Below, in pieces: positions 1-64,000 of a DNA stretch of 64,000 nucleotides (positions are counted from its first letter, which is position 1; every line of letters begins with the position of its first letter). The stretch comes from Saprospiraceae bacterium (lineage in GTDB: Bacteria > Bacteroidota > Bacteroidia > Chitinophagales > Saprospiraceae): assembly GCA_020628645.1 (NCBI GenBank), contig JAHDES010000003.1, positions 62,001 to 126,000 of the forward strand, read 5' to 3'. The notes under the pieces are model-generated. The model was not told the origin of the DNA. It worked only from the letters and a program-made list of their open reading frames with translations, and did not search any database. A program made the position numbers and the translations under genes.

Positions 1-2654
1 ATTAAATAAGTAGGAGCGATCACTACGCCTTCTTCTATTAATGCTGTCGCATCTGGAGGCATAGAACCTGGTCGCTTACTCCCTATTTCTGCATGATGGG
101 CTCGATTAATGACATAAGCAATTAAATCATTGGAATCCGTAAAAACGCCGCTAATCAATGTAATATCAGGCAAGTGTGAACCCCCAAACTTTGGATGATT
201 GGTGATAATGACATCGCCCTTTTCAATGCTCAATTCTTCTAAAACTAATCTTGTACAAATACCTAAGCTTCCAAGATGCACGGGAATATGTGGAGCATTC
301 ACTAATAATTCAGCATTTGCATCTAAAATGGCACAAGAAAAATCTAATCGTTCTTTTATATTGACAGAAATAGCCGTTCGCTGTAATTGCGCGCCCATTT
401 CATTGGCTATTGCAAAAAACCGATTGGTAAATAATTCTAGTGCAATAGCATCTTGTTTTATTTCTTTCTGTTCTTCTTTTACAGGATGGTGAGTTAAAAC
501 GATTGTTTTATTGTGAGATACTTGAGCTGTCCAGTTTTTATCTATAAAATTAGTAGCATAAGCATTCATCAAAATGGCAGTTCCTGTAAAAGAATCTCCA
601 CTTTGTAGATGATCCCAATTGATAAGAGAAGAGGAATTTTGCGTTGATTGATTTTTTGATTTCAAGCTTGATAATTCATCTTTTTCCAGATTAGATGTCG
701 TACTGGCAATCACTTTAATACTTTCTAATTCAATTGTGCTGTCTTTCATCCAATAGCCAAAAAGTTGTTGATACTGAGTCTCGTATTGTGTGGCTAGAGT
801 AGCTATATTTTGAAAGGGGATTTCTAAAGTGTTCGATTGTCCTTTTGTTCTTAAATAGCAAAAAACTGCACGAATTTGAATGGTATTCGCTGCTATTTTC
901 TCTTCTTGAAGAGCTTCAATAGCATCTAGTGACAATTCATCTATCCAATTAGAAATTTCTGTCAGACATTCTTCTAGAGGTTGAATAATCTGACGTGTTT
1001 TTATCCGTTCTAAAACAGCATTTCCAATACCATAGGCACTAAGTAATCCTCCTTCGTAGGGAAGAATAATCTTTTTCATTTGTAGCATTTCGGCAACTTT
1101 ACACGCATGTAAACCTCCTGCCCCTCCAAACGCCACTAAAGTATATTCACTTGGGTCAATTCCTTTTTCAATAGAGATTGTTCGAATGGCGTCTGCCATT
1201 TTCTCATTAGCAATTTGTTCTAATCCTTTTAATAATTCTTGTGTAGAAATGGGCTGTTTTGTGGAGGTATAAATTTCATCTTGGAGCTTTTTCAAAGCTT
1301 TTTCAGCAGCATTTTTATCAATAGGAATTCCCATTTGATCTGGCACAAATTTTCCCAAAAGTAAATTTACATCTGTAATCGTCAATGGCCCTCCTGCCCC
1401 ATAACAAGCCGGGCCAGGCTGCGCACCTGCACTCTCTGGCCCTACATTCAATTTTGTACCATCAAAATAACAAATAGAGCCACCACCTGCTGCCACGGTC
1501 GCTATTGCTAAGGAAGGAGAAGCTAAAACAGCGCCGCCTACTTTAGTTTGATATTGATAACTAAATTGTTCATCAAAAATAGCTGTATCTGTACTTGTTC
1601 CGCCCATATCCAAACCAATTATCTTGTTATATCCTAAGGATTGTGCGATACGAACTGCTCCGACTACTCCTCCTGCTGGACCACTTAACAAACTATCTTT
1701 TGCTTGAAACAAACTTGCATCTACCAAGCCTCCTGCACTCGTCATTACTTTGAGTGTACTTTCGGGTGACAATTTAGATTGAATTTGCTGTAGATAATTG
1801 GAAATAATGGGATTCAAATACGCATTGACGACGGCTGTTTGCGCGCGTGTTAAGAGTTGAATAGCTGGAAAAAGATTAGAAGAAGTAGAAATGTGTAAGA
1901 AGCCTTCCTCTTTTAAAAAATTGGTGAGTTCTTCTTCGTGTTTAGGATTTTTATAGGCATTTAAAAAGGCAATGGCAATCGATTGAATATTATTATGATG
2001 GAGTTGTTGTATAATTTTGGAGATTTGAGTTTTATCTAATTTTTTTAGAATAGTGCCATCTGCCGCAATACGCTCATCTATTTCAATAACGATATCATAG
2101 AGTTGTTCTCGTTGAGGAATATTCAATTGAAATAAATGTGGTCGTTGTTGCGTACCAATTTTTAGTAAATCTTTAAATCCTTTCGTAATTAAAAGGGCTG
2201 TTTTTACGCCTTTTCGTTCTAAAAGGGCATTTGTTCCTTTGGTTGATCCTAATTTGAGTTGTATCGTAGGAAAAGGTTCATTTAATTTGGTAGCTGTAAT
2301 CAATCGCGTAGCAAGAATGGGGGCTTCTTCATGAGCTGTTAATTCAAAATCAATCGCTTCTTGGAGATCAATATTTTGATCTAAATACAATATTCCCTCT
2401 TGGAGATTAATTCGTTTGACATTCGCTTTTTGTGTACCAATTTGACATTCGTAGCCTTCAAAAACATCTCTACTTACGGGCCATTTATGAGTGATTTGAT
2501 ATGTACTATCTGAAATTTGATGGAGCATACGTCCCCTCAATCGACTACTGCTCAGTACTTTAACTCGTTTTCGTTCCTTTGAGGGAGAAATCGCAATACA
2601 ATCTGTAAATGTACCTCCTGTATCTATCCATATTTGCCAAAATGATGTACTCAT
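1..2654 (-). CDS. 5-oxoprolinase/hydantoinase, fused HyuA-HyuB type (C-terminus outside window)
   Basis: Reading the minus strand from the ATG at 2654 gives an open frame of at least 884 codons that runs off the left edge. An N-terminal DTGGTFTD motif (about residues 11-18), a second phosphate motif LDMGGTSTD (about 343) and AFGGAGGLHA (about 492) are the actin-like ATPase signatures of HyuA. From about residue 736 the frame continues without a stop into HyuB-type sequence (LELFTNRFFAIANEMG, then an NHPKFGGSHLPD block). The product is therefore a one-chain enzyme of the 5-oxoprolinase type, which hydrolyses cyclic amides such as 5-oxoproline at the cost of ATP. The fusion suggests oxoprolinase more than a two-subunit hydantoinase or acetone carboxylase, but substrate cannot be read from sequence. 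It starts 4 bases after the stop of the upstream acyltransferase-like gene, so the two are probably cotranscribed. Confidence 0.9.
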   Translation of the reverse strand, partial: MSTSFWQIWIDTGGTFTDCIAISPSKERKRVKVLSSSRLRGRMLHQISDSTYQITHKWPVSRDVFEGYECQIGTQKANVKRINLQEGILYLDQNIDLQEAIDFELTAHEEAPILATRLITATKLNEPFPTIQLKLGSTKGTNALLERKGVKTALLITKGFKDLLKIGTQQRPHLFQLNIPQREQLYDIVIEIDERIAADGTILKKLDKTQISKIIQQLHHNNIQSIAIAFLNAYKNPKHEEELTNFLKEEGFLHISTSSNLFPAIQLLTRAQTAVVNAYLNPIISNYLQQIQSKLSPESTLKVMTSAGGLVDASLFQAKDSLLSGPAGGVVGAVRIAQSLGYNKIIGLDMGGTSTDTAIFDEQFSYQYQTKVGGAVLASPSLAIATVAAGGGSICYFDGTKLNVGPESAGAQPGPACYGAGGPLTITDVNLLLGKFVPDQMGIPIDKNAAEKALKKLQDEIYTSTKQPISTQELLKGLEQIANEKMADAIRTISIEKGIDPSEYTLVAFGGAGGLHACKVAEMLQMKKIILPYEGGLLSAYGIGNAVLERIKTRQIIQPLEECLTEISNWIDELSLDAIEALQEEKIAANTIQIRAVFCYLRTKGQSNTLEIPFQNIATLATQYETQYQQLFGYWMKDSTIELESIKVIASTTSNLEKDELSSLKSKNQSTQNSSSLINWDHLQSGDSFTGTAILMNAYATNFIDKNWTAQVSHNKTIVLTHHPVKEEQKEIKQDAIALELFTNRFFAIANEMGAQLQRTAISVNIKERLDFSCAILDANAELLVNAPHIPVHLGSLGICTRLVLEELSIEKGDVIITNHPKFGGSHLPDITLISGVFTDSNDLIAYVINRAHHAEIGSKRPGSMPPDATALIEEGVVIAPTYL

Positions 2655-2658
2655 AAAT

Positions 2659-3585
2659 TTATCGTCTTGTCATCAAGTTATATTGTCGCTTTTTAGCGCC
2701 AAAGGAAGCAAAAAATCGAGCCAATGAAGGAATCATCGAACCCTCAAAATCAAAACTATATCCTCGATTCAAATACTGTTCTACAATAGAATGAATCAAA
2801 AAGTGAGTTGCTCCTTTTTTACGCCCTTCTTCGTTGGTACGAGCGGTCAAATAAATCAATCGTTGATGACTATTTATAATGAAACAAGCAGCTAATAAAT
2901 CTCCTTTATGATCGCGTACGCCAATCGCCTTCCCTTTTTGCCTTTTTTCTAGTATAAATAATAAATCTTGAAGCATTTCAACATACTGTCTATTTCGTTT
3001 TTTACTTTGTTCAATTGGATTTTTTTTATAGAAATCGAGGAATAATTCCGTTGAAATTCGTGCTATGGCTTGTAAGGTTTTTTGTCCTTTTTTGACATTT
3101 CGTTTGGTATTGGTAGAATAGCCTTTCCAAAGTTCTTCAGAAGAAGATGGGATAGAAAGTACATAATTCGTTTTTTCTTGAAATGTGAATTTTGGGATGT
3201 CTACCTTTACATGTTGCTCATTTAATTGAGTCCTTACACGCCAATAATACCAAGGAATTGCTTTTTGAAATGCTTCTACTAATTTTTTGTCTAAAGGGAT
3301 TTGACTAAAAACACCTAACTGCTGTGCATAAAATGGATGATAAATTTGTGCCAATCCGAAATATTTTCGATTAAAGGGTAAAGGAAAAACCGCTTCATAA
3401 TTATTTAAAACTAAGGCATTCCATCTTCCTTTACAAATCGCATCTAGATACCAACTGTAGCCGTAGGGCATCCCATTATAAGCTTGTGTGATACAAGCAT
3501 CCCATCTTTCGAGATCAATGATTTTTCTAGGTTTAAATGCGATCAATTTATTGAGTACTAGATTATATTTCAAAGGTAGAAACAT
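2659..3585 (-). CDS. GNAT/FemAB-like acyltransferase family protein
   Basis: About 308 residues, no signal peptide. The central part has the look of the FemAB/BioF2-type double GNAT fold: a lysine-rich STNTKRNVKKGQK block typical of peptidyl/aminoacyl transferases, followed by KRNRQYVEMLQDLLF and a strand pattern ending in AIGVRDHKGDLLAACFII, then YLTARTNEEGRKKGATHFLIHSIV, which resembles the acyl-CoA or aminoacyl-tRNA binding turn. A TTG at 3594 is possible, but the ATG at 3585 is preferred. The family attaches acyl or aminoacyl groups to peptidoglycan precursors or small molecules; the substrate here is unknown. It is first in a likely two-gene unit with the oxoprolinase. Confidence 0.65.
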   Translation of the reverse strand: MFLPLKYNLVLNKLIAFKPRKIIDLERWDACITQAYNGMPYGYSWYLDAICKGRWNALVLNNYEAVFPLPFNRKYFGLAQIYHPFYAQQLGVFSQIPLDKKLVEAFQKAIPWYYWRVRTQLNEQHVKVDIPKFTFQEKTNYVLSIPSSSEELWKGYSTNTKRNVKKGQKTLQAIARISTELFLDFYKKNPIEQSKKRNRQYVEMLQDLLFILEKRQKGKAIGVRDHKGDLLAACFIINSHQRLIYLTARTNEEGRKKGATHFLIHSIVEQYLNRGYSFDFEGSMIPSLARFFASFGAKKRQYNLMTRR

Positions 3586-3807
3586 TTTTCTCAAAAAAAA
3601 TCAATTTTCATTTATGTAATCTGCTTTTCATTTGCATCCTATAGATAAACCAGAAAAAAATTACACCCCATTTAAAAACAACTATAAATACCCAGGCAAT
3701 ATCTACTGGTACTTATATTTTACATCTACAACATAAAAATGGCTTTCAAAAAAGTGAAATCGTCGTTTTTGGCGGAGCTCAATATTAAAAAAATCAAACC
3801 CATTATA

Positions 3808-5661
3808 ATGAGAAATATTATTTTATTACTAAGTCTATTTTTGATTACAACATCCACTTTTGCACAATATACATTAAGTGGTATCATCACAGATGAAAGT
3901 GGCGAAGCCCTCATTGGTGCTTCTGTTGCTGCCTATCAAAAAACAGTATTCATAAAAGGTACTCTTACTGATATTGATGGACGTTATGAACTCTTACTTG
4001 AAGAAGGTGACTATACACTAGAAGTAAGTTATACAGGCTTTTCTCCTCTACGAAATAGTATTAAACTAAAAAAGAATAAAGCATTGGACTTAAAATTAGG
4101 TTCAGCTGGGGTAGTATTAGAAGAGAGTGTTGTTATTGGTGGTTATGGAGTTTCCAAAAAAAGTAGAAAAAAAGCATCTAAAGCCGCTAGTTCATACGAT
4201 ATGAGTACAATTCCTATGACGGGTATTTCACACTCCTCTACGCGTATCGCTTCTTCCCCTTCTGATATGAAAATTGTAAAAACAGACGCTACTATCGAAT
4301 CTGGACAACTCACTGCTGGAGAATGGAAGGATTTAGATAATTGGGGGTTTTGGGAAAAACTTAAATCGGATGAAGCCTATAGCAAATGGCAAAAACATTG
4401 GGGCTTTTTCCCAAATGATCGCTACGCCGTACACATCACTAATGAAGCAGGTCGTCCCGTAGCCAATTGCGTTGTACAATTAATTCAAGAAGATGACACC
4501 GTCCTTTGGACAAGTAGAACAGACAACCAAGGACGAGCCGAACTTTGGGCGAATCTTTATGGACAAGATGCAAAAGATAATTTACGTCTCAACATTATTC
4601 ACCAAGACAAAAAGAGTACTTGGACTACCCTAAAACGATTCACTGATGAAGGAATTGGTCATTATACCATTTCTACGGATTGTACTACTCCTGAAACAGT
4701 AGATATTCTATTTGCTGTGGATGCTACCAGTTCTATGGATGACGAAATTCAATACCTAAAAGCAGAATTATTAGACGTTATTAATCGTGTCAAAGAAGAT
4801 AATTCTTTGCTTAATCTTCGTTGGGGAAGTGTATTTTATCGTGATTCTACTGATGAATATTTGACAAGAGTTTCGCCTTTTTCAGATGATGCGCAACAAA
4901 TGATTGATTTTATTAAAGCACAACAATCTGGCGGTGGAGGCGATTATCCTGAAGCTGTTGATGAAGCTTTGGATGTTGCCTTAGCCCAAGATTGGAGCGA
5001 TGATGCCCGCGCTCGAATCCTGTTCTTACTATTAGATGCACCTCCTCATGAAGGAACAGCAACCAATAAACGTCTACAAAAAGCAATCAAGAAAGCGGCT
5101 GAAAAAGGAATTAAAATTATCCCTGTAACCGCAAGTGGCATTCACAAAGACACTGAATTTTTAATGAAATATTTCGCTGTAGCTACTAATGGTACTTATG
5201 TATTTTTAACGGATCATAGTGGAATTGGAAATCCGCATTTAGCACCTACTGCTGAAGAATACAATGTGGAAAATCTAAATGATTTATTAGTACGAGTGAT
5301 TACTGAAAATACAGAAATGGTAGCTTGTCAAGATTGGACACCTACTATTGTACAAGACGTAACCCCAATTGACCATTTTACACCTCCTACTCCCAAGCAA
5401 CTCAAACGAGATAAAGATTTACTACAAGAAGTGGTCATTTATCCCAATCCAGCAGAGACTTTTTTATTCGTCTCCTTAAAAGAAAAATTTGATCGCTTAT
5501 CTGTGATTGCAACAAATGGCACTTTATTGTGGGATTATACAGAACTAGAAGAAGGTACGTATAATTATAATGTAGAAACCTTGACTGCAGGTACGTATTA
5601 TATTCGTTTTCAAAAAGAAAATAAAACGATTACGACTTCATTTATTGTAGTGAAAGATTAA
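3808..5661 (+). CDS. Secreted vWA-domain protein with CarboxypepD_reg-like domain and T9SS sorting tail
   Basis: The ATG at 3808 is chosen because it gives a clean signal peptide (MRNIILLLSLFLITTSTFAQ); a longer in-frame start at 3739 would bury it. The mature protein has a CarboxypepD_reg-like beta-sandwich (about residues 21-105), a basic linker, a domain of unknown role containing a carboxypeptidase-like stretch (VANCVVQLIQEDDTVLWTS), a von Willebrand A domain (about 297-490) with a MIDAS-like DATSS in place of strict DxSxS, and a C-terminal domain beginning YPNPAETF (about 541-617) typical of type IX secretion type A sorting signals. It is therefore probably exported across the outer membrane and attached to or released from the surface. 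Ligand unknown. It is convergent with the GH16 gene. Confidence 0.85.
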   Translation: MRNIILLLSLFLITTSTFAQYTLSGIITDESGEALIGASVAAYQKTVFIKGTLTDIDGRYELLLEEGDYTLEVSYTGFSPLRNSIKLKKNKALDLKLGSAGVVLEESVVIGGYGVSKKSRKKASKAASSYDMSTIPMTGISHSSTRIASSPSDMKIVKTDATIESGQLTAGEWKDLDNWGFWEKLKSDEAYSKWQKHWGFFPNDRYAVHITNEAGRPVANCVVQLIQEDDTVLWTSRTDNQGRAELWANLYGQDAKDNLRLNIIHQDKKSTWTTLKRFTDEGIGHYTISTDCTTPETVDILFAVDATSSMDDEIQYLKAELLDVINRVKEDNSLLNLRWGSVFYRDSTDEYLTRVSPFSDDAQQMIDFIKAQQSGGGGDYPEAVDEALDVALAQDWSDDARARILFLLLDAPPHEGTATNKRLQKAIKKAAEKGIKIIPVTASGIHKDTEFLMKYFAVATNGTYVFLTDHSGIGNPHLAPTAEEYNVENLNDLLVRVITENTEMVACQDWTPTIVQDVTPIDHFTPPTPKQLKRDKDLLQEVVIYPNPAETFLFVSLKEKFDRLSVIATNGTLLWDYTELEEGTYNYNVETLTAGTYYIRFQKENKTITTSFIVVKD

Positions 5662-5669
5662 TCCATTTC

Positions 5670-5777
5670 GTTCTTAGACAAATTGTGTGGAATGAAAAAT
5701 GTGACGACTCGATAAATCTATGATTTTGAGAGACAAGCGTTTTGAAATTCCATTGAAGTCACAATTTGTCTAAGAAC
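5670..5777. mobile_element. MITE-like element, copy 1
   Basis: A 108-bp segment bounded by near-perfect terminal inverted repeats of about 18 bp: GTTCTTAGACAAATTGTG at the left and its complement CACAATTTGTCTAAGAAC at the right. It recurs in opposite orientation at 56564-56673. By hand alignment the copies differ by about eight substitutions, all transitions, and one 2-base indel. There is no coding capacity. It sits between two convergent genes and its right end overlaps the last codons of the GH16 gene. No clear target-site duplication is visible, so it could be a MITE or another dispersed palindrome-ended repeat. Confidence 0.75.
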
Positions 5778-6624
5778 CATCAATCTTATACACCCGTACA
5801 TAATCAATCAGAAATTGTTGGGGCCAAATGGATTCATCAATCCCATATTTACCACCCCAATTTCCCCCTACTGCTAAGTTTAAAATAAGATGAAACGCTT
5901 GATCGAAAGGCCATTTCTCAGGCGTTTCATCTATTTTAGCAAAAGTGTGGTAATGGATATCATCAACATACCACTCAATTTTATTAGCTGTCCATTCTAC
6001 TGTATACGTATGAAAACTAGATTCAGCATCAGGTACATAAATACTTCCTGTTTTATGCGTACCGATCATGCCATTAAACGCTTGTGTATGTGGCGTTCCA
6101 TAAATGGTATCAGGTTCATACCCTACATGTTCCATAATATCAATTTCACCTGAGCGAGGCCATCCTCCATAAGGGCTATTTGTGGGTAACATCCAAATTG
6201 CTGGCCAAGTCCCTTTTCCAGATGGGAGTTTAGCGCGCACTTCTATTCGACCATATTTAAAATCACCTTTATTTTTACTAATCAAACGAGTAGAGGAATA
6301 ATCACTTTTATTTATTTTTTCTTGATGGGCTTCTATAATTAAATATCCATTTTTGATACGAACATTTTTCTCTTTTCCTTTTGTATAGTATTGACGCTCA
6401 TTATTACCCCATCCACAGCCAGCGGGTTGGTCACATGCATCTCCTACATCATAGGTCCATTTTTGGGGATCGGGTAGGCCATCTTTATCAAATTCATCTG
6501 ACCAAATTAATTTTGTGGGAGAAGATAATGTCTTTTCCTTTAATGAAGTTGTTGTTTCATTCGAAGAACACCTTAGAAACAATAAACTACTCATTATTAA
6601 AAAGAGTATAAATCTAAACATCAT
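5770..6624 (-). CDS. Glycoside hydrolase family 16 lipoprotein (beta-glucanase-like)
   Basis: 284 residues with a lipoprotein signal ending LLFLRC (Cys 19), so probably anchored in a membrane. The GH16 catalytic signature GEIDIMEHVG (ExDxxE, about residues 157-166) is intact, with upstream WSDEFDKDGLPDPQKW and downstream FHTYTVEWTANKIEWYVD strands typical of bacterial laminarinase/lichenase-type enzymes. It is predicted to cleave beta-1,3 or mixed-linkage glucans; family membership alone does not fix the substrate. The final serine and the stop codon lie inside the terminal inverted repeat of the MITE-like element at 5670-5777. The RNase HII gene lies just upstream on the same strand, 10 bases away. 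Confidence 0.92.
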   Translation of the reverse strand: MMFRFILFLIMSSLLFLRCSSNETTTSLKEKTLSSPTKLIWSDEFDKDGLPDPQKWTYDVGDACDQPAGCGWGNNERQYYTKGKEKNVRIKNGYLIIEAHQEKINKSDYSSTRLISKNKGDFKYGRIEVRAKLPSGKGTWPAIWMLPTNSPYGGWPRSGEIDIMEHVGYEPDTIYGTPHTQAFNGMIGTHKTGSIYVPDAESSFHTYTVEWTANKIEWYVDDIHYHTFAKIDETPEKWPFDQAFHLILNLAVGGNWGGKYGIDESIWPQQFLIDYVRVYKIDGS

Positions 6625-6634
6625 GCTATTATTT

Positions 6635-7240
6635 TTATTTCAAAGGCAAATCTAACTGGGCCGGCAGTAAACGAAATGAACGCCGGTGATAAGGGGTAGC
6701 ACCATGTAACTGAATCGCTTCACGATGTTTTTTAGTGGGATAACCTTTATTATTTTCCCAGTCATAGTCAGGATGTTTTTCTGCTAATTCTAGCATGTAT
6801 AAATCTCGATAGGTTTTTGCCAAAATAGATGCAGCTGCTATGGAATAATATTTCCCATCTCCCTTTATGATACAATGATGTGGAATATTTTGATAGGCTT
6901 TAAATCGATTACCATCTACTAAAATAGACGTGGGTCGAGTTAGTAATTGATCTAACGCACGATGCATCGCTAAAAAAGAAGCATTTAGAATATTAATTTT
7001 GTCTATTTCTTGATGATCTACTTTTCCAACCGCCCAAGCGATGGCTTCCTTTTCGATGAATGATTTTAATTCCATTCGCTGTGCTTCTTTCAATTTTTTT
7101 GAATCATTCAACACTTCATGTTCAAATGTAGTTGGCAAAATCACTGCTGCTGCAAAAACAGGTCCTGCCAAACAGCCTCGACCAGCTTCATCACAACCAG
7201 CTTCTATTTCATTGATATTTAAATAGGCGAATAAACTCAT
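6635..7240 (-). CDS. rnhB: Ribonuclease HII
   Basis: 201 residues, the usual length for RNase HII, which cleaves RNA in RNA-DNA hybrids and starts removal of ribonucleotides misincorporated into DNA. The N-terminal [14 protein letters not shown] block carries the first two acidic catalytic residues (Asp 17, Glu 18); ILVDGNRF and the following [12 protein letters not shown] carry the remaining acidic residues and the typical helix. The C-terminal [11 protein letters not shown] block is also characteristic. A TATCTTTA box on the minus strand (7247 to 7240) abuts the ATG. Divergent from the EamA transporter, with only 28 bases between starts. Confidence 0.96.
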
Positions 7241-7268
7241 AAAGATAAATATACACCTTTACGGATTA

Positions 7269-8192
7269 ATGAATAGCTTTGTGATCTCAAAAAAGAAAAC
7301 AATTGTGTCTTCACCTATTCGTGCTCATCTTGCTTTATTTACAGTTGCCTTAATTTATGGTGCTAATTACACTATTGCAAAGGTCGTATTGGATGATGGC
7401 TACTTGTTACCAAGAGGTTTTGTATTGCTTCGAGTAATTAGTGGACTAGTATTATTCCATATTGTACATGCAATATTTATTCGAGAAAAAGTGGAACGCA
7501 CAGATTTCATGCAGTTGTTTTGGTGTGGCATTTTTGGTGTGGTAATCAATCAAGTTTGTTTTTTTAGTGGCTTAAAATATACCACGCCGATCAATGCTTC
7601 ATTGATTATGACTACAACGCCTATTTTAGTATTGCTAATTTCATCTTTTGTCTTAAAAGAGAAAATCACATCTCGTAAAATATTAGGAATCATTATTGGA
7701 GCAGCAGGTGCTATTTTACTTATGGTTTATGGTCGAAGTATTAATTATCAATCTTCTCAAATTATTGGAGATGTACTCATTTTAATTAATGCACTTTCTT
7801 ATGGCTATTATTTGGTATTAGTAAAAAAATTAAGTGAAAAATATCATCCTATTACTGTTGTAAAATGGGCATTCACTTTTGGGATATTATTTGTCTTTCC
7901 TTTAGGGATAGGAGAATTGTTGCAAGCTAATTGGAGTAATTTTAACATTCGGATTTGGGGAGCAATTGCCTATGTCTTAATATGTACTACTTTTTTAACC
8001 TATCTTTTAAATGCATATGCCCTATCTAAGGTCAATGCTTCTTTAGTGAGTTTTTATGTTTATTTACAACCTTTTTTTGCTACCAGCATTGCATTAGTAC
8101 TTGGAGTAGATCAATTAAATAGCTATAAGATATTTGCAGCCAGTTGTATTTTCACAGGCGTATACTTAGTAAGTAGTCGGTTAAAAGGTTAA
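7269..8192 (+). CDS. DMT-superfamily transporter, EamA family
   Basis: 307 residues with about ten hydrophobic segments arranged as two EamA repeats. The first repeat starts ALFTVALIYGANYTIAK and the second begins near IIGDVLILINALSYGYYLVL. EamA proteins are inner-membrane permeases, many of them exporters of amino acids or other metabolites; the substrate is not predictable. The second repeat ends with a short conserved segment (VYLVSSRLKG). The gene is monocistronic: a T-rich terminator-like hairpin follows at once. Confidence 0.9.
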   Translation: MNSFVISKKKTIVSSPIRAHLALFTVALIYGANYTIAKVVLDDGYLLPRGFVLLRVISGLVLFHIVHAIFIREKVERTDFMQLFWCGIFGVVINQVCFFSGLKYTTPINASLIMTTTPILVLLISSFVLKEKITSRKILGIIIGAAGAILLMVYGRSINYQSSQIIGDVLILINALSYGYYLVLVKKLSEKYHPITVVKWAFTFGILFVFPLGIGELLQANWSNFNIRIWGAIAYVLICTTFLTYLLNAYALSKVNASLVSFYVYLQPFFATSIALVLGVDQLNSYKIFAASCIFTGVYLVSSRLKG

Positions 8193-8195
8193 ATT

Positions 8196-8217
8196 GACGG
8201 TTTTATCGTCTTTTTTT
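8196..8217 (+). terminator. Weak intrinsic terminator after EamA gene
   Basis: A short GACG/CGTC stem (8196-8199 with 8207-8210) is followed directly by seven T residues. The stem is only four base pairs, so termination may be partial, but the position three bases after the stop codon fits. Confidence 0.45.
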
Positions 8218-8716
8218 GAAACAAAATTCCATAAAAACAAGTAAAGTTCCTTCATAAATTGATTCTTTCAATTTTACATTGTCCCTCCTACAAATAGTAT
8301 TGATTAACTAAATCAATACTGCTTCCTATTAGAATGAAGTGGTTGAACGCTTTAATTGTGATAGAAATAAGTCATATAATTAAAACAAGTCAAATATTAA
8401 TGTCACAAATTACAAGTATTGATAATTTATTGATTTCATATATTTAACTTATTTAAATAAATATTCACCGAACTATTGTGATTATAAAATAATTTATATG
8501 TTTCTACGTGTAAAAGAGATAGTTAAGCAAACACATTATCACAAATTTTAAATTATCCTTTTTATAAATATCTGTTTTTCAGTATATTATGCAGTTTTGA
8601 TATATTTTAAAATTCTATGCACTTACATATTTTTTTTGATTTTTATTCCGTTGTAATATACATCATTCGATAAGTTTTTATGTATATTTATGCGAAATTA
8701 ACGAAGAACAACAACT
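8218..8716. other. AT-rich intergenic region with one inverted repeat
   Basis: About 500 bases without a supported gene. The only clear structure is a perfect 10-bp inverted repeat, AGTATTGATT at 8296-8305 and AATCAATACT at 8311-8320, with a 5-base spacer and no T-tract after it. Near the right end TATATTTATGCG resembles the TAnnTTTG -7 box and could drive the TPR gene. The rest is low-complexity AT sequence. Confidence 0.5.
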
Positions 8717-10123
8717 ATGGCTCAACACAATTTCAATAACCCAAATACTCTTCCAAGTCGACTTTCCGAGTACGAGTACATGTCACAAAAGGGAACGGTA
8801 GGTTTCTTTGAGGAAAAGGTATTTTTAGACTTCGTAAAATACTACGAACAAGAGGATGCACTTGATAAAGCACTAGCTGTTATAGATCATGCTTTAGAGC
8901 AACATTCCTACTCTGCCAATCTACATGTGTACAAGGCTCGTATGCTCATGGAATTCAAAGAAGAATCTCAAGCCTTAGAATTTTTAAATCGCGCACATGC
9001 TTTATCTCCATCAGATGTTGACATACAAATCTTACGTTCCGAGGTACTGACTTTTCTTGGGCATCATGAGGAAGCATTAGTTGCTATTGAACATGTAAAT
9101 CAACAAATAGATCAACTCCCAGAACAACTTTATTTGTGTAGAGCCTACATTTATGAACAACAAGCTAATTTTGACGCTCTCTTCCTTGAATTACAACAAT
9201 ATCTTTTGTTAGATCCACATGATGAAGAAAGCCTAAAACACATTATGTTTTGTGTAGAAGTCACCGAAAAATATAAAGAAAGTGTTCAATTTCATCTAAC
9301 GCTAATTGATAAAGCCCCATATTCTTACATGGCTTGGTGTAATTTAGGTCATGCATATGCTGCTATAGAAGATTATGTAAATGCCGCTGATGCTTTTGAA
9401 TACGCTTTTTTGATTAAGGGTAAATTTGTACATGCATATAAAGCATTTGCAAAAATGTGTTTTAAATTAAAGGACTATGGTCGTGCACTTCGGGCATTTG
9501 AAGACTTATTAGATCAGTTAGAAACACCTGATGCTGATTTATTAACCAATATTGGAGAATGTTATGAACATCTCCATAAATTTGAATTAGCACATATTTT
9601 CTATAATAAGTCAAAAAAAGTAAATCATCAATCTTCTTATAATTATTATAGAATTGGAGAGTGTTATGTCAAGCAACAACTTTGGTCTAAAGCGATAAGT
9701 GCATATAAAAAAGCCTATAAGCTAGATGATCGAAAAGAAGAATTTCAACTGGCACTTGCCGATGTTTACTTTCAAATTGGAGATGATGAGAATGCTAAGT
9801 TCTATTTCCAAAAAGCCGTAGATACTGCTCCTGACACTCCTATTTGTTGGGTTCAGTATGCTAGTTTTTTAATGGATATTGGTGCTTTAGAAGATGCGCT
9901 TGCCGTTTTAGAAGAAGCAAATGATTATGGCATAAATGCCCATCTTCTTTATTGCAAAGTTTCCTGTCTATTTCTAATGAATAATAGATTGGAGGCGATC
10001 CAATTATTACGACAAGCTCTTGATGATTATTATAATCAGCATGATATTTTATTTCAATTTGCACCTGAAATTGAAGGAGATTCAGATATAGCAGCACTCA
10101 TAAATTTATACAATCGAAATTAA
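8717..10123 (+). CDS. Tetratricopeptide-repeat protein
   Basis: 468 residues, no signal peptide or membrane segment, so cytoplasmic. It is built of helix-turn-helix TPR units over almost its whole length; clear examples are SYMAWCNLGHAYAAIEDY, FVHAYKAFAKMCFKLKDY, NYYRIGECYVKQQLWSKA and EEFQLALADVYFQIGDDE, with the usual G/Y/A/A pattern. Such proteins act as scaffolds for protein complexes; no partner or enzymatic domain is visible. It is flanked by a long AT-rich upstream region and a perfect 16-bp terminator hairpin, so it is probably transcribed alone. Confidence 0.9.
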   Translation: MAQHNFNNPNTLPSRLSEYEYMSQKGTVGFFEEKVFLDFVKYYEQEDALDKALAVIDHALEQHSYSANLHVYKARMLMEFKEESQALEFLNRAHALSPSDVDIQILRSEVLTFLGHHEEALVAIEHVNQQIDQLPEQLYLCRAYIYEQQANFDALFLELQQYLLLDPHDEESLKHIMFCVEVTEKYKESVQFHLTLIDKAPYSYMAWCNLGHAYAAIEDYVNAADAFEYAFLIKGKFVHAYKAFAKMCFKLKDYGRALRAFEDLLDQLETPDADLLTNIGECYEHLHKFELAHIFYNKSKKVNHQSSYNYYRIGECYVKQQLWSKAISAYKKAYKLDDRKEEFQLALADVYFQIGDDENAKFYFQKAVDTAPDTPICWVQYASFLMDIGALEDALAVLEEANDYGINAHLLYCKVSCLFLMNNRLEAIQLLRQALDDYYNQHDILFQFAPEIEGDSDIAALINLYNRN

Positions 10124-10147
10124 CCCTTTTATATCTTAAATCTTCTC

Positions 10148-10192
10148 GCAACAGCCTCTAAATATTAACTATTTAGAGGCTGTTGCTTTATA
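10148..10192 (+). terminator. Strong intrinsic terminator
   Basis: A perfect 16-bp stem (10148-10163 pairing with 10171-10186, 7-base loop) is followed by TTTATAT. It lies 25 bases after the TPR gene stop. Confidence 0.9.
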
Positions 10193-10350
10193 TACATATA
10201 TGAAAAAAAATCAATGGCATATTTTTTGACTACAGTATACTATACTCCATAAAACAAGCTCATTTAGCCTGTTTCCCCATTTTTTCCTCCCTCATATAAT
10301 TTTCAACTTAAACTATGCCCATTTACTATCTAAGTTAAGCTAAAACAATC

Positions 10351-11157
10351 ATGAAAAGTTACACATCTACATTCATCTTTATATTTATACTGTTGTTAGG
10401 AATTACTTCTTGTAGGAATAAACCTGAAACTCCTGAACATGTAGCCATTTCTAATCTAGATACAAATGATCAAATTGTGGTAGGAGAAGAAATAAATAGT
10501 TTCATCCAATCCAACCCTTCTAAATTTGATGTATTAAGTTCTGAAGAATACAGTTTAGCATATGAATACCTTAACTCTTTTTTACTTACTCTAATACGAA
10601 CTGCTGAAGTAGAACGTAGGAGTGCCTTCGATTGGAAAGTGATCATATTAAAAGATGATAGTCAAACTTCTGCTTTCACTTTACCTGGAGGATATATTTA
10701 TTTGTATACAGGATTATTAAAATTTTTAAAAAACGAAAGTGAGTTAATAAGTGTGCTTGCACATGAAATTTATTATGCAGATTCTGATTTAGCTGCCAAC
10801 GCTATATTTGAAGTTATGGATGGAAACATGTTAAGTGATTTATCGCTTAGAAAAGATGTAGGTGATATATCTCAGGAACTATTTAATTTTAGAGATCTTT
10901 TATTTGATGAACTCGATATAATAAAAGCAGATAATTTTTCTATTGATGTGATTTGCCCTTTTCAATATGATGCCAATGGTCTTTACTCTTTAATGTTAGA
11001 AGCGGGAGGCTCAGGATCTTCTTCTATTGATTGGTTTCAAGTGCGTCCTATTACGACCATTCGCATGAATAATCTTATTGAACGAGCTGCTATTTGCGGA
11101 GTCGATGAAGCTACTTTTAATGAACGTTATATGGAATTTCTTGCAAGTTTACCTTAA
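10351..11157 (+). CDS. M48-like lipoprotein with degenerate zinc site (probable pseudo-protease)
   Basis: 268 residues with a lipoprotein signal ending GITSC (Cys 21). The block SAFTLPGGYIYLYTGLLKFL followed by ELISVLAHEIYYADSD is that of M48 (BepA/LoiP-type) metalloproteases. The zinc motif HExxH is altered: it reads HEIYY, so His 138 and Glu 139 remain but the second histidine is Tyr 142. The downstream ExxAD element that normally gives the third ligand reads IIKAD. Two of three zinc ligands are therefore absent and catalysis is unlikely. The rest of the frame is intact, which suggests a retained non-enzymatic role in envelope maintenance, for example as a chaperone or adaptor. No partner gene is adjacent. 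Confidence 0.75.
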   Translation: MKSYTSTFIFIFILLLGITSCRNKPETPEHVAISNLDTNDQIVVGEEINSFIQSNPSKFDVLSSEEYSLAYEYLNSFLLTLIRTAEVERRSAFDWKVIILKDDSQTSAFTLPGGYIYLYTGLLKFLKNESELISVLAHEIYYADSDLAANAIFEVMDGNMLSDLSLRKDVGDISQELFNFRDLLFDELDIIKADNFSIDVICPFQYDANGLYSLMLEAGGSGSSSIDWFQVRPITTIRMNNLIERAAICGVDEATFNERYMEFLASLP

Positions 11158-11251
11158 CACAATGTCTTCATAACTTTGACTTAAGGGGTATTTATTTAGC
11201 TAAATCTTACGGATGTTTTTGAAGCCCCTTTTATTTATCCGTTTATTTCAT

Positions 11252-11259
11252 TATATTTG
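11252..11259 (+). promoter_or_regulatory. Bacteroidota -7 box, rimP operon promoter
   Basis: TATATTTG matches the TAnnTTTG -7 consensus of the primary sigma factor in this phylum. It would place transcription start near 11264, about 70 bases before rimP. Confidence 0.65.
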
Positions 11260-11280
11260 CAGAGAATTCATCTCTTAGGA

Positions 11281-11310
11281 GAGGGAACACGACAAGTGAT
11301 TCCCTCTTTT
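11281..11310 (+). terminator. Terminator-like hairpin in the rimP leader
   Basis: GAGGGAA (11281-11287) pairs with TTCCCTC (11300-11306) and is followed by TTTTCATTTT. It lies inside the predicted 5' leader between the promoter and rimP. An upstream CTCTTAGGAGAG segment could form a competing hairpin that takes part of the left arm. This is the layout of an attenuator. Confidence 0.6.
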
Positions 11311-11333
11311 CATTTTAAGGAAACTACCAAAAC

Positions 11334-11816
11334 GTGATAACGTCAAAAATAGAACAACTTTTAAAAGATAAATTTCAAGAAGAAGAATTTATAGATTGTT
11401 TTATTGTTGAAATAAAATTTAATGAGAAAAACAATAAGCTAGAAGTATTTGTTGATAGTGATTCTAGTATGGATTTTTCCAAGTGTAGAAGAATTAGTCG
11501 CTATCTGGAAAGTTATATTGATGAAGAAGGCTGGCTAGGCGAAAAATATACACTTGAAGTTTCTTCACCTGGAATTTCTCGTCCCCTTAAATTAGTTCGT
11601 CAATACAAAAAAAATATTGGGCGAACCTTAAACCTCATCCTAACCCCAGATAACTCAAAAGAAAAAGGAAAACTCATTATAGTAACCGACGAAGCGATCA
11701 CTATTGAACAAGAAGTAAAAATTAAACAAGGAAAGAAAAAAAGAACTGAAATTCACCAAAAAGAAATTCACTACGACCAAATTAAAAAAGCCGTCGTTCA
11801 AATATCATTTAAATAA
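11334..11816 (+). CDS. rimP: Ribosome maturation factor RimP
   Basis: 160 residues, the usual RimP size; the protein is needed for 30S subunit maturation. Starts with GTG at 11334. The N-terminal alpha/beta domain contains VFVDSDSSMDFSKCRRISRYLESYIDE, and the LEVSSPGISRPLK motif before the SH3-like C-terminal domain is diagnostic. It is the first gene of the conserved rimP-nusA-infB cluster, 49 bases before nusA. The leader carries a terminator-like hairpin (11281-11310). Confidence 0.95.
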   Translation: MITSKIEQLLKDKFQEEEFIDCFIVEIKFNEKNNKLEVFVDSDSSMDFSKCRRISRYLESYIDEEGWLGEKYTLEVSSPGISRPLKLVRQYKKNIGRTLNLILTPDNSKEKGKLIIVTDEAITIEQEVKIKQGKKKRTEIHQKEIHYDQIKKAVVQISFK

Positions 11817-11865
11817 ATAAAAAGCTGAGAACATTTTATATTATTCACTTATCAAGACGTAAAAT

Positions 11866-13110
11866 ATGAATTTAGTAGATACGTTTTCGGATTTTAAAAC
11901 GGGAAAAAATATTGACCGTCCTACCATGGTTCGGGTATTGGAAGATGTATTTCGTACCCTCATTAAGAAAAAATATGGCTCAGATGAAAATTTTGATGTC
12001 ATTGTAAATACTACAAAAGGAGATTTAGAGTTATGGCGTGTTCGTGAAATTGTACCTGATGGTGAGGTGACAGACGATAGAAGTCAAATCTCCATTTCTG
12101 AAGCCTTATCTATTGATGAAGATTATGAAATCGGGGAAGAATGTTATGAGCAATTATACTTAGAGGATTTTGGTCGTCGTGCTATTATGGCTGCACGTCA
12201 AACGCTCATTTCTCGGATTATGGAATTGGAAAAAGATGAAATTTATCGTAAATATTCTGAGCGTGTTGGCGATATTGTTCTCGGCGAAGCTCATCAAATA
12301 CTAAAAAGAGAAGTTTTGGTTCTGGATGATTCGACAGGCAATGAATTAGTGCTTCCTCGAAATGAAACAATTCGTGGCGATTTCTTCCGAAAAGGCGATA
12401 TGATTAAAGCCGTAATTAAAAAAGTAGAAATGCGAAACAACAATCCTATTGTTGTTCTTTCCCGTACTGATGAAATGTTTTTGGAAAAACTACTGGAACA
12501 AGAAGTTCCTGAAATAGAAGATGGCTTAATTACCGTCAAAAATATTGTGCGCATCCCTGGAGATCGTGCTAAAGTAGCTGTTGAATCCTATGATGATCGT
12601 ATTGATCCAGTAGGTGCTTGTGTAGGTATGAAAGGTTCAAGAATTCATGGTATCGTTCGAGAATTAAGAAATGAAAATATAGATATCGTTAATTTCACAA
12701 ACAATCTTTCTTTATATATTCAACGAGCTTTAACACCTGCTAAAATCACTAGTATTGATGTTGACCAAGACGGTGCTCGTGCTGCTGTTTATCTCGATCC
12801 AGATCAAGTTTCTTTGGCGATAGGTAAAGGAGGGACAAATATCAAACTAGCAGGTCGCTTGACAGGTTTTGATATTGATGTATTTAGAAACACTGAAGAA
12901 TTTGAAGAAATTGATGATGTCGATTTAGATGAATTCGTAGATGAATTAGAAGGTTGGGTCATTGACGAACTTAAAGGCATTGGTTGTGATACTGCTCGTA
13001 GTGTATTGGATTTGAGTAAAGAAGAATTAGTCCGTCGTACAGATTTAGAAGAGGAAACAGTGATGGATGTACTTCGTATTCTTGAGTCAGAATTTGATGA
13101 AGCACAGTAA
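11866..13110 (+). CDS. nusA: Transcription termination/antitermination factor NusA
   Basis: 414 residues, typical for Bacteroidota NusA. Order: N-terminal RNA polymerase-binding domain (residues 1-125), S1 domain (about 130-195), two KH domains (VGACVGMKGSRIHGIVREL near 245 and SLAIGKGGTNIKLAGRLTG near 315, each with a GxxG loop), then an acidic tail with a short helix-hairpin-helix region (DELKGIGCDTARSVLDLSKEEL). NusA binds RNA polymerase and nascent RNA to tune pausing and termination. It shares the operon with rimP upstream; infB downstream is separated by about 480 bases containing a long hairpin and a promoter-like box. Confidence 0.97.
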   Translation: MNLVDTFSDFKTGKNIDRPTMVRVLEDVFRTLIKKKYGSDENFDVIVNTTKGDLELWRVREIVPDGEVTDDRSQISISEALSIDEDYEIGEECYEQLYLEDFGRRAIMAARQTLISRIMELEKDEIYRKYSERVGDIVLGEAHQILKREVLVLDDSTGNELVLPRNETIRGDFFRKGDMIKAVIKKVEMRNNNPIVVLSRTDEMFLEKLLEQEVPEIEDGLITVKNIVRIPGDRAKVAVESYDDRIDPVGACVGMKGSRIHGIVRELRNENIDIVNFTNNLSLYIQRALTPAKITSIDVDQDGARAAVYLDPDQVSLAIGKGGTNIKLAGRLTGFDIDVFRNTEEFEEIDDVDLDEFVDELEGWVIDELKGIGCDTARSVLDLSKEELVRRTDLEEETVMDVLRILESEFDEAQ

Positions 13111-13592
13111 TAAATAAAAATAAATGAACTATTTATTGTTTTTTTAGGTTAGTGCTATTTTATGTAACCTAAAAAAAGAAACTTGAATAGTTCATTTATA
13201 AAAAATGATGCTATAAATCTCATTTTATTAAAGATATGCCTTGTTATTAGGAGCTAAATTGAGATTTTCGCTTTATTTTCAGTAGTTTATAACGCTTTTT
13301 ATACTCAAACTATTGAGAATAAGGAGTTTTAGGTTAACTTTGTATCCAATTTGGATAAATGGCATGTTTTGATGCTATTAAAGCATTTTAAAAATGCTAA
13401 TTATTTATCCACTCAATTAATAAAAGATAGATTTCATTACTATCTATCTTTCAAAAGTAAAAGTCTTTGGCAATTTTATGTTTTAACTAAAAAAATAATC
13501 ACCTTATGTAGCTTTAGAACATTGTAGTATACCAAGACTTTTGCGACTTTATTTTTAACCACTTTCTAGATTTGTGAAAGTAAAATTGAAGA
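13111..13592 (+). promoter_or_regulatory. Structured nusA-infB spacer with hairpins and internal promoter
   Basis: A 480-base gap in an operon that is usually tight. At 13120-13199 a long hairpin has an outer stem ATAAATGAACTATT/AATAGTTCATTTAT and an inner stem around TTTTTAGGTTA/TAACCTAAAAA, so transcripts may end or be processed there. TAACTTTG at 13335-13342 fits the -7 consensus, with a TTG about 20 bases upstream. The predicted infB leader (about 245 nt) holds two further inverted repeats: AGCATTTT-A-AAAATGCT (13382-13398) and AAAGATAGAT/ATCTATCTTT (near 13423-13451). Confidence 0.6.
13335..13342 (+). promoter_or_regulatory. Putative infB -7 box
   Basis: TAACTTTG matches TAnnTTTG, with TTG at 13313-13315 as a possible -33 element. 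It would give infB its own transcript with a leader of about 245 nt. Confidence 0.55.
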
Positions 13593-16571
13593 ATGGCTAA
13601 ACGCTTAGTAAAAGTAGCAAAAGAATTAAACGTCGGTACATCCACTATTGTAGAACATCTCAATAGTAAAGGTTTTGATATTGATAATAAACCTACAGCA
13701 AAAGTAACCGACGAAATGTATTCGGAATTACTCAACGAATTCCAACGTTCTATTGCAATTAAAGAAAAGGCAGATCAACTTATTATTGGTACACGCCCCG
13801 CTCCTCCTAAAAAAGAATCTGTCAAAGAGGAAATTACAAATCCTATTCCTACCCCTCCTAAAGTTGTTAAAGAAGAAGATACTCCTCCTCCTATTATTGA
13901 AGAACCAACTCCAACTCCAGTTGTAGAAGTTGTTGAGACTATAGAAGAACCGATTAAACCAAAAGTTGGTTTAAAGGTTTTGGGTAAAATAAACTTGGAT
14001 CAACCTAAAAAGAAAACACCTGCTCCTGAACCCGAACCCGAACCTGATTTAAAGGAAGATGTGAAAGAAAAAGTAGAGGAGGTACTAGATAAAGATATTG
14101 TTAGTGATGAGGTCAATAGTATTAAAAACGAAACACCTTCCTCTGTAGAAGAAAATATCCCTGTAGAATCTAAACCTATAGAAATCAATTCAACTGAAAA
14201 AGAAATTGCCGAAGAATCCTCTGATAAGTCTCAAACTATTCCTTCACCAAGTACTGAAAAAGAACAACTTCCCAAAACCAAAAGTGAAGAAGAAGGAGAA
14301 GCTGTAAAAGATAAGCCTCAAGAAAAAGAAATGATTCGTGCTGCCACACCTGAGCTACGTGGTCTCAAAATCTTGGGTAAAATTGAGATAAAAGATAAAC
14401 CTAAGAAAGGAGCTAAATCCGATAAAGATAAAAAATCAAATAAAGAAGGAAATAAACCTTCTGATAATAAAGATCAACCTAAAAAACGTCGTAGAAAACG
14501 TAAAAAGGTAGTTCAATCTAGTGGAGATAATAATTCTAATCAAGGAAGAGGAAACCGGGGTGGCAATAATCGCGGGGGAGGCAATCGCGGAGGTAATAAT
14601 CGTGGGGGTAATCGTAGAGGAGGCCCCAAAAGAGATGAAGTAAAAGAAGTTTCTGCTAAAGAAATCGAAGAAAAAATCAAAGCAACAATGGCGCGCCTCC
14701 AAGGAGGTAATAAGAAAAAACGCCAACGTCTTCGTAGAGAACACCGAGAAAATATTCGCGAAAAACAAGAATTACGTGAATTAGAAAACGAGCCAACAGG
14801 CTTACAACTTACAGAGTTCGTTTCTGTATCTGAATTAGCTAGCTTAATGAACGTTCCAGTTACAGAAGTGATTACAACCTGTATGAATCTAGGAGTCATC
14901 GTTTCTATTAACCAACGTTTAGATGCTGAAATCATTGAACTCGTCGCAGATGAATTTGGGCACACTGTTGAATTCATTTCTGCTGAAGAAGAAGTGGAGG
15001 AAGAAGAAGAAATAATAGATGATCCTGCTGATTTAGTCCCTCGTTCTCCAATTGTTACTGTTATGGGACACGTTGACCATGGTAAAACGTCTCTCTTGGA
15101 TTATATTCGTAATGCAAATGTGGCTGATGGTGAAGCAGGAGGTATTACACAGCATATTGGTGCTTATGAAGTAGAAGTAGGTGAAGAGAAAAAGCGAATT
15201 ACTTTCCTTGATACACCTGGTCACGAAGCCTTTACTGCGATGCGTGCCAGAGGTGCAAAAGTAACGGATATTGCCATTATTATTATTTCGGCAGATGACA
15301 AAATAATGCCACAAACCAAAGAGGCGATTAGTCATGCACAAGCTGCTGGTGTACCAATGGTTTTTGCCATTAATAAAATTGATAAAGATGGTGCTCAACC
15401 TGATCGTATCAAACAAGAATTAGCAGGAATGAATCTGCTCATCGAAGAATGGGGTGGAGATTATCAATCTCAAGATATTTCTGCTAAAATGGGTACAAAC
15501 ATTGATGAATTACTTGAAAAAGTATTACTTCAAGCGGAATTATTAGAATTACAAGCCAATCCTAGTCGAGAAGCATTAGGAACGGTCATCGAAGCATCAT
15601 TGGATAAAGGGCGAGGATATGTTACCAAAATTTTAGTACAAAATGGTTCACTCCAAATAGGTGATCCTATTGTTGCTGGAGAGCATTCTGGTAAAATCAA
15701 AGCCATGTTCAACGAACGCGGTAAAAAAGTGAAATCTGCGGGGCCATCTACTCCTGTTTTAGTACTCGGATTAAGTGGTGCACCACAAGCAGGAGAGAAG
15801 TTTAAAGAAATGGCTAGCGAACCAGAAGCGCGTCAAATTGCTTCGCGTCGAGCACAAATCACTCGTGAACAATCAAATCGTGCCAATAAGCGTATTAGTC
15901 TAGATGAAATCGGTCGTCGTTTAGCTCTAGGTAACTTTAAAGAACTTAACTTGATCGTAAAAGGTGATGTAGATGGTTCTATTGAAGCCCTATCGGATTC
16001 TTTAATCAAACAATCTATTGAAACCGTACAAGTAAATGTCATTCATAAAGCAGTAGGACAAATTATTGAGTCAGATGTCCTTTTAGCTTCTGCATCCGAT
16101 GCAATTATTATTGGTTTCCAAGTTCGTCCATCATTAGGTGCACGGAAACTAGCAGAGCGAGAGGGGGTACAAATTAAAATGTATTCTATTATTTATGAAG
16201 CCATTGAAGAAGTACGAGCTGCCATCGAAGGAATGCTTGAACCTACACAAGAAGAAAAAATCATGGGGCAAGTACAAGTTCGAGAGGTTTATAAAATTAG
16301 CCGTGTAGGTACAGTAGCTGGTTGTTATGTACAAGAAGGACGTATAGCTCGTAATAGTAATGTAAGAATTATTCGAAATGGTATTGTCATCTATCCAACT
16401 AAGGAAGGTGTTGTTGGAGAATTAGCTTCTTTGAAACGTTTTAAAGATGATGTCAAAGATGTGAAGAATGGAATGGAATGTGGGGTAAGTATCAAAAACT
16501 ACAATGATATCAAGGTAGATGATATTATTGAAGCTTACGAAATTGTAGAAATCAAACAGAAATTGGGATAA
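13593..16571 (+). CDS. infB: Translation initiation factor IF-2
   Basis: 992 residues. An N-terminal IF2_N helix bundle (residues 1-50) is followed by a long disordered, charge-rich linker (about 60-385) with a PEPEPEPDL run and an arginine-glycine tract near residues 318-347. A second IF2_N unit (about 410-455) precedes the GTPase domain: G1 GHVDHGKTS (about 490), G3 [10 protein letters not shown]4 NKID, then domains II to IV with [10 protein letters not shown] and an [14 protein letters not shown] block. It delivers initiator tRNA to the 30S subunit and promotes subunit joining. It is probably expressed both from the rimP promoter and from the internal promoter at 13335. Confidence 0.98.
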
Positions 16572-16600
16572 ATATTATTCTTTTAACTGTTAAAAATATA

Positions 16601-16634
16601 GGCACTATCTTCCAATGAGGGTAGTGCCTTTTTT
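16601..16634 (+). terminator. Intrinsic terminator after infB
   Basis: GGCACTATC (16601-16609) pairs with GGTAGTGCC (16620-16628) with one G-U pair, and is followed by TTTTTT. It closes the rimP-nusA-infB block. Confidence 0.9.
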
Positions 16635-16691
16635 GATAGCCCAACTTTTTTTCCTATCATAGCATTAGAAAATCAACTAAAGTTCAAAATC

Positions 16692-18143
16692 ATGCGCTAT
16701 CTATTTCCCTTATTTTTTCTTTTTTCTAATCTAATCATTGCTCAAAATGATACCTACCAATTGATCGGAGCAATGCTTGCTGAAACTCCCATTGAAGAAA
16801 ATTTACAAGAATTATGTGATGAAATTGGAGGACGTGTTACGGGTTCTAAAGCTAATGAAAAAGCTGTAGAATGGAGCTATCAAAAGTTTCAAGAAGCTGG
16901 AGTATCCGTTCGAAAACAAGCTTTTGAAATGCCTGTATTATGGCTACCTGAATCTACACAAGCGAGAGTAAGTGGTGCTTTGGATTTTCAACCTAACATT
17001 GTTGCTAAATATCAAACCCCTCCAGGGAAATATCAAGGTCGATTGATTTATGTCGGTACAGGTACTCCACAAGAAATGGAACCCGTTCTGGAGCAAGTTC
17101 GAGGTAACTTTGTATTGGTAGAAATGGATCTATGCTTAGATATAAATGGGCTTTTTGCAGAATATGCAGCTGCTACTACTGTTGAAAACGCAGCTCAAAA
17201 ATATGGTGCAAAAGGAATCATTTTCATGTCTTCTCGCCCGAAGGGATTATTGTATCGTTTCATTACTTCTAAAGCAACTGACAATACTATGCCCCAATTC
17301 GTCATGGCACGTGAAGATGCTAAACGCTGTATGCGTACCCTTCAATTGGATAAACAATTAGCTATTAATATTGATATAAAAGCACAAACAGGTGATGCTT
17401 TTACCAGTGAAAATGTAATCGCAGAAATTCGTGGCTCAGAAAAACCTGATGAAGTCGTGGTTATTGGCGCACATCTTGATTCATGGGCCTTAGGCACTGG
17501 AGCAAATGATAATGGTTGCAATGTAAGTATGATGATTGATATTGCTCGTCAAATGAAAAAATTGGGTATTCAACCTAAGCGGACTATTCGATTTGCTTTG
17601 TGGAATGGCGAAGAGCAAGGTTACTTTGGTTCATGGGCTTATACGCGCGAACAAGCTAGACAGTTAGATAAACACATTATGGCATTGTCAATTGATATTG
17701 GAAGTGGCGCATTAACTGGTTTTTTTACAAACGGACAAGCTAAGTTAATCCCTGCTTTAGAAAAAGTACTCGCTCCTGTACAAGCTCTAGGAGAATTTAC
17801 TCATTTGAATATTCCTATCGTAGGCACCGATAATTTTGATTTCATGTTAGAAGGTGTTGCCAATTTAGTTGGTAATCATAAACCTGCTTCCTATGGTATA
17901 AATTATCATGCTTCTTCTGATACTTTTGATAAAGTAGATTTAAAAACTCTTAAAACAAATAGTGCTATCATTGCCACACTTGCCCTTGGTTTTGCAAATT
18001 TAGACGAAAAAGATATTACTTGGAAGCGACAAAATCGTGCGGAAATTCAAGAAATTTTTGATGCAAATAAATTAGAATTTACCATGCGTATGTTCAATGT
18101 ATGGACACCTTGGGTAGAAAAAACAAGAGGTAGGAAAGAGTAA
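16692..18143 (+). CDS. Secreted M28-family zinc peptidase
   Basis: 483 residues with a signal peptide (MRYLFPLFFLFSNLIIAQ). A protease-associated (PA) insert lies near residues 110-220, followed by the M28 catalytic domain: GAHLDSWALGTGANDNGCN gives the first His (about 260) and the bridging Asp, WNGEEQGYFGS gives the catalytic and ligand glutamates, SIDIGSG follows, and YHASSDTFDKVD gives the last His. All metal ligands look intact. The closest type is plasma glutamate carboxypeptidase (carboxypeptidase Q)-like. It should act in the periplasm or outside the cell on peptides; no T9SS tail is seen. Confidence 0.92.
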   Translation: MRYLFPLFFLFSNLIIAQNDTYQLIGAMLAETPIEENLQELCDEIGGRVTGSKANEKAVEWSYQKFQEAGVSVRKQAFEMPVLWLPESTQARVSGALDFQPNIVAKYQTPPGKYQGRLIYVGTGTPQEMEPVLEQVRGNFVLVEMDLCLDINGLFAEYAAATTVENAAQKYGAKGIIFMSSRPKGLLYRFITSKATDNTMPQFVMAREDAKRCMRTLQLDKQLAINIDIKAQTGDAFTSENVIAEIRGSEKPDEVVVIGAHLDSWALGTGANDNGCNVSMMIDIARQMKKLGIQPKRTIRFALWNGEEQGYFGSWAYTREQARQLDKHIMALSIDIGSGALTGFFTNGQAKLIPALEKVLAPVQALGEFTHLNIPIVGTDNFDFMLEGVANLVGNHKPASYGINYHASSDTFDKVDLKTLKTNSAIIATLALGFANLDEKDITWKRQNRAEIQEIFDANKLEFTMRMFNVWTPWVEKTRGRKE

Positions 18144-18221
18144 TTTTTTTGTCTGAAATCAAGAACAATTTCCATACTACGCTATTTATTATATGTATAA
18201 AATTGTAATTTTCATTTTTTT

Positions 18222-18242
18222 TTGAAATAGTTATAATTTCAA
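18222..18242. promoter_or_regulatory. Palindromic operator candidate before the GbsR-like gene
   Basis: A perfect 7-bp inverted repeat, TTGAAAT and ATTTCAA, with a 7-base spacer, about 31 bases before the regulator's start codon. Its size and symmetry fit a dimeric winged-helix regulator, so autoregulation is a reasonable guess. Confidence 0.4.
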
Positions 18243-18273
18243 GAATATAAATATTAAAGACGTATACTACAAT

Positions 18274-18774
18274 ATGGAGTTGCAGGAAGGAAAAGACCGA
18301 TTCATTCAATCTTGGGGTACATTAGGCTCTAGTTGGGGCATCAATCGTACAATGGCACAAATTCACGCATTATTACTTATCTCACCTGAATCGCTTAGTG
18401 CAGAACAAATACGCGACGAACTCAAGATTTCAATGGGAAATGCCAATATGAATGTTCGTGCATTAATTGATTGGGGATTGGTTTATAAAGAACTCAAACC
18501 TGGACATCGTAAAGAGTACTTTAAGGCAGAAAAAGATATGTGGGAAGTCGTCAAAAAAGTAATTATTCAACGAAAGAAAAAAGAACTCGAACCCCTTACC
18601 CGTGTACTTAATGATGTATCCAATGTAGACGGTGATTCTCCTGCTGCTGAAGAATTTGAAAAGGTCATTCGAGATATTAAAGTCTTTTCTAGTAAAGCCG
18701 ATTCTACCTTAGATCGTATTACGAATGCCGATTCCAATTGGTTATTTGGTTCTTTTATCTCAATGATAAAATAA
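18274..18774 (+). CDS. GbsR/MarR family transcriptional regulator
   Basis: 166 residues. The N-terminal FIQSWGTLGSSWGINRTMAQIHALLL segment is typical of the GbsR subgroup of MarR-like regulators, followed by a winged helix (SAEQIRDELKISMGNANMNVRALIDWGLVYKE) and a wing ending KPGHRKEYFKAEKD. The C-terminal half is helical and probably dimerises. GbsR proteins repress osmoprotectant or transport genes in other bacteria; the target here is unknown. Its stop codon is 2 bases from the stop of the convergent TolC gene. A palindrome at 18222-18242 is a candidate self-operator. Confidence 0.9.
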   Translation: MELQEGKDRFIQSWGTLGSSWGINRTMAQIHALLLISPESLSAEQIRDELKISMGNANMNVRALIDWGLVYKELKPGHRKEYFKAEKDMWEVVKKVIIQRKKKELEPLTRVLNDVSNVDGDSPAAEEFEKVIRDIKVFSSKADSTLDRITNADSNWLFGSFISMIK

Positions 18775-18776
18775 AC

Positions 18777-20027
18777 CTAAAAGCTTGGTAGGGTTTCTTC
18801 TAAATAGTTGGTATAAGGTATCGCTACCATTTTTCCACTAATTTGAAGTAGATCAACATATTTTTCTATTATTTCGATTTTCAAATCGAGTAATTGCTGT
18901 TCTTTTTTCAGCAAAATCTCCTGTAATTCTAATAAAATTAAGGGATCTTGATCAGCTTGTTTTTGATATTGCTCTAAGGCATAAAACGCTTGACTTGATC
19001 TTATTTGCTCTCCTAATGCTTTTCTTTCTGCGAAAAGTAATTGAAGTTCTTTTTTATGTTCCAAAAGTTGAACTTGAATAGTTTGTTCCAGTATCGTTTT
19101 TCTATGTGTATTTTCTAATTGTTCAAAACGAATATCATTTAATTGCGCCAAATTATTATTTGGAAAAGGCAATCTGATTCCTATCCCTACTGAGAATTCT
19201 TGCCATGGCACTAAGTCTTTCCTATTCGCATAACGCAATTGAATATACTCAATTGTATTTTCATTTTCTGCTTCTTCTAATTCATAACTAGCTTCATCTT
19301 CTTCTATACGCATTTGACGATCTTGTAAGGCTGGATGATTACTTTCTATACTATTTATCGTTTGAAAAATCTCAGCAATTCGTTCAAGGGAAATGAAATT
19401 TGATGTATCTAATTGTGTATTGGTTTCTCCTAAAAAAACACCTAATTCTTCTTCTATTTGTTGCACTTTTTGGTTTAAACGATCAATTCTATTTTGATTT
19501 TCAAGAACGGCTTCTTCTGCTTTTACCAAAGATAATATGGGAACATTTATCATAGCAGCAGCTTGTTTTCGCAATACCGAGTACCGATCCTCTACTAATA
19601 CTTGATATTGTTCTTGCCACTCCAATTCTTGCAATACCTCCCAATAATCCACCATAGTATTATAGCGATCATTCAAGGCATCTGCTATACTTATTCTCGT
19701 ACTACCTGCCATTCGATTGATCTTCTTTTGATGTAGATTATTTTGGGCAGTACGTTCTTTTGCTTCATGAAATCTTGCTCGTAAGGTATATTCTTGACGA
19801 CTTAAATCAAAGCGATCTGTTTCTGTACGAAATTCCAATTCATCAATTACAGGCAATTGAAAATATTCTTTTTCTAAGAATGCTACTTTTTGACTATCTA
19901 ATTGAACGGCTAAGGAATTTCTAGCACTTGCTAAAATTGAATTGGAGGATATTTTCTCCTGACTTACGCCATAGAAGGGTACTATCAAACATATTACCAA
20001 ACAATATAAAAAGGAATTTTTACTCAC
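18777..20027 (-). CDS. TolC-family outer-membrane efflux protein
   Basis: 416 residues with a signal peptide (ends GVSQ). The body is long alpha-helical coiled coil with two outer-membrane-efflux-type repeats; the stretch EEAENENTIEYIQLRYANRKDLVPWQEFSVGIGIRLPFPNNN is the strand/turn seen in TolC-like channels. It should form the trimeric outer-membrane and periplasmic exit duct. It is the last gene of a three-gene minus-strand operon and overlaps the HlyD gene by 4 bases (ATGA type), so the two are translationally coupled. Somewhat divergent and shorter than classical TolC. Confidence 0.85.
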   Translation of the reverse strand: MSKNSFLYCLVICLIVPFYGVSQEKISSNSILASARNSLAVQLDSQKVAFLEKEYFQLPVIDELEFRTETDRFDLSRQEYTLRARFHEAKERTAQNNLHQKKINRMAGSTRISIADALNDRYNTMVDYWEVLQELEWQEQYQVLVEDRYSVLRKQAAAMINVPILSLVKAEEAVLENQNRIDRLNQKVQQIEEELGVFLGETNTQLDTSNFISLERIAEIFQTINSIESNHPALQDRQMRIEEDEASYELEEAENENTIEYIQLRYANRKDLVPWQEFSVGIGIRLPFPNNNLAQLNDIRFEQLENTHRKTILEQTIQVQLLEHKKELQLLFAERKALGEQIRSSQAFYALEQYQKQADQDPLILLELQEILLKKEQQLLDLKIEIIEKYVDLLQISGKMVAIPYTNYLEETLPSF

Positions 20028-21070
20028 TTCTTCGTTGATTGCGTAAGAAAAGGAAGATAGGAGTTATTATCAGTATTCATCAAATTAAGCACTACTTTTT
20101 CCTTCTGTAAAAAAGGGTTTTCAGGAGGCAATTCAATTAATACTTCTCTACCATACATTTTATAATCTTTTACTTTTCGAAGCCGTTCTGGAATTTCTAC
20201 AATTCGCGTTCCCAACCCCACAACCGCTCCATTTCCTTGTTGCGTCGGATGCAAGCTAGAAGAAATCTGAAGGGTATCGCCCAAATTCACTTTTAAAATC
20301 AAACTTTCATGTACATAAGCTTTCACTAAGGTAGGCGTTCGTTCATAAAAAGAAATTAGGGTGCTAAAAGACGATTTATGTTCTCCTTCTATTCCATGAA
20401 TATTTCCAATCAATCCATCGGTAGGTGCGTAAATAGACAGTTCTTTTTGTTCATCAGCAAAATACGCTTGTTCATTTTTTAATTTATCAACTTCTACTTG
20501 TACTGGAATTCCCAAAGCTGCAATTTCTTTTTTATACTGTTCAATTTGCACATCTAAGGGTGCTAAACTCCATTCCAATTCTTTTTGTAGACTAACAATT
20601 TTTGGGTGTGTTTGAATTATATCCTCAGAAGGATTACTACTTATACTTTTAAGATCTTTAATGAGTTGTTGATTGAGTTGTATTTCGTTTTGTATGGTTT
20701 GAATTTGATGGGTGGTCTCTGCGATTTTTTCATTTCGTCGTATTTCTAATTGACGGATTTCATTTTCGAGATTTATTTTTTGTTCTCGTTGCTTGAGTTG
20801 CAATGTTTTAATATCAAAGTCAATTTCTTTTGTTTTCAATGCTAAATCAGCATGTTCTACAACCATTAACAAATCGCCTTTTGCAACTTCCTGCCCAGGG
20901 GTCACCAATACTTCTTTAATCAAAACGGAACGATCTTGATTAATTTCTGTCTCCTTATTGTCTGCAAAACCATAAAAAGTAGTGGGTTGTTGGACATATT
21001 CTTTGTTGATGTAATACACCCCCAATAGTCCTAAAATAGCAACAATGTATAATGGATTAAAAAAACGCAT
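20024..21070 (-). CDS. HlyD-family periplasmic adaptor (membrane fusion protein)
   Basis: 348 residues. An N-terminal membrane anchor (YIVAILGLLGVYYI) is followed by a biotinyl-lipoyl half-motif (VLVTPGQEVAKGDLLMVVEHADLALKTKEI), a coiled-coil hairpin of about 120 residues, the second lipoyl half (ELSIYAPTDGLIGNIHGIEGEHKSSFSTLISFYE) and a beta-barrel domain. This is the standard adaptor that links an inner-membrane exporter to a TolC duct. It starts 19 bases after the DUF4956 gene and overlaps the TolC gene. No ABC or RND pump gene is adjacent. Confidence 0.92.
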   Translation of the reverse strand: MRFFNPLYIVAILGLLGVYYINKEYVQQPTTFYGFADNKETEINQDRSVLIKEVLVTPGQEVAKGDLLMVVEHADLALKTKEIDFDIKTLQLKQREQKINLENEIRQLEIRRNEKIAETTHQIQTIQNEIQLNQQLIKDLKSISSNPSEDIIQTHPKIVSLQKELEWSLAPLDVQIEQYKKEIAALGIPVQVEVDKLKNEQAYFADEQKELSIYAPTDGLIGNIHGIEGEHKSSFSTLISFYERTPTLVKAYVHESLILKVNLGDTLQISSSLHPTQQGNGAVVGLGTRIVEIPERLRKVKDYKMYGREVLIELPPENPFLQKEKVVLNLMNTDNNSYLPFLTQSTKK

Positions 21071-21089
21071 TTCTAATTCTTCTCAAATA

Positions 21090-21782
21090 TTAAATAGTTT
21101 CTATCGCCTCTGTAAATTCTAATTGAACCACACGCATATTCTCGACCTCTCGCAATTGATTCACCAAATTCCATCCATCCATTTCTTGATTCAATTTTAA
21201 TTGATACTCATATTCTACTAATTTTCGTTTTTTGTCACTATTGAATAAACGATAACGTCGTACGGCATATTTTCGACAATATTGTTTCAATAAATTTTCT
21301 ATAGAAGAAAAATTATCTGCATCTACTGGAAATTCAAATTTCAATGTGCCAATCAAATTTTGTTGATGACTAAATTTTGTCCATCGTAAGATAAAAGCTA
21401 TGATACAAAAACCTACCGTTCCAATTAAAGCAATGACAAAGCCGTACACCCCACATGCAATACCTGCTGCTAAAGATGAAAAAATAAAGACTATATTTCT
21501 TGGATTCCGTAATGTTGTCCGAAAACGGATAATAGAAAGCACCCCTAGCATTCCTAAACCTGTAGCAATACTATCTCCAATGGCTTGTATCACTGTCGCT
21601 GCCACAATAGAAATAAGTACCAATGCTTGGATAAAATTATCTGGTCGTATAACATCTCTTGTCGTCTTTTCATACGTAAAGACAATCAAAGAAGACAACA
21701 AGAATGCAAATAGAACGGTGAAAAGAATCGTTATAAAAGTAGGATTCTCTGAACTACTTGCTATGGATTCAAAATCAAACAT
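21090..21782 (-). CDS. DUF4956 inner-membrane protein
   Basis: 230 residues. An N-terminal helix (FITILFTVLFAFLLSSLIVF) is followed by about three further membrane segments with the family hallmark GLGMLGVLSIIRFRTTLRNPRN and FSSLAAGIACGVYGF, then a cytoplasmic alpha/beta domain of about 80 residues. DUF4956 proteins are distantly MgtC-like and often lie beside polyphosphate (VTC-type) polymerase genes; their biochemical role is unknown. Here the gene heads an operon with a HlyD adaptor and a TolC duct, so it may be the inner-membrane component of an export assembly. No NTP-binding motif is visible in it. Confidence 0.88.
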   Translation of the reverse strand: MFDFESIASSSENPTFITILFTVLFAFLLSSLIVFTYEKTTRDVIRPDNFIQALVLISIVAATVIQAIGDSIATGLGMLGVLSIIRFRTTLRNPRNIVFIFSSLAAGIACGVYGFVIALIGTVGFCIIAFILRWTKFSHQQNLIGTLKFEFPVDADNFSSIENLLKQYCRKYAVRRYRLFNSDKKRKLVEYEYQLKLNQEMDGWNLVNQLREVENMRVVQLEFTEAIETI

Positions 21783-22075
21783 AGAGTTATATCATGCTTA
21801 CGAACAGCAAAATTAGTTATACAGGTTTCTAATCGAAGCTCTATTTTTTATATTAAAATAGTATTGAAGATACTTACTTTTCGGCTTAGATTAGTTAACA
21901 CTAAATTAATATTGAACAAAAATAAAATTATATCTGATACATCGCTGTGATTATGACGATTAAAAATGGAATAAGCTATGCAAAATGAAATATCCTTTTA
22001 ATTCTTTACCCATCTAAACATAAGAACTCAACATTTTTTTAGTACATTTATTAAACAAAACCAAGACACCCCTCC

Positions 22076-23611
22076 ATGAGAAAATGGATCAATCGATCAA
22101 TGCGATGGTATCTCGCACAACGCTACAAAGGCATTGCGAAATACATGAAACACCCTCATCGGTTTCAACGCGCGCTCTTGACCCAGATTATACAGGCTAC
22201 TAAACATACAGAATGGGGAAAACAATATCAATTCCACAAGATTAAATCTCTTTCTGATTTTTCTCAACAGCTTCCTATCACTGATTACGAACAACTGAAA
22301 CCTTACATCCAACGAATGATGATGGGAGAAAAAGATGTTTTATGGAGTGGGCAGGTTAAATGGTTTTCTAAATCTTCAGGAACAACAAGTGATAAAAGTA
22401 AATTTATTCCCGTTACCAATCAAAATTTAAAACGATGCCATATCAAGGGGACTTGGGATACCATGTCTATTATTTATCATCAACTACCTTATGCCACTCA
22501 ATTTGAACATAAAACTCTATTGATGGGAGGAAGTTGGGAGCATTATAAACCCTATCCTAAAACTCGATATGGTGATGTTTCTGCTATTATGATTCATCAT
22601 ATGCCTGCCGTAGCACACCCTTTTTTTACCCCTGATTTTGAAACCGCTTTACTTCCCGATTTTGAGTATAAAATTGAGAAGATGGCACAAATTGTTAGTC
22701 AGGAAAAAGATATGGTAATGATCGGTGGCGTTCCTACTTGGACAGTCGTTTTATTTAGAAAAATTCTTGAAGTTACAGGAAAAAAAAACATACTAGAAGT
22801 CTGGCCTAATCTTCAGGTGTATACTCATGGTGGGGTGAGTTTTACGCCTTACCGAGAACAGTTTAAGGAGTTTTTACCTTCTGATGAGATCAAATATTTT
22901 GAAATTTATAATGCCTCCGAAGGTTTTTTTGGCATACAACATCATCCTGATGACGACGATATGCTGTTACTCTTGAATAATGGTATTTATTATGAATTTT
23001 TACCTGCTGGAGAATGGCATAAAGATCATCCGCAAGCGATTCCTTTAGAAGAAGTGGAATTGGGTATAAATTATGCCTTAGTGATTACCACCAATGCTGG
23101 TCTATGGCGTTATGTACCTGGAGACACGGTTCAGTTTACCTCTAAATATCCTTATAAAATTAAAATTACAGGCCGTACTAATCAATTTGTCAATGCTTTT
23201 GGTGAAGAAGTGATGGTCTCAAATACGGATAAGGCATTGGCTGAAACTTGTCAATCTTTAAATAGTATTGTAGCCGATTATACGGTTGCTCCCATCTATT
23301 TCAATACCACTAAAAAAGGAGGGCATCAATGGCTAATTGAGTTTGAAAAAACGCCTGCCAATTTGGCTTTATTCAATCAACTTTTAGATCAAAATCTACA
23401 AAAAATCAACTCCGATTACGAAGCGAAGCGTTATAAAGATATGGCACTTGAACAATTAAAAATAACGGTATTACCTCCCAAAACTTTCCAAAAATGGCTT
23501 CGTTCTAAAGGAAAATATGGTGGACAACATAAAGTGCCTCGTTTAAGCAATAGTCGTAAATATGTAGATGATATTTTAGGATTCTCCCAACGACAACGGC
23601 AACAAGTATAA
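22076..23611 (+). CDS. GH3-family acyl-adenylating enzyme (auxin-responsive GH3-like)
   Basis: 511 residues, normal for bacterial GH3-like proteins. The ATP/AMP-binding motif KWFSKSSGTTSDKSKFIPVT (near residue 96), YNASEGFFGIQ (near 280) and WRYVPGDTVQFTSK with KITGRTNQFVNAFGEEV are the three conserved adenylation motifs of the ANL superfamily as seen in GH3. Plant homologues conjugate amino acids to hormone acids; bacterial members probably adenylate an acyl substrate and transfer it to an amine or thiol, but the substrate is unknown. Cytoplasmic. Divergent from the DUF4956 operon. Confidence 0.9.
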   Translation: MRKWINRSMRWYLAQRYKGIAKYMKHPHRFQRALLTQIIQATKHTEWGKQYQFHKIKSLSDFSQQLPITDYEQLKPYIQRMMMGEKDVLWSGQVKWFSKSSGTTSDKSKFIPVTNQNLKRCHIKGTWDTMSIIYHQLPYATQFEHKTLLMGGSWEHYKPYPKTRYGDVSAIMIHHMPAVAHPFFTPDFETALLPDFEYKIEKMAQIVSQEKDMVMIGGVPTWTVVLFRKILEVTGKKNILEVWPNLQVYTHGGVSFTPYREQFKEFLPSDEIKYFEIYNASEGFFGIQHHPDDDDMLLLLNNGIYYEFLPAGEWHKDHPQAIPLEEVELGINYALVITTNAGLWRYVPGDTVQFTSKYPYKIKITGRTNQFVNAFGEEVMVSNTDKALAETCQSLNSIVADYTVAPIYFNTTKKGGHQWLIEFEKTPANLALFNQLLDQNLQKINSDYEAKRYKDMALEQLKITVLPPKTFQKWLRSKGKYGGQHKVPRLSNSRKYVDDILGFSQRQRQQV

Positions 23612-23613
23612 AA

Positions 23614-23650
23614 TAAAAAAAGACAGTACCGCCGAAGCCATACCGTCTTG
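23614..23650 (-). terminator. Terminator between convergent genes
   Basis: On the minus strand an imperfect hairpin with a GGCTTCGGC tip is followed by a run of seven T residues, placing it after the 23696-24208 gene. The stem has mismatches, so it may also work for the plus-strand GH3-like gene. Confidence 0.6.
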
Positions 23651-23695
23651 GTGAATAAAGCATTAATCTTTAGTTCGTTGAAAAATCAAGCTTGA

Positions 23696-24208
23696 TTAAT
23701 AGCTTTTTTTAACGACAATTTTTTTATTCAAATAATTATACCCATTCGTAATTTCCAAAAAATAATAGCCTTCTAAATACACAGGAATATTCGTTGTTTC
23801 TTTGAATTGCTGTGTAGCGTCGGCATTGTCATAAGCATATACCAATCTTCCTGTTGAACTAAATACTCGTATCTTTACTGCATCTGCCGCTGCTTGTTCA
23901 AACAGTAAATCGTATGTACCTGTCTGCATATTGATGGCTAATTCTAATTCTTGAAGTTGTAAATCATTTACGACAGACAAGCCCAAACCTCTTTGCAATT
24001 GCAAATATTCCCGTTCATCTGGTAAAATATCTTCAAAAATTGGATTCGTAATTAAATCAACTGATGGATCAATCCATACTGTTTCTTCTTTAGATGCCTC
24101 TGGTTCTTGTTCTACAGGAAAAGAAGGAGTTACTTGTAGATACGTTCCTTGCGCTACCACAGCAACACAATAGAATAGCAGTGTTAGTGTAAAAACAGGT
24201 GATTTCAT
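23696..24208 (-). CDS. Small secreted protein with T9SS type A-like sorting domain
   Basis: 170 residues with a signal peptide (ends VVAQG). Its last roughly 80 residues form a typical T9SS C-terminal domain: IRVFSSTGRLVYAYDN, then VYLEGYYFLEITNGYNYLNKKIVVKKSY. What remains of the mature protein between signal and sorting domain is an acidic segment of about 60 residues with no recognised fold. Function unknown; perhaps a small surface protein. It follows nadD by about 105 bases on the same strand. Confidence 0.8.
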   Translation of the reverse strand: MKSPVFTLTLLFYCVAVVAQGTYLQVTPSFPVEQEPEASKEETVWIDPSVDLITNPIFEDILPDEREYLQLQRGLGLSVVNDLQLQELELAINMQTGTYDLLFEQAAADAVKIRVFSSTGRLVYAYDNADATQQFKETTNIPVYLEGYYFLEITNGYNYLNKKIVVKKSY

Positions 24209-24314
24209 AAGTAAAGTTGGTAATAGCTATTGAAATGTTTACATAATTACTTAATGATGTAAACTAATACTAAAAGACAGGACACTATAAAAAGGGTTGC
24301 AATATTCCTTCCAA

Positions 24315-24890
24315 TTATTTTCTGTAAAGCGAACTAGTGTTGAGGTATTCAAATACTTTTTCTGTTACTAAAAATTGGACAGAATGCTCTTCGCGGATAC
24401 ATTTTCGGATGTAACTTGCCGAAATTTGCATCAATGGTGCATCAAAAAGGTGGACATGAGGATGATCTGCCAGATCACCTAGGGCATAATTAGGACGACG
24501 ATAAACAAAAATTTGGTGGTATTTTAAAATGAGTTCATAATTTTTCCACTTATGAAGGGTCGCTAAATTATCGCCTCCCATAATAAGGACAAACTCATAT
24601 TCGGGATGTTTTTCTTTTAAATAGGTAAGGGTATCTATCGTATAAGAAGGTTTGGGAAGGTCAAATTCAATATTAGATGCTTTTAGATGAGGATTGTCTT
24701 CAATTGCTAAACGTACAAGGTGTAAGCGATCATAATCACGGGCTAGACTACTCTTTTTTTTATGTGGATTTTGAGGAGAGACGACGATCCAAACCTGGTC
24801 AAGATCAGTTTGTGTCGCCATGAAATTGCCAATAATTAAATGCCCAACATGAATGGGATTGAACGAACCAAAAAACAATCCGATTTTCAT
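24315..24890 (-). CDS. nadD: Nicotinate-nucleotide adenylyltransferase
   Basis: 191 residues. GLFFGSFNPIHVGHLIIGNFM at the N-terminus contains the nucleotidyltransferase HxGH motif; FVLIMGGDNLATLHKWKNYE and a C-terminal ISASYIRKCI (the ISSTxIR-type motif) complete the NadD pattern. It adenylates nicotinate mononucleotide to form deamido-NAD in NAD synthesis. It lies 7 bases after the DUF4878 lipoprotein gene in a likely operon starting at dnaN. Confidence 0.95.
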   Translation of the reverse strand: MKIGLFFGSFNPIHVGHLIIGNFMATQTDLDQVWIVVSPQNPHKKKSSLARDYDRLHLVRLAIEDNPHLKASNIEFDLPKPSYTIDTLTYLKEKHPEYEFVLIMGGDNLATLHKWKNYELILKYHQIFVYRRPNYALGDLADHPHVHLFDAPLMQISASYIRKCIREEHSVQFLVTEKVFEYLNTSSLYRK

Positions 24891-24897
24891 AAAATGA

Positions 24898-25377
24898 TTA
24901 TTCCTTCACAGAATTATTTAGTGATTCTTCAAATGCTTTTGTCAGTTCGTCGATTTCTGAACTTTCTTCTTGTATTAGTTCATCATCAATGAGCCATTGT
25001 CCATTCACCTTAGAAAGAGGAATAGATTCTGGGATTTTTTCTCCTCCTTCCACATAAACGAAGGTGCATACAGCCGTATTTTCTTCCGTTTTACATTGTA
25101 ATGCAGTTATTTGAAAATCAATAGGCTCTCCTAAATCCATGAAAATGACTTGGCTGATGGTATCAATCATCTCTTTCGTAGCGACTGTACTATATTGTTT
25201 AGCTTTTTCAAATTTATTATTATAAAAATTTTCCAGCCAATATTGTGCTACTGCTTCCGGTGTATTTTCAATTTTTTCAGCAACATCAGAATTTGCTGTA
25301 TTATTCGTACAAGATAAAAACAGTATTAACAAACAGCCACAGATAAAGCGCATAGGATAATGGATTTTATTTGGCAT
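24898..25377 (-). CDS. DUF4878-like lipoprotein
   Basis: 159 residues with lipobox LFLSC. After an acidic linker, AVAQYWLENFYNNKFEKAKQYSTVATKEMID is the entry helix pair of an NTF2-like fold, as in DUF4878; the C-terminal strands end PLSKVNGQWLIDDEL. Role unknown; such proteins are envelope lipoproteins. It starts 4 bases after dnaN. A shorter start at 25353 (MRFICGCLL) also gives a valid signal. Confidence 0.75.
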   Translation of the reverse strand: MPNKIHYPMRFICGCLLILFLSCTNNTANSDVAEKIENTPEAVAQYWLENFYNNKFEKAKQYSTVATKEMIDTISQVIFMDLGEPIDFQITALQCKTEENTAVCTFVYVEGGEKIPESIPLSKVNGQWLIDDELIQEESSEIDELTKAFEESLNNSVKE

Positions 25378-25381
25378 TAAA

Positions 25382-26497
25382 TTAGTTGCTCAACATCACT
25401 GGCATTACAAGCATCAAAATTTCTTCGCCATCTGGTTCTTCTGTTGGTAATAAAATACCTGCTCTTGTCGGTGAAGATAATTCCATTTTAACCTCATCAG
25501 ATTCTAAAACACCCAACATTTCAATTAAAAACTTCGCGTTAAAACCAATGGTAACAGGATCGCCATCGTAAGTACAAGCTAATTGCTCTGTTGCTTCGTT
25601 TGAAAAATCTAAATCTTGAGCAGAAATCGTCAAGCTACCATCATTAATATTTAAAATAACTTGATTCGTCGTTTTATTTGCATAAATGGCAATACGCTTC
25701 AAGGAATTTTGAAGGTCTGTACGAGCAATAGATAAAATATTGGGGTTATCTACAGGAATAACTGCATTATAATCTGGATAACGCGCATCTATCAAGCGAC
25801 ATACTAAATTGACCCCATCTGCACTAAAGAATGCATTCGATTTATTAAAGGACAATTTTACTTGTCCTCCTGAAGGTAAAGCATTTTTAAGAAGATTTAA
25901 TGCTTTTTTAGGAACGATAAATGAAGTAGAGACTTCACTTTCTACTTCCCCAAAACTATATTTCACTAATTTATGGGCATCTGTTGCTACAAAAGTTATT
26001 TTGTTAAAATCAACCTGAAAATATACTCCTGTCATTGAAGGGCGCAACTCATCATTGCTGGTAGCAAAAAGAGTTTTATTAATTCCTTGAGCAAGTACAC
26101 TTGATTGTAAACTTACCGTATCTACTGAATCAGGTTCAGGAATGGCAGGGAAATCGGAACCATTTTCTCCAGCTAGACGATATTTCCCGTAAGCAGAAGT
26201 AATTTCGATACCAAAATTTTCTTCATTTATAGCTACCGTAATAGGTTGTTGAGGTAATGCTTTTAAGGTATCTAATAAAATTTTAGCAGGAATAGCTACC
26301 GTACCATTTGCATCAGACATGACATCGACAATAGTAGTAATGGATGTCTCCAAATCTGTCGCCGAAATCGTTAATTGATTATCTTGGATGGTAAATAAGA
26401 AATCTTCTAATATAGGTAAAACAGGATTAGAGCCAATTGCACCGCCTGCTAATTGAAGATGTTTTAATAATTCGGTTGAGGATACACTAAATTTCAT
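25382..26497 (-). CDS. dnaN: DNA polymerase III beta sliding clamp
   Basis: 371 residues with the three-domain clamp fold. Typical segments are MKFSVSSTELLKHLQLAGGAI, LPILEDFLFTI, a DFPAIPE loop, VSTSFIVPKKALNLLK, and the C-terminal VMPVMLSN that shapes the protein-binding cleft. The clamp encircles DNA and tethers polymerase and repair proteins. No dnaA or recF is adjacent, so this is not a classical dnaA-dnaN origin cluster. A -7 box (26578-26585) lies about 80 bases upstream. Confidence 0.97.
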   Translation of the reverse strand: MKFSVSSTELLKHLQLAGGAIGSNPVLPILEDFLFTIQDNQLTISATDLETSITTIVDVMSDANGTVAIPAKILLDTLKALPQQPITVAINEENFGIEITSAYGKYRLAGENGSDFPAIPEPDSVDTVSLQSSVLAQGINKTLFATSNDELRPSMTGVYFQVDFNKITFVATDAHKLVKYSFGEVESEVSTSFIVPKKALNLLKNALPSGGQVKLSFNKSNAFFSADGVNLVCRLIDARYPDYNAVIPVDNPNILSIARTDLQNSLKRIAIYANKTTNQVILNINDGSLTISAQDLDFSNEATEQLACTYDGDPVTIGFNAKFLIEMLGVLESDEVKMELSSPTRAGILLPTEEPDGEEILMLVMPVMLSN

Positions 26498-26577
26498 TTA
26501 CTTTGGCTTAATATAGTCGAGGAAATATTAATATTTTATGTGTTGATAATCTGAACAATTAAATCGTCAGCAACATA

Positions 26578-26585
26578 CAAAAATA
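26578..26585 (-). promoter_or_regulatory. Putative dnaN -7 box
   Basis: On the minus strand this reads TATTTTTG, matching TAnnTTTG, about 80 bases before the dnaN ATG. Confidence 0.5.
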
Positions 26586-26652
26586 CATCATTCCAAAGAC
26601 ATATTTTTAGGAAGTATTCCACAAAATGTGGATAAGTCTGTTTATAAGTATA

Positions 26653-26994
26653 CTAACTTTTCAGTTTTTCGTTACTTGCATGACGATCTTTATCGCGTCG
26701 TGTCTTTTTTTCAAGATTTTTTTTCAATGCTTCCGTTAAATCTACTCCTGTTTGATTAGCTAAACAAATTAATACAAAAAGTATATCTGCCATCTCATCT
26801 GGTAAATCTTCTTTGGCACTTTCTTCTTTTTCCTTTGTTTTAAATGATTGTTCGCCATACAATCGAGCCATTAATCGGGCTAACTCCCCAACTTCTTCCA
26901 TTAAAACAGCGGTATTCGTCAATTCATTATAATAACGAACACCAATAGTATTGATCCATTGATCCACAATCGTTTGTGCTTCTTTTATTGTCAT
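26653..26994 (-). CDS. MazG-like nucleotide pyrophosphohydrolase
   Basis: 113 residues, the size of single-domain MazG-like proteins. VLMEEVGELARLMARLYGEQ carries the ExxE metal-binding helix and DLPDEMADILFVLICLAN the ExxD helix. Members hydrolyse NTPs or dNTPs to monophosphates and pyrophosphate, often for house-cleaning. It starts 3 bases after the thiolase stop codon, so the two genes form an operon without an obvious shared pathway. Confidence 0.9.
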   Translation of the reverse strand: MTIKEAQTIVDQWINTIGVRYYNELTNTAVLMEEVGELARLMARLYGEQSFKTKEKEESAKEDLPDEMADILFVLICLANQTGVDLTEALKKNLEKKTRRDKDRHASNEKLKS

Positions 26995-26997
26995 AGT

Positions 26998-28203
26998 TTA
27001 AACCCGTTCAATTATAGTTGCGATTCCCATTCCTCCTCCCACACAAAGTGTCACCAAGCCTCTTTTCAAATCACGACGTTCTAACTCATCTAATAACGTT
27101 CCTAATAACATCGCACCAGTTGCGCCTAGTGGATGCCCCATAGCAATAGCTCCTCCATTTACATTTAAATGTTCATTATCAATATTCATATCTCGTTGAA
27201 ACTTTAAAACAGGCGCAGCAAAAGCTTCATTCATTTCCCAGAGATCAATATCTTCTGGGGTTAAGCCTGCACGTTTAAGTGCTTTTTTTGCAGCGGGAGT
27301 TGGCCCTTGCAACATAATAGTTTGTTCTGTACTTACCGTACCTATTGATATGATTTTTGCACGAGGCCGTAATCCAAGTTCTTTTCCTTTGGCTTCATTA
27401 CCAATCAAAACAAGGGCAGCACCATCTACAATACCCGACGAATTCCCTGCGGTGTGATAATGATAAACTTTCTCCAAAGTAGGGTAGCGTTCCAAGGCAA
27501 TCGTATCAAATCCATTTGCTCCCATCTTTGCAAAAGATGGCTTTAGTTTTTCTAAATCTTCTATACTCGTATTGGGTCGAATGTATTCATCTTCTTTTAA
27601 AATAGCCAGACCATTTCGATCATAAATGGGAATAATTGAACCATTAAAATATCCTTTATTCCAAGCATTTGAAGCGCGTTGTTGCGACTGTAAGGCATAT
27701 TGATCTAGTTCTTCTCTGGTATATTGTTCTTTTGTAGCAATTAAATCCGCAGACACCCCTTGAGGAATATAAGCTGTACGGATGCGAACTTCTGGGTCAT
27801 ATAATAAAGCACCTCCATCACTTTCCATTGGAATACGGCTCATGCTTTCTACTCCTCCTGCTACGATTAAATCTTCCCAGCCTGAACGTACTTTTACTGC
27901 TGCGAGATTCACCGCTTCTAAACCTGAAGCACAAAAACGGTTAATCTGAATGCCTGGCACTTGCTCACTCCAACCCGCATACAATAACGCCGCTTTTGCG
28001 ATATTCCCGCCTTGTCCTTTAATGGGCGTCACACAGCCTATAATGGTATCATCTACCTGTGCCGTATCAAAGGCATTTCTATTTTGCAATGCGGTCAAAC
28101 AAGTCGTTAATAAATCTACGGGTTTCACTTCATAAAGTGAGCCAGATGTTTTTCCTTTTCCACGAGGGGTACGGATGGCATCAAAGATATAAGCGTCAGT
28201 CAT
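26998..28203 (-). CDS. Acetyl-CoA C-acyltransferase (thiolase)
   Basis: 401 residues with the full thiolase pattern: active-site Cys in [14 protein letters not shown], substrate loop [11 protein letters not shown], catalytic His in [16 protein letters not shown] and second Cys in CVGGGMG. Bacteroidota members of this subgroup ([21 protein letters not shown] start) usually work in beta-oxidation, cleaving 3-ketoacyl-CoA. No hydratase/dehydrogenase gene is adjacent. A -7 box lies about 17 bases before the start. Confidence 0.95.
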
Positions 28204-28219
28204 TAATAATTATTTGTCA

Positions 28220-28227
28220 CAAAAATA
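28220..28227 (-). promoter_or_regulatory. Putative thiolase-mazG -7 box
   Basis: On the minus strand this reads TATTTTTG, a TAnnTTTG match 17 bases upstream of the thiolase ATG, giving a very short leader. Confidence 0.55.
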
Positions 28228-28240
28228 CGATAATTTTTGG

Positions 28241-28888
28241 CTACATAATTCTTCTCAGGTAGCTAATGTATGATTCCAATAAGGTTGAAAAATCTGATAA
28301 TCGATTTACTTGATTGAACTTCTCGTCATTTATAGTTCTAAGTACCGCAATTGTCCATTTATCTTCATCTATTTGCTCTAATTTAGCATCAAAAATTTCG
28401 ATTCCTGTCCAACTACGAATAAAATGAATAGTATCTTTTTCCATATAAATAAACCATTTATCATCCATAGAAAGTGGAATTCTTCCATATTCTAAATTTA
28501 ATTTATCATGATGAAGAAGCTCTATTTTTGGATACAAAACTTGACTGTTATGTGCACTCAACTCTTTTCCAATTTTCCAATCAGATTTTTGGGCTTTGAT
28601 AAAATATCGTTTGACAATAATTCCTTCTCCGATTTTTTCTTCATTTCTCCTTTTCTTAAATAATTCTACTTTTGTACCAGTATTTGCAGTATTAATATTT
28701 AAGTTTTCGTAATAAGCTTGAGTATAAAAAAGAAGTTTTTCACCTTCTATGTTAATTAATTTTCCTCCCATTAATTTAAAATTAATAGTAGCATCTTCCA
28801 ATTTAAAATAATAAAATTCATCTTCTTTAAATAGATAACCTGCAGCCTTTCCAGAAGACACAATTTTTACTTCCGTATATTCTTTCAT
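28241..28888 (-). CDS. Protein of unknown function
   Basis: 215 residues, no signal peptide, no recognised family. It is rich in beta-strand-like alternation (YTEVKIVSSGKAAGYLFKEDEFYYFKLEDATINFKLM, WFIYMEKDTIHFIRSWTGIEIFDAKLEQI) and aromatic residues, suggesting an all-beta cytoplasmic protein. The last 40 residues look helical. It begins 13 bases after the DUF5916 gene, so it is probably cotranscribed, but this does not suggest a job. Confidence 0.7.
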   Translation of the reverse strand: MKEYTEVKIVSSGKAAGYLFKEDEFYYFKLEDATINFKLMGGKLINIEGEKLLFYTQAYYENLNINTANTGTKVELFKKRRNEEKIGEGIIVKRYFIKAQKSDWKIGKELSAHNSQVLYPKIELLHHDKLNLEYGRIPLSMDDKWFIYMEKDTIHFIRSWTGIEIFDAKLEQIDEDKWTIAVLRTINDEKFNQVNRLSDFSTLLESYISYLRRIM

Positions 28889-28901
28889 TTTTTAAAAAAA
28901 T

Positions 28902-31115
28902 TTAACCTCCTATTCTAAATGTATAGGTATATTTTACGACTATGGCGCGACTATCACTAAAAGGTAGAAAAGGATTTTCTCTTCCTCGATCTCCATTTAA
29001 AATATCGTTATACACAATGTATAAATCATTTCCTTCACTTGGATTGTATCGAAAGCGCACATTTCCAGAATAAATTTTCGCTAATGAATTGTATTGAATA
29101 AAAGCCGCCAAAGACAATTTCGTATCCAATAAATATTCTGCTTTCAAGCGACCTAAATGTGCAATAAACACTTGATTTTTCTCGGTAAATTTGGCTCGAT
29201 TAAATTGATAAAATCCCTCAAATCCTAAATGTTTATTCAATCGCCAACGTGGAAATAAACCTACCGATACCAAATCGCCTCCATAAAATCCACCAACTGT
29301 TACATCCACAACTGTTCCAAAGAATTTTTGAAATGGCGTACCGACCCCCACATTCCATTGCCAAAAATCATAGGTTCCAACATCCACGACTGCATCATCT
29401 GATAAATCAAAGGCCTCTGGTACATATTCTTGATTGTAGGAAAAAGTCGTTCCAGCGAACCAACCTTTTTTGGAAGATAGTTGGAAATTTGGAGCTATGC
29501 GAAGCGTCTCTAAAGTATCGGTGGTATTATTTACAAAAGAGGTGGCTTCAATTTGTGCTTGCCAATTTTGAAGTTTGGCTTCTGTGTCTAAAAATTTCCC
29601 ATACCCTAGTCTTCCGTTAAGATTTGTGGTATTTCCTCTTAGTTCAAAGCCAATTCCGGGATCGTAATCTGCCCCTGAACGCGAATAGGTCATTTTATAA
29701 AAAATGCCATTGGTATTTCGTCGTTCCCAATCTAAAAATAATCGTGTGGGTTCAAGTGATAAAATTTCGTTTGAATTTTCACTATCTAAAGTTTGAGCAA
29801 ATCTAGCAGTCAAATAATCAAATCCAAATAAACGAAAAATACCATCTAAACCATAAGCGGTATTATAATTTCCATTAAAATCGACTCGATTAGTTAATAT
29901 TCCTCCAACATTGGTGTACTGATTAATGACCTGACGACGTAAACGCAAAACGGTAAAATTTTCATTATTCATGCCTTCCGCGCCATCAGCGTACATATTC
30001 ATAAAACCCATATCAAATTTTCCAACACGCCCCACCAATCTTGCCCCACCGAAAATACGGATCGGATTACCATCTTCATCTATCCCAATTCGTCTACTAT
30101 AAAATAAACGATTGAAGCCATCAAAATTGAAATTAAAAATACTGGCACGTTCTTGAAAAAAGAGGCGTTTTTCTGGAAAGAATAAAGAAAAACGGGTCAA
30201 ATTCACTTGTTGATCGTCTGCTTCTACTTGCGCAAAATCTGTATTTAAAGTTAAATCCATCACCAAATTAGAAGTAAGGCTATATTTCAAATCTAAGCCA
30301 GCTTCAAAAGTCGGTTCATTAATAATATCATAAGCTGTTTCTTCTGAATTCAGTTCTGCATTTTGCTGAAAACCACCTAAAATATAAGGCGCTAAATAAA
30401 GGGGTTTTCGAGGCTTAATGTCTTTGAAGATATATTCTTGCATCAAGGAAGGTTTCCATTGGCTTACTGGGCCATATTGATTGGAGATATACGGATAAAT
30501 ATTCACTTCATTCTTGGCTGCTGCATACCACCAATTGGTAATGCCCATACGTACTTCTCCATCTTTTTCTTGAAAGCGCAAACTCGACCAAGGCACCCGC
30601 ATTTCGCAAGTCCAAAGACTATCTGAAACAGTCGTTTTCACATCCCAAAAAGTATTCCAGTCAATACTTACATCGCTATCAGCTTGACCATCATTCGATA
30701 CTGTTCCATCCCAACGAAAACCTGTAGGCCCAGTGAAGAAGGCAAGGCCATTTTCTTTATCATTATAACTATCAATCACAAAACCAAAATAATCTGTCGT
30801 AGCATCAAAAACATCTCTTTTGAGAGCTGTATTTCGTAAATATTCGGGTTTGCTTAAATAATTTTTACCTGATAAATAAAGATAATCATCATCGTATGCT
30901 AACCGTATTTCTGTTTTTTCAGTAGGGGGTTCGTTAAAATTTGGAACATATTGACGAACAGGTATGATGGGGATGTTTTTCCAGAAAGCTTCATCTACTA
31001 CTCCATCAAATTTTAATTCATCGTTTTTTAAACGATCAACTACTTTCGGGCTTTCCGTTTGACAAAAAGCATTTACAATAAAGAGACTTATAAAAAAGAG
31101 TAAAAAAATCCGCAT
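28902..31115 (-). CDS. DUF5916 outer-membrane protein with CBM9-like N-terminal domain
   Basis: 737 residues with a signal peptide (ends VNAFCQ). Residues about 25-210 resemble the CBM9-like beta-sandwich (LKFDGVVDEAFWKNIP, IRLAYDDDYLYLSGK, WTCEMRVPWSSLRF). Residues about 220-737 are DUF5916: YNPSEGNDLYIVYND near the end and many alternating aromatic strands (LFFPEKRLFFQERASIFNF is the signature) consistent with an outer-membrane beta-barrel ending in an aromatic strand YTYTFRIGG. Ligand unknown; the family is common in Bacteroidota and may bind or pass carbohydrates. Confidence 0.9.
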   Translation of the reverse strand: MRIFLLFFISLFIVNAFCQTESPKVVDRLKNDELKFDGVVDEAFWKNIPIIPVRQYVPNFNEPPTEKTEIRLAYDDDYLYLSGKNYLSKPEYLRNTALKRDVFDATTDYFGFVIDSYNDKENGLAFFTGPTGFRWDGTVSNDGQADSDVSIDWNTFWDVKTTVSDSLWTCEMRVPWSSLRFQEKDGEVRMGITNWWYAAAKNEVNIYPYISNQYGPVSQWKPSLMQEYIFKDIKPRKPLYLAPYILGGFQQNAELNSEETAYDIINEPTFEAGLDLKYSLTSNLVMDLTLNTDFAQVEADDQQVNLTRFSLFFPEKRLFFQERASIFNFNFDGFNRLFYSRRIGIDEDGNPIRIFGGARLVGRVGKFDMGFMNMYADGAEGMNNENFTVLRLRRQVINQYTNVGGILTNRVDFNGNYNTAYGLDGIFRLFGFDYLTARFAQTLDSENSNEILSLEPTRLFLDWERRNTNGIFYKMTYSRSGADYDPGIGFELRGNTTNLNGRLGYGKFLDTEAKLQNWQAQIEATSFVNNTTDTLETLRIAPNFQLSSKKGWFAGTTFSYNQEYVPEAFDLSDDAVVDVGTYDFWQWNVGVGTPFQKFFGTVVDVTVGGFYGGDLVSVGLFPRWRLNKHLGFEGFYQFNRAKFTEKNQVFIAHLGRLKAEYLLDTKLSLAAFIQYNSLAKIYSGNVRFRYNPSEGNDLYIVYNDILNGDRGRENPFLPFSDSRAIVVKYTYTFRIGG

Positions 31116-31536
31116 AAATAATGCTTTTGATGGTTAAATTACTATCACTAAATACCACATTAAATAGAAAGATTTCTATTTACTAAAGTAGTATCTGAAT
31201 GTTTATTTTTTTGGATAAAACACAGCTTTATCAAGATAAATTCCTTTAAATCAAGATTTTTGTATCCGTTATAAAAGTCATTTTGAACTATCTCGTTTTC
31301 CAATTCAACAAATTTTAGGTAAATTCATTTTTATACGTTTGTGGTCAGAAAAATTAGTATGAAAAATGCCTTTATAATCCCTCAAAAAATCAACATAATC
31401 CCGCCTGCCATCGCCGAATGCTCAAAGTCGGGCAGGTTTCTTATCATCAATTATTTATGATTTTTATGAGGGCATCATTTTCATACGGGTAATTTTGTCC
31501 GCCTACTTACTAGTTCTTTCATTAAGTCGTCAAAAA
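31116..31536. other. Intergenic region with a GC-rich palindromic repeat
   Basis: Divergent spacer between the DUF5916 and GH113-like genes. Apart from the GC-rich repeat at 31400-31440 it is AT-rich, with no supported gene. Confidence 0.5.
31400..31440 (-). repeat. GC-rich palindromic repeat, copy A
   Basis: On the minus strand it reads GAAACCTGCCCGACTTTGAG... and ends GGCAGGCGGG. The two ends (CCTGCC and GGCAGG) pair. Similar elements start GAAAACCTGCCCGA at 49979 and GGAAACCTGTCCGCC at 51318. They stand out against AT-rich surroundings. Confidence 0.5.
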
Positions 31537-32580
31537 ATGAACTATATTTTCTCTATTATCAGTTGTTGTATTCTACTTTTACATTGTCAAGCTCCTGCTT
31601 CTAATCAACAAGCTGCTATTAATCATCCACCAAGTATTAAAATGCGCGGCTTGAGTTTTGTTGCTCCTCCTCGTCCATTTACCAATAATCCTATGACAGC
31701 CGTACAAGCAGTTGCTGCTGATTGGCTTGCGATAATACCGTATGCCTACACTCCCAAAACAAAATCTGCTGTCTTCTACAATCAATCGGACTGGCAATGG
31801 TGGGGCGAACGTCCTGAAGGAACAAGAGAAAGTATTCGCCTTGCAAAAGAAGCAAATTTAAAAATCATGCTCAAACCCCAAGTTTATATCCCAGGGGGTT
31901 GGACGGGAGGTTTATATTTTGAGACGGAAGCACAATGGCAAGAATGGGAAAAATCTTATGAAGCATATATTCTTCTTTTTGCCGAGATGGCAGATTCTAT
32001 GGATGTTGAATTGTTTTGTATTGGAACAGAATTTAAGCGAATGGTAGATGAACGAGAAGATTTTTGGCGGGCTTTAATTCAAAAAACCCGATCCATTTAT
32101 AAAGGAAAACTTACCTATGCTGCTAACTGGGATGAGTATGAAAAAGTTCCTTTTTGGGATGCGCTTGATATTGCAGGGATCAATGCCTATTTCCCTCTTT
32201 TAAATCAAAAAGAACCAAGTGTGAAAAAATTGGTCAAAGCATGGCAACCCCATAAACGAGCTATTCAGAACTTTCAAAAACGTATTCAAAAACCCATTGC
32301 TTTTACAGAATATGGTTATCTCAGTGTGGATGGCTGTGCTTACAATACTTGGGAACTAGAACCCAAAGTCAAAAGCATTCCAATCAATGAACAAGCACAA
32401 GCCAATGCCTTAGCTGCTTTGTATACTTCTTTTTGGCATGAGCCTTATTGGGTCGGTGGTTTTTTATGGAAATGGTTTCCCAATAATGAAGGACATGAAG
32501 GATATTACAAACGAGATTATACCCCTCAAGGAAAAATAGCACAACAAACACTCAAAACTTGGTTTGAAAAAGCAAATTAA
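31537..32580 (+). CDS. GH113-like glycoside hydrolase lipoprotein
   Basis: 347 residues from the ATG at 31537, chosen because it gives a lipoprotein signal (CCILLLHC); a TTG at 31495 only adds residues before it. The TIM-barrel features are those of GH113: MRGLSFVAPPRP, WLAIIPYAYTPKTKSAV, NLKIMLKPQVYIPGGWTGG, FCIGTEFKRM (probable acid/base Glu), DIAGINAYFPL and FTEYGYLSVDG (probable nucleophile Glu). GH113 enzymes include beta-mannanases; the substrate here is inferred only. Likely acts at the envelope. Confidence 0.82.
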   Translation: MNYIFSIISCCILLLHCQAPASNQQAAINHPPSIKMRGLSFVAPPRPFTNNPMTAVQAVAADWLAIIPYAYTPKTKSAVFYNQSDWQWWGERPEGTRESIRLAKEANLKIMLKPQVYIPGGWTGGLYFETEAQWQEWEKSYEAYILLFAEMADSMDVELFCIGTEFKRMVDEREDFWRALIQKTRSIYKGKLTYAANWDEYEKVPFWDALDIAGINAYFPLLNQKEPSVKKLVKAWQPHKRAIQNFQKRIQKPIAFTEYGYLSVDGCAYNTWELEPKVKSIPINEQAQANALAALYTSFWHEPYWVGGFLWKWFPNNEGHEGYYKRDYTPQGKIAQQTLKTWFEKAN

Positions 32581-32600
32581 GGTTCTGATTAACTAAAATA

Positions 32601-33128
32601 TTAATTGAGTTCTTGCTCAAAGAAAGTCTTTACCTCAAGCCAATTGTCTACACGAGTGTATCGCTTTTCTTCTACATTATGAAAGGCTGTAAATAATAAT
32701 CCTTTCCCTATAAATCCTTCAAAATTAAATGCATTATCATCAATCATATAATCTGCATTAATGATGCTTTTATTGCCACAAAAAACGATATTTTTCCAGT
32801 GGAGATATGGGAAATGTTCTGCTAACCAATCATACTTATCTTCAAATGAATTACGGAACTCCATGGCTGCTGTAGTAATAAATACTTCATAATGTTCTTG
32901 TAGCCATTTAATAACTTCTACCGCATTTTCCATTACTTCTAAGTCTCGAAAAAAGCCTTTTTGAAAATAGTGATTCCGAAATTCCATGACATTAGGAAGT
33001 TGATAGATTTTCTTTCCTAGATACTGTTCAGGTTGAAGACGTATTCCATAATCTTGTTCATACAAATCTAAAAATTTAGGTTTTACATTTGCCATCACAC
33101 CATCCATATCTATCGCTATTCGTTTCAT
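32601..33128 (-). CDS. 5'-nucleotidase, deoxyribonucleotidase type (HAD, NT5C-like)
   Basis: 175 residues. IAIDMDGVMANVKPKFLDLYE is the HAD motif I DxDGV, VFITTAAMEFRNS is motif II, and ADYMIDDNAFNFEGF is the motif IV region with paired aspartates. This matches the 5'(3')-deoxyribonucleotidase family, which dephosphorylates deoxynucleoside monophosphates. Last of four closely spaced minus-strand genes (spacings of about 22, 15 and 19 bases). Confidence 0.88.
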   Translation of the reverse strand: MKRIAIDMDGVMANVKPKFLDLYEQDYGIRLQPEQYLGKKIYQLPNVMEFRNHYFQKGFFRDLEVMENAVEVIKWLQEHYEVFITTAAMEFRNSFEDKYDWLAEHFPYLHWKNIVFCGNKSIINADYMIDDNAFNFEGFIGKGLLFTAFHNVEEKRYTRVDNWLEVKTFFEQELN

Positions 33129-33147
33129 TTGTTAGTATTTTTCGTTT

Positions 33148-33747
33148 TTAAACTTTTATGATTTGAGTCATTAATTTTTGGAATGCTTTTCCTTTTTGAT
33201 AAAGATGATCTGTATAGGCGGTCGCTCTAAATTTAAGATGATATACTTGATCGTTGCGGTATTCCAATTCAATTAAGATATTGCCATACAATTGATTGAT
33301 CTTTGATTTATCCTCAAATTGTATCCGTGGTTTTAAATAATGTCGATCTACACGCTCTACCCAATTTGCTCTATTATAAGTGCGACTATCTGAAATTTGG
33401 ATATGATAATTTTCTTTTTGCACCCTTTTTTTCAATATATCCAATAAAAATTCTGCCTCTTGTGATGTGTAATTTGTTTTATAAAAATGAATTGCAAAAC
33501 CTTTTGAAGATGGCGTATCCAAGAAACTAATCGTATTATCAAGTTTTGCTGTCTTCGAATTATAAATCGTGTATTGTTCCTCAATCCATGTAAGCATTCG
33601 CTGACATAGTACTCCTTGTTCCCAACGTTCAAGATCCAATAAAAATCCTGGAGATCGTTGAATGAGTGTATGCAAAACAGGCTTCGAAGAAGTACTTTCC
33701 TCCGAAGCCTGAAATATCTTTTTTATGGAATTCCACCAATCTGACAA
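33148..33747 (-). CDS. Protein of unknown function
   Basis: 199 residues, no signal peptide, no family recognised. Predicted mixed alpha/beta: an N-terminal helix (WWNSIKKIFQASEE), a central FAIHFYKTNYTSQEAEFLLDILKKRV block and a C-terminal HLKFRATAYTDHLYQKGKAFQKLM. The phrase LIELEYRNDQVYHLKFRAT suggests a beta-hairpin core. It lies between the thioredoxin-like and nucleotidase genes with spacings under 20 bases, so it belongs to their operon. Confidence 0.7.
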   Translation of the reverse strand: MSDWWNSIKKIFQASEESTSSKPVLHTLIQRSPGFLLDLERWEQGVLCQRMLTWIEEQYTIYNSKTAKLDNTISFLDTPSSKGFAIHFYKTNYTSQEAEFLLDILKKRVQKENYHIQISDSRTYNRANWVERVDRHYLKPRIQFEDKSKINQLYGNILIELEYRNDQVYHLKFRATAYTDHLYQKGKAFQKLMTQIIKV

Positions 33748-33762
33748 GTAAGAGAAGCGGTT

Positions 33763-34254
33763 TTAAAGTTCAGGTAATAATTCAGGTGCTTGACGAAAAC
33801 CACGAATGGACTTTTGAATGTTTAAATTTTCATCAATTACTACAAGAGTTGGATAAGCACTTACCCCTAAGACGCGTGTCAATTGATGGGGTGAATTACG
33901 TCGATTTTTAGGCACATTAGGTTTATACCCTGGATTTGCATATTCTTTTCCTTTAAAAGCAACAGCTTCTGGCGATTCTGCATCAAATTTTACAGGATAA
34001 TAATTTTCAGCTACATGTTTGATGAATGCTTCATCTTTGAAGGTCATTCGATCCATCATTTTACAAGGACCACACCAATGTGTGTAAACATCCACCAACA
34101 TTTTCTTTGGTGCTTTTTCATTTAGTGCTAAGGCTTCATTCATGGTTAGCCAATTGAGTTCACCTTCTTTAGAAACAGCTTCATAACTAGCTGCTCCTGA
34201 TCCACCACAGGATGTGAATGTAATAATAGCTAGTGCGTAGAGTAAATATTTCAT
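33763..34254 (-). CDS. Thioredoxin-like lipoprotein
   Basis: 163 residues. Lipobox TFTSC (Cys 16), then a thioredoxin fold with VDVYTHWCGPCKMMD; redox cysteines are Cys 61 and Cys 64, and the cis-proline segment is GVSAYPTLVVID. The WCGPC motif is that of reducing thioredoxins. An insertion (ANPGYKPNVPKNRRNSPHQ) lies between the active site and the cis-proline strand. Probably a periplasmic or membrane-bound thiol-disulfide protein; its target is unknown. Confidence 0.9.
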   Translation of the reverse strand: MKYLLYALAIITFTSCGGSGAASYEAVSKEGELNWLTMNEALALNEKAPKKMLVDVYTHWCGPCKMMDRMTFKDEAFIKHVAENYYPVKFDAESPEAVAFKGKEYANPGYKPNVPKNRRNSPHQLTRVLGVSAYPTLVVIDENLNIQKSIRGFRQAPELLPEL

Positions 34255-34276
34255 GTGTTTTAATTTTTAAATTATA

Positions 34277-34981
34277 TTACAATTTCAAAGATACCAATTT
34301 TATGCCAGCTCTGGCGAGCAAGTATTGACACAATAAATAAGGTATCATAATTAATAAACGTGGATAAGGGATTTGTAATATATCTCCCTTAAATTTATTT
34401 AAGCCAATAATAGAATCTGAACAAACGAATAAAAACACTGCTAATATCAACAATTGAAAAATGGAATCGTTGATTTGTCCTTTTAGGTTTAAACAAGTAA
34501 TTGCCATCAAGACAATAACTGTGCTATAAATAACAACTGGAATTCTCAAATCTTCTGGAATACCATCCCATAAATAATAGCTATACGCAATCAAAAATAA
34601 AATAAAAGGAATTATTAGCCATTTGTTTTTTTCAACAAATCCATTTCCTTTTGTGGATAAAGCTAAAAATGCTCTTGCATAAAACAAATGCGTTATCAAA
34701 AAACTTACCAAACCCAAAAGAAAAAAATGTTGTTTGGAAGCATCCTCTTCTACAAACATCAAAAAGGTATCACCTCCAATCGAAAATACAAATCCCAAAA
34801 ATAAATACAGATGAAATCGATTTTCTAATTTCGTAGCCAAATAATAAACGATAGCTATCGTCGTAATTAATAAAGGTTTGCTTAAAAAAATGAGATTGGG
34901 GAGTCTTAAAAATTCGGCAGACAAATTTACTATTGTTAAAACTCCAAAAATCAAAAATCCTAGTTCTACTTTTTTTTGCAT
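34277..34981 (-). CDS. Lysoplasmalogenase (YhhN/TMEM86 family)
   Basis: 234 residues with about eight membrane helices. The acidic residues typical of YhhN are present in FVFSIGGDTFLM and VCSDSIIGLNKF, which are the usual intramembrane motifs. The family hydrolyses the vinyl-ether bond of lysoplasmalogens; the natural substrate in this bacterium is not known. First gene of the four-gene minus-strand unit. Confidence 0.82.
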   Translation of the reverse strand: MQKKVELGFLIFGVLTIVNLSAEFLRLPNLIFLSKPLLITTIAIVYYLATKLENRFHLYLFLGFVFSIGGDTFLMFVEEDASKQHFFLLGLVSFLITHLFYARAFLALSTKGNGFVEKNKWLIIPFILFLIAYSYYLWDGIPEDLRIPVVIYSTVIVLMAITCLNLKGQINDSIFQLLILAVFLFVCSDSIIGLNKFKGDILQIPYPRLLIMIPYLLCQYLLARAGIKLVSLKL

Positions 34982-35089
34982 TTTGTAAATCTATAAAAAG
35001 TAAGCGCAAAATTCTCCTACAAAATAAACTTAAGTTAGGACGAGCAAGAATTAATCAATAATTTTGATGGATAAAAAAATCATTTTCAA

Positions 35090-35866
35090 ATGAACCACTT
35101 TCTTTTACTTGCTTCTTTTAGCCTACTATTTACTGCATGTCAACAATCATCAAAATCTTCTATCAATAGTAAAAAAGAGATGGTTCAAGAAATACGATCT
35201 TCTATTTCTACAGCTCAACAGCTTATTGTTGTCACTGCAAAAAACGACAGTATTATTACTGGTCAGTTACGAAAATACGAAAGTTCAGACAATTCATGGA
35301 ATCCAGTCGGTACAGCTCATCCTATTACACTAGGAAAAAAAGGCTTAGCTTGGGGTTATGGCGAACATCCAACCCAAAAAGGCTACCACAAACAAGAAGG
35401 TGATGGAAAATCTCCCGCTGGAATATTTTCATTTGCTGAAGCTTTTGGTTATGCTCCTAAAACGGATAGTTTGGTACAACAATTTCGATTGCCTTATGTC
35501 CAATTATCAAAGGTGACACAATGTATTGAGGATAGCAATAGTCAATATTATAATCAAATCATAGAAGGGGATGAAGTCGAAAAAGACTGGACAAGCTCCG
35601 ATTTTATGCGTAGAGATGACCATTTATATAAGTGGGGATTTTTTGTCAATCATAATGTTCCAGCTCAAGCAAAACGTGGCTCTTGTATTTTTTTTCATCT
35701 TTGGCGTGCATCGAATAAACCGACCTTAGGTTGTACTGGGATGCAAGAAAAGGATATTCTTGATCTTTTAAAATGGCTTGATCCTGAGAAATCGCCCATC
35801 TTAGTTCAATTAACGGAAGCGCATTATGCTGTTTGGCAAAAAAAATATGGCTTGCCTAAATTATAG
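35090..35866 (+). CDS. L,D-transpeptidase (YkuD) family lipoprotein
   Basis: 258 residues with lipobox LFTAC. The YkuD domain spans about residues 50-255: GWGYGEHPTQKGYHKQEGDGKSPAGIFSFAEAFGY at the entry, then FFHLWRASNKPTLGCTGMQ, where the histidine and the cysteine are the expected catalytic pair. The residues after the Cys are TGM, not the I/V-R seen in peptidoglycan cross-linking enzymes, so it may belong to a subgroup of uncertain substrate. Likely acts on peptidoglycan in the periplasm. Confidence 0.85.
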   Translation: MNHFLLLASFSLLFTACQQSSKSSINSKKEMVQEIRSSISTAQQLIVVTAKNDSIITGQLRKYESSDNSWNPVGTAHPITLGKKGLAWGYGEHPTQKGYHKQEGDGKSPAGIFSFAEAFGYAPKTDSLVQQFRLPYVQLSKVTQCIEDSNSQYYNQIIEGDEVEKDWTSSDFMRRDDHLYKWGFFVNHNVPAQAKRGSCIFFHLWRASNKPTLGCTGMQEKDILDLLKWLDPEKSPILVQLTEAHYAVWQKKYGLPKL

Positions 35867-36178
35867 CGCGTTTGAAATCAACCCTTATGTTTAATCAATG
35901 GTTTTCGTATCTTAGTAACAGACTTATAGATCGTTAAATCAAACTAATAGAAAACACAAGCGTTTTTTTATAAGTCCATCAATTTATTTGATGTTATTTT
36001 TAATTAAGTAGCCTAACTTATTTGCCCCGACTAAAGTGCGGGATTAAACCTTGTCGAATAACTGCATTCATCACAAAAATTGTAAATAACTGACTAAAAG
36101 GAGGTTATGCACGATTTTTTGGTGAATCTTAAAAGCAGTTATTGACCAAATAATTAGGTGAACCTACTTAGAACAAAC
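35867..36178 (+). promoter_or_regulatory. Intergenic region with a large imperfect inverted repeat
   Basis: At 36058-36142 ATAACTGCATTCATCACAAA pairs imperfectly with TTTGGTGAAT...GCAGTTAT, with a smaller AATAACT/AGGTTAT pair inside. It lies just upstream of the DUF2891 gene and could be a structured leader. A GC-rich CCCGACTAAAGTGCGGG patch (36027-36042) resembles the dispersed GC-rich repeats. No gene is supported. Confidence 0.4.
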
Positions 36179-37285
36179 ATGCTATACCATTCACGATTAA
36201 TTTATTGTATTTTCTTCTTTGTATTTTCTTTTTCTGTTATGGGACAAGATAAATCTACCTTTTTAATAAAAAAAGCAGATGGTAGTTTAGCCCTCTCTCA
36301 AAAAGGGGCCTCCCATTTTGCTGGTTTAGCCCTTTCTTGTTTACAACAGGAATATCCTAACAAACTTAATCAAGTACTTTCCGATAATCGTCAATTACAA
36401 GAACCACACGTTCTACATCCTGCTTTTTATGGTTGTTTTGATTGGCATTCTTCTGTGCATGGGCATTGGATGCTTATCAAAATACTAAAAGATTTTCCGA
36501 AAATACCTGAGGCGAAAGAAATCCGAAAAAAAATCAATGAAAATTTAAGTCCAGAAAATATTGCTGGAGAAGTCGCTTATTTCAAAAATTGTAGTAAATC
36601 TTGGGAGCGAATGTATGGTTGGTCCTGGCTCATGAAATTAAGTGAAGAACTTTATTTTTGGAAAGATGAACAAGGACAACAATGGTCGAAAAATTTACAA
36701 CCCCTCACGGATGCAATTATTCAACGATACATGCAATTTTTGCCTATACAAAGCTATCCTGTTCGTACGGGTGTTCATCCTAATACTGCCTTTGGGCTTT
36801 CCTTCGCTTGGGACTATGCGCAATTGAGCGGACATTTAGAATTAAAAACCTTGATCGAAGAACGTGCTAAAGATTATTATTGGTCAGATGCAAATTGTCC
36901 TGCTGATTGGGAACCTAGTGGAGAAGATTTTTTATCGGCATGTTTAGAAGAAGCCAATTTAATGCAACGAGTTCTAAAAAAAGATGAATTTGAAGTATGG
37001 TTTAATGAATTTCTACCAGAAGATAAATTAGAAAGTTTACTTGAACCAGCTGATGTTTCTGATCGTTCTGATCCAAAAATTGTCCATTTAGATGGGCTTA
37101 ATTTAAGTCGAGCATGGTGCTTTTATAGAATTGCGAGCCAAATTAAAAATGTTGAAAAAAAAGGAGCACTAATAGAAGCTGCTGCTTTACATTTGGAGGA
37201 AACTGTCCCCAATATTGCAAGTGAACATTATGAAGGTAGTCATTGGTTAGCTTCTTTTGTGGTGTATGCTTTAAGTTCTTATTAG
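36179..37285 (+). CDS. DUF2891 family protein, secreted
   Basis: 368 residues from the ATG at 36179, which gives a signal peptide (MLYHSRLIYCIFFFVFSFSVMGQ); a GTG 21 bases earlier is less likely. The sequence HPAFYGCFDWHSSVHGHWML, WSWLMKLSEELYFW, RTGVHPNTAFGLSFAWDYA and YEGSHWLASFVVYAL are the conserved blocks of DUF2891, an alpha/alpha-barrel-like family with many conserved Trp/His residues. Enzymatic activity has not been assigned; the conserved polar pocket suggests a carbohydrate-active enzyme. Confidence 0.88.
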   Translation: MLYHSRLIYCIFFFVFSFSVMGQDKSTFLIKKADGSLALSQKGASHFAGLALSCLQQEYPNKLNQVLSDNRQLQEPHVLHPAFYGCFDWHSSVHGHWMLIKILKDFPKIPEAKEIRKKINENLSPENIAGEVAYFKNCSKSWERMYGWSWLMKLSEELYFWKDEQGQQWSKNLQPLTDAIIQRYMQFLPIQSYPVRTGVHPNTAFGLSFAWDYAQLSGHLELKTLIEERAKDYYWSDANCPADWEPSGEDFLSACLEEANLMQRVLKKDEFEVWFNEFLPEDKLESLLEPADVSDRSDPKIVHLDGLNLSRAWCFYRIASQIKNVEKKGALIEAAALHLEETVPNIASEHYEGSHWLASFVVYALSSY

Positions 37286-37367
37286 AATTGATCTTAAATT
37301 AAGTCCTTGGTTTATACATATTATTTATATCTTTAATGTAAATATCGTTCTATTAACTTTTACCAAA

Positions 37368-38183
37368 ATGAATAAAAAAATGAGTACAATACTCGGTATT
37401 TTAGGAGGGATTATCGCTTTGGCTATTATCATTTTTAAAGGAATGGATATGTCTAATACTATTCCTGAAGATCGATCTCCTCATATAGAAACAACATCGC
37501 CCTCTTCTGGAAATTCTAATTCTTCTTATGATAATAATTCTACTAATACACCTTCTACAAGTACCACCACTAAAGGTATAGAGGATACTAGTACTTCTAC
37601 TCCTTCTACTACGAATACTTCTGGTACAGTAAATGTGGATCAAAAATGGCTTTGTATTCCTTTTGAACGAGTGGGGCTTATTCAAGCAAAATTTAATGAA
37701 AATGATTTAAAACGTGTTTGTGGTACAGAAAATGTAGTTCGAGAAGAAGTTGGTAGAGAGTGGGGTGAAACCATTCCGGGTACAATTGTATACCCTAATT
37801 CTCCTTATCAAATCACCGTTGAATGGAGAGATGGAAGAGCCTATGAGGTGATTGAAAAAATACGAATAGAAGGCGATAGCGCGCAGTGGCAAACTCAGCA
37901 AGGCATTCATATTGGTAGTACCTTGAATGATTTAGTTGCGATTAATGGCAATTCATTTGAGTTTCATGGTTTTGAATGGGATTATTCGGGCAAAGTTGCT
38001 AGTTGGAATAATGGTACTATTAAAGATGGAATTACTATCTTTTTAGCCCCTGAAAACCCAGCAGCAGTATTTCCTCATTTGTTAGGGGATGATGTATATT
38101 CTACGACTAATCCTAAAGCATTAGAAGCAGAGCTTCGCGTAGGAGCAATGGAAATATTAATGAATAAAGGAGTGGTATTTTAA
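37368..38183 (+). CDS. Membrane-anchored protein of unknown function
   Basis: 271 residues. An N-terminal membrane helix (ILGILGGIIALAIIIFKGM) is followed by a Ser/Thr/Asn-rich linker (about residues 30-85) and a soluble C-terminal domain (about 90-271) with WLCIPFERVGLIQAKFNENDLKR, a glycine-rich IHIGSTLNDLVAINGN hairpin and FHGFEWDYSGKVASW. The linker suggests the domain is held away from the membrane in the periplasm. No family recognised. It is convergent with the HIT gene, with a 4-base overlap of stop ends. Confidence 0.75.
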   Translation: MNKKMSTILGILGGIIALAIIIFKGMDMSNTIPEDRSPHIETTSPSSGNSNSSYDNNSTNTPSTSTTTKGIEDTSTSTPSTTNTSGTVNVDQKWLCIPFERVGLIQAKFNENDLKRVCGTENVVREEVGREWGETIPGTIVYPNSPYQITVEWRDGRAYEVIEKIRIEGDSAQWQTQQGIHIGSTLNDLVAINGNSFEFHGFEWDYSGKVASWNNGTIKDGITIFLAPENPAAVFPHLLGDDVYSTTNPKALEAELRVGAMEILMNKGVVF

Positions 38184-38572
38184 AAATTCGCGCGAATGGC
38201 TGCTGCTATTTCTGCAAAACGTGCGTGATCAGTAGGCAGTTTTGCTTTTGCAAAATTAATATCTCCAATTGAATTAATTGGACTTAGATGAATATGTGCA
38301 TGTGGTACTTCCAATCCAATTACTGCAATGCCAATCCGTTCACATGAAATAGTTTTTTCAATGGCTTGGGCTACTTTCTTGGAAAAAAGCATAAGACCTG
38401 AAAGCGTTTCATCATCCAAATCAAAAATATAATCTATTTCTTTTTTAGGAATTACTAACGTATGCCCTTCTGCAAGTGGATTGATGTCTAAAAAAGCGAG
38501 ATAATTTTCATTTTCTGCCACTTTATGGCAAGGAATTTCTCCAGTTACTATTTTTGAAAAGATAGAAGGCAT
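38180..38572 (-). CDS. HIT family protein
   Basis: 130 residues. VPHAHIHLSPI carries the histidine triad HxHxH that gives the nucleotidyl-histidine intermediate; FLDINPLAEGHTLVIPKKE is the typical first block. The family hydrolyses adenosine phosphoramidates and related nucleotides. It starts 3 bases after greA, so the two form an operon. Confidence 0.95.
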   Translation of the reverse strand: MPSIFSKIVTGEIPCHKVAENENYLAFLDINPLAEGHTLVIPKKEIDYIFDLDDETLSGLMLFSKKVAQAIEKTISCERIGIAVIGLEVPHAHIHLSPINSIGDINFAKAKLPTDHARFAEIAAAIRANF

Positions 38573-38575
38573 GAC

Positions 38576-39049
38576 TTATAGTGTGATATCTAATATTTCA
38601 AATTCAATTACACCTCTAGGAGTATGTACCTCCGCTACATCACCAATTTTTTTACCGATTAATCCTTGACCGACAGGAGAGTTTGAAGCAATTTTTTTAG
38701 CTTTTAAATCAGATTCTGCTTCTGGTACAAGTGTATATTGCAATTCTTTTTTTGTTTTTACATTTTTGATACGTACGGTCGTTAATAAAGAAACCTGCGA
38801 AGTATCAATTTGACTTTCGTCAATAATTCGTGCAGTCGCTAGTTTAGTTTCAATTTGGCTAATTTTTAATTCTAGCATTCCCTGCTCATCTTTAGCTGCT
38901 TTGTATTCTGCATTTTCGGATAAGTCTCCTTTTTCTCTTGCTTCTGCAATGGCTGCTGCAATCTTCTGGCGTTCTGTAGTTTTCAGTTCCTCCAGTTCCT
39001 TCATAATTCTTTCGTAGCCGTCTTTGGTTAAGTAAGTCTGATTTGACAT
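38576..39049 (-). CDS. greA: Transcription elongation factor GreA
   Basis: 157 residues with the two GreA domains: an N-terminal coiled coil (YLTKDGYERIMKELEELKTTERQKIAAAIAEAREKGDLSENAEY) that enters the RNA polymerase secondary channel, and a C-terminal FKBP-like domain (SPVGQGLIGKKIGDVAEVHTPRG). The acidic tip (GDLSENAEY) needed to stimulate cleavage of backtracked RNA is intact. Operon with a HIT-family gene. Confidence 0.97.
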   Translation of the reverse strand: MSNQTYLTKDGYERIMKELEELKTTERQKIAAAIAEAREKGDLSENAEYKAAKDEQGMLELKISQIETKLATARIIDESQIDTSQVSLLTTVRIKNVKTKKELQYTLVPEAESDLKAKKIASNSPVGQGLIGKKIGDVAEVHTPRGVIEFEILDITL

Positions 39050-39274
39050 AATCTAAATTTTCTTATATGCATAAAATAGGCATCTCCTTTGACTATACTA
39101 CTACCTTCTAAGGAGTTCATTACCCTTTGAACTTTTTTATTAAGCCATAAATGTAGTAGAAAAATGATTTATACTATGAGATGCGAAAATGAATTTGAAT
39201 AACGCTAAACCTATTAAATTAGTTGCTAAATCTACTAATTTTTAAACAAATTCTCTACTTTCTCTTTATAAAAT

Positions 39275-39315
39275 AAGAACGCTTCTGATGTAATTATCAG
39301 AAACGTTCTTACCTA
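39275..39315 (-). terminator. Terminator of the TonB receptor/PorV operon
   Basis: A 15-bp stem with one mismatch (39275-39289 with 39296-39310, 6-base loop), preceded on the plus strand by an A/T-rich run that reads as a T-rich tail on the minus strand. It lies just after the stop of the PorV-like gene. The rest of the 39050-39375 gap shows nothing else. Confidence 0.8.
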
Positions 39316-39375
39316 TTTATTTACTAAAGGTATAAAATTAAATTGAATTTATACTGTTTTCAACTCCTTATTCTT

Positions 39376-40419
39376 CTAAAGATTTAGACGAATACCAATA
39401 TTATGTGTACCACTCCAAGGATTAGTAGCTCGATAAGCATAATCAAAGCCAACTTTTGAGTCGCCACCTTTTTTGAAAGGAACTTCAAGGCTTAATCCAG
39501 CACTCAAACCTGTGTATACAGGATCTTCTAAACCTCCATTTTGCCCCTGTCCCATCGTATATTTATAAGCTGCACGAAGCATAAACATTTCATTTAATGC
39601 ATATTCTAAACCAGCTCCCAATTGATCTTGAGAGAATGAATTGGAAGTAAAATTCGCAATGATTGTAACACGATTACTTGGGAACAAAATATCATATGAT
39701 CCTCCAATATTCAACGCTGAAGGAATCTCGAAAGCTGATGTTCTTGTATTCACAGCAGTTTCATAAGGTAAGCCATTAGGGCTTGCTGTTTGGAAGGATA
39801 GACCTTCTCCTCTAAACTGCATTTTTGATCCAATATTTCTTAATGAAATACCAAACTTAAAATTATCCTGTTCACCTGTTACGTATTGTACCCCAGCATC
39901 AATAGCAAATCCAAAAGCACTTAAATTAGCAGTTGTTTCAGATATAGCTCTAAAAAGAACACCTACGCTAATTTTATTTTCAAATGTATGCGCATAACCT
40001 AGTCCCAAGTGGAAAAAACTAGGAGAAAAAGTAGCTCCTGTTCCTTCAGGTTGATCTGTTGTAGTAACATTTATATCTCCAAAATCGACAGCCATTAAAC
40101 TTAAGCCAAAAGCCCCACTTTTTCCGATTTTCTGAGATAACCCAAATGAATTTAGGCGAATATCTGTGCCTTGCAAATAGGTTGTATTTCCTAAAACAAA
40201 TTGCGATTTATTAATACGTCCAATACCTGCAACATTTAATCGCATTGCCTCTACGCCTGTAATATTAGCAGTATTCATGGTATGCAAACCTGCACTTCGT
40301 GCCCAAGGATTCATTAATAATTCATAGGCACCAGCTTCTCCTTGTCGATCAGGATTTCCTGCAAAAAGGAAAGAAACGATAAATAGAGAAGCTATTATAG
40401 TTGATAAAAATTTCTTCAT
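39376..40419 (-). CDS. PorV/PorQ-type outer-membrane beta-barrel protein
   Basis: About 347 residues from the ATG at 40419 (a longer start at 40434 is possible), with signal peptide MKKFLSTIIASLFIVSFLFA. GEAGAYELLMNPWARSAGLHTMNTANITGVEA is the typical PorV-like start, and the C-terminal strands (VGFDYAYRATNPWSGTHNIGIRLNL) end as a FadL-like barrel. PorV takes part in the type IX secretion system, bringing cargo from the translocon to the surface; PorQ is similar. Here it is the last gene of an operon with a TonB-dependent receptor and a giant secreted protein, not beside the core porXYZ genes, so it may be a dedicated cofactor. Confidence 0.82.
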   Translation of the reverse strand: MKKFLSTIIASLFIVSFLFAGNPDRQGEAGAYELLMNPWARSAGLHTMNTANITGVEAMRLNVAGIGRINKSQFVLGNTTYLQGTDIRLNSFGLSQKIGKSGAFGLSLMAVDFGDINVTTTDQPEGTGATFSPSFFHLGLGYAHTFENKISVGVLFRAISETTANLSAFGFAIDAGVQYVTGEQDNFKFGISLRNIGSKMQFRGEGLSFQTASPNGLPYETAVNTRTSAFEIPSALNIGGSYDILFPSNRVTIIANFTSNSFSQDQLGAGLEYALNEMFMLRAAYKYTMGQGQNGGLEDPVYTGLSAGLSLEVPFKKGGDSKVGFDYAYRATNPWSGTHNIGIRLNL

Positions 40420-40446
40420 AATAATCTTAATCATTTAAGTGTTAAG

Positions 40447-40478
40447 AATAGTTGTAGAGCTTAAGCTCTACAACTATT
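40447..40478. promoter_or_regulatory. Perfect 32-nt palindrome between genes of the operon
   Basis: 16+16 bases with no loop, AATAGTTGTAGAGCTT followed by its exact complement, between the giant-protein and PorV-like genes. On the minus strand only a short T-run follows. It could be an RNA hairpin that stabilises or partly terminates the message, or a DNA-binding site. Confidence 0.75.
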
Positions 40479-40487
40479 TCTAATATT

Positions 40488-43400
40488 TTAAAGTCCCGAT
40501 GCGTCAAATTTACGTGCCACTCCAAACCATTTAATCACACGCTCACCAAGTCCATCTGCATTGATATGAATGAGATAAACGCCACTTGATACAGGAATTC
40601 CTTTATTGTTTTTCAAATCCCACTCAATAGCTGGATTAATTTGACTGTTCAATACTCCTGCATTTGTAACTGATTTTTCAATTTCAGTTTCATTTCTATT
40701 ATATTGACGGATAAATTTACCATCTAATGAATAGATGGTCACGACACATTTTGCAGGAAGATTGGTAATTTTTATAACATTAGAGAATTGATCAATTTCA
40801 TAATCTGAAAATCCATAATATGGATTAGGTACAGCATTGATCATATCTAACTGAGAATTCACTTCTTCATCTGTAGAATTTGCAATGGTTGCTTTATTCT
40901 CTAATTTAAATCTATAGGTAGGATACCCATTTGCTTCATCTGTACCCGTTTCTACTTCATATGGATTGTCAACACGTAATTTCATCGTTACTTCGCTAGG
41001 AATTAATCCATCTGCATATGAAAGAAGTGAAGAACCTTCAATACGAATTGGCATAGCAGACCATTTAATTGGACGATAAGCACTTGCACGAATAATAACG
41101 TTAGTCGCACTTAACGAATTCCTAATATCTGCACATTCATCATATTCCTGATCTGTTACATAAATATAATGATGCCCTCCCATAATAAAACTAAAAGGAG
41201 AAAACTGTGCTCCTAATCCTAGGAAAAATTGTGAAGAAGGATTCCACATCATATCTGCTCCAACTGCTGTTAAATCTTCATATAATTCTGTAGCATCATT
41301 ATCTGGGTCGCAGAACAGTGTTGTACCTATATCTGGGTCACAAGCATAAGAAGAAGCTTCCCCAAAGAAAATATTCAATCGTTTGCCACTTTCAACATCT
41401 ACAGCATACCCTGGAAACCAACCCATACCTGTACCATCTCCATCTGGATCAGGTAAACCGTCGCCATTAGCATCACCTCTACCTACTGAAGGAGCTTCAC
41501 GAAGTTCTAAAGAATTAGCATCACCCTCTGTTGGAATTGGATTAGGCGAAAGATTAGCATCATATACCCAAGGAGATGTTGTTTCTACTACTACACATCG
41601 ACTCCATTTACTCGTATCACTTGTTAATACAATATCAACATTGTTTAAAGAGGATAATGGATTACTTTCATGTACAAAACTTCCAAAGTTACTGTTCATC
41701 CAAGCTGGGGAATAGGTAATACTGGTTGGACTTATCCGATATTCTGAGAGCGTAAATGGACTAAACATCCCCGTACCAAATTGAGAAGAAAATGCCTGAG
41801 AAGGATCTTCATCATTATGCAGTTCTCCAGGTGAAGTTGGTAAATAATTCAACTGTGGTGAAGTATCGTCTGGCAACCAGCCTAACCAAGGTGTTGCTGC
41901 TGGATCAGTGTACTCAAGAGCTTGTCCTATCGCACCATTTTCATTGGTTGTTTTTGCTCCAGCATCATCGGTTTGTGCAATAGAAATAGAGAACCCTGCT
42001 TCGGCAATTAGTTGTTCATTTAAGCGATCTATAGTTCGTTCTGAAGCTATTAAGAAGTCACTATCATCCGCTTTACGTAATTCCCAACGCACTTTATCAT
42101 CTAAGCGATCATTTGACATATCTTCATCAACCATCGATAAAATATATTCTCCATCTTGTACACGTAGAGGGTCGTATACTTTCACCTCAATAGGGGCTTG
42201 ACCTGGCTCATAAGTAATTTCACCATCGAAAGAGCCATCCACCATTGACTCTCGTTCTTCTGTACTAATATCTAAAAAGTTTCCTCCTGCTCCTACACCA
42301 TCTAATCGTGTCACTATAGCACCATCACCATAATAAGAAAGTAAAGATTGATCCGTAATTGGTCGAGGAATAGCTGTTATGACTTGAATATTTCGACGAC
42401 CTGCTAGGTATGGACGTTGTTGTCCTACCTCTGTATTTGCATTAAATTGTGAATAATTATTATAAGCATAGGCGATAGCTAAGAAATAGTATTTTCGATG
42501 ATTAACTAATTTAGGATCACTTGTAGCGAATAAATCTTCTGTAATACGGAAAGTTTTTCGCACTCCTTCATTCTCTCCTTCTACTTGTAATTCTGGTATC
42601 CATACATTAGTTGGACTATCCCCAATTCCTGCGTCAGGATCAGGGTTACCAAAAGGAGACCAGTTATACAATGTACTAGCATCATTTCTTATATCACATT
42701 GAAAAACTTCTTTTGCTTTTTCTGGATCATCCAAATCAGATACACTTACTCCTGGATCTATTACTTGGAATACACGATAACCTTCAAAAACATATTTATT
42801 GTCTTCAATTGTACCCGGTGCACGAAGATCAAGTTCTTGATATTCTTCATTTCCATTATTAGAAACAGGCATTGGTCGATTTGACAAGGTAAAGATAATT
42901 TCTTTATCTAGTTCTACAATACACATATCTGGAGCATCAGGTCCATCTGTAATATCAAAACAGTTGTCAAACAAGGCTTGAGAAATATCATCCGCAAATT
43001 GTAAATCTGCAATATCTGGTCCTGGATAATTTTGATCTGCAACCCAAGGCACTCCAACAATCAACTCATTTACTGCACCTGGGTCGAGACGGAATGGTCC
43101 AGAAGCTTGTAGTGTACGACGGTCTCCGTTTTGAAGGCTTTCAGAATACATTGACCATCCATTTGGATCACTTGGTGAATCTGGAAATACAAATTTTGTA
43201 GGAATTAATCCTCCAAAACCATTTCCACCTTCTGTAATAGGTGAGCCATTTCTCCAAGAACCCGTTAAATATCTATAATATTCTACAGCACCATTAGGAT
43301 CTGTTGTTGCGGGATCTGGATTACCAATTGCACCATTATTATAATAGACAAAAGAAGACATACCCAACTCTATCAAGGTATCAGGAAATTCTCCTACTGC

Positions 43401-44558
43401 CGGTGCTACTAATGTCGTATCTTCTCCATTTATTCTAAATACTCTAGGGCCTAATGGTCCTCTAAAGTAATCTACTCCTAAAATTGGAATATTAGTACAG
43501 TAAGTATTTACCCCACCTTGACAGGTACAACCTGGATCGCCATCTGCTGCGTCTTCATTGTATACATACATCAAACTACGTACGGTATCACAACCTACAT
43601 AGTCATCTACAAAACACCCTAAATCTGGATCAGTCCACATGGCAAAGAATGTACTATCAATACTTTCCACAGCTCGATTAATTAGCTTATATCGTTGGAA
43701 GGTCATATCATTTAGTTGATCATTCGTAGCATAAGCAAAGGCTTGTACTTGTATTTCCATTTGGATAGCATCAGCATTTGTTTCTGTATGAACACCTCCT
43801 GCATCATTATAAATCCAGAAAAACATTTCATCTGGATACTGAGGTTCTGAACAACCACGAATTTCAATAATTGGATAATCCCCAAATTCAGGATCATATA
43901 AACCATTTCCATTTTCATCCCAGAAAGGAGCAAGTCCTTGTACTGTATTAGGTAATTCAAAATCATGGATAGCAAAGAAGTGTTGATTTCCTCTTGCTGG
44001 CCATCCTAGTATATTTTCAGCAATAGATTCCAATTCTACTTCAGGGGCAGGATTTGTAGTGTCTGCTGCTACTGCTGCAAAATTGGCAATATGCAGATCA
44101 ATTTCTGAGCCTAGTACTTTGAATTGCTGATCCCAGTTTTCACAAGTTTCTGCATCAACTGTACCCGTGTTTGGGTCTAGTGGGCCAGGCCAAAAATCTG
44201 TATTACCTGAAGCTGTTCCATAAGTTTGTGCTGCTACTTTTAAGTTTCCTGCTGGATCCACTCCACCAAGCCATACTGCTCCAGCAAAAAGAGAAGAGAC
44301 AGGTGCGACACCAGCTCCAACATTTGGTACAATATAAAGTCCATCATCTCCATCCCACCAAACATCTCCTCCAGCTAGTAAACGAGCCCTAACATTATTA
44401 ATATTTTGGTCTACTTCTGAATCAGCAGGTGCACAATCCATACGATAATTGGCTGTAGCACGTTCACGCTCATGTAAATCGGGATTGATATGCCCCCATG
44501 TTGGAGCTATCACCCAAGCGATGAGCATAAGTAATAAATAATATTTTATCGTTCGCAT
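40488..44558 (-). CDS. Giant secreted protein (1356 residues) with T9SS-like C-terminal region
   Basis: 1356 residues with a signal peptide (MRTIKYYLLLMLIAWVIAPTWGH). No enzyme domain recognised. Acidic Asp/Asn/Gly segments reminiscent of calcium sites recur: DENGNGLYDPEFGDYP (near 220), DANGDGLPDPDGDGTG (near 1040) and CDPDNDATE. The final 100 residues (NAVPNPYYGFSD, IYSLDGKFIRQYNRNE, VSSGVYLIHINADG) resemble the FlgD/T9SS C-terminal fold, but the last residues (KWFGVARKFDASGL) are not a standard sorting motif. It lies between a TonB-dependent receptor and a PorV-like protein with spacings of about 50 bases. This family is often seen with these neighbours in Bacteroidota; its role is undescribed, probably a surface-exposed subunit. 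Confidence 0.8.
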   Translation of the reverse strand: MRTIKYYLLLMLIAWVIAPTWGHINPDLHERERATANYRMDCAPADSEVDQNINNVRARLLAGGDVWWDGDDGLYIVPNVGAGVAPVSSLFAGAVWLGGVDPAGNLKVAAQTYGTASGNTDFWPGPLDPNTGTVDAETCENWDQQFKVLGSEIDLHIANFAAVAADTTNPAPEVELESIAENILGWPARGNQHFFAIHDFELPNTVQGLAPFWDENGNGLYDPEFGDYPIIEIRGCSEPQYPDEMFFWIYNDAGGVHTETNADAIQMEIQVQAFAYATNDQLNDMTFQRYKLINRAVESIDSTFFAMWTDPDLGCFVDDYVGCDTVRSLMYVYNEDAADGDPGCTCQGGVNTYCTNIPILGVDYFRGPLGPRVFRINGEDTTLVAPAVGEFPDTLIELGMSSFVYYNNGAIGNPDPATTDPNGAVEYYRYLTGSWRNGSPITEGGNGFGGLIPTKFVFPDSPSDPNGWSMYSESLQNGDRRTLQASGPFRLDPGAVNELIVGVPWVADQNYPGPDIADLQFADDISQALFDNCFDITDGPDAPDMCIVELDKEIIFTLSNRPMPVSNNGNEEYQELDLRAPGTIEDNKYVFEGYRVFQVIDPGVSVSDLDDPEKAKEVFQCDIRNDASTLYNWSPFGNPDPDAGIGDSPTNVWIPELQVEGENEGVRKTFRITEDLFATSDPKLVNHRKYYFLAIAYAYNNYSQFNANTEVGQQRPYLAGRRNIQVITAIPRPITDQSLLSYYGDGAIVTRLDGVGAGGNFLDISTEERESMVDGSFDGEITYEPGQAPIEVKVYDPLRVQDGEYILSMVDEDMSNDRLDDKVRWELRKADDSDFLIASERTIDRLNEQLIAEAGFSISIAQTDDAGAKTTNENGAIGQALEYTDPAATPWLGWLPDDTSPQLNYLPTSPGELHNDEDPSQAFSSQFGTGMFSPFTLSEYRISPTSITYSPAWMNSNFGSFVHESNPLSSLNNVDIVLTSDTSKWSRCVVVETTSPWVYDANLSPNPIPTEGDANSLELREAPSVGRGDANGDGLPDPDGDGTGMGWFPGYAVDVESGKRLNIFFGEASSYACDPDIGTTLFCDPDNDATELYEDLTAVGADMMWNPSSQFFLGLGAQFSPFSFIMGGHHYIYVTDQEYDECADIRNSLSATNVIIRASAYRPIKWSAMPIRIEGSSLLSYADGLIPSEVTMKLRVDNPYEVETGTDEANGYPTYRFKLENKATIANSTDEEVNSQLDMINAVPNPYYGFSDYEIDQFSNVIKITNLPAKCVVTIYSLDGKFIRQYNRNETEIEKSVTNAGVLNSQINPAIEWDLKNNKGIPVSSGVYLIHINADGLGERVIKWFGVARKFDASGL

Positions 44559-44607
44559 GATTATTTTAAATTTTCAGATTAATCGTATAATTAATTTCAA
44601 AGCATTA

Positions 44608-47600
44608 TTAGAAGGAGAAAATCGCTCCTACATACATTCTTCGTGGTAAACTAAATAAGTCAGGATTTACCAAGACCCAATTATAAGCATCTAGATAAGC
44701 CTGTTCGCTTCTATCTTGTGTATTGATAATCTGCTGTAAGGCATCTTGTCCATTTGCAGAAGTCAAATATCCATCGTCTGTAGGTGAACCTGTGGCAGAA
44801 TATACATTGATAACATTACGAGTATTTAATAGATTTTGGGCTCTGAAATATACATTTAAGTATAATGGTCGTTTTCCGTTTCCTTCTTTTGCCAGCTGAA
44901 AGTCTTTATCTATTCGAAGATTTACACGATAGTTCCATGGCTTACGTGCCCCATTAATTGATCCAAGAGTACCTGCACCTCCAAATTCTTGAGGAAGAAT
45001 TCTTGCTGTATAAGGTCGACCAGATACAGCATTTGCTTGTATATTTAAACCTGTGTTAGCAAATATGTCGATCCCTCCAATAGTAGGACCATTGTAGGTG
45101 TTACCAGAAGCATAACGATAATCAAATGTAACATTGATATTATGACGATCATCATAGTCTAGAGGGAATAAAGTTCTTAAATTTCCTCTACTTGTTAATC
45201 CACGTTGTGAATCAGCATTTGATCCTGTTCCATCTGCAAATTGAAGCGTATAGTTTGCTAATATTTGAACATTATTCGTACGACGTAAGTCATAAGTAAA
45301 TGAGAATCCTTTTACTGTACCAAAATCTTGATTATCATACGTTGTGTAAGAAGTAATTGGACTTGCCACAAAAACATAAGGACGACGTTGAATCATATCT
45401 CTTAGCTCCTTATAATAAGCTGCTATTGTTATGGCGGATGTATTCGATACTTTTTGCTTAAATCCAACCTCATAATCTACAGTTCGTTGTGGGCGAAGAT
45501 TAGGGTTACGATATAAAGTAGAACTTGATCGCGTCTCCATGTAGTAATAATCAAAAGCAGTTGCTCTTGCTTGGGCTGAAGATGGTCGTTGTACCAAAAT
45601 ATCATAGTGAGCAAAGAAATTAGCTTCTTCAGAAATAGGGAAAGAGAAGGCTAAACGAGGCATCCAATTCAATTGTGGCTCATAATCTTTAAATGAATTA
45701 TTTACGTCAAAATTTGTAGATTTAATATCATTTACTCGACCATCCTCATAATAACGTGGTGTAACTACACTTGTACCGAGTACTAATGCCCCACTATTTG
45801 CAGCAGAACCATCTGCAAAATACCATTGCTCTCCATCTCTGTATCCTATAACATCATTACTTCCTTGTCCATTTACATACACTTTGAAGTCATCTCCAAC
45901 GGCTGAAGGTTGATCTCCACTTACTTCTGATAAAGCGTAGAAATCTCGAGCATTCATGATTTCATACAAAGAATAGGGATCTTTTAACACTTTAGTATTC
46001 GCATCATAGCGATCTACGCGTAATCCTAAACGGAAGATAATATCTTTGAATGTAAATTTATCTTGTATAAATGCTGAAGCATAAATCGGTTGAAAGGAAG
46101 CTACAGGAAACGTCCGTACCCCATTCTCATCTGTCGTATTAAAAAAGTCGTCAAAAGTAACATTATCAGATTGCTTGTTCCCTAAAAAGTCATATCCATA
46201 ATAACGTATTCCTAAATCTGTAAAGTCATTCAATTCTTGCGCAGAAAACATATCCAAGGAAAGCATACTTGGATCTACTGCATCCACATTAAAGAATTCA
46301 TTGATTGGTGTTCCATCTATCGCTCGAACTCGTTTGAAAAAATAATTCGTTGCAAACTCATCTTCACTACTTTGAGGAGCAAATTGTTCAAACTCTACAC
46401 CAGGAAAGTTAGGATCTTCAAATGTACCGATAACATTTAATGTATCTACACCTGAAAGATGACGATTGGCTTGCTGACGTGCTAAAGTCCAAAGTGTATA
46501 AGGTTCTATATTATAACCACGAATGAATCGTTGTTCATATAAAATACCAAACTGAATACTGTGTCGTCCATTTTCTGAACTTCCATTTGGCACTAAGTCA
46601 AAAGTGCTGTTAATGTTTAATGTATAATAATCATTATCCGATTTATTAAGTCTATTATAAACCGTACCTACATTAGCATGATACCCCCAAGCAGATTGTA
46701 CTGGTCCATTAATTTGTCCATTTAACATCACAAACTCCACATTTCCAGTTGGATCGTTTGGGTTGATAGCATCTATATCAACTACATTATTATAATTAGC
46801 TAAAACAGAATTAATTTCGCTTCTAGTATATCCTTGAAATTCTTGTCTATAATCAGCGTGAGCAAAGAAAGTATTTCCAAAAGGTATTCCACCTGTATAT
46901 TCAGATTGAGCAACAATAGGTACCCAATCATAATCAAACTTTCCTATGTATCCATAGTTAAAGACATCATCTCCATGTCGATTATCATCAAATTGAGAGG
47001 TTTCTCTTTCGTAACCTAATTGTACTGTATAAGATGCATTTTGAATAAGAGAAGCTTTCTTTTCTCCATCTGCATTTGTTCCATATGACCCTCCTCCTAG
47101 ACGATGACGAAAACGGAAGTTCCCTCGATAAGTCAAATCTTCACTTAAAGGATTATTATGACTATTTAATGTTCTCCACCCACCGTTGGTAAATGAATAA
47201 GGTTCATAATTGGTAAAAGGAGTAAAGTAATTGTCTAACTGTTGTAAAGAACCACTTAATGAAATATCAATTGCATCACTTAATCGAGCATCAATTTTAG
47301 CGGTAAGATCTAGTTGAGTCCGCTCTTCAAATGGTTTATAATCTAAAGCATCTACATCCTCGTCAGTTAAAAATTCTGCAGCTGGCACAATACCCGCTGA
47401 AGTAACGATTACTGGATTTGCCTGTAACTCTGTTAATTTTTCATCTTTCACTCGATAGATAGGAGTAGCTGGCGGATCATCATCTGTTCTACCAATATAC
47501 TGACCAGAAAACCTAAACCCTAATATAGATTTCCCTTCACTATTTTTAACAATAGGACCACTTATATTTGCACTTGCAAGATTATACCCAAATGCATCTA

Positions 47601-48312
47601 AAAACTCTGAGGTTTCTAATTCTAATCCACCAGAAAACTTACTTGAAGGCCCCTTTGATGTTGCCGAAACAATACCTCCCGTTACATCTCCATATGATGC
47701 TGGTAATCCTCCAGTAATTACTTGAAGTTGCTCTATTTCAGATTGAGGAATTACACCTCGAACTTGTATACCATCTAAATAATAAATCGTATTTTCGGTT
47801 CTAGATCCTCTTATGGATAAAGCACCTCCATCATCCGAGGCTCCTACTCCTGCTGTAGCTTGAGCAATCCCATTAATACTTTTTGTAGGTAGATTTCGAA
47901 TCTGTTCGGCAGTAACAACTGAACCTTGAGTGGTATTATCTTGCTCGATTAAGGGAACTTTATACCCTGTGACTACAACTTCCGTTGCAAGAATACCTTC
48001 AGTAATTTGGAGATCAAGCTTATTGGCTTTTCCTGCCGAAACCAAAACTCCAGTAACTCTGGAAGCAGTATATCCTGTATAGGATGCCTCTACATCATAA
48101 GTGCCAGGGTCGAGTGGATTAATGCTATAATTACCATCAAAATCCGTTTCACCCCCTGTAATGAGCTCACCATTTTTATAAACGGCAATTGTACCGAATA
48201 AAATGGGCTCTCCTGTCTCGACATCCGTCACCTTCCCTTGTAATGAGGTCTGGGAGAATACCATGGTGCTACACAAAATGAATGTGAGCGAGAGTAGTAA
48301 ATAACGTGCCAT
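44608..48312 (-). CDS. TonB-dependent receptor with CarboxypepD_reg-like domain
   Basis: 1234 residues with a signal peptide ending MVFSQ. A CarboxypepD_reg-like domain (about residues 22-105, starting TSLQGKVTDVETGEPILFGTI) is followed by a plug (KVPLIEQDNTTQGSVVTAEQIRNLPTKSINGIAQATAGVGASDDGGALSIRG) and a long barrel ending in an aromatic strand (PRRMYVGAIFSF). It lacks a SusD-type partner downstream; instead a giant secreted protein and a PorV-like protein follow. Outer membrane. It probably heads the operon; no certain promoter was found upstream. Confidence 0.9.
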   Translation of the reverse strand: MARYLLLSLTFILCSTMVFSQTSLQGKVTDVETGEPILFGTIAVYKNGELITGGETDFDGNYSINPLDPGTYDVEASYTGYTASRVTGVLVSAGKANKLDLQITEGILATEVVVTGYKVPLIEQDNTTQGSVVTAEQIRNLPTKSINGIAQATAGVGASDDGGALSIRGSRTENTIYYLDGIQVRGVIPQSEIEQLQVITGGLPASYGDVTGGIVSATSKGPSSKFSGGLELETSEFLDAFGYNLASANISGPIVKNSEGKSILGFRFSGQYIGRTDDDPPATPIYRVKDEKLTELQANPVIVTSAGIVPAAEFLTDEDVDALDYKPFEERTQLDLTAKIDARLSDAIDISLSGSLQQLDNYFTPFTNYEPYSFTNGGWRTLNSHNNPLSEDLTYRGNFRFRHRLGGGSYGTNADGEKKASLIQNASYTVQLGYERETSQFDDNRHGDDVFNYGYIGKFDYDWVPIVAQSEYTGGIPFGNTFFAHADYRQEFQGYTRSEINSVLANYNNVVDIDAINPNDPTGNVEFVMLNGQINGPVQSAWGYHANVGTVYNRLNKSDNDYYTLNINSTFDLVPNGSSENGRHSIQFGILYEQRFIRGYNIEPYTLWTLARQQANRHLSGVDTLNVIGTFEDPNFPGVEFEQFAPQSSEDEFATNYFFKRVRAIDGTPINEFFNVDAVDPSMLSLDMFSAQELNDFTDLGIRYYGYDFLGNKQSDNVTFDDFFNTTDENGVRTFPVASFQPIYASAFIQDKFTFKDIIFRLGLRVDRYDANTKVLKDPYSLYEIMNARDFYALSEVSGDQPSAVGDDFKVYVNGQGSNDVIGYRDGEQWYFADGSAANSGALVLGTSVVTPRYYEDGRVNDIKSTNFDVNNSFKDYEPQLNWMPRLAFSFPISEEANFFAHYDILVQRPSSAQARATAFDYYYMETRSSSTLYRNPNLRPQRTVDYEVGFKQKVSNTSAITIAAYYKELRDMIQRRPYVFVASPITSYTTYDNQDFGTVKGFSFTYDLRRTNNVQILANYTLQFADGTGSNADSQRGLTSRGNLRTLFPLDYDDRHNINVTFDYRYASGNTYNGPTIGGIDIFANTGLNIQANAVSGRPYTARILPQEFGGAGTLGSINGARKPWNYRVNLRIDKDFQLAKEGNGKRPLYLNVYFRAQNLLNTRNVINVYSATGSPTDDGYLTSANGQDALQQIINTQDRSEQAYLDAYNWVLVNPDLFSLPRRMYVGAIFSF

Positions 48313-48858
48313 ATAGTACTGTTTTTATTTATGACAAAAAAGGAAGCTCAACATGGGTATAAGAGCTAAAAAACGCTAGAATTATCTATTGGGCAAGTTT
48401 TAATTTGGCTAGTATTATTATTTGGATAAGTTGGTTGTTCCGTTTGTTTTTGGTTTAAGTTTTATTTTAGAGGAACAGTTATTTATCAAATAAAATTGAA
48501 TGGGTTTAGTTCGTTTAAAAAAAATTGCTCCGTATTCTAGTAAGCATACAACCCTTGACCTATGTTTTGGCTCTATTTAAAATAGCCCACAATTTTAAGA
48601 AAATTGAGGCTGTTTTCAAAACAAATTAAGCCTTCCATGTCAAACGATTGACATAAGTTGGCAGATTTATCTATTTTCTCCCCTTTCATATTTTGAATAT
48701 GTTTTATATCATAAAAAAAAGGAGGTAAAGTAATCAATCAATTTTATGAGAATAGCTGGTTTAGGTACTGTAAAAATAACCCAAACTCTATATTTCTTCT
48801 AGCAATAAAAACCAATAAGTCAGGTTTCTAAAATCTGAAAAAGTAAATTAATCCTACC
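48313..48858. other. Intergenic region upstream of the TonB receptor operon
   Basis: 545 bases without a supported gene. One small inverted repeat, CAATTTT-AAG-AAAATTG at 48590-48606, is the only structure found. No good -7 box was seen for the receptor gene. Confidence 0.5.
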
Positions 48859-49800
48859 TTACAAATATAAATTTTCTACTTTTTTGAGTAAAATACTTGC
48901 TAATCGTTCTTTTGACTCTATTGTCCAGCCTGCTACATGAGGCGTAAAAATTGTATTGGGGAATTGATAAAGTTGTTGAAATTTTTGATCTTCTTCTATT
49001 GTAAATGTCGCTGGCTTTTCATTTTCGAATACATCTAAACAAGCTCCTTGTACTTTTCCTGATGTTAAAGCGACTATTAAATCTTCCGTTGGAATCACAT
49101 TTCCTCTTGACGTATTAATTATGATGAGATCTTTTTTAAACTTTTTGAGATAGTCTAAATTAGCTAAATGCTTTGTCTCAGGCGTAAGTGGTAAATGTAA
49201 ACTTAAAATATCGGTCTCCTCAAAAATTTGTTCCATTTGGCATTCTTCTACAAATGGAAAATCTTCCGTATAGTTTGTTTTGTATTTATCGTAGGCTAAA
49301 ATTCGCATCCCCATACCTTGAAGTTTTTGGGCAAAGGCACTTCCTGTATAACCGAACCCAATAATACTAATCGTTCGCCCCATTATTTCAAAGCCTCTAT
49401 TTTGTTCGCGCTGCCAAAGTTTCTGGCGTACTTGTGGGTCTCCTTGTAAAAATTTATTGGCTAATGTGAGCAACATCCCTAGTGCATGTTCTGCTACCGC
49501 ATTGCAATTACCATCTGGCGCACGAAAAATAGCAACTCCTTTTTCTTTGGCATAATCTAAGTCAATAATTTCTAAACCTGATCCTAATCGACCTACAAAT
49601 TTTAGTTGCTCTGCTTGATCCAACATTGCCCGATCTACCAGAATTTTGCTATTAATTATCATTCCTTCATAATCCGAAACACGTTTTCTTACTTCTTCTA
49701 ATCGTAAAGAAGGTTCATAATCACAATGAAACCCCAAATTAGTTAAACCTTCAATTAATAAAGGGTGAACAGCATCGGTGATAAGTACTTTTTTTTGCAT
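48859..49800 (-). CDS. D-2-hydroxyacid dehydrogenase (D-3-phosphoglycerate dehydrogenase-like)
   Basis: 313 residues. NAD-binding GxGxxG in SIIGFGYTGSAFAQKLQGMGM, substrate Arg in INTSRGNVIPTEDL, catalytic Glu in VFENEKP and His in FTPHVAGWTIES: the R-E-H triad of the family is present. There is no ACT regulatory domain. Several substrates are possible, with 3-phosphoglycerate one option. No serine-biosynthesis gene is adjacent. Confidence 0.9.
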   Translation of the reverse strand: MQKKVLITDAVHPLLIEGLTNLGFHCDYEPSLRLEEVRKRVSDYEGMIINSKILVDRAMLDQAEQLKFVGRLGSGLEIIDLDYAKEKGVAIFRAPDGNCNAVAEHALGMLLTLANKFLQGDPQVRQKLWQREQNRGFEIMGRTISIIGFGYTGSAFAQKLQGMGMRILAYDKYKTNYTEDFPFVEECQMEQIFEETDILSLHLPLTPETKHLANLDYLKKFKKDLIIINTSRGNVIPTEDLIVALTSGKVQGACLDVFENEKPATFTIEEDQKFQQLYQFPNTIFTPHVAGWTIESKERLASILLKKVENLYL

Positions 49801-50130
49801 ACAATTCTATAATTTGATTTCCTCATCAATCTTCCACAAACAAGAATGTTTGTGCTACTTATTGCTAGATGTTATAATCTTCTTCACAAAGATCACCAAA
49901 AATTTGATTGATTTAGTATTCATCAAAAATTAAATTCCCTTTTTAAACCTGCCTACTATCTGTTAGTATAATTTGAAGAAAACCTGCCCGATCTGAAGAT
50001 CATTCAGGCGGGTCGGGAATTAATTATTTGACAGTTGCTTATATTTTATCAAAAATCTTCCAACCTCTTTTTAGAAAAAAGTGTTTACCTTTCAACATCT
50101 ATTTACTTCACAAATAAAACCACGCCTCTA
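49801..50130. other. Divergent intergenic region with GC-rich repeat
   Basis: Spacer between the dehydrogenase and the alcohol dehydrogenase. Besides the repeat at 49979-50018 there is no supported gene. A related CCTGCCTACTATCTGTTAG stretch lies at about 49948. Confidence 0.4.
49979..50018 (+). repeat. GC-rich palindromic repeat, copy B
   Basis: Starts AAAACCTGCCCGATC and ends AGGCGGGTCGGGA, with a GATCTGAAGATCATTC core; related to the copies at 31400-31440 (opposite strand) and 51318-51372. Confidence 0.5.
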
Positions 50131-51291
50131 ATGCGAAATTTCAATTTCAAAAATCCTACAAAAATCATTTTCGGAAAAGATCAAATTGCCAAAATAGCTA
50201 CTGAAATTCCTAAAGATGCAAGAGTGCTTATGTTGTATGGCGGTGGAAGTATCAAACGTAATGGTCTTTATGAGCAAGTTATTGAAGCTTTGAAAGAGCA
50301 TACTTATTTTGAATTTGGGGGTATTCCTGCCAATCCTGAGTATGATATTTTGATGGATGCGTTAGCTATTGTTAAAAAAGAAAAAATTGACTTCATGTTA
50401 GCAGTAGGAGGTGGTTCTGTGATTGATGGGGTAAAATTTATTTCAGCGGCAGCCGTTTATGAAGGCGATGATCCTTGGAATATTTTACGGAAATATGTCC
50501 GTACGCAGCAAGGATTGCCCTTTGGTACAGTGCTTACTCTTCCTGCTACGGGTTCAGAAATGAATTCTGGAGCGGTAATTACTCGCGCTGAAACGAAGGA
50601 AAAACTAGCTATGGGCGGTCCAGGCTTATTTCCTGTATTTTCTGTATTGGATCCTCAAGTCATTCATTCTATTCCAAAACGACAACTCGCTAATGGAGTA
50701 GTCGATGCCTTTACACATGTTATGGAACAGTATATGACCTATCCTGTTGGTGCGTATTTACAAGATCGAATTGCTGAAGGGGTAATGCAAACCTTAGTGG
50801 AAATCGCGCCACGTATTATTGCTGATCCAAAAGATTATACTGCCGCAGCCAATTTCATGTGGTCCTGTACAATGGCATTAAATGGTTTGATACAAAAAGG
50901 AGTCCCTACGGATTGGGCGACGCACATGATTGGACATGAACTCACAGCTTTGTATGGTATCGATCATGCTCGTACTTTGGCAATTATTGCTCCTAGTTTA
51001 TTGCGTTATAAACTAGAAAATAAGAAAGAAAAACTGGCGCAATATGGAGAACGTATTTGGGGAATTACAGATGGTTCGCTAGAAGAACGTGCGCAAGCAG
51101 CTATTGATAAAACAGTGGACTTCTTCCATTCTTTAGATATTAAAACTCGTTTGTCCGAATATACCGAAGATTATCAACAAACGGCTACTTTTATTGAAGA
51201 TCGTTTTACTAAGCGCTCATGGGTAACACTAGGCGAACGAAAAGATATTACACCTTCTGATGTAAAGGAAATTGTAGAAATGAGTTATTAA
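50131..51291 (+). CDS. Iron-containing alcohol dehydrogenase
   Basis: 386 residues from the ATG at 50131 (MRNFNFKNPTKIIFG is the usual start of the family; a start at 50035 would add 32 residues). AVGGGSVIDGVKF is the NAD(P)-binding loop, VVDAFTHVMEQYMT and GHELTALYGIDHARTL give the metal-binding Asp and His residues. It resembles the YqhD/butanol dehydrogenase type that reduces aldehydes. NADPH or NADH use cannot be decided. Confidence 0.93.
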   Translation: MRNFNFKNPTKIIFGKDQIAKIATEIPKDARVLMLYGGGSIKRNGLYEQVIEALKEHTYFEFGGIPANPEYDILMDALAIVKKEKIDFMLAVGGGSVIDGVKFISAAAVYEGDDPWNILRKYVRTQQGLPFGTVLTLPATGSEMNSGAVITRAETKEKLAMGGPGLFPVFSVLDPQVIHSIPKRQLANGVVDAFTHVMEQYMTYPVGAYLQDRIAEGVMQTLVEIAPRIIADPKDYTAAANFMWSCTMALNGLIQKGVPTDWATHMIGHELTALYGIDHARTLAIIAPSLLRYKLENKKEKLAQYGERIWGITDGSLEERAQAAIDKTVDFFHSLDIKTRLSEYTEDYQQTATFIEDRFTKRSWVTLGERKDITPSDVKEIVEMSY

Positions 51292-51308
51292 ATTTAAACA
51301 CATTTTTT

Positions 51309-51406
51309 GCGAGTTAGGAAACCTGTCCGCCCTTTCTGATCTATTTCAGATGACAGGCGGGCTCGCCTAATACATTTTGGAGAAGTTAGGAAACTTCTCC
51401 AATCTA
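51309..51406. terminator. Hairpins between convergent genes, including GC-rich repeat copy C
   Basis: Copy C of the GC-rich repeat (about 51318-51372) has CCTGTC/GACAGG arms and an outer GCGAG/CTCGC pair. It is followed by GGAGAAGTT (51379-51387) pairing with AACTTCTCC (51392-51400), then a T-rich tail. These probably terminate both the alcohol dehydrogenase and the SNF2 gene. Confidence 0.65.
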
Positions 51407-51411
51407 ACTTT

Positions 51412-54400
51412 TTAACTCAAGCGTACCAATTCATTCAACTCGCTATTCGATAATTCGCCAATCCATTTTTCTCCTGTTGAAACAGCGAGGTTGGCGAGTT
51501 CTTTTTTGTCTTGGAGGAGTTTATTTATTTTTTCTTCAAATGTACCTTGTGTGATAAAACGATGTACAAAGACATTGCGCGTTTGTCCAATTCGATAGGC
51601 TCGATCGGTTGCTTGTGCTTCCACTGCTGGATTCCACCAAAGATCATAATGGATGACATTGCTCGCTGCTGTTAGATTTAATCCAGTTCCTCCTGCTTTG
51701 AGTGATAAAATCATGACTCGTGTCGCACGATCATTTTGAAATTGTTCTACCATTTCATCGCGTCCTTTTCGACTAACGCCACCATGTAAGAAGGGTACTT
51801 CGAAATTGAATTCTTCTTCTAACATTTGTACCAATAAATTACCCATTTCTTGGTATTGGGTGAAAATGAGCGTCTTTTCACCTGCCTCTAAAATTTTAGG
51901 CATTAAATCAAATAGCAAACGAGATTTACCCGATAAAACGGGACTATCATCCCCTTTCTTCAAAAAGTGTCTTGGGTGATTACAGATTTGTTTTAATGCT
52001 GTGATAAGTTTTAAAATTAGTCCTCGTCGATTGATTCCTTCTGCATTTTCTATGGTTTGTAAAGTGGTATCAATCACATTCTGATAAATAGCAGCTTGTT
52101 CTTTAGTGAGTTCACAAAACTGGTCTTGTTCTACTTTATCAGGTAAATCTTTAATAATAGATTTATCTGATTTTAAACGCCTTAAAATAAATGGGGCGGT
52201 AATTTTTCTAAATTTATCGAGTTGTTCTTGATCGCGGTCAATTTCAATGGGTCGTGCAAAACGATCTTTAAATTTGGATAAGGTACTAAGATAGCCCTTG
52301 TTGGTAAAATCAAAAATACTCCAGTATTCGCTCAATCTATTTTCTACAGGCGTACCACTCATAGCAATCTTAATTGGCGCTTTGATTTTCTTGACGGCTT
52401 TCGTTTGTGCGGTAGAGGGATTTTTAATATTCTGTGCTTCATCAATGACGACTAACAACCATTTTTTCTTTTGTAATTTGGTGGTTTCTGAACGAATCAC
52501 ACCATAGGTTGTCAATAAAACGTCTGCTTCTTCGAGCAATTCAATTTTACGATTACTCCCGTGATAAAGATGCGTCTTTAAATTTGGAGCAAATTTGGCT
52601 ATTTCTTTTCGCCAATTCGTCAAAAGCGTGGTGGGAACGATGACTAATGCTTTTGCTTTTTTGAAAGCTCCTTCTTCTTTTAATTTTAACAAAGTGGCAA
52701 TTACTTGAAGTGTTTTCCCCAAGCCCATATCATCGGCAATCAAACTTCCAAAACCAATTTTGGCATTTTTATACAACCATTCATAGCCATTTAATTGATA
52801 AGGGCGAAGTGTCGCTTTCAATCCATCTGGTGTAGGTGCTGCTTCACTGTTTAATAATTGTTTGATTAATTTTCTGGTAGATGAATCCAGTTCAATTTTA
52901 GCACCTTCGTATTCTTCTGTGAGTGCTGTTTGGAGTAATTGATGATGATCTAAAACAGGTGGATTTTCCAGTTTTTGGATGAGATTTTGAATTTCTTTCT
53001 CATCAAAAAAGACGTATTGATCGTTGAGTTTTACAATTCCAGAAAACTTCTTGACCATCTTTAAAAACTCTTCTGGACTCAACATTTGATCGCCTACTGC
53101 CACCTGCCAATTAAAGGACAACATGCTATTCAAACCAATAATTGAACTATTTTTTACAGCACCATCATCTGTTTCTAAAGCTAAAGAAACTTGTGGTCGA
53201 AATAATCTTCTTAATGCTTTTGGTAATAAAACTTTGATTCCAAACAAACGAATGGTAGGGACGATTTTAAACAAAATATCCACAAATGTTTCTGCATCAA
53301 AAGATAAACTCTCTCGTCCTTGTGAAGCGACGATTCGACTAATTTGCGGGAAATAATCCGATAGCATCGCCAAGTCACGTAGTACATCTATTCGTGTATG
53401 ACTGAAATCTTCTTTTTTCAATACATCTTCTAGAGCAATCGGTGCTTCCAATGGTTTATTTTTATTTTCAACGGTTATTTGAACAGTAAACCAGCCTTCA
53501 TCTTCATCTATTTGTAAAACTGGAATGAAATCTTTATCGGATAAATAAAAATTATTCAACCACAATTGAATGGCTACTGGATAGGTCTTATTTTCAAACG
53601 ATTTAAAGGTGGAAATATCGCCATTAAAAAAGAGATTGGATACTTCATTGATTTGATAACGATAATCGAGGCTATTAAATTTATTGACAAAATAGGTCAA
53701 AAACACCGACAAAATCGCTGATGGATATTCATGTTCTTTGGGTTCATAAATATCTCTCCCTTGTTTGTAAAAAAGTAAATCTCTAGGAATTAATTCCCGT
53801 ACTTGCTGTGTCAGTGCTTTTATTTGTGGGTTCAAACTAGCAGGTATCCATCGTACCTTATAACGTTTTGGGCCTACCTCTAACAATTGTGGAATAAAAG
53901 CAGCTTGTTTTGCGAGATGATAAGCCGTACGATATGCAAGATGTAGCGCTTTTAAAGAAGGGGTATATTGTGGTAATTGCGTCAACGGCACTTGTTCCAA
54001 AAAGGCAATTAAATCCTCTTCATTATCTATTGTTAATAAGGATTTAGATCGGCTATTGCGAAAGGTACAATTCAAAAAATCAAGTTCATTATCCAAGAGC
54101 AATTCAATGTCTTCGATATTATCCATGATTTTTAGTTGTGCTTCATTGGATTCTACTTTAGGTATTTTTTGAAATTGCTTGCTGATTTTGGTATAAACAC
54201 GTTTGAGAATATCTTTAAAATCGCCATTGGTATAAAAAACAGGATTTTCTGATAAGATGGCTAAGAGATTTTCTTGATTGTTTGGTAATCGAGAAAAATC
54301 AATTTTTTGGTATAAATCATCTTGCCACTTAAACGCTTGTTCATCAAACGAAAATGCCTTGTATAATTGACTGGTAGATGTTATTGAGATATCTTTTTGC

Positions 54401-54924
54401 GCTGCTGTCGTATACCCAATTCCTTCTAAACCTTTAAACAAATCAAAATCGTGTAAATCAAAAACTAAAAATGGGTTTTTATCAATTTCATTTGCCACAA
54501 TATATAAGGTAGCCGCCATGTGTTTACAAGGCACAGCATGATCAGGACAAGAGCACCCTCCTGTAATATCGTGCCATGAATTAGGAAAAATATGAATCCC
54601 TGCTCGTTCACAATCTCGATATAAATCAGTAGGTAATTTTCGATTCAATAATTGAGAAAGATACAGCGGATTGGCCGTAATAGTTTGAATAATGGTCGCT
54701 TTTTCTTGCGCAGAAAAACTGGGAATAGTAAAGGCAATATCATAAGGATAGCGGCGCGACCCTTTTACTATTGCTTTTATTTTATTCCCGATAATCTGAA
54801 TTTCATATACGTTTCCTTTATTCGCATACGTCTTTCCACGTGGTAAGCGATTAGAATAATCAATATTGTTGAGGGCATTCAGCCATTGTTTGCCCCACCA
54901 AGTATTGCCATACGTTTTTCGCAT
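51412..54924 (-). CDS. SNF2-family DNA translocase with SWIM zinc finger
   Basis: 1170 residues. A SWIM zinc finger (CSCPDHAVPCKH, about residues 121-134) lies near the N-terminus. After a long region of unknown fold, the SNF2 ATPase starts at about residue 710: Walker A DDMGLGKTLQ, Walker B DEAQNIKNP, motif III MSGTPVENRLSEYWS, then helicase C with LHGGVSRKGRDEM and ATDRAYRIGQTRNVFVH. All ATPase motifs are intact. Such Swi2/Snf2-like proteins move along DNA and may remodel nucleoprotein or DNA repair complexes; this bacterial subgroup is poorly characterised. A promoter box lies at 54950. Confidence 0.95.
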   Translation of the reverse strand: MRKTYGNTWWGKQWLNALNNIDYSNRLPRGKTYANKGNVYEIQIIGNKIKAIVKGSRRYPYDIAFTIPSFSAQEKATIIQTITANPLYLSQLLNRKLPTDLYRDCERAGIHIFPNSWHDITGGCSCPDHAVPCKHMAATLYIVANEIDKNPFLVFDLHDFDLFKGLEGIGYTTAAQKDISITSTSQLYKAFSFDEQAFKWQDDLYQKIDFSRLPNNQENLLAILSENPVFYTNGDFKDILKRVYTKISKQFQKIPKVESNEAQLKIMDNIEDIELLLDNELDFLNCTFRNSRSKSLLTIDNEEDLIAFLEQVPLTQLPQYTPSLKALHLAYRTAYHLAKQAAFIPQLLEVGPKRYKVRWIPASLNPQIKALTQQVRELIPRDLLFYKQGRDIYEPKEHEYPSAILSVFLTYFVNKFNSLDYRYQINEVSNLFFNGDISTFKSFENKTYPVAIQLWLNNFYLSDKDFIPVLQIDEDEGWFTVQITVENKNKPLEAPIALEDVLKKEDFSHTRIDVLRDLAMLSDYFPQISRIVASQGRESLSFDAETFVDILFKIVPTIRLFGIKVLLPKALRRLFRPQVSLALETDDGAVKNSSIIGLNSMLSFNWQVAVGDQMLSPEEFLKMVKKFSGIVKLNDQYVFFDEKEIQNLIQKLENPPVLDHHQLLQTALTEEYEGAKIELDSSTRKLIKQLLNSEAAPTPDGLKATLRPYQLNGYEWLYKNAKIGFGSLIADDMGLGKTLQVIATLLKLKEEGAFKKAKALVIVPTTLLTNWRKEIAKFAPNLKTHLYHGSNRKIELLEEADVLLTTYGVIRSETTKLQKKKWLLVVIDEAQNIKNPSTAQTKAVKKIKAPIKIAMSGTPVENRLSEYWSIFDFTNKGYLSTLSKFKDRFARPIEIDRDQEQLDKFRKITAPFILRRLKSDKSIIKDLPDKVEQDQFCELTKEQAAIYQNVIDTTLQTIENAEGINRRGLILKLITALKQICNHPRHFLKKGDDSPVLSGKSRLLFDLMPKILEAGEKTLIFTQYQEMGNLLVQMLEEEFNFEVPFLHGGVSRKGRDEMVEQFQNDRATRVMILSLKAGGTGLNLTAASNVIHYDLWWNPAVEAQATDRAYRIGQTRNVFVHRFITQGTFEEKINKLLQDKKELANLAVSTGEKWIGELSNSELNELVRLS

Positions 54925-54949
54925 CTTGAAATTTCAATTCAATAATGTG

Positions 54950-54957
54950 CAAAAATA
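54950..54957 (-). promoter_or_regulatory. Putative SNF2 gene -7 box
   Basis: On the minus strand this reads TATTTTTG, matching TAnnTTTG, 25 bases before the ATG. Confidence 0.55.
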
Positions 54958-55031
54958 CAAAACTTTAAAAATACACTCTCTAAACAAGATTTTATTTTTA
55001 AACAATGCTCAAAAAAGGCTGTTGAAAAGGC

Positions 55032-55445
55032 ATGAATACTACGACACCTTCATGGATGAAAACCTGTCTACAACTTGCTGCCATTTACAATATAGTATGG
55101 GGGGCTTGGGTGGTTCTTTTTCCACATCATTTTTTTGAATTAGTAGGAATGACTCCTTTAAATCATGAAATGGTTTGGCAAGGAATGGGGATGGTCATTG
55201 GCGTGTACGGCTTGGGCTATTGGTGGGCATCGTATGATCCAATGCGACATTGGCCCATTATTGTAGTAGGTTTCTTAGGGAAGTTGTTTGGACCTATTGG
55301 TTTTTTTTGGAATTATTTCATCATGGAAAGTGTACCCTTTAGTTTTATTTATACTATGCTAACGAATGATTTTTTGTGGTGGATTCCTTTCTTTTTGATT
55401 TTAAAACGCGTACACACCCATTATAATTGGAAGCTTCATGATTGA
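55032..55445 (+). CDS. Small four-helix membrane protein
   Basis: 137 residues with about four hydrophobic segments (LAAIYNIVWGAWVVLF, WQGMGMVIGVYGLGYWW, WPIIVVGFLGKLFGPIGFFWNYF, FLWWIPFFLIL). No family or function recognised; conserved-looking polar residues include Lys and His next to the segments. Its last 8 bases overlap the next gene, so the two are translationally coupled and probably make a joint membrane complex. Confidence 0.75.
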   Translation: MNTTTPSWMKTCLQLAAIYNIVWGAWVVLFPHHFFELVGMTPLNHEMVWQGMGMVIGVYGLGYWWASYDPMRHWPIIVVGFLGKLFGPIGFFWNYFIMESVPFSFIYTMLTNDFLWWIPFFLILKRVHTHYNWKLHD

Positions 55446-55860
55446 ATTGAGTTATTTTGAACTGATCCGCTTGCTCATTGATATGGGCTTACTTATTTTG
55501 ACATGGCTTGTTCAATTAGTGATTTATCCTTCCTTTTTATATTATACTAGTACTGATTTAAAGAAATGGCATTCGATTTATACCAGAAGAATTACTATTG
55601 TGGTATTACCATTGATGTTGAGTCAACTTTTGGTAGCGATAATAGGACTTTATTTTATTATAAATTGGCAAAGTATTCTTTACTTCTTTGTTATTCTTGC
55701 TACGTGGGGATTAACTTTTTTACGCGCAATTCCGCTACATCTTGAAATAGAAAAATCTCCAAATCAAAATATTATTCAACAACTTCTACAAGTGCATACT
55801 TGGCGTACTGTTTTGTGGACTTTGGTTTTTATTTTTTCGATGTTCAAAACATTTTTCTAA
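55438..55860 (+). CDS. Small membrane protein, partner of upstream gene
   Basis: 140 residues with four predicted membrane helices. HSIYTRRITIVVLPLMLSQ and RAIPLHLEIEKSPNQN are the polar loops; basic residues near the membrane resemble DUF1772-like proteins, but I cannot assign it. It overlaps the upstream gene by 8 bases. Function unknown. Confidence 0.7.
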   Translation: MIELSYFELIRLLIDMGLLILTWLVQLVIYPSFLYYTSTDLKKWHSIYTRRITIVVLPLMLSQLLVAIIGLYFIINWQSILYFFVILATWGLTFLRAIPLHLEIEKSPNQNIIQQLLQVHTWRTVLWTLVFIFSMFKTFF

Positions 55861-56202
55861 AAAAATAAGTTGTCGGGAACTATTCTTTTCTATACATGGT
55901 TGAAAATGCTGTAATCAAGATTTAAACTAAAAAATCTATTTCTAACATGATGCAAAAAATCGCATCGCTTTCCTTTCAATAAGAAGTTTTGAGCTTCTTA
56001 ATAAAGAAAGCTTTAAACAACTTAATCGGATGAATTCGTTCACCATAAATGCTCATTTGATGCCTCTTCCAATACAACTATTGAGTTGCCTTGGAGTGGG
56101 CGAATTGGATATTCGCTAAATACACTTTTCAATATTGATAAGAAATTTTGCTAAAACAACTTGTTCTAGCAAGGATTAGTTGATGTCTAAAATCAAGCGA
56201 TC
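55861..56202. other. Intergenic region
   Basis: About 340 bases with no supported gene; a small AAGAAG...CTTCTT hairpin near 55980 and a GCGAAT...ATTCGC hairpin near 56100 are the only structures. Confidence 0.4.
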
Positions 56203-56418
56203 ATGAGAAAGAAACGCCAAAAAGGCTATTGGCTGAAACGTAAAGAAAACTTTCAGGAACTAAAAGCCGCTAAAGATCGAGCAAAAGTGCTTCGAATCAA
56301 TGAATATACCGCCCATGTGATTGTTCAAAAACTGGAAGCCAGTTCAGAATATCAAGTTCTATACTCTGTTGCGAAATGGTATTTTGAAGAATTACAAGCT
56401 TCGAATATTCAGTTATAA
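56203..56418 (+). CDS. Small basic protein of unknown function
   Basis: 71 residues; the first third is strongly basic (MRKKRQKGYWLKRKENF), the rest amphipathic helix (YTAHVIVQKLEASSEYQVLYSVAKWYF). No family recognised. It could be a small nucleic-acid-binding or mobile-element accessory protein. It lies between two unrelated blocks and before a MITE-like element and a terminator, so it may be expressed on its own. Confidence 0.45.
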   Translation: MRKKRQKGYWLKRKENFQELKAAKDRAKVLRINEYTAHVIVQKLEASSEYQVLYSVAKWYFEELQASNIQL

Positions 56419-56563
56419 ATAAATCTAGACTTCGCATTCCATTTAATCAATCTTCTTTTTAATAGAAGAAAAAAGCGCGGCGGAGAACCCAATTTGTTCT
56501 CCAGCGAATGATAAAATCATCACAACAAGATTACAGGAAACACGAAGTTGTGTTAAGATATTG

Positions 56564-56673
56564 GTTCTTAGACAAAAATTGTGATTTCAATGAAACTTCA
56601 AAACACTTGTCTCTCAAAATCATAGATTTATCGAGCCATCACATTTTTTGTTCCACACAATTTGTCTAAGAAC
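56564..56673. mobile_element. MITE-like element, copy 2
   Basis: 110 bp, inverted relative to the copy at 5670-5777. The terminal repeats are GTTCTTAGACAAAAATTGTG and CACAATTTGTCTAAGAAC; the left one carries a 2-base insertion relative to copy 1. Intergenic. Confidence 0.75.
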
Positions 56674-56704
56674 GAAAATATTTAAACAAAGAAACTAAAG
56701 CTAC

Positions 56705-56745
56705 AGGAGTCCATGCTTTACAGCAGCATGGCTCCTTTCCTTTTT
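56705..56745 (+). terminator. Strong intrinsic terminator
   Basis: AGGAG-T-CCATGCT (56705-56717) pairs with AGCATGG-CTCCT (56725-56736) with one bulged T, followed by TTCCTTTTT. It lies upstream of the PcfJ-like gene and would end a transcript coming from the small ORF at 56203 or from the MITE region. Confidence 0.85.
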
Positions 56746-56861
56746 CATCATTAAAATCACCGCCTTATGCGTGCCATAAATAAATATCGATTGTATGAAC
56801 CAATTCCTTGCCTTCTGCTAAGGAACCAATCTCTTATTCATCCATCAATTCATTTTAAGAC

Positions 56862-58208
56862 ATGGCAAATCGTAAGAAAAAATGGGCGCGTGAAAAAGCT
56901 AGAATAGCCGCCCAAGAACAACTCAAAAATAAATTTAAACAACAAAAACAATTTAAAAAATTTGGTGCAGCGGCACTTTTTGAAGCATGGAAGCACACTA
57001 AATTCACCTGGGATAATCTATCAAAAAAAATCCAACAGCGTTTTGAGGCTCCTAATATTCAAGCTCGAAATCTATTTAAAAAATATAGTGATTATAAAGC
57101 TGTTCATCGCTGTTTTGAAACTGTTATTCAACACCCCAAACTCCAACAATTAAGTATGGATTCCCTAGCGGTAGTACTGCATAGTATGCAGTATTTCAGT
57201 GGGATTACTCGTCCTATAGAAACATGGAATGCTCCAAAATCAAAAAATGAATTAACATTATTTAATAGTGTTTATCAACATCTTTTTGTTCAATACACAA
57301 TTAATAAACCCACAAGTCGTCATATATCGCCCTATTATTTACTTTCTCCTGAAACCCGATTTACCCGAATAATGCTCAAAATTATTGAAGGTAAAGGATT
57401 ACATCAATTTGATTTAGAATGTATCAAACTGAATAGTAAGGCCAATTATTTATTCATGACGGCCCCTGATCGTTTGAGTTTGTTTGAAGCAATTTGGTGG
57501 GCAAAAATTCGCCAATTGGGTGGAAGTGAACAATTAGCCTATATTATTATTGGGCAATTGGAACCAACCGCTTGGAGACATTGGAAGGGGTGGATGGAAG
57601 ATTTTATTCATTTTTGTAAAAAATGGAAAATTACAACAAATAAATTCTTAAAAGGAATACTGAATTTCACAGCTTATCAAAATTCTTTTAGAGAATATTA
57701 CATCGAGGAAAAAGACTATTCTATTTATGTTCCACCTATTTATCCAGATTATCGTTTAAAAGGTAGAACGCCTGCCTCTGTACAGCGCCATTTAAAAGAA
57801 TGGGAAGAACAAATTGAACTTATAAAATCTGCCGATTGCAAACATGAATTTCCTGCTATTTCAGTTAAGGAATTTAATTTTCAATATCAGCAACAAAATT
57901 TCAAAATTGTACATTTAAAAAGTTATCATCAGCTTATAGAAGAAGGTCGAAAAATGAAGCATTGTGTAGCTAGCTATGGTCGAGCTTGTTTAAGAGGTGA
58001 ATCTTCTATTTGGTCCCTCCGTCAAGTGATTACTGCAAAACAATTTAAACGAATCGCTACGATTGAGCTTTGCAAAGATGAAAGCGATACTTGTTTTGTT
58101 GAAGAATTTCAATCTAAATGTAATACTACACCTTCTAAATTAGCAAAAACCATCGTACAACAATGGTCTGAACAAAACAATATTCGATATGAATTGAATG
58201 ATAATTAA
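56862..58208 (+). CDS. PcfJ-like protein
   Basis: 448 residues. A Lys/Arg-rich, coiled N-terminus (MANRKKKWAREKARIAAQEQLKNKFKQQ) is followed by a large helical region and a C-terminal PcfJ domain (about residues 345-440) with EEGRKMKHCVASYGRACLRGESSIWSLR and IATIELCKDESDTCFVEEFQSKCN. PcfJ was named from conjugative plasmids; its function is unknown. Bacteroidota carry chromosomal copies. The gene ends right before the DEAD-box gene, whose -7 box overlaps the gap. Confidence 0.85.
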   Translation: MANRKKKWAREKARIAAQEQLKNKFKQQKQFKKFGAAALFEAWKHTKFTWDNLSKKIQQRFEAPNIQARNLFKKYSDYKAVHRCFETVIQHPKLQQLSMDSLAVVLHSMQYFSGITRPIETWNAPKSKNELTLFNSVYQHLFVQYTINKPTSRHISPYYLLSPETRFTRIMLKIIEGKGLHQFDLECIKLNSKANYLFMTAPDRLSLFEAIWWAKIRQLGGSEQLAYIIIGQLEPTAWRHWKGWMEDFIHFCKKWKITTNKFLKGILNFTAYQNSFREYYIEEKDYSIYVPPIYPDYRLKGRTPASVQRHLKEWEEQIELIKSADCKHEFPAISVKEFNFQYQQQNFKIVHLKSYHQLIEEGRKMKHCVASYGRACLRGESSIWSLRQVITAKQFKRIATIELCKDESDTCFVEEFQSKCNTTPSKLAKTIVQQWSEQNNIRYELNDN

Positions 58209-58211
58209 ATG

Positions 58212-58219
58212 TACCTTTG
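58212..58219 (+). promoter_or_regulatory. -7 box overlapping the DEAD-box helicase start
   Basis: TACCTTTG followed by CAGC and the start ATG at 58224. A strict TAnnTTTG match whose transcription start would fall at or next to the ATG, implying a leaderless or near-leaderless message. Confidence 0.5.
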
Positions 58220-58223
58220 CAGC

Positions 58224-59534
58224 ATGGCAAAACAGCTCAAAAATCAAGCAAGCATCCTCAAAAAATTGGGAATTACTCAATTAAATCCTATGCAGGAGGA
58301 AGCACAATTGGCTATTCATTCTAGCAATGAAGTGATATTGCTTTCGCCTACAGGTACTGGAAAAACACTTGCTTTTTTATTACCCTTGATCGCTCAATTA
58401 AATGCTGATCGGGAAGAAGTTCAAGCATTAATTATTACCCCTTCCAGAGAATTGGCAATTCAAATTGAACAAGTAGCACGAGAAATGGGGGCTGGTTTTA
58501 AAATTAATGCCGTATACGGAGGTCGAACGGTGTCTAAAGATAAACTTGATTTACAACATTCACCTACCATATTAATTGGTACTCCTGGTAGAATCGCTCA
58601 TCATATTCGTATTAAAACTTTTGATCCTCAAACAGTTTCCCATTTGGTATTGGATGAGTTTGATAAATCTTTAGAAGTGGGTTTTGAGGAAGAAATGAAA
58701 GCGATAATTGCTTCTTTATCTAGTTTGGAAAAAAAAATATTGACTTCTGCTACACATGGGGTAGAAGTTCCTTCTTTTGTTCATTTAAAACGTCCCATTT
58801 ATGTGGATTATCTAGAAGAAGGTGTACAAAAATTAAAACTCAAAACCATTATTTCTCCTGAAAAAGATAAGTTGGAAACTTTAGGAGAGGCGCTTTGTCA
58901 TTTAGGAAATCAAGCTGGAATCATATTTTGTAATTATAAAGCAAGCATTCAACGCGTCAGTGATTTTTTAAGTGCTAAAAATATCCCACACGGCTGTTTT
59001 TATGGTGGAATGGACCAAAAAGATCGAGAACGAGCTTTGATAAAATTTAGAAATGGAACCCACCAATTATTGATTGCAACAGATTTGGCGGCGAGAGGAA
59101 TTGATGTGCCCGAAATAAAATTCATCATTCACTATCATCTACCACATCGAGCCGAAGAATTTACCCATCGAAATGGACGTACCGCACGTATGCATAATGA
59201 TGGGACAGCTTATGTTCTAAAATGGGTAGAAGAACTATTACCTGATTTTATTGATGCGCCAAATATTGAAGCGATTGAAGAAGCACCATTACCAGAACCT
59301 TCTATTTGGAAAACGGTATTTATTTCTGGTGGTAGACGAGATAAAATATCAAAAGGAGATATTGCAGGTTTATTCTTTAAACAAGGGCAACTTAAACATA
59401 ACGAATTGGGTATGATCGAACTCAAACAAGATTGTGCTTTTGCAGCCGTACATGCTAAACGAATTAAGCAAATAATAAAATACACCAATAATAGTCGATT
59501 GAAAAAGAAGAAAGTCCGCGTTTTTGAAATTTAA
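58224..59534 (+). CDS. DEAD-box RNA helicase, DbpA-like
   Basis: 436 residues from the ATG at 58224 (an in-frame ATG at 58209 would lie upstream of the predicted promoter box). Walker A is SPTGTGKTLAF (about 42); motif II reads DEFD instead of DEAD (VLDEFDKSLE, about 144); motif III is SATHG; motif VI is HRNGRTARM. The C-terminal 70 residues (FISGGRRDKISKGDIAGLFFKQGQLK...) form a DbpA-type RNA-binding domain, which in E. coli binds 23S rRNA. Probable role: large-subunit ribosome assembly. The tail ends in basic residues (LKKKKVRVFEI). Confidence 0.93.
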   Translation: MAKQLKNQASILKKLGITQLNPMQEEAQLAIHSSNEVILLSPTGTGKTLAFLLPLIAQLNADREEVQALIITPSRELAIQIEQVAREMGAGFKINAVYGGRTVSKDKLDLQHSPTILIGTPGRIAHHIRIKTFDPQTVSHLVLDEFDKSLEVGFEEEMKAIIASLSSLEKKILTSATHGVEVPSFVHLKRPIYVDYLEEGVQKLKLKTIISPEKDKLETLGEALCHLGNQAGIIFCNYKASIQRVSDFLSAKNIPHGCFYGGMDQKDRERALIKFRNGTHQLLIATDLAARGIDVPEIKFIIHYHLPHRAEEFTHRNGRTARMHNDGTAYVLKWVEELLPDFIDAPNIEAIEEAPLPEPSIWKTVFISGGRRDKISKGDIAGLFFKQGQLKHNELGMIELKQDCAFAAVHAKRIKQIIKYTNNSRLKKKKVRVFEI

Positions 59535-59577
59535 CTGTCAAAAAAATAGAAAAGTAATTTTATCACAACATTTTACT

Positions 59578-59585
59578 TATCTTTA
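59578..59585 (+). promoter_or_regulatory. Putative -7 box for the His-rich membrane protein gene
   Basis: TATCTTTA, one base off TAnnTTTG. Transcription would start near 59590, just upstream of the possible ATT start at 59602. Confidence 0.4.
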
Positions 59586-59601
59586 CAGTTTAGAATAAAA
59601 A

Positions 59602-59958
59602 ATTGTCAAAATACAACTACCACATCCATATCGTTTTTGTACCGTTTTGGTATTAATTGGACTTTTACTAGGTTCGTACCTTGGAAAAGGTGTGCATCTA
59701 TTAATGGGACACGATCATGGTGACGATTTTAAATGTGAGGCAGAAGGTAATGAACGGCATTATCATGATACTATTCATCAATGGGATACTTGTATCTTTT
59801 GCCAATTAAATCTGTCTCCTTTAGAAGAAGCCGAAACACAAATCCAGTCATTTAAGTTAGACGCATTTTTATCTGTCTCCAATTTTTTTGCTACTAGTTG
59901 CTTTTCAGATGTAGCAACTCCTCATCCTTCGCTTCGCGGTCCACCGCTTTACTCCTAA
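59602..59958 (+). CDS. Small His/Cys-rich membrane protein (DUF2946-like), probable metal-related
   Basis: 119 codons if the ATT at 59602 is used; the next near-cognate start is TTG at 59647 (104 codons). The ATT start would give MVKIQLPHPYRFCTVLVLIGLLLGS..., leaving basic residues before one membrane helix; the TTG start begins within the helix. After the helix comes a His/Cys/Asp cluster (LLMGHDHGDDFKCEAEG, HYHDTIHQWDTCIFC) and the C-terminus ends LRGPPLYS, as in DUF2946-type proteins found beside metal-uptake receptors. It precedes a lipoprotein and a ZnuD-like TonB receptor. Confidence 0.65.
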   Translation: MVKIQLPHPYRFCTVLVLIGLLLGSYLGKGVHLLMGHDHGDDFKCEAEGNERHYHDTIHQWDTCIFCQLNLSPLEEAETQIQSFKLDAFLSVSNFFATSCFSDVATPHPSLRGPPLYS

Positions 59959-60293
59959 TCAAGTTTAGATATTAGTTCACTATCCCCCAAAGTAGTACAA
60001 TTATTTTTTACCGATCTTTTTATGTAGCTCTAAAAAGTCATCTCGTTTTCTGTTAAATATCAATTTAGCAATTTCAAGTATTATTGGAAGGTAGTACTTA
60101 CAGTTCAATATCTAAGCTAATATATCAGTCTACACTATCCGAGGGCGATATATCCAATATTTTTTTACTTAATTTTTCAATGCTCATTTCCCTATAAAAG
60201 GAATGATGCCTCCGTGTATACAAATTTTATCTAATAAAAATTTCTAATCTAGTCAATTCTTAGAAGAATTTGACTCAGTAAATTCTATTTATC
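59959..60293 (+). promoter_or_regulatory. Leader region of the lipoprotein gene with palindrome
   Basis: 335 bases without a gene. Just before the start codon an inverted repeat, AGTCAATTCT-TAG-AGAATTTGACT (60251-60275, one base asymmetry), lies 18 bases upstream and could be an operator or RNA hairpin controlling metal-responsive expression. No further signal seen. Confidence 0.4.
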
Positions 60294-60842
60294 ATGACAA
60301 CTATTAAAAACTTATTTTTCTTTCTCGGTCTTACAGGTTTAATGTTCTTAACTGCCTGTAATGATGATGATGTTGAGCCAGAAAATGAAGAGGAAGTAAT
60401 CACTACTGTAAATTACACTCTTACCCCAGATGGTGGTGGAGATACTGTTACTTTAACTTACCGTGACGAAGATGGTGACGGATCAGGAGCTCCAGTTATC
60501 ACTGGTGGTACTTTAGCTGCTAACACTACTTATAGCGGTTCACTGGAATTGTTAAATGAAACAGAAAGTCCTGCCGAAGATATTACAGAGGAAATTCAAG
60601 AAGAAGATGAAGATCATTTGTTTTTCTTTACAGTAAATGGTGCAAATTTAACAGTAGCTTATGCTGATATGGATGCTAACGGAAATCCTACTGGTTTAGC
60701 GACAACAGTAACTACTGGAGATGCTAGTGCAGGAACACTTATCGTTACTCTACGTCACGAACCAACTAAACCTGCTGCTACTTTAGCAGAAGCAGGTGGG
60801 GAAACAGATATTGAGGTATCATTCCCTGTTTCGATTCAATAA
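60294..60842 (+). CDS. Acidic lipoprotein of the metal-receptor locus
   Basis: 182 residues with lipobox MFLTAC, so an envelope lipoprotein. It is strongly acidic with DDDVEPENEEEV and EDITEEIQEEDEDH clusters, beta-strand-like segments (NYTLTPDGGGDTVTLTYRDEDGDGSG) and a single domain of about 150 residues. Homologues in Flavobacteria are sometimes labelled type 1 periplasmic binding fold proteins and lie beside TonB receptors. Role unknown; possibly captures the metal at the cell surface. A strong terminator separates it from the receptor gene. Confidence 0.72.
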   Translation: MTTIKNLFFFLGLTGLMFLTACNDDDVEPENEEEVITTVNYTLTPDGGGDTVTLTYRDEDGDGSGAPVITGGTLAANTTYSGSLELLNETESPAEDITEEIQEEDEDHLFFFTVNGANLTVAYADMDANGNPTGLATTVTTGDASAGTLIVTLRHEPTKPAATLAEAGGETDIEVSFPVSIQ

Positions 60843-60858
60843 AATAGCCTTTTAGTAT

Positions 60859-60907
60859 GGAAGAAATGCCAGTTGCATAAGATTGATTGGTATTTCTTCC
60901 TTTTTAT
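60859..60907 (+). terminator. Strong terminator between lipoprotein and TonB receptor
   Basis: GGAAGAAATGCCA (60859-60871) pairs with TGGTATTTCTTCC (60888-60900) with one G-U pair, followed by TTTTTATT. It would make lipoprotein transcript more abundant than read-through into the receptor gene. Confidence 0.85.
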
Positions 60908-60956
60908 TATTTTTGATACTCCTTTGTTTTTAAGTCACTCTATAAAATTTTGACTT

Positions 60957-63266
60957 ATGCGTATCTACTTTATTTTATCCCTCTTTTTATTAATTTCAGT
61001 TACAAGTATAGCACAAGAGTGTTCTTATACGTTATCAGGGTATTTAGTGGATGAAGATTCAAATACACCCTTGGAATATGCAGGAATAATCATTTCAGAA
61101 ACGCAGCAAGGAGTTCATAGTGATTCAACGGGATATTTTGAAATCACAAATGTATGTGCAGGAAACTACCAAATTGAATTTTCTCATATTGGTTGTGAAT
61201 GCTTAAATCAGCAACTCCAAATCAAACGAGATACTGTCGTCACTTTTTATTTACACCATCATGCTGAATTGCTAGAAGAAGTGGTGGTAAGAACGAATCG
61301 CGCTGATCTTTCCACACAAACAAGTACAAGTATTTCTGAGGGCGACATTTCAAAAGAAAGCAATAAAAACCTATCTGATTTACTCGAAAATATAACAGGT
61401 GTTAGTACCCTTAAAAATGGATCAGGCATTTCCAAACCAGTTATTCATGGTTTATATGGTAATCGAATTGCGATCTTGAATAATGGTATTGCACAAGCCG
61501 GGCAACAATGGGGCAATGATCATGCGCCTGAAATTGATCCTGCTTCTGCACAATATATCTCCGTCATTAAAGGGGCAAATGCTTTGGCGTACAGTAGCAA
61601 CTCATTAGGAAGTATTGTTGTTGTAGATGGAGGAAGTATAACCGATAATACTAATTTACAAGCAAATCTCAATTATATTTACCAAACAAATGGACGAGGA
61701 CATACCTTTAATACTCGTTTGGAACAAAATGGGAAATGGGCCGCTTGGCGATACGTCGGCACCCTCAAAAAAATAGGAGATACGCACACCCCAAATCATT
61801 TTCTAACCAATACTGGAAAAGGAGAAGCAAATATTTCGTTTCAAATAGAGAAGAAATTTAGTACACAATGGCATAATAAATTTTACTATAGTTTATTCAA
61901 TACCGAAATTGGTGTACTTCGAGGTTCTCATATTGGAAATTTAACCGACTTAGAAACAGCCCTCGCTCGCTCACGACCTTTTTTCACCCAAGATGAATTT
62001 TCTTATACGCTTAACCCACCTCGCCAAGAAGTAAAGCATCATCTTTTAAAATTTGAATCCAAATATTTTATCAATGATTTGCAAAGTTTTCGTTTTCAAT
62101 ATGGCGGTCAATTAAATAATCGAAAAGAATTTGATATTCGTCGTGGAGGTCGTTCGGAAATTCCTGCAATGAGCCTTAATCAATTTAGTCATTTTTTAGA
62201 AGGGAATTATAATTTACAAACTTTAAATAATTGGCAACTAAAAACTGGTTTACAATTTCGGACTGTCGATAATGCGAATGAACCGGGTACAGGTATTATT
62301 CCTTTAATTCCACGGTTCAATTCTTACACTCCCTCTGTTTTCGGAATCCTTCAAAAACAGAATAACCAATGGTTATTTGAGGTAGGTGGACGATATGATT
62401 ATCGCTTCTTTTGGGTGAAAATCCAAGAAGGAACGTCTAGTAATATTGTTCGATACGACCACCAATTTCATAATTATGCTTTTTCTACAGGTGCAAAATA
62501 TCGAGATAGTTCTAATTTAAAAGCAAGTTTTAATTTAGGCTACATGCAGCGCGCGCCTGAAGTGAATGAATTATATGCTTCAGGCTTACATCAAGGAGTA
62601 AGTGGGATCGAAGAAGGTGATCGTAATTTACAACAAGAAAAATCCTTGAAAGCAATTGGTTCAATTGATTGGAATATCCAAGAAAATACGCTATTACAAG
62701 CAACTGCTTACTATCATTATATTGATGATTATATCTATCTACAACCGCAAGATGATTTTCGTTTAACCATTCGAGGAGCTTTTCCTGTATTCATTTATGA
62801 ACAAACAGATGCCGCACTCTATGGTGCAGATTTGCAATTAACGTATGAATTGATCCCCAATTTAGAGTTAGTAACTAAATATGCCATCGTTCGAGGTAAG
62901 GATCGTGTCAATAATAACGCCATTATCAACTTACCTTCTGATAATTTATTTACTTCTCTTGAATGGCGCTTACCTTCTTCAGACCGATTTAACGATACTT
63001 ATATTAGTATAAATGGGCGTTATGTATGGCAGCAAGATCGCATTACGGCTGAACAAGATTTTGTTGCACCTCCAGAAGCCTACTATTTGATGGGGTTACA
63101 AATGGGCACTAGTCTTCCTTTTGGTACTTCAAAAGTAGATGTAAGCTTAACAGTAGATAATCTATTCAATGTTCAATATCGCGATTACCTCAATCGCCTT
63201 CGTTATTTTGCCGATGAAATGGGTCGGAATGTGAGTTTACGGGTGAATTATCAGTTGGGGCATTAA
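60957..63266 (+). CDS. TonB-dependent receptor, ZnuD-like
   Basis: 769 residues with a signal peptide (ends SIAQ). After a CarboxypepD_reg-like domain (about 20-105) comes the plug (SDLLENITGVSTLKNGSGISKPVIHGLYGNRIAILNNGIAQAGQQWGNDHAPEIDP). The pattern KPVIHGL...NRIAILNNG...DHAPEIDP is like the R-P-V-I-R-G-L...D-H-A block of the zinc receptor ZnuD. The barrel ends in YQLGH rather than an aromatic residue. With the His-rich protein upstream it forms a likely zinc or other metal uptake locus; the metal is inferred. Confidence 0.85.
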   Translation: MRIYFILSLFLLISVTSIAQECSYTLSGYLVDEDSNTPLEYAGIIISETQQGVHSDSTGYFEITNVCAGNYQIEFSHIGCECLNQQLQIKRDTVVTFYLHHHAELLEEVVVRTNRADLSTQTSTSISEGDISKESNKNLSDLLENITGVSTLKNGSGISKPVIHGLYGNRIAILNNGIAQAGQQWGNDHAPEIDPASAQYISVIKGANALAYSSNSLGSIVVVDGGSITDNTNLQANLNYIYQTNGRGHTFNTRLEQNGKWAAWRYVGTLKKIGDTHTPNHFLTNTGKGEANISFQIEKKFSTQWHNKFYYSLFNTEIGVLRGSHIGNLTDLETALARSRPFFTQDEFSYTLNPPRQEVKHHLLKFESKYFINDLQSFRFQYGGQLNNRKEFDIRRGGRSEIPAMSLNQFSHFLEGNYNLQTLNNWQLKTGLQFRTVDNANEPGTGIIPLIPRFNSYTPSVFGILQKQNNQWLFEVGGRYDYRFFWVKIQEGTSSNIVRYDHQFHNYAFSTGAKYRDSSNLKASFNLGYMQRAPEVNELYASGLHQGVSGIEEGDRNLQQEKSLKAIGSIDWNIQENTLLQATAYYHYIDDYIYLQPQDDFRLTIRGAFPVFIYEQTDAALYGADLQLTYELIPNLELVTKYAIVRGKDRVNNNAIINLPSDNLFTSLEWRLPSSDRFNDTYISINGRYVWQQDRITAEQDFVAPPEAYYLMGLQMGTSLPFGTSKVDVSLTVDNLFNVQYRDYLNRLRYFADEMGRNVSLRVNYQLGH

Positions 63267-63336
63267 AATAAATATCTTTTCCTTAAACATATTCCCCTCC
63301 AAAACGGTATTACTTCTTGTGGTTTTGTTAATGAAA

Positions 63337-63361
63337 CGAGATAAAAAATTATTTTATCTCG
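63337..63361. promoter_or_regulatory. Palindromic operator candidate before the last receptor gene
   Basis: A perfect 10-bp inverted repeat, CGAGATAAAA and TTTTATCTCG, with a 5-base spacer. It ends 8 bases before the -7 box and overlaps the expected -33 region, the usual place for a repressor site. No T-run follows, which argues against a terminator. Confidence 0.5.
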
Positions 63362-63369
63362 AATCCATT

Positions 63370-63377
63370 TATCTTTG
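63370..63377 (+). promoter_or_regulatory. -7 box for the last receptor gene
   Basis: TATCTTTG, an exact TAnnTTTG match, 14 bases before the ATG at 63392. Confidence 0.6.
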
Positions 63378-63391
63378 CAAAAATTTAACCC

Positions 63392-64000
63392 ATGAAGCAG
63401 GTATATACACTTCTATTATTATGTAGTTTTTCTTTTCTTTTACAAGCACAAGAAGGCCGTGGCGGTAAGCGAGGAGGTCGCGGTGGCGGAGGAGATCGTA
63501 CGCCTATAGTGGTAAAAGGAAAAGTGATTGACCAAAATAAAGAAGCTTTAGAATTTGCTACGGTTTCTTTGTATCGATTGCGCGACAGCTCATTAGTAGA
63601 TGGAACAATTACGGATCAAAAAGGCATTTTTAAATTTGAAACTCGCCCAGGAAAATATTATGCGACTATTGATTTTCTTTCCTTCACAAGTAAAACTATT
63701 TCTGATATTATGCTCACCCCTCGACAAGCTTTTGTCGAATTGGGTGAAATTATCCTAGAAGAAGATGCAGAGCAACTCGAAGAAGTGGAAGTGATTGCAG
63801 AACGTAGTTCGATGGAACTCAAACTCGACAAGCGCGTCTTCAATGTAGGAAAAGACCTTGCTAATACAGGAAATAGTGCCGCAGAAATCTTAGATAATGT
63901 CCCTTCTGTACAAGTTGATGTAGATGGAAATGTAAGCTTACGTGGAAGTGAAAATGTCCGTATCTTAATTGATGGTCGCCCTTCTGGTTTGGTTGGCATC
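63392..64000 (+). CDS. Outer-membrane beta-barrel receptor with CarboxypepD_reg-like domain (C-terminus outside window)
   Basis: 203 codons to the right edge. A signal peptide (MKQVYTLLLLCSFSFLLQAQ) is followed by a glycine/arginine run (EGRGGKRGGRGGGGDR), a CarboxypepD_reg-like domain (VVKGKVIDQNKEALEFATVSL, about residues 40-115) and a plug with SSMELKLDKRVFNVGKDLANTGNSAAEILDNVPSVQVDVDGNVSLRGSENVRILIDG. The last block is the hallmark of the outer membrane beta-barrel family with a TonB-type plug. Ligand unknown. Confidence 0.88.
   Translation, partial: MKQVYTLLLLCSFSFLLQAQEGRGGKRGGRGGGGDRTPIVVKGKVIDQNKEALEFATVSLYRLRDSSLVDGTITDQKGIFKFETRPGKYYATIDFLSFTSKTISDIMLTPRQAFVELGEIILEEDAEQLEEVEVIAERSSMELKLDKRVFNVGKDLANTGNSAAEILDNVPSVQVDVDGNVSLRGSENVRILIDGRPSGLVGI

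Follow-up and report, generated by a model that had tools for sequence, protein, structure and literature searches.

Tripartite exporters of the EmrAB-TolC, MacAB-TolC and AaeAB kind combine a periplasmic adaptor carrying a membrane anchor and a hairpin, a TolC-fold outer-membrane duct, and an inner-membrane partner encoded in the same operon. The locus described here shares an HlyD-type adaptor, a duct predicted to have the TolC fold, and a candidate inner-membrane partner in the same operon, but its inner-membrane gene encodes a DUF4956 protein of about 230 aa, without ATPase domain and not an RND, MFS or ABC protein. The MgtC family (PF02308), whose members carry an ACT-type C-terminal domain, shares with this protein a distantly homologous membrane region and a C-terminal domain of that type. 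CotH-VTC-DUF4956 gene sets beside pel clusters of Gram-positive bacteria (PMC7112168, PMC12345266) combine a DUF4956-type protein with CotH and VTC-type partners; no HlyD or TolC was found mentioned there as far as consulted, and the present locus has no linked VTC and no adjacent CotH. In yeast, the VTC polyphosphate polymerase/translocase couples polyphosphate synthesis to passage through a membrane; this is an analogy only, as the membrane parts are not known to be related and VTC is absent from this locus. In the literature consulted, no description of a DUF4956-HlyD-TolC system was found.

Gene organization and sequence assignment

The window, a 64,000-nucleotide stretch of a Saprospiraceae bacterium genome (contig JAHDES010000003.1), contains three consecutive open reading frames on the minus strand, encoding a DUF4956 protein (21090-21782, 230 aa), an adaptor (20024-21070, 348 aa) and a duct (18777-20027, 416 aa, GTG start). 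The first two are separated by 19 bases (21071-21089) and the last two overlap by 4 bases (20024-20027), the start of the duct gene overlapping the adaptor stop. The observation made in the sequence-only reading, of a DUF4956-HlyD-TolC operon with this spacer and overlap and no visible pump, is confirmed. The cluster is flanked by a converging MarR-type gene (18274-18774) and a divergent GH3 gene (22076-23611), and among ten further ORFs of the window that were scanned none is a pump.

In Pfam searches, the 230-aa protein matched DUF4956 (PF16316) with an E-value of 5e-15 and 56.1 bits, over the cut-off of 30.6 bits, whereas it scored only 13.2 bits (E 0.12) against MgtC, for which the cut-off is 31.4 bits. 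The MgtC Pfam model caught three DUF4956 genes at 3e-4 to 7e-4, also below its cut-off, and a profile of five MgtC proteins aligned by hhalign with 87% probability and an E-value of 4e-6, although the conserved E-R...K-A-G-R-T stretch of MgtC is not kept in this alignment. The MgtC likeness claimed beforehand is thus real at profile level, as a distant homology and not as membership. The structural model (pLDDT 85.3) has five predicted membrane helices and a C-terminal ferredoxin/ACT-like domain; matches to solved structures cover the ACT-like part and leave the question of solved relatives of the membrane part undecided. Charges fit, weakly, an N-terminus outside and a C-terminus inside; for a streptococcal protein of this type, four segments are reported (PMC12345266). 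Across 47 DUF4956 proteins, G77, R86, R88, F101, G107 and G111 are invariant. Weak profile hits of DUF4956 to a potassium channel (E 0.03 and above) were dismissed.

The adaptor, which has an N-terminal membrane anchor, matched HlyD_D23 with an E-value of 1.3e-6 and 28.3 bits, just under the cut-off of 30, but its profile matched EmrA and MacA in the PDB (best 7.8e-13). Its membrane-proximal part is the most conserved (mean 0.69, against 0.35 for the hairpin, with boundaries set by us). The duct has no Pfam match, including to OEP, and its profile found no PDB sequence, but its model (pLDDT 89.6) matched OprM, TolC and CusC at about 1e-11 over some 415 columns, i.e. over its full length.

The genome encodes a second DUF4956 protein, in a cluster with a CYTH-like protein and the only VTC gene of the genome, so that the expectation stated in the sequence-only reading, that DUF4956 is usually found beside polyphosphate polymerase genes, fits that copy; VTC is absent from the surroundings of the trio. 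The 982-aa protein beside the second DUF4956 clusters by BLAST with a CotH-domain protein but has no Pfam match, and we therefore do not call it CotH.

Conservation of the gene cluster

A lack of conservation of the three genes in relatives had been named in advance as a result that would speak against the exporter reading; it was sought and not found. DUF4956 matches were obtained in 31 of 60 relatives. Of 16 loci with a close DUF4956 (this one and 15 relatives, E below 1e-47), 15 have adaptor and duct after it, while the sixteenth, locus L042, has the adaptor and ends there with its contig; other flanks differ. A scan of genome contigs yielded the best 80 of 578 relatives, which were chosen by likeness to the DUF4956 of the trio and are no random sample; they derive from records labelled Saprospiraceae, Flavobacteriaceae, Fibrobacter and related groups, Desulfobacteraceae, Delongbacteria, Planctomycetota and Halobacteriovorax, and nearly all show the same three genes in the same order.

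For counting, 157 loci (L033-L049, L071-L150, L180-L239) were used, of which 110 had DUF4956 followed by this adaptor. Nine were removed as repeats, eight by matching contig extent and place and L147 without such a check, leaving 101 (16 relatives, 69 scan loci and 16 loci from the phylum sample described below); near-identical loci from different assemblies remain, for example L084/L087 and L047/L149. Of the 101 loci, 98 also have the duct, and the other three (L042, L090 and L137) end at a contig end. Of the relatives and scan loci without the pair, L071 and L110 end at a contig end, and L049, which holds a short, 54% identical DUF4956 without adaptor or duct, is a true exception. In 95 of the 101 loci, the median gaps between the genes are 6 and -1 bases, and distances between the three proteins correlate (r 0.83-0.86), as kinship alone would also give.

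To test whether the adaptor is dedicated, a profile built from 20 adaptor sequences was searched in 198 Bacteroidota genomes, with at most ten candidates scored per genome. It hit 19 genomes at 1e-20 or better, 18 of them below 1e-80, and by coordinates all 19 hits lie next to the separately found DUF4956 gene; as four of the profile rows come from these genomes, 15 hits are independent. In this phylum sample, the adaptor subfamily occurs only beside DUF4956, which favours DUF4956 as the inner-membrane partner over a pump encoded elsewhere. Conversely, of 60 DUF4956 loci of the sample (60 of 65 places, the remainder being two of this genome, one already included and two not retrieved), 37 have an HlyD-type gene, 38 VTC, 54 one or the other, and 23 no adaptor. 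The HlyD label in these comparisons comes from our own profiles; Pfam confirmed HlyD in L226 and L228 but gave no HlyD match for L200, L206 and L208. A second, different adaptor/duct pair also accompanies DUF4956, without VTC, in L227 and on a Hymenobacter volaticus plasmid (L260).

Search for a linked pump

A consistently linked ABC or RND gene was the other outcome named in advance as speaking against the exporter reading, and none was found among the 101 loci. In 725 neighbour ORFs within 5 kb, an ABC motif pattern and a helix count flagged 11 pump-like ORFs in 11 loci; a lower helix threshold flagged 7 of 101 loci within 1.5 kb, one on the same strand; and an ABC-ATPase profile hit 7 of 101 loci within 5 kb, five of these new. 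In total, 16 of 101 loci have any pump-like or ABC gene within 5 kb, of several kinds, with no kind recurring near the trio. The same-strand hits nearest the trio are a citrate-type carrier at 163 bases in L143, an ABC-F-like ATPase (ABC_tran plus ABC_tran_Xtn) at 395 bases in L095, and ABC ATPases at 1.0-1.2 kb in L091 and L038. As a control, eight other OEP loci of this genome were examined: four have an adjacent or fused pump of 11-14 helices, two a membrane protein of 4-6 helices, and two neither. The motif pattern flagged no ABC protein in these eight loci, showing it to be weak for such proteins.

Association with VTC and CotH

The order DUF4956-HlyD-TolC-VTC occurs in 11 of the 101 loci, ten from records labelled Fibrobacter and relatives, Desulfobacteraceae, Delongbacteria and Halobacteriovorax, and one from a Bacteroidota genome. 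HlyD-VTC-DUF4956 orders, with a different adaptor subfamily, were found in many other Bacteroidota loci. In a FastTree phylogeny of 117 proteins, comprising every third trio locus plus chosen ones and rooted at the midpoint, the VTC-less trios (41 leaves, support 0.94) nest inside VTC-bearing adaptor loci, suggesting that VTC was lost; the H1/H2 labels in this tree are noisy. In 34 genomes chosen mostly for carrying the trio, two of which (G165 and G176) carry VTC-DUF4956 clusters instead, VTC is present in 14 and CotH in 34. In 19 VTC proteins, twenty columns, mostly basic or acidic, are kept in 18-19 sequences.

CotH, an ATP-using atypical kinase with likeness to Fam20C (PMC12189002), occurs in 55 of 59 DUF4956-bearing genomes of the phylum sample versus 26 of 139 others (Fisher 6e-24, not corrected for kinship), so that four of the 59 lack it; a control genome, Bacteroides ihuae, has DUF4956 and VTC but no CotH match. 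CotH lies near the trio (same strand, within 600 bases before or 6 kb after) in 25 of 101 loci. Of five such CotH proteins scanned, two carry a type IX sorting tail over its cut-off, one below it and two none. The present genome encodes 13 CotH proteins, none adjacent to the trio; they look secreted, as all begin with a signal-like stretch by eye, some start codons being uncertain, and of ten scanned with Pfam, eight have the sorting tail over the cut-off, one below it and one not. In Streptococcus intermedius, deletion of the MgtC/ACT-type gene SIR_1592 or of the CotH gene SIR_1594 lowers aggregation and changes Pel level, with no mechanism given, while no effect of deleting the polymerase gene SIR_1593 was seen in the parts of that report consulted (PMC12345266).

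Interpretation

The sequence-only reading had proposed either an undescribed tripartite exporter with DUF4956 as the inner-membrane component or a pump encoded elsewhere; the first proposal is partly supported. A one-to-one adaptor, a duct, no regular pump and a small polytopic membrane protein are most simply explained if DUF4956, a distant MgtC relative, is the inner-membrane part of a dedicated envelope-spanning conduit, a reading to which we assign a probability of roughly 0.55. In this view, DUF4956, probably as an oligomer, opens into the adaptor, which docks on the duct. In the fuller form, a VTC protein, a polyphosphate polymerase by family, sits in the same operon, and polymerisation could drive translocation as in the yeast VTC complex; the lineage of this window would have lost the linked VTC and kept the conduit. 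The conduit would serve phosphoryl chemistry outside the cell that also involves secreted CotH kinases, the likeliest cargo being a phosphate-rich anion, i.e. polyphosphate or a phosphoryl donor such as a nucleotide. Our computations demonstrate the conserved operon, the dedicated adaptor, the duct fold, the distant MgtC homology and the gene linkage to VTC and CotH, whereas complex formation, transport, cargo and energy source are inferred, transport by the three proteins not having been assayed. The frequent absence of an adaptor from DUF4956 loci and the absence of CotH beside the trio in this genome weigh against this reading; moreover, as VTC is missing from 20 of the 34 genomes, polyphosphate from VTC cannot be the general cargo, and any cargo there must come from another source. 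If the reading is right, a family of unknown function becomes a new class of inner-membrane component in tripartite export, seen in records of several phyla. It would also provide a testable answer to how secreted CotH kinases obtain a phosphoryl donor outside the cell, and a function for the VTC-DUF4956-CotH gene sets of Gram-positive bacteria. A more specific version, in which the trio is a phosphoryl-donor exporter, carrying polyphosphate where VTC is present or a nucleotide-type donor across both membranes for the phosphorylation of extracellular proteins by secreted CotH kinases, a bacterial counterpart to supplying the Golgi kinase Fam20C, is not excluded but we consider it unlikely.

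Among the alternatives, it is possible, though unlikely, that adaptor and duct serve an ABC, RND or MFS pump encoded elsewhere, with DUF4956 as its accessory or regulator. Adaptors and ducts can be shared, two of the eight control OEP loci also showed no adjacent pump, and the ACT-like domain suggests regulation; but the adaptor subfamily is found only beside DUF4956 in the phylum sample, two different adaptor subfamilies pair with DUF4956, and no linked pump recurs. Less likely still, DUF4956 could act like MgtC as a regulator of phosphate or ATP homeostasis, with an unrelated or signalling role of the adaptor-duct pair at the envelope. The distant MgtC homology and the ACT-like domain are compatible with this, and an MgtC-type role is discussed in PMC12345266, yet it does not explain a dedicated adaptor and duct kept together in order across records of several phyla. 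We regard as least likely that the system modifies or exports a surface polysaccharide, as hinted by the position of cotH, polyphosphate polymerase and DUF4956 genes next to pel clusters in Gram-positives (PMC7112168) and by the streptococcal mutant phenotypes: in a clustering of flanking genes, in which not every recurrent cluster was named, no polysaccharide synthase was identified among the recurrent families checked, those identified being CotH-type, VTC and scattered ABC ATPases.

Other flanking genes

A fixed fourth gene was sought in the flanks and not found, with DUF6580 preceding the trio in one family only. A fusion of adaptor and VTC was considered for the long adaptors of L137 and L144, but these show no VTC domain. 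A phytase-like beta-propeller beside some loci was matched only below cut-offs. Two relatives carry the trio beside a Rep3 replication gene.

Neighbouring genes of related loci

In locus L215 and at the same place in related loci of family f41, a DUF6580 membrane-type protein of 182-195 aa (5265-5813 in L215) precedes the DUF4956-HlyD-TolC genes, and in L215 these are followed by a short-chain dehydrogenase; the DUF6580 protein is possibly an extra partner, in that family only. In the two nearest relatives, L034 (4206-5546) and L035 (5946-7337), a Rep3 replication-initiator gene lies directly before the trio, which may therefore reside on a plasmid or chromid there. In three further loci, long adaptors of 627 and 589 aa (L137, 8782-10665, and L144, 8694-10463, respectively) and a separate 318-aa protein between adaptor and duct (L140, 9792-10748) were found, with L144 and L140 showing weak phytase-like/beta-propeller matches below the cut-off.

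A shared uncharacterised protein family was found near four HlyD-VTC-DUF4956 loci (members at L051, 10341-11660; L052, 4425-5804; L053, 5059-6039; L056, 9692-10615), for which Pfam searches returned no family over its cut-off except a sorting tail in L052. DUF4956 genes without an adaptor lie near a purple-acid-phosphatase-like gene in locus L195 (3612-5054), or near a Porin_O_P match and CotH in locus L199 (6537-7571), again phosphate-related neighbours. Beside the second DUF4956 gene of the genome (locus L060), a 982-aa protein (8969-11917) is encoded between the CYTH-like gene and VTC; it clusters by BLAST with a CotH-domain protein but has no Pfam match. Within the window, a 1356-aa ORF (40488-44558) next to a TonB-dependent-receptor-like gene has no Pfam match at 1e-3.
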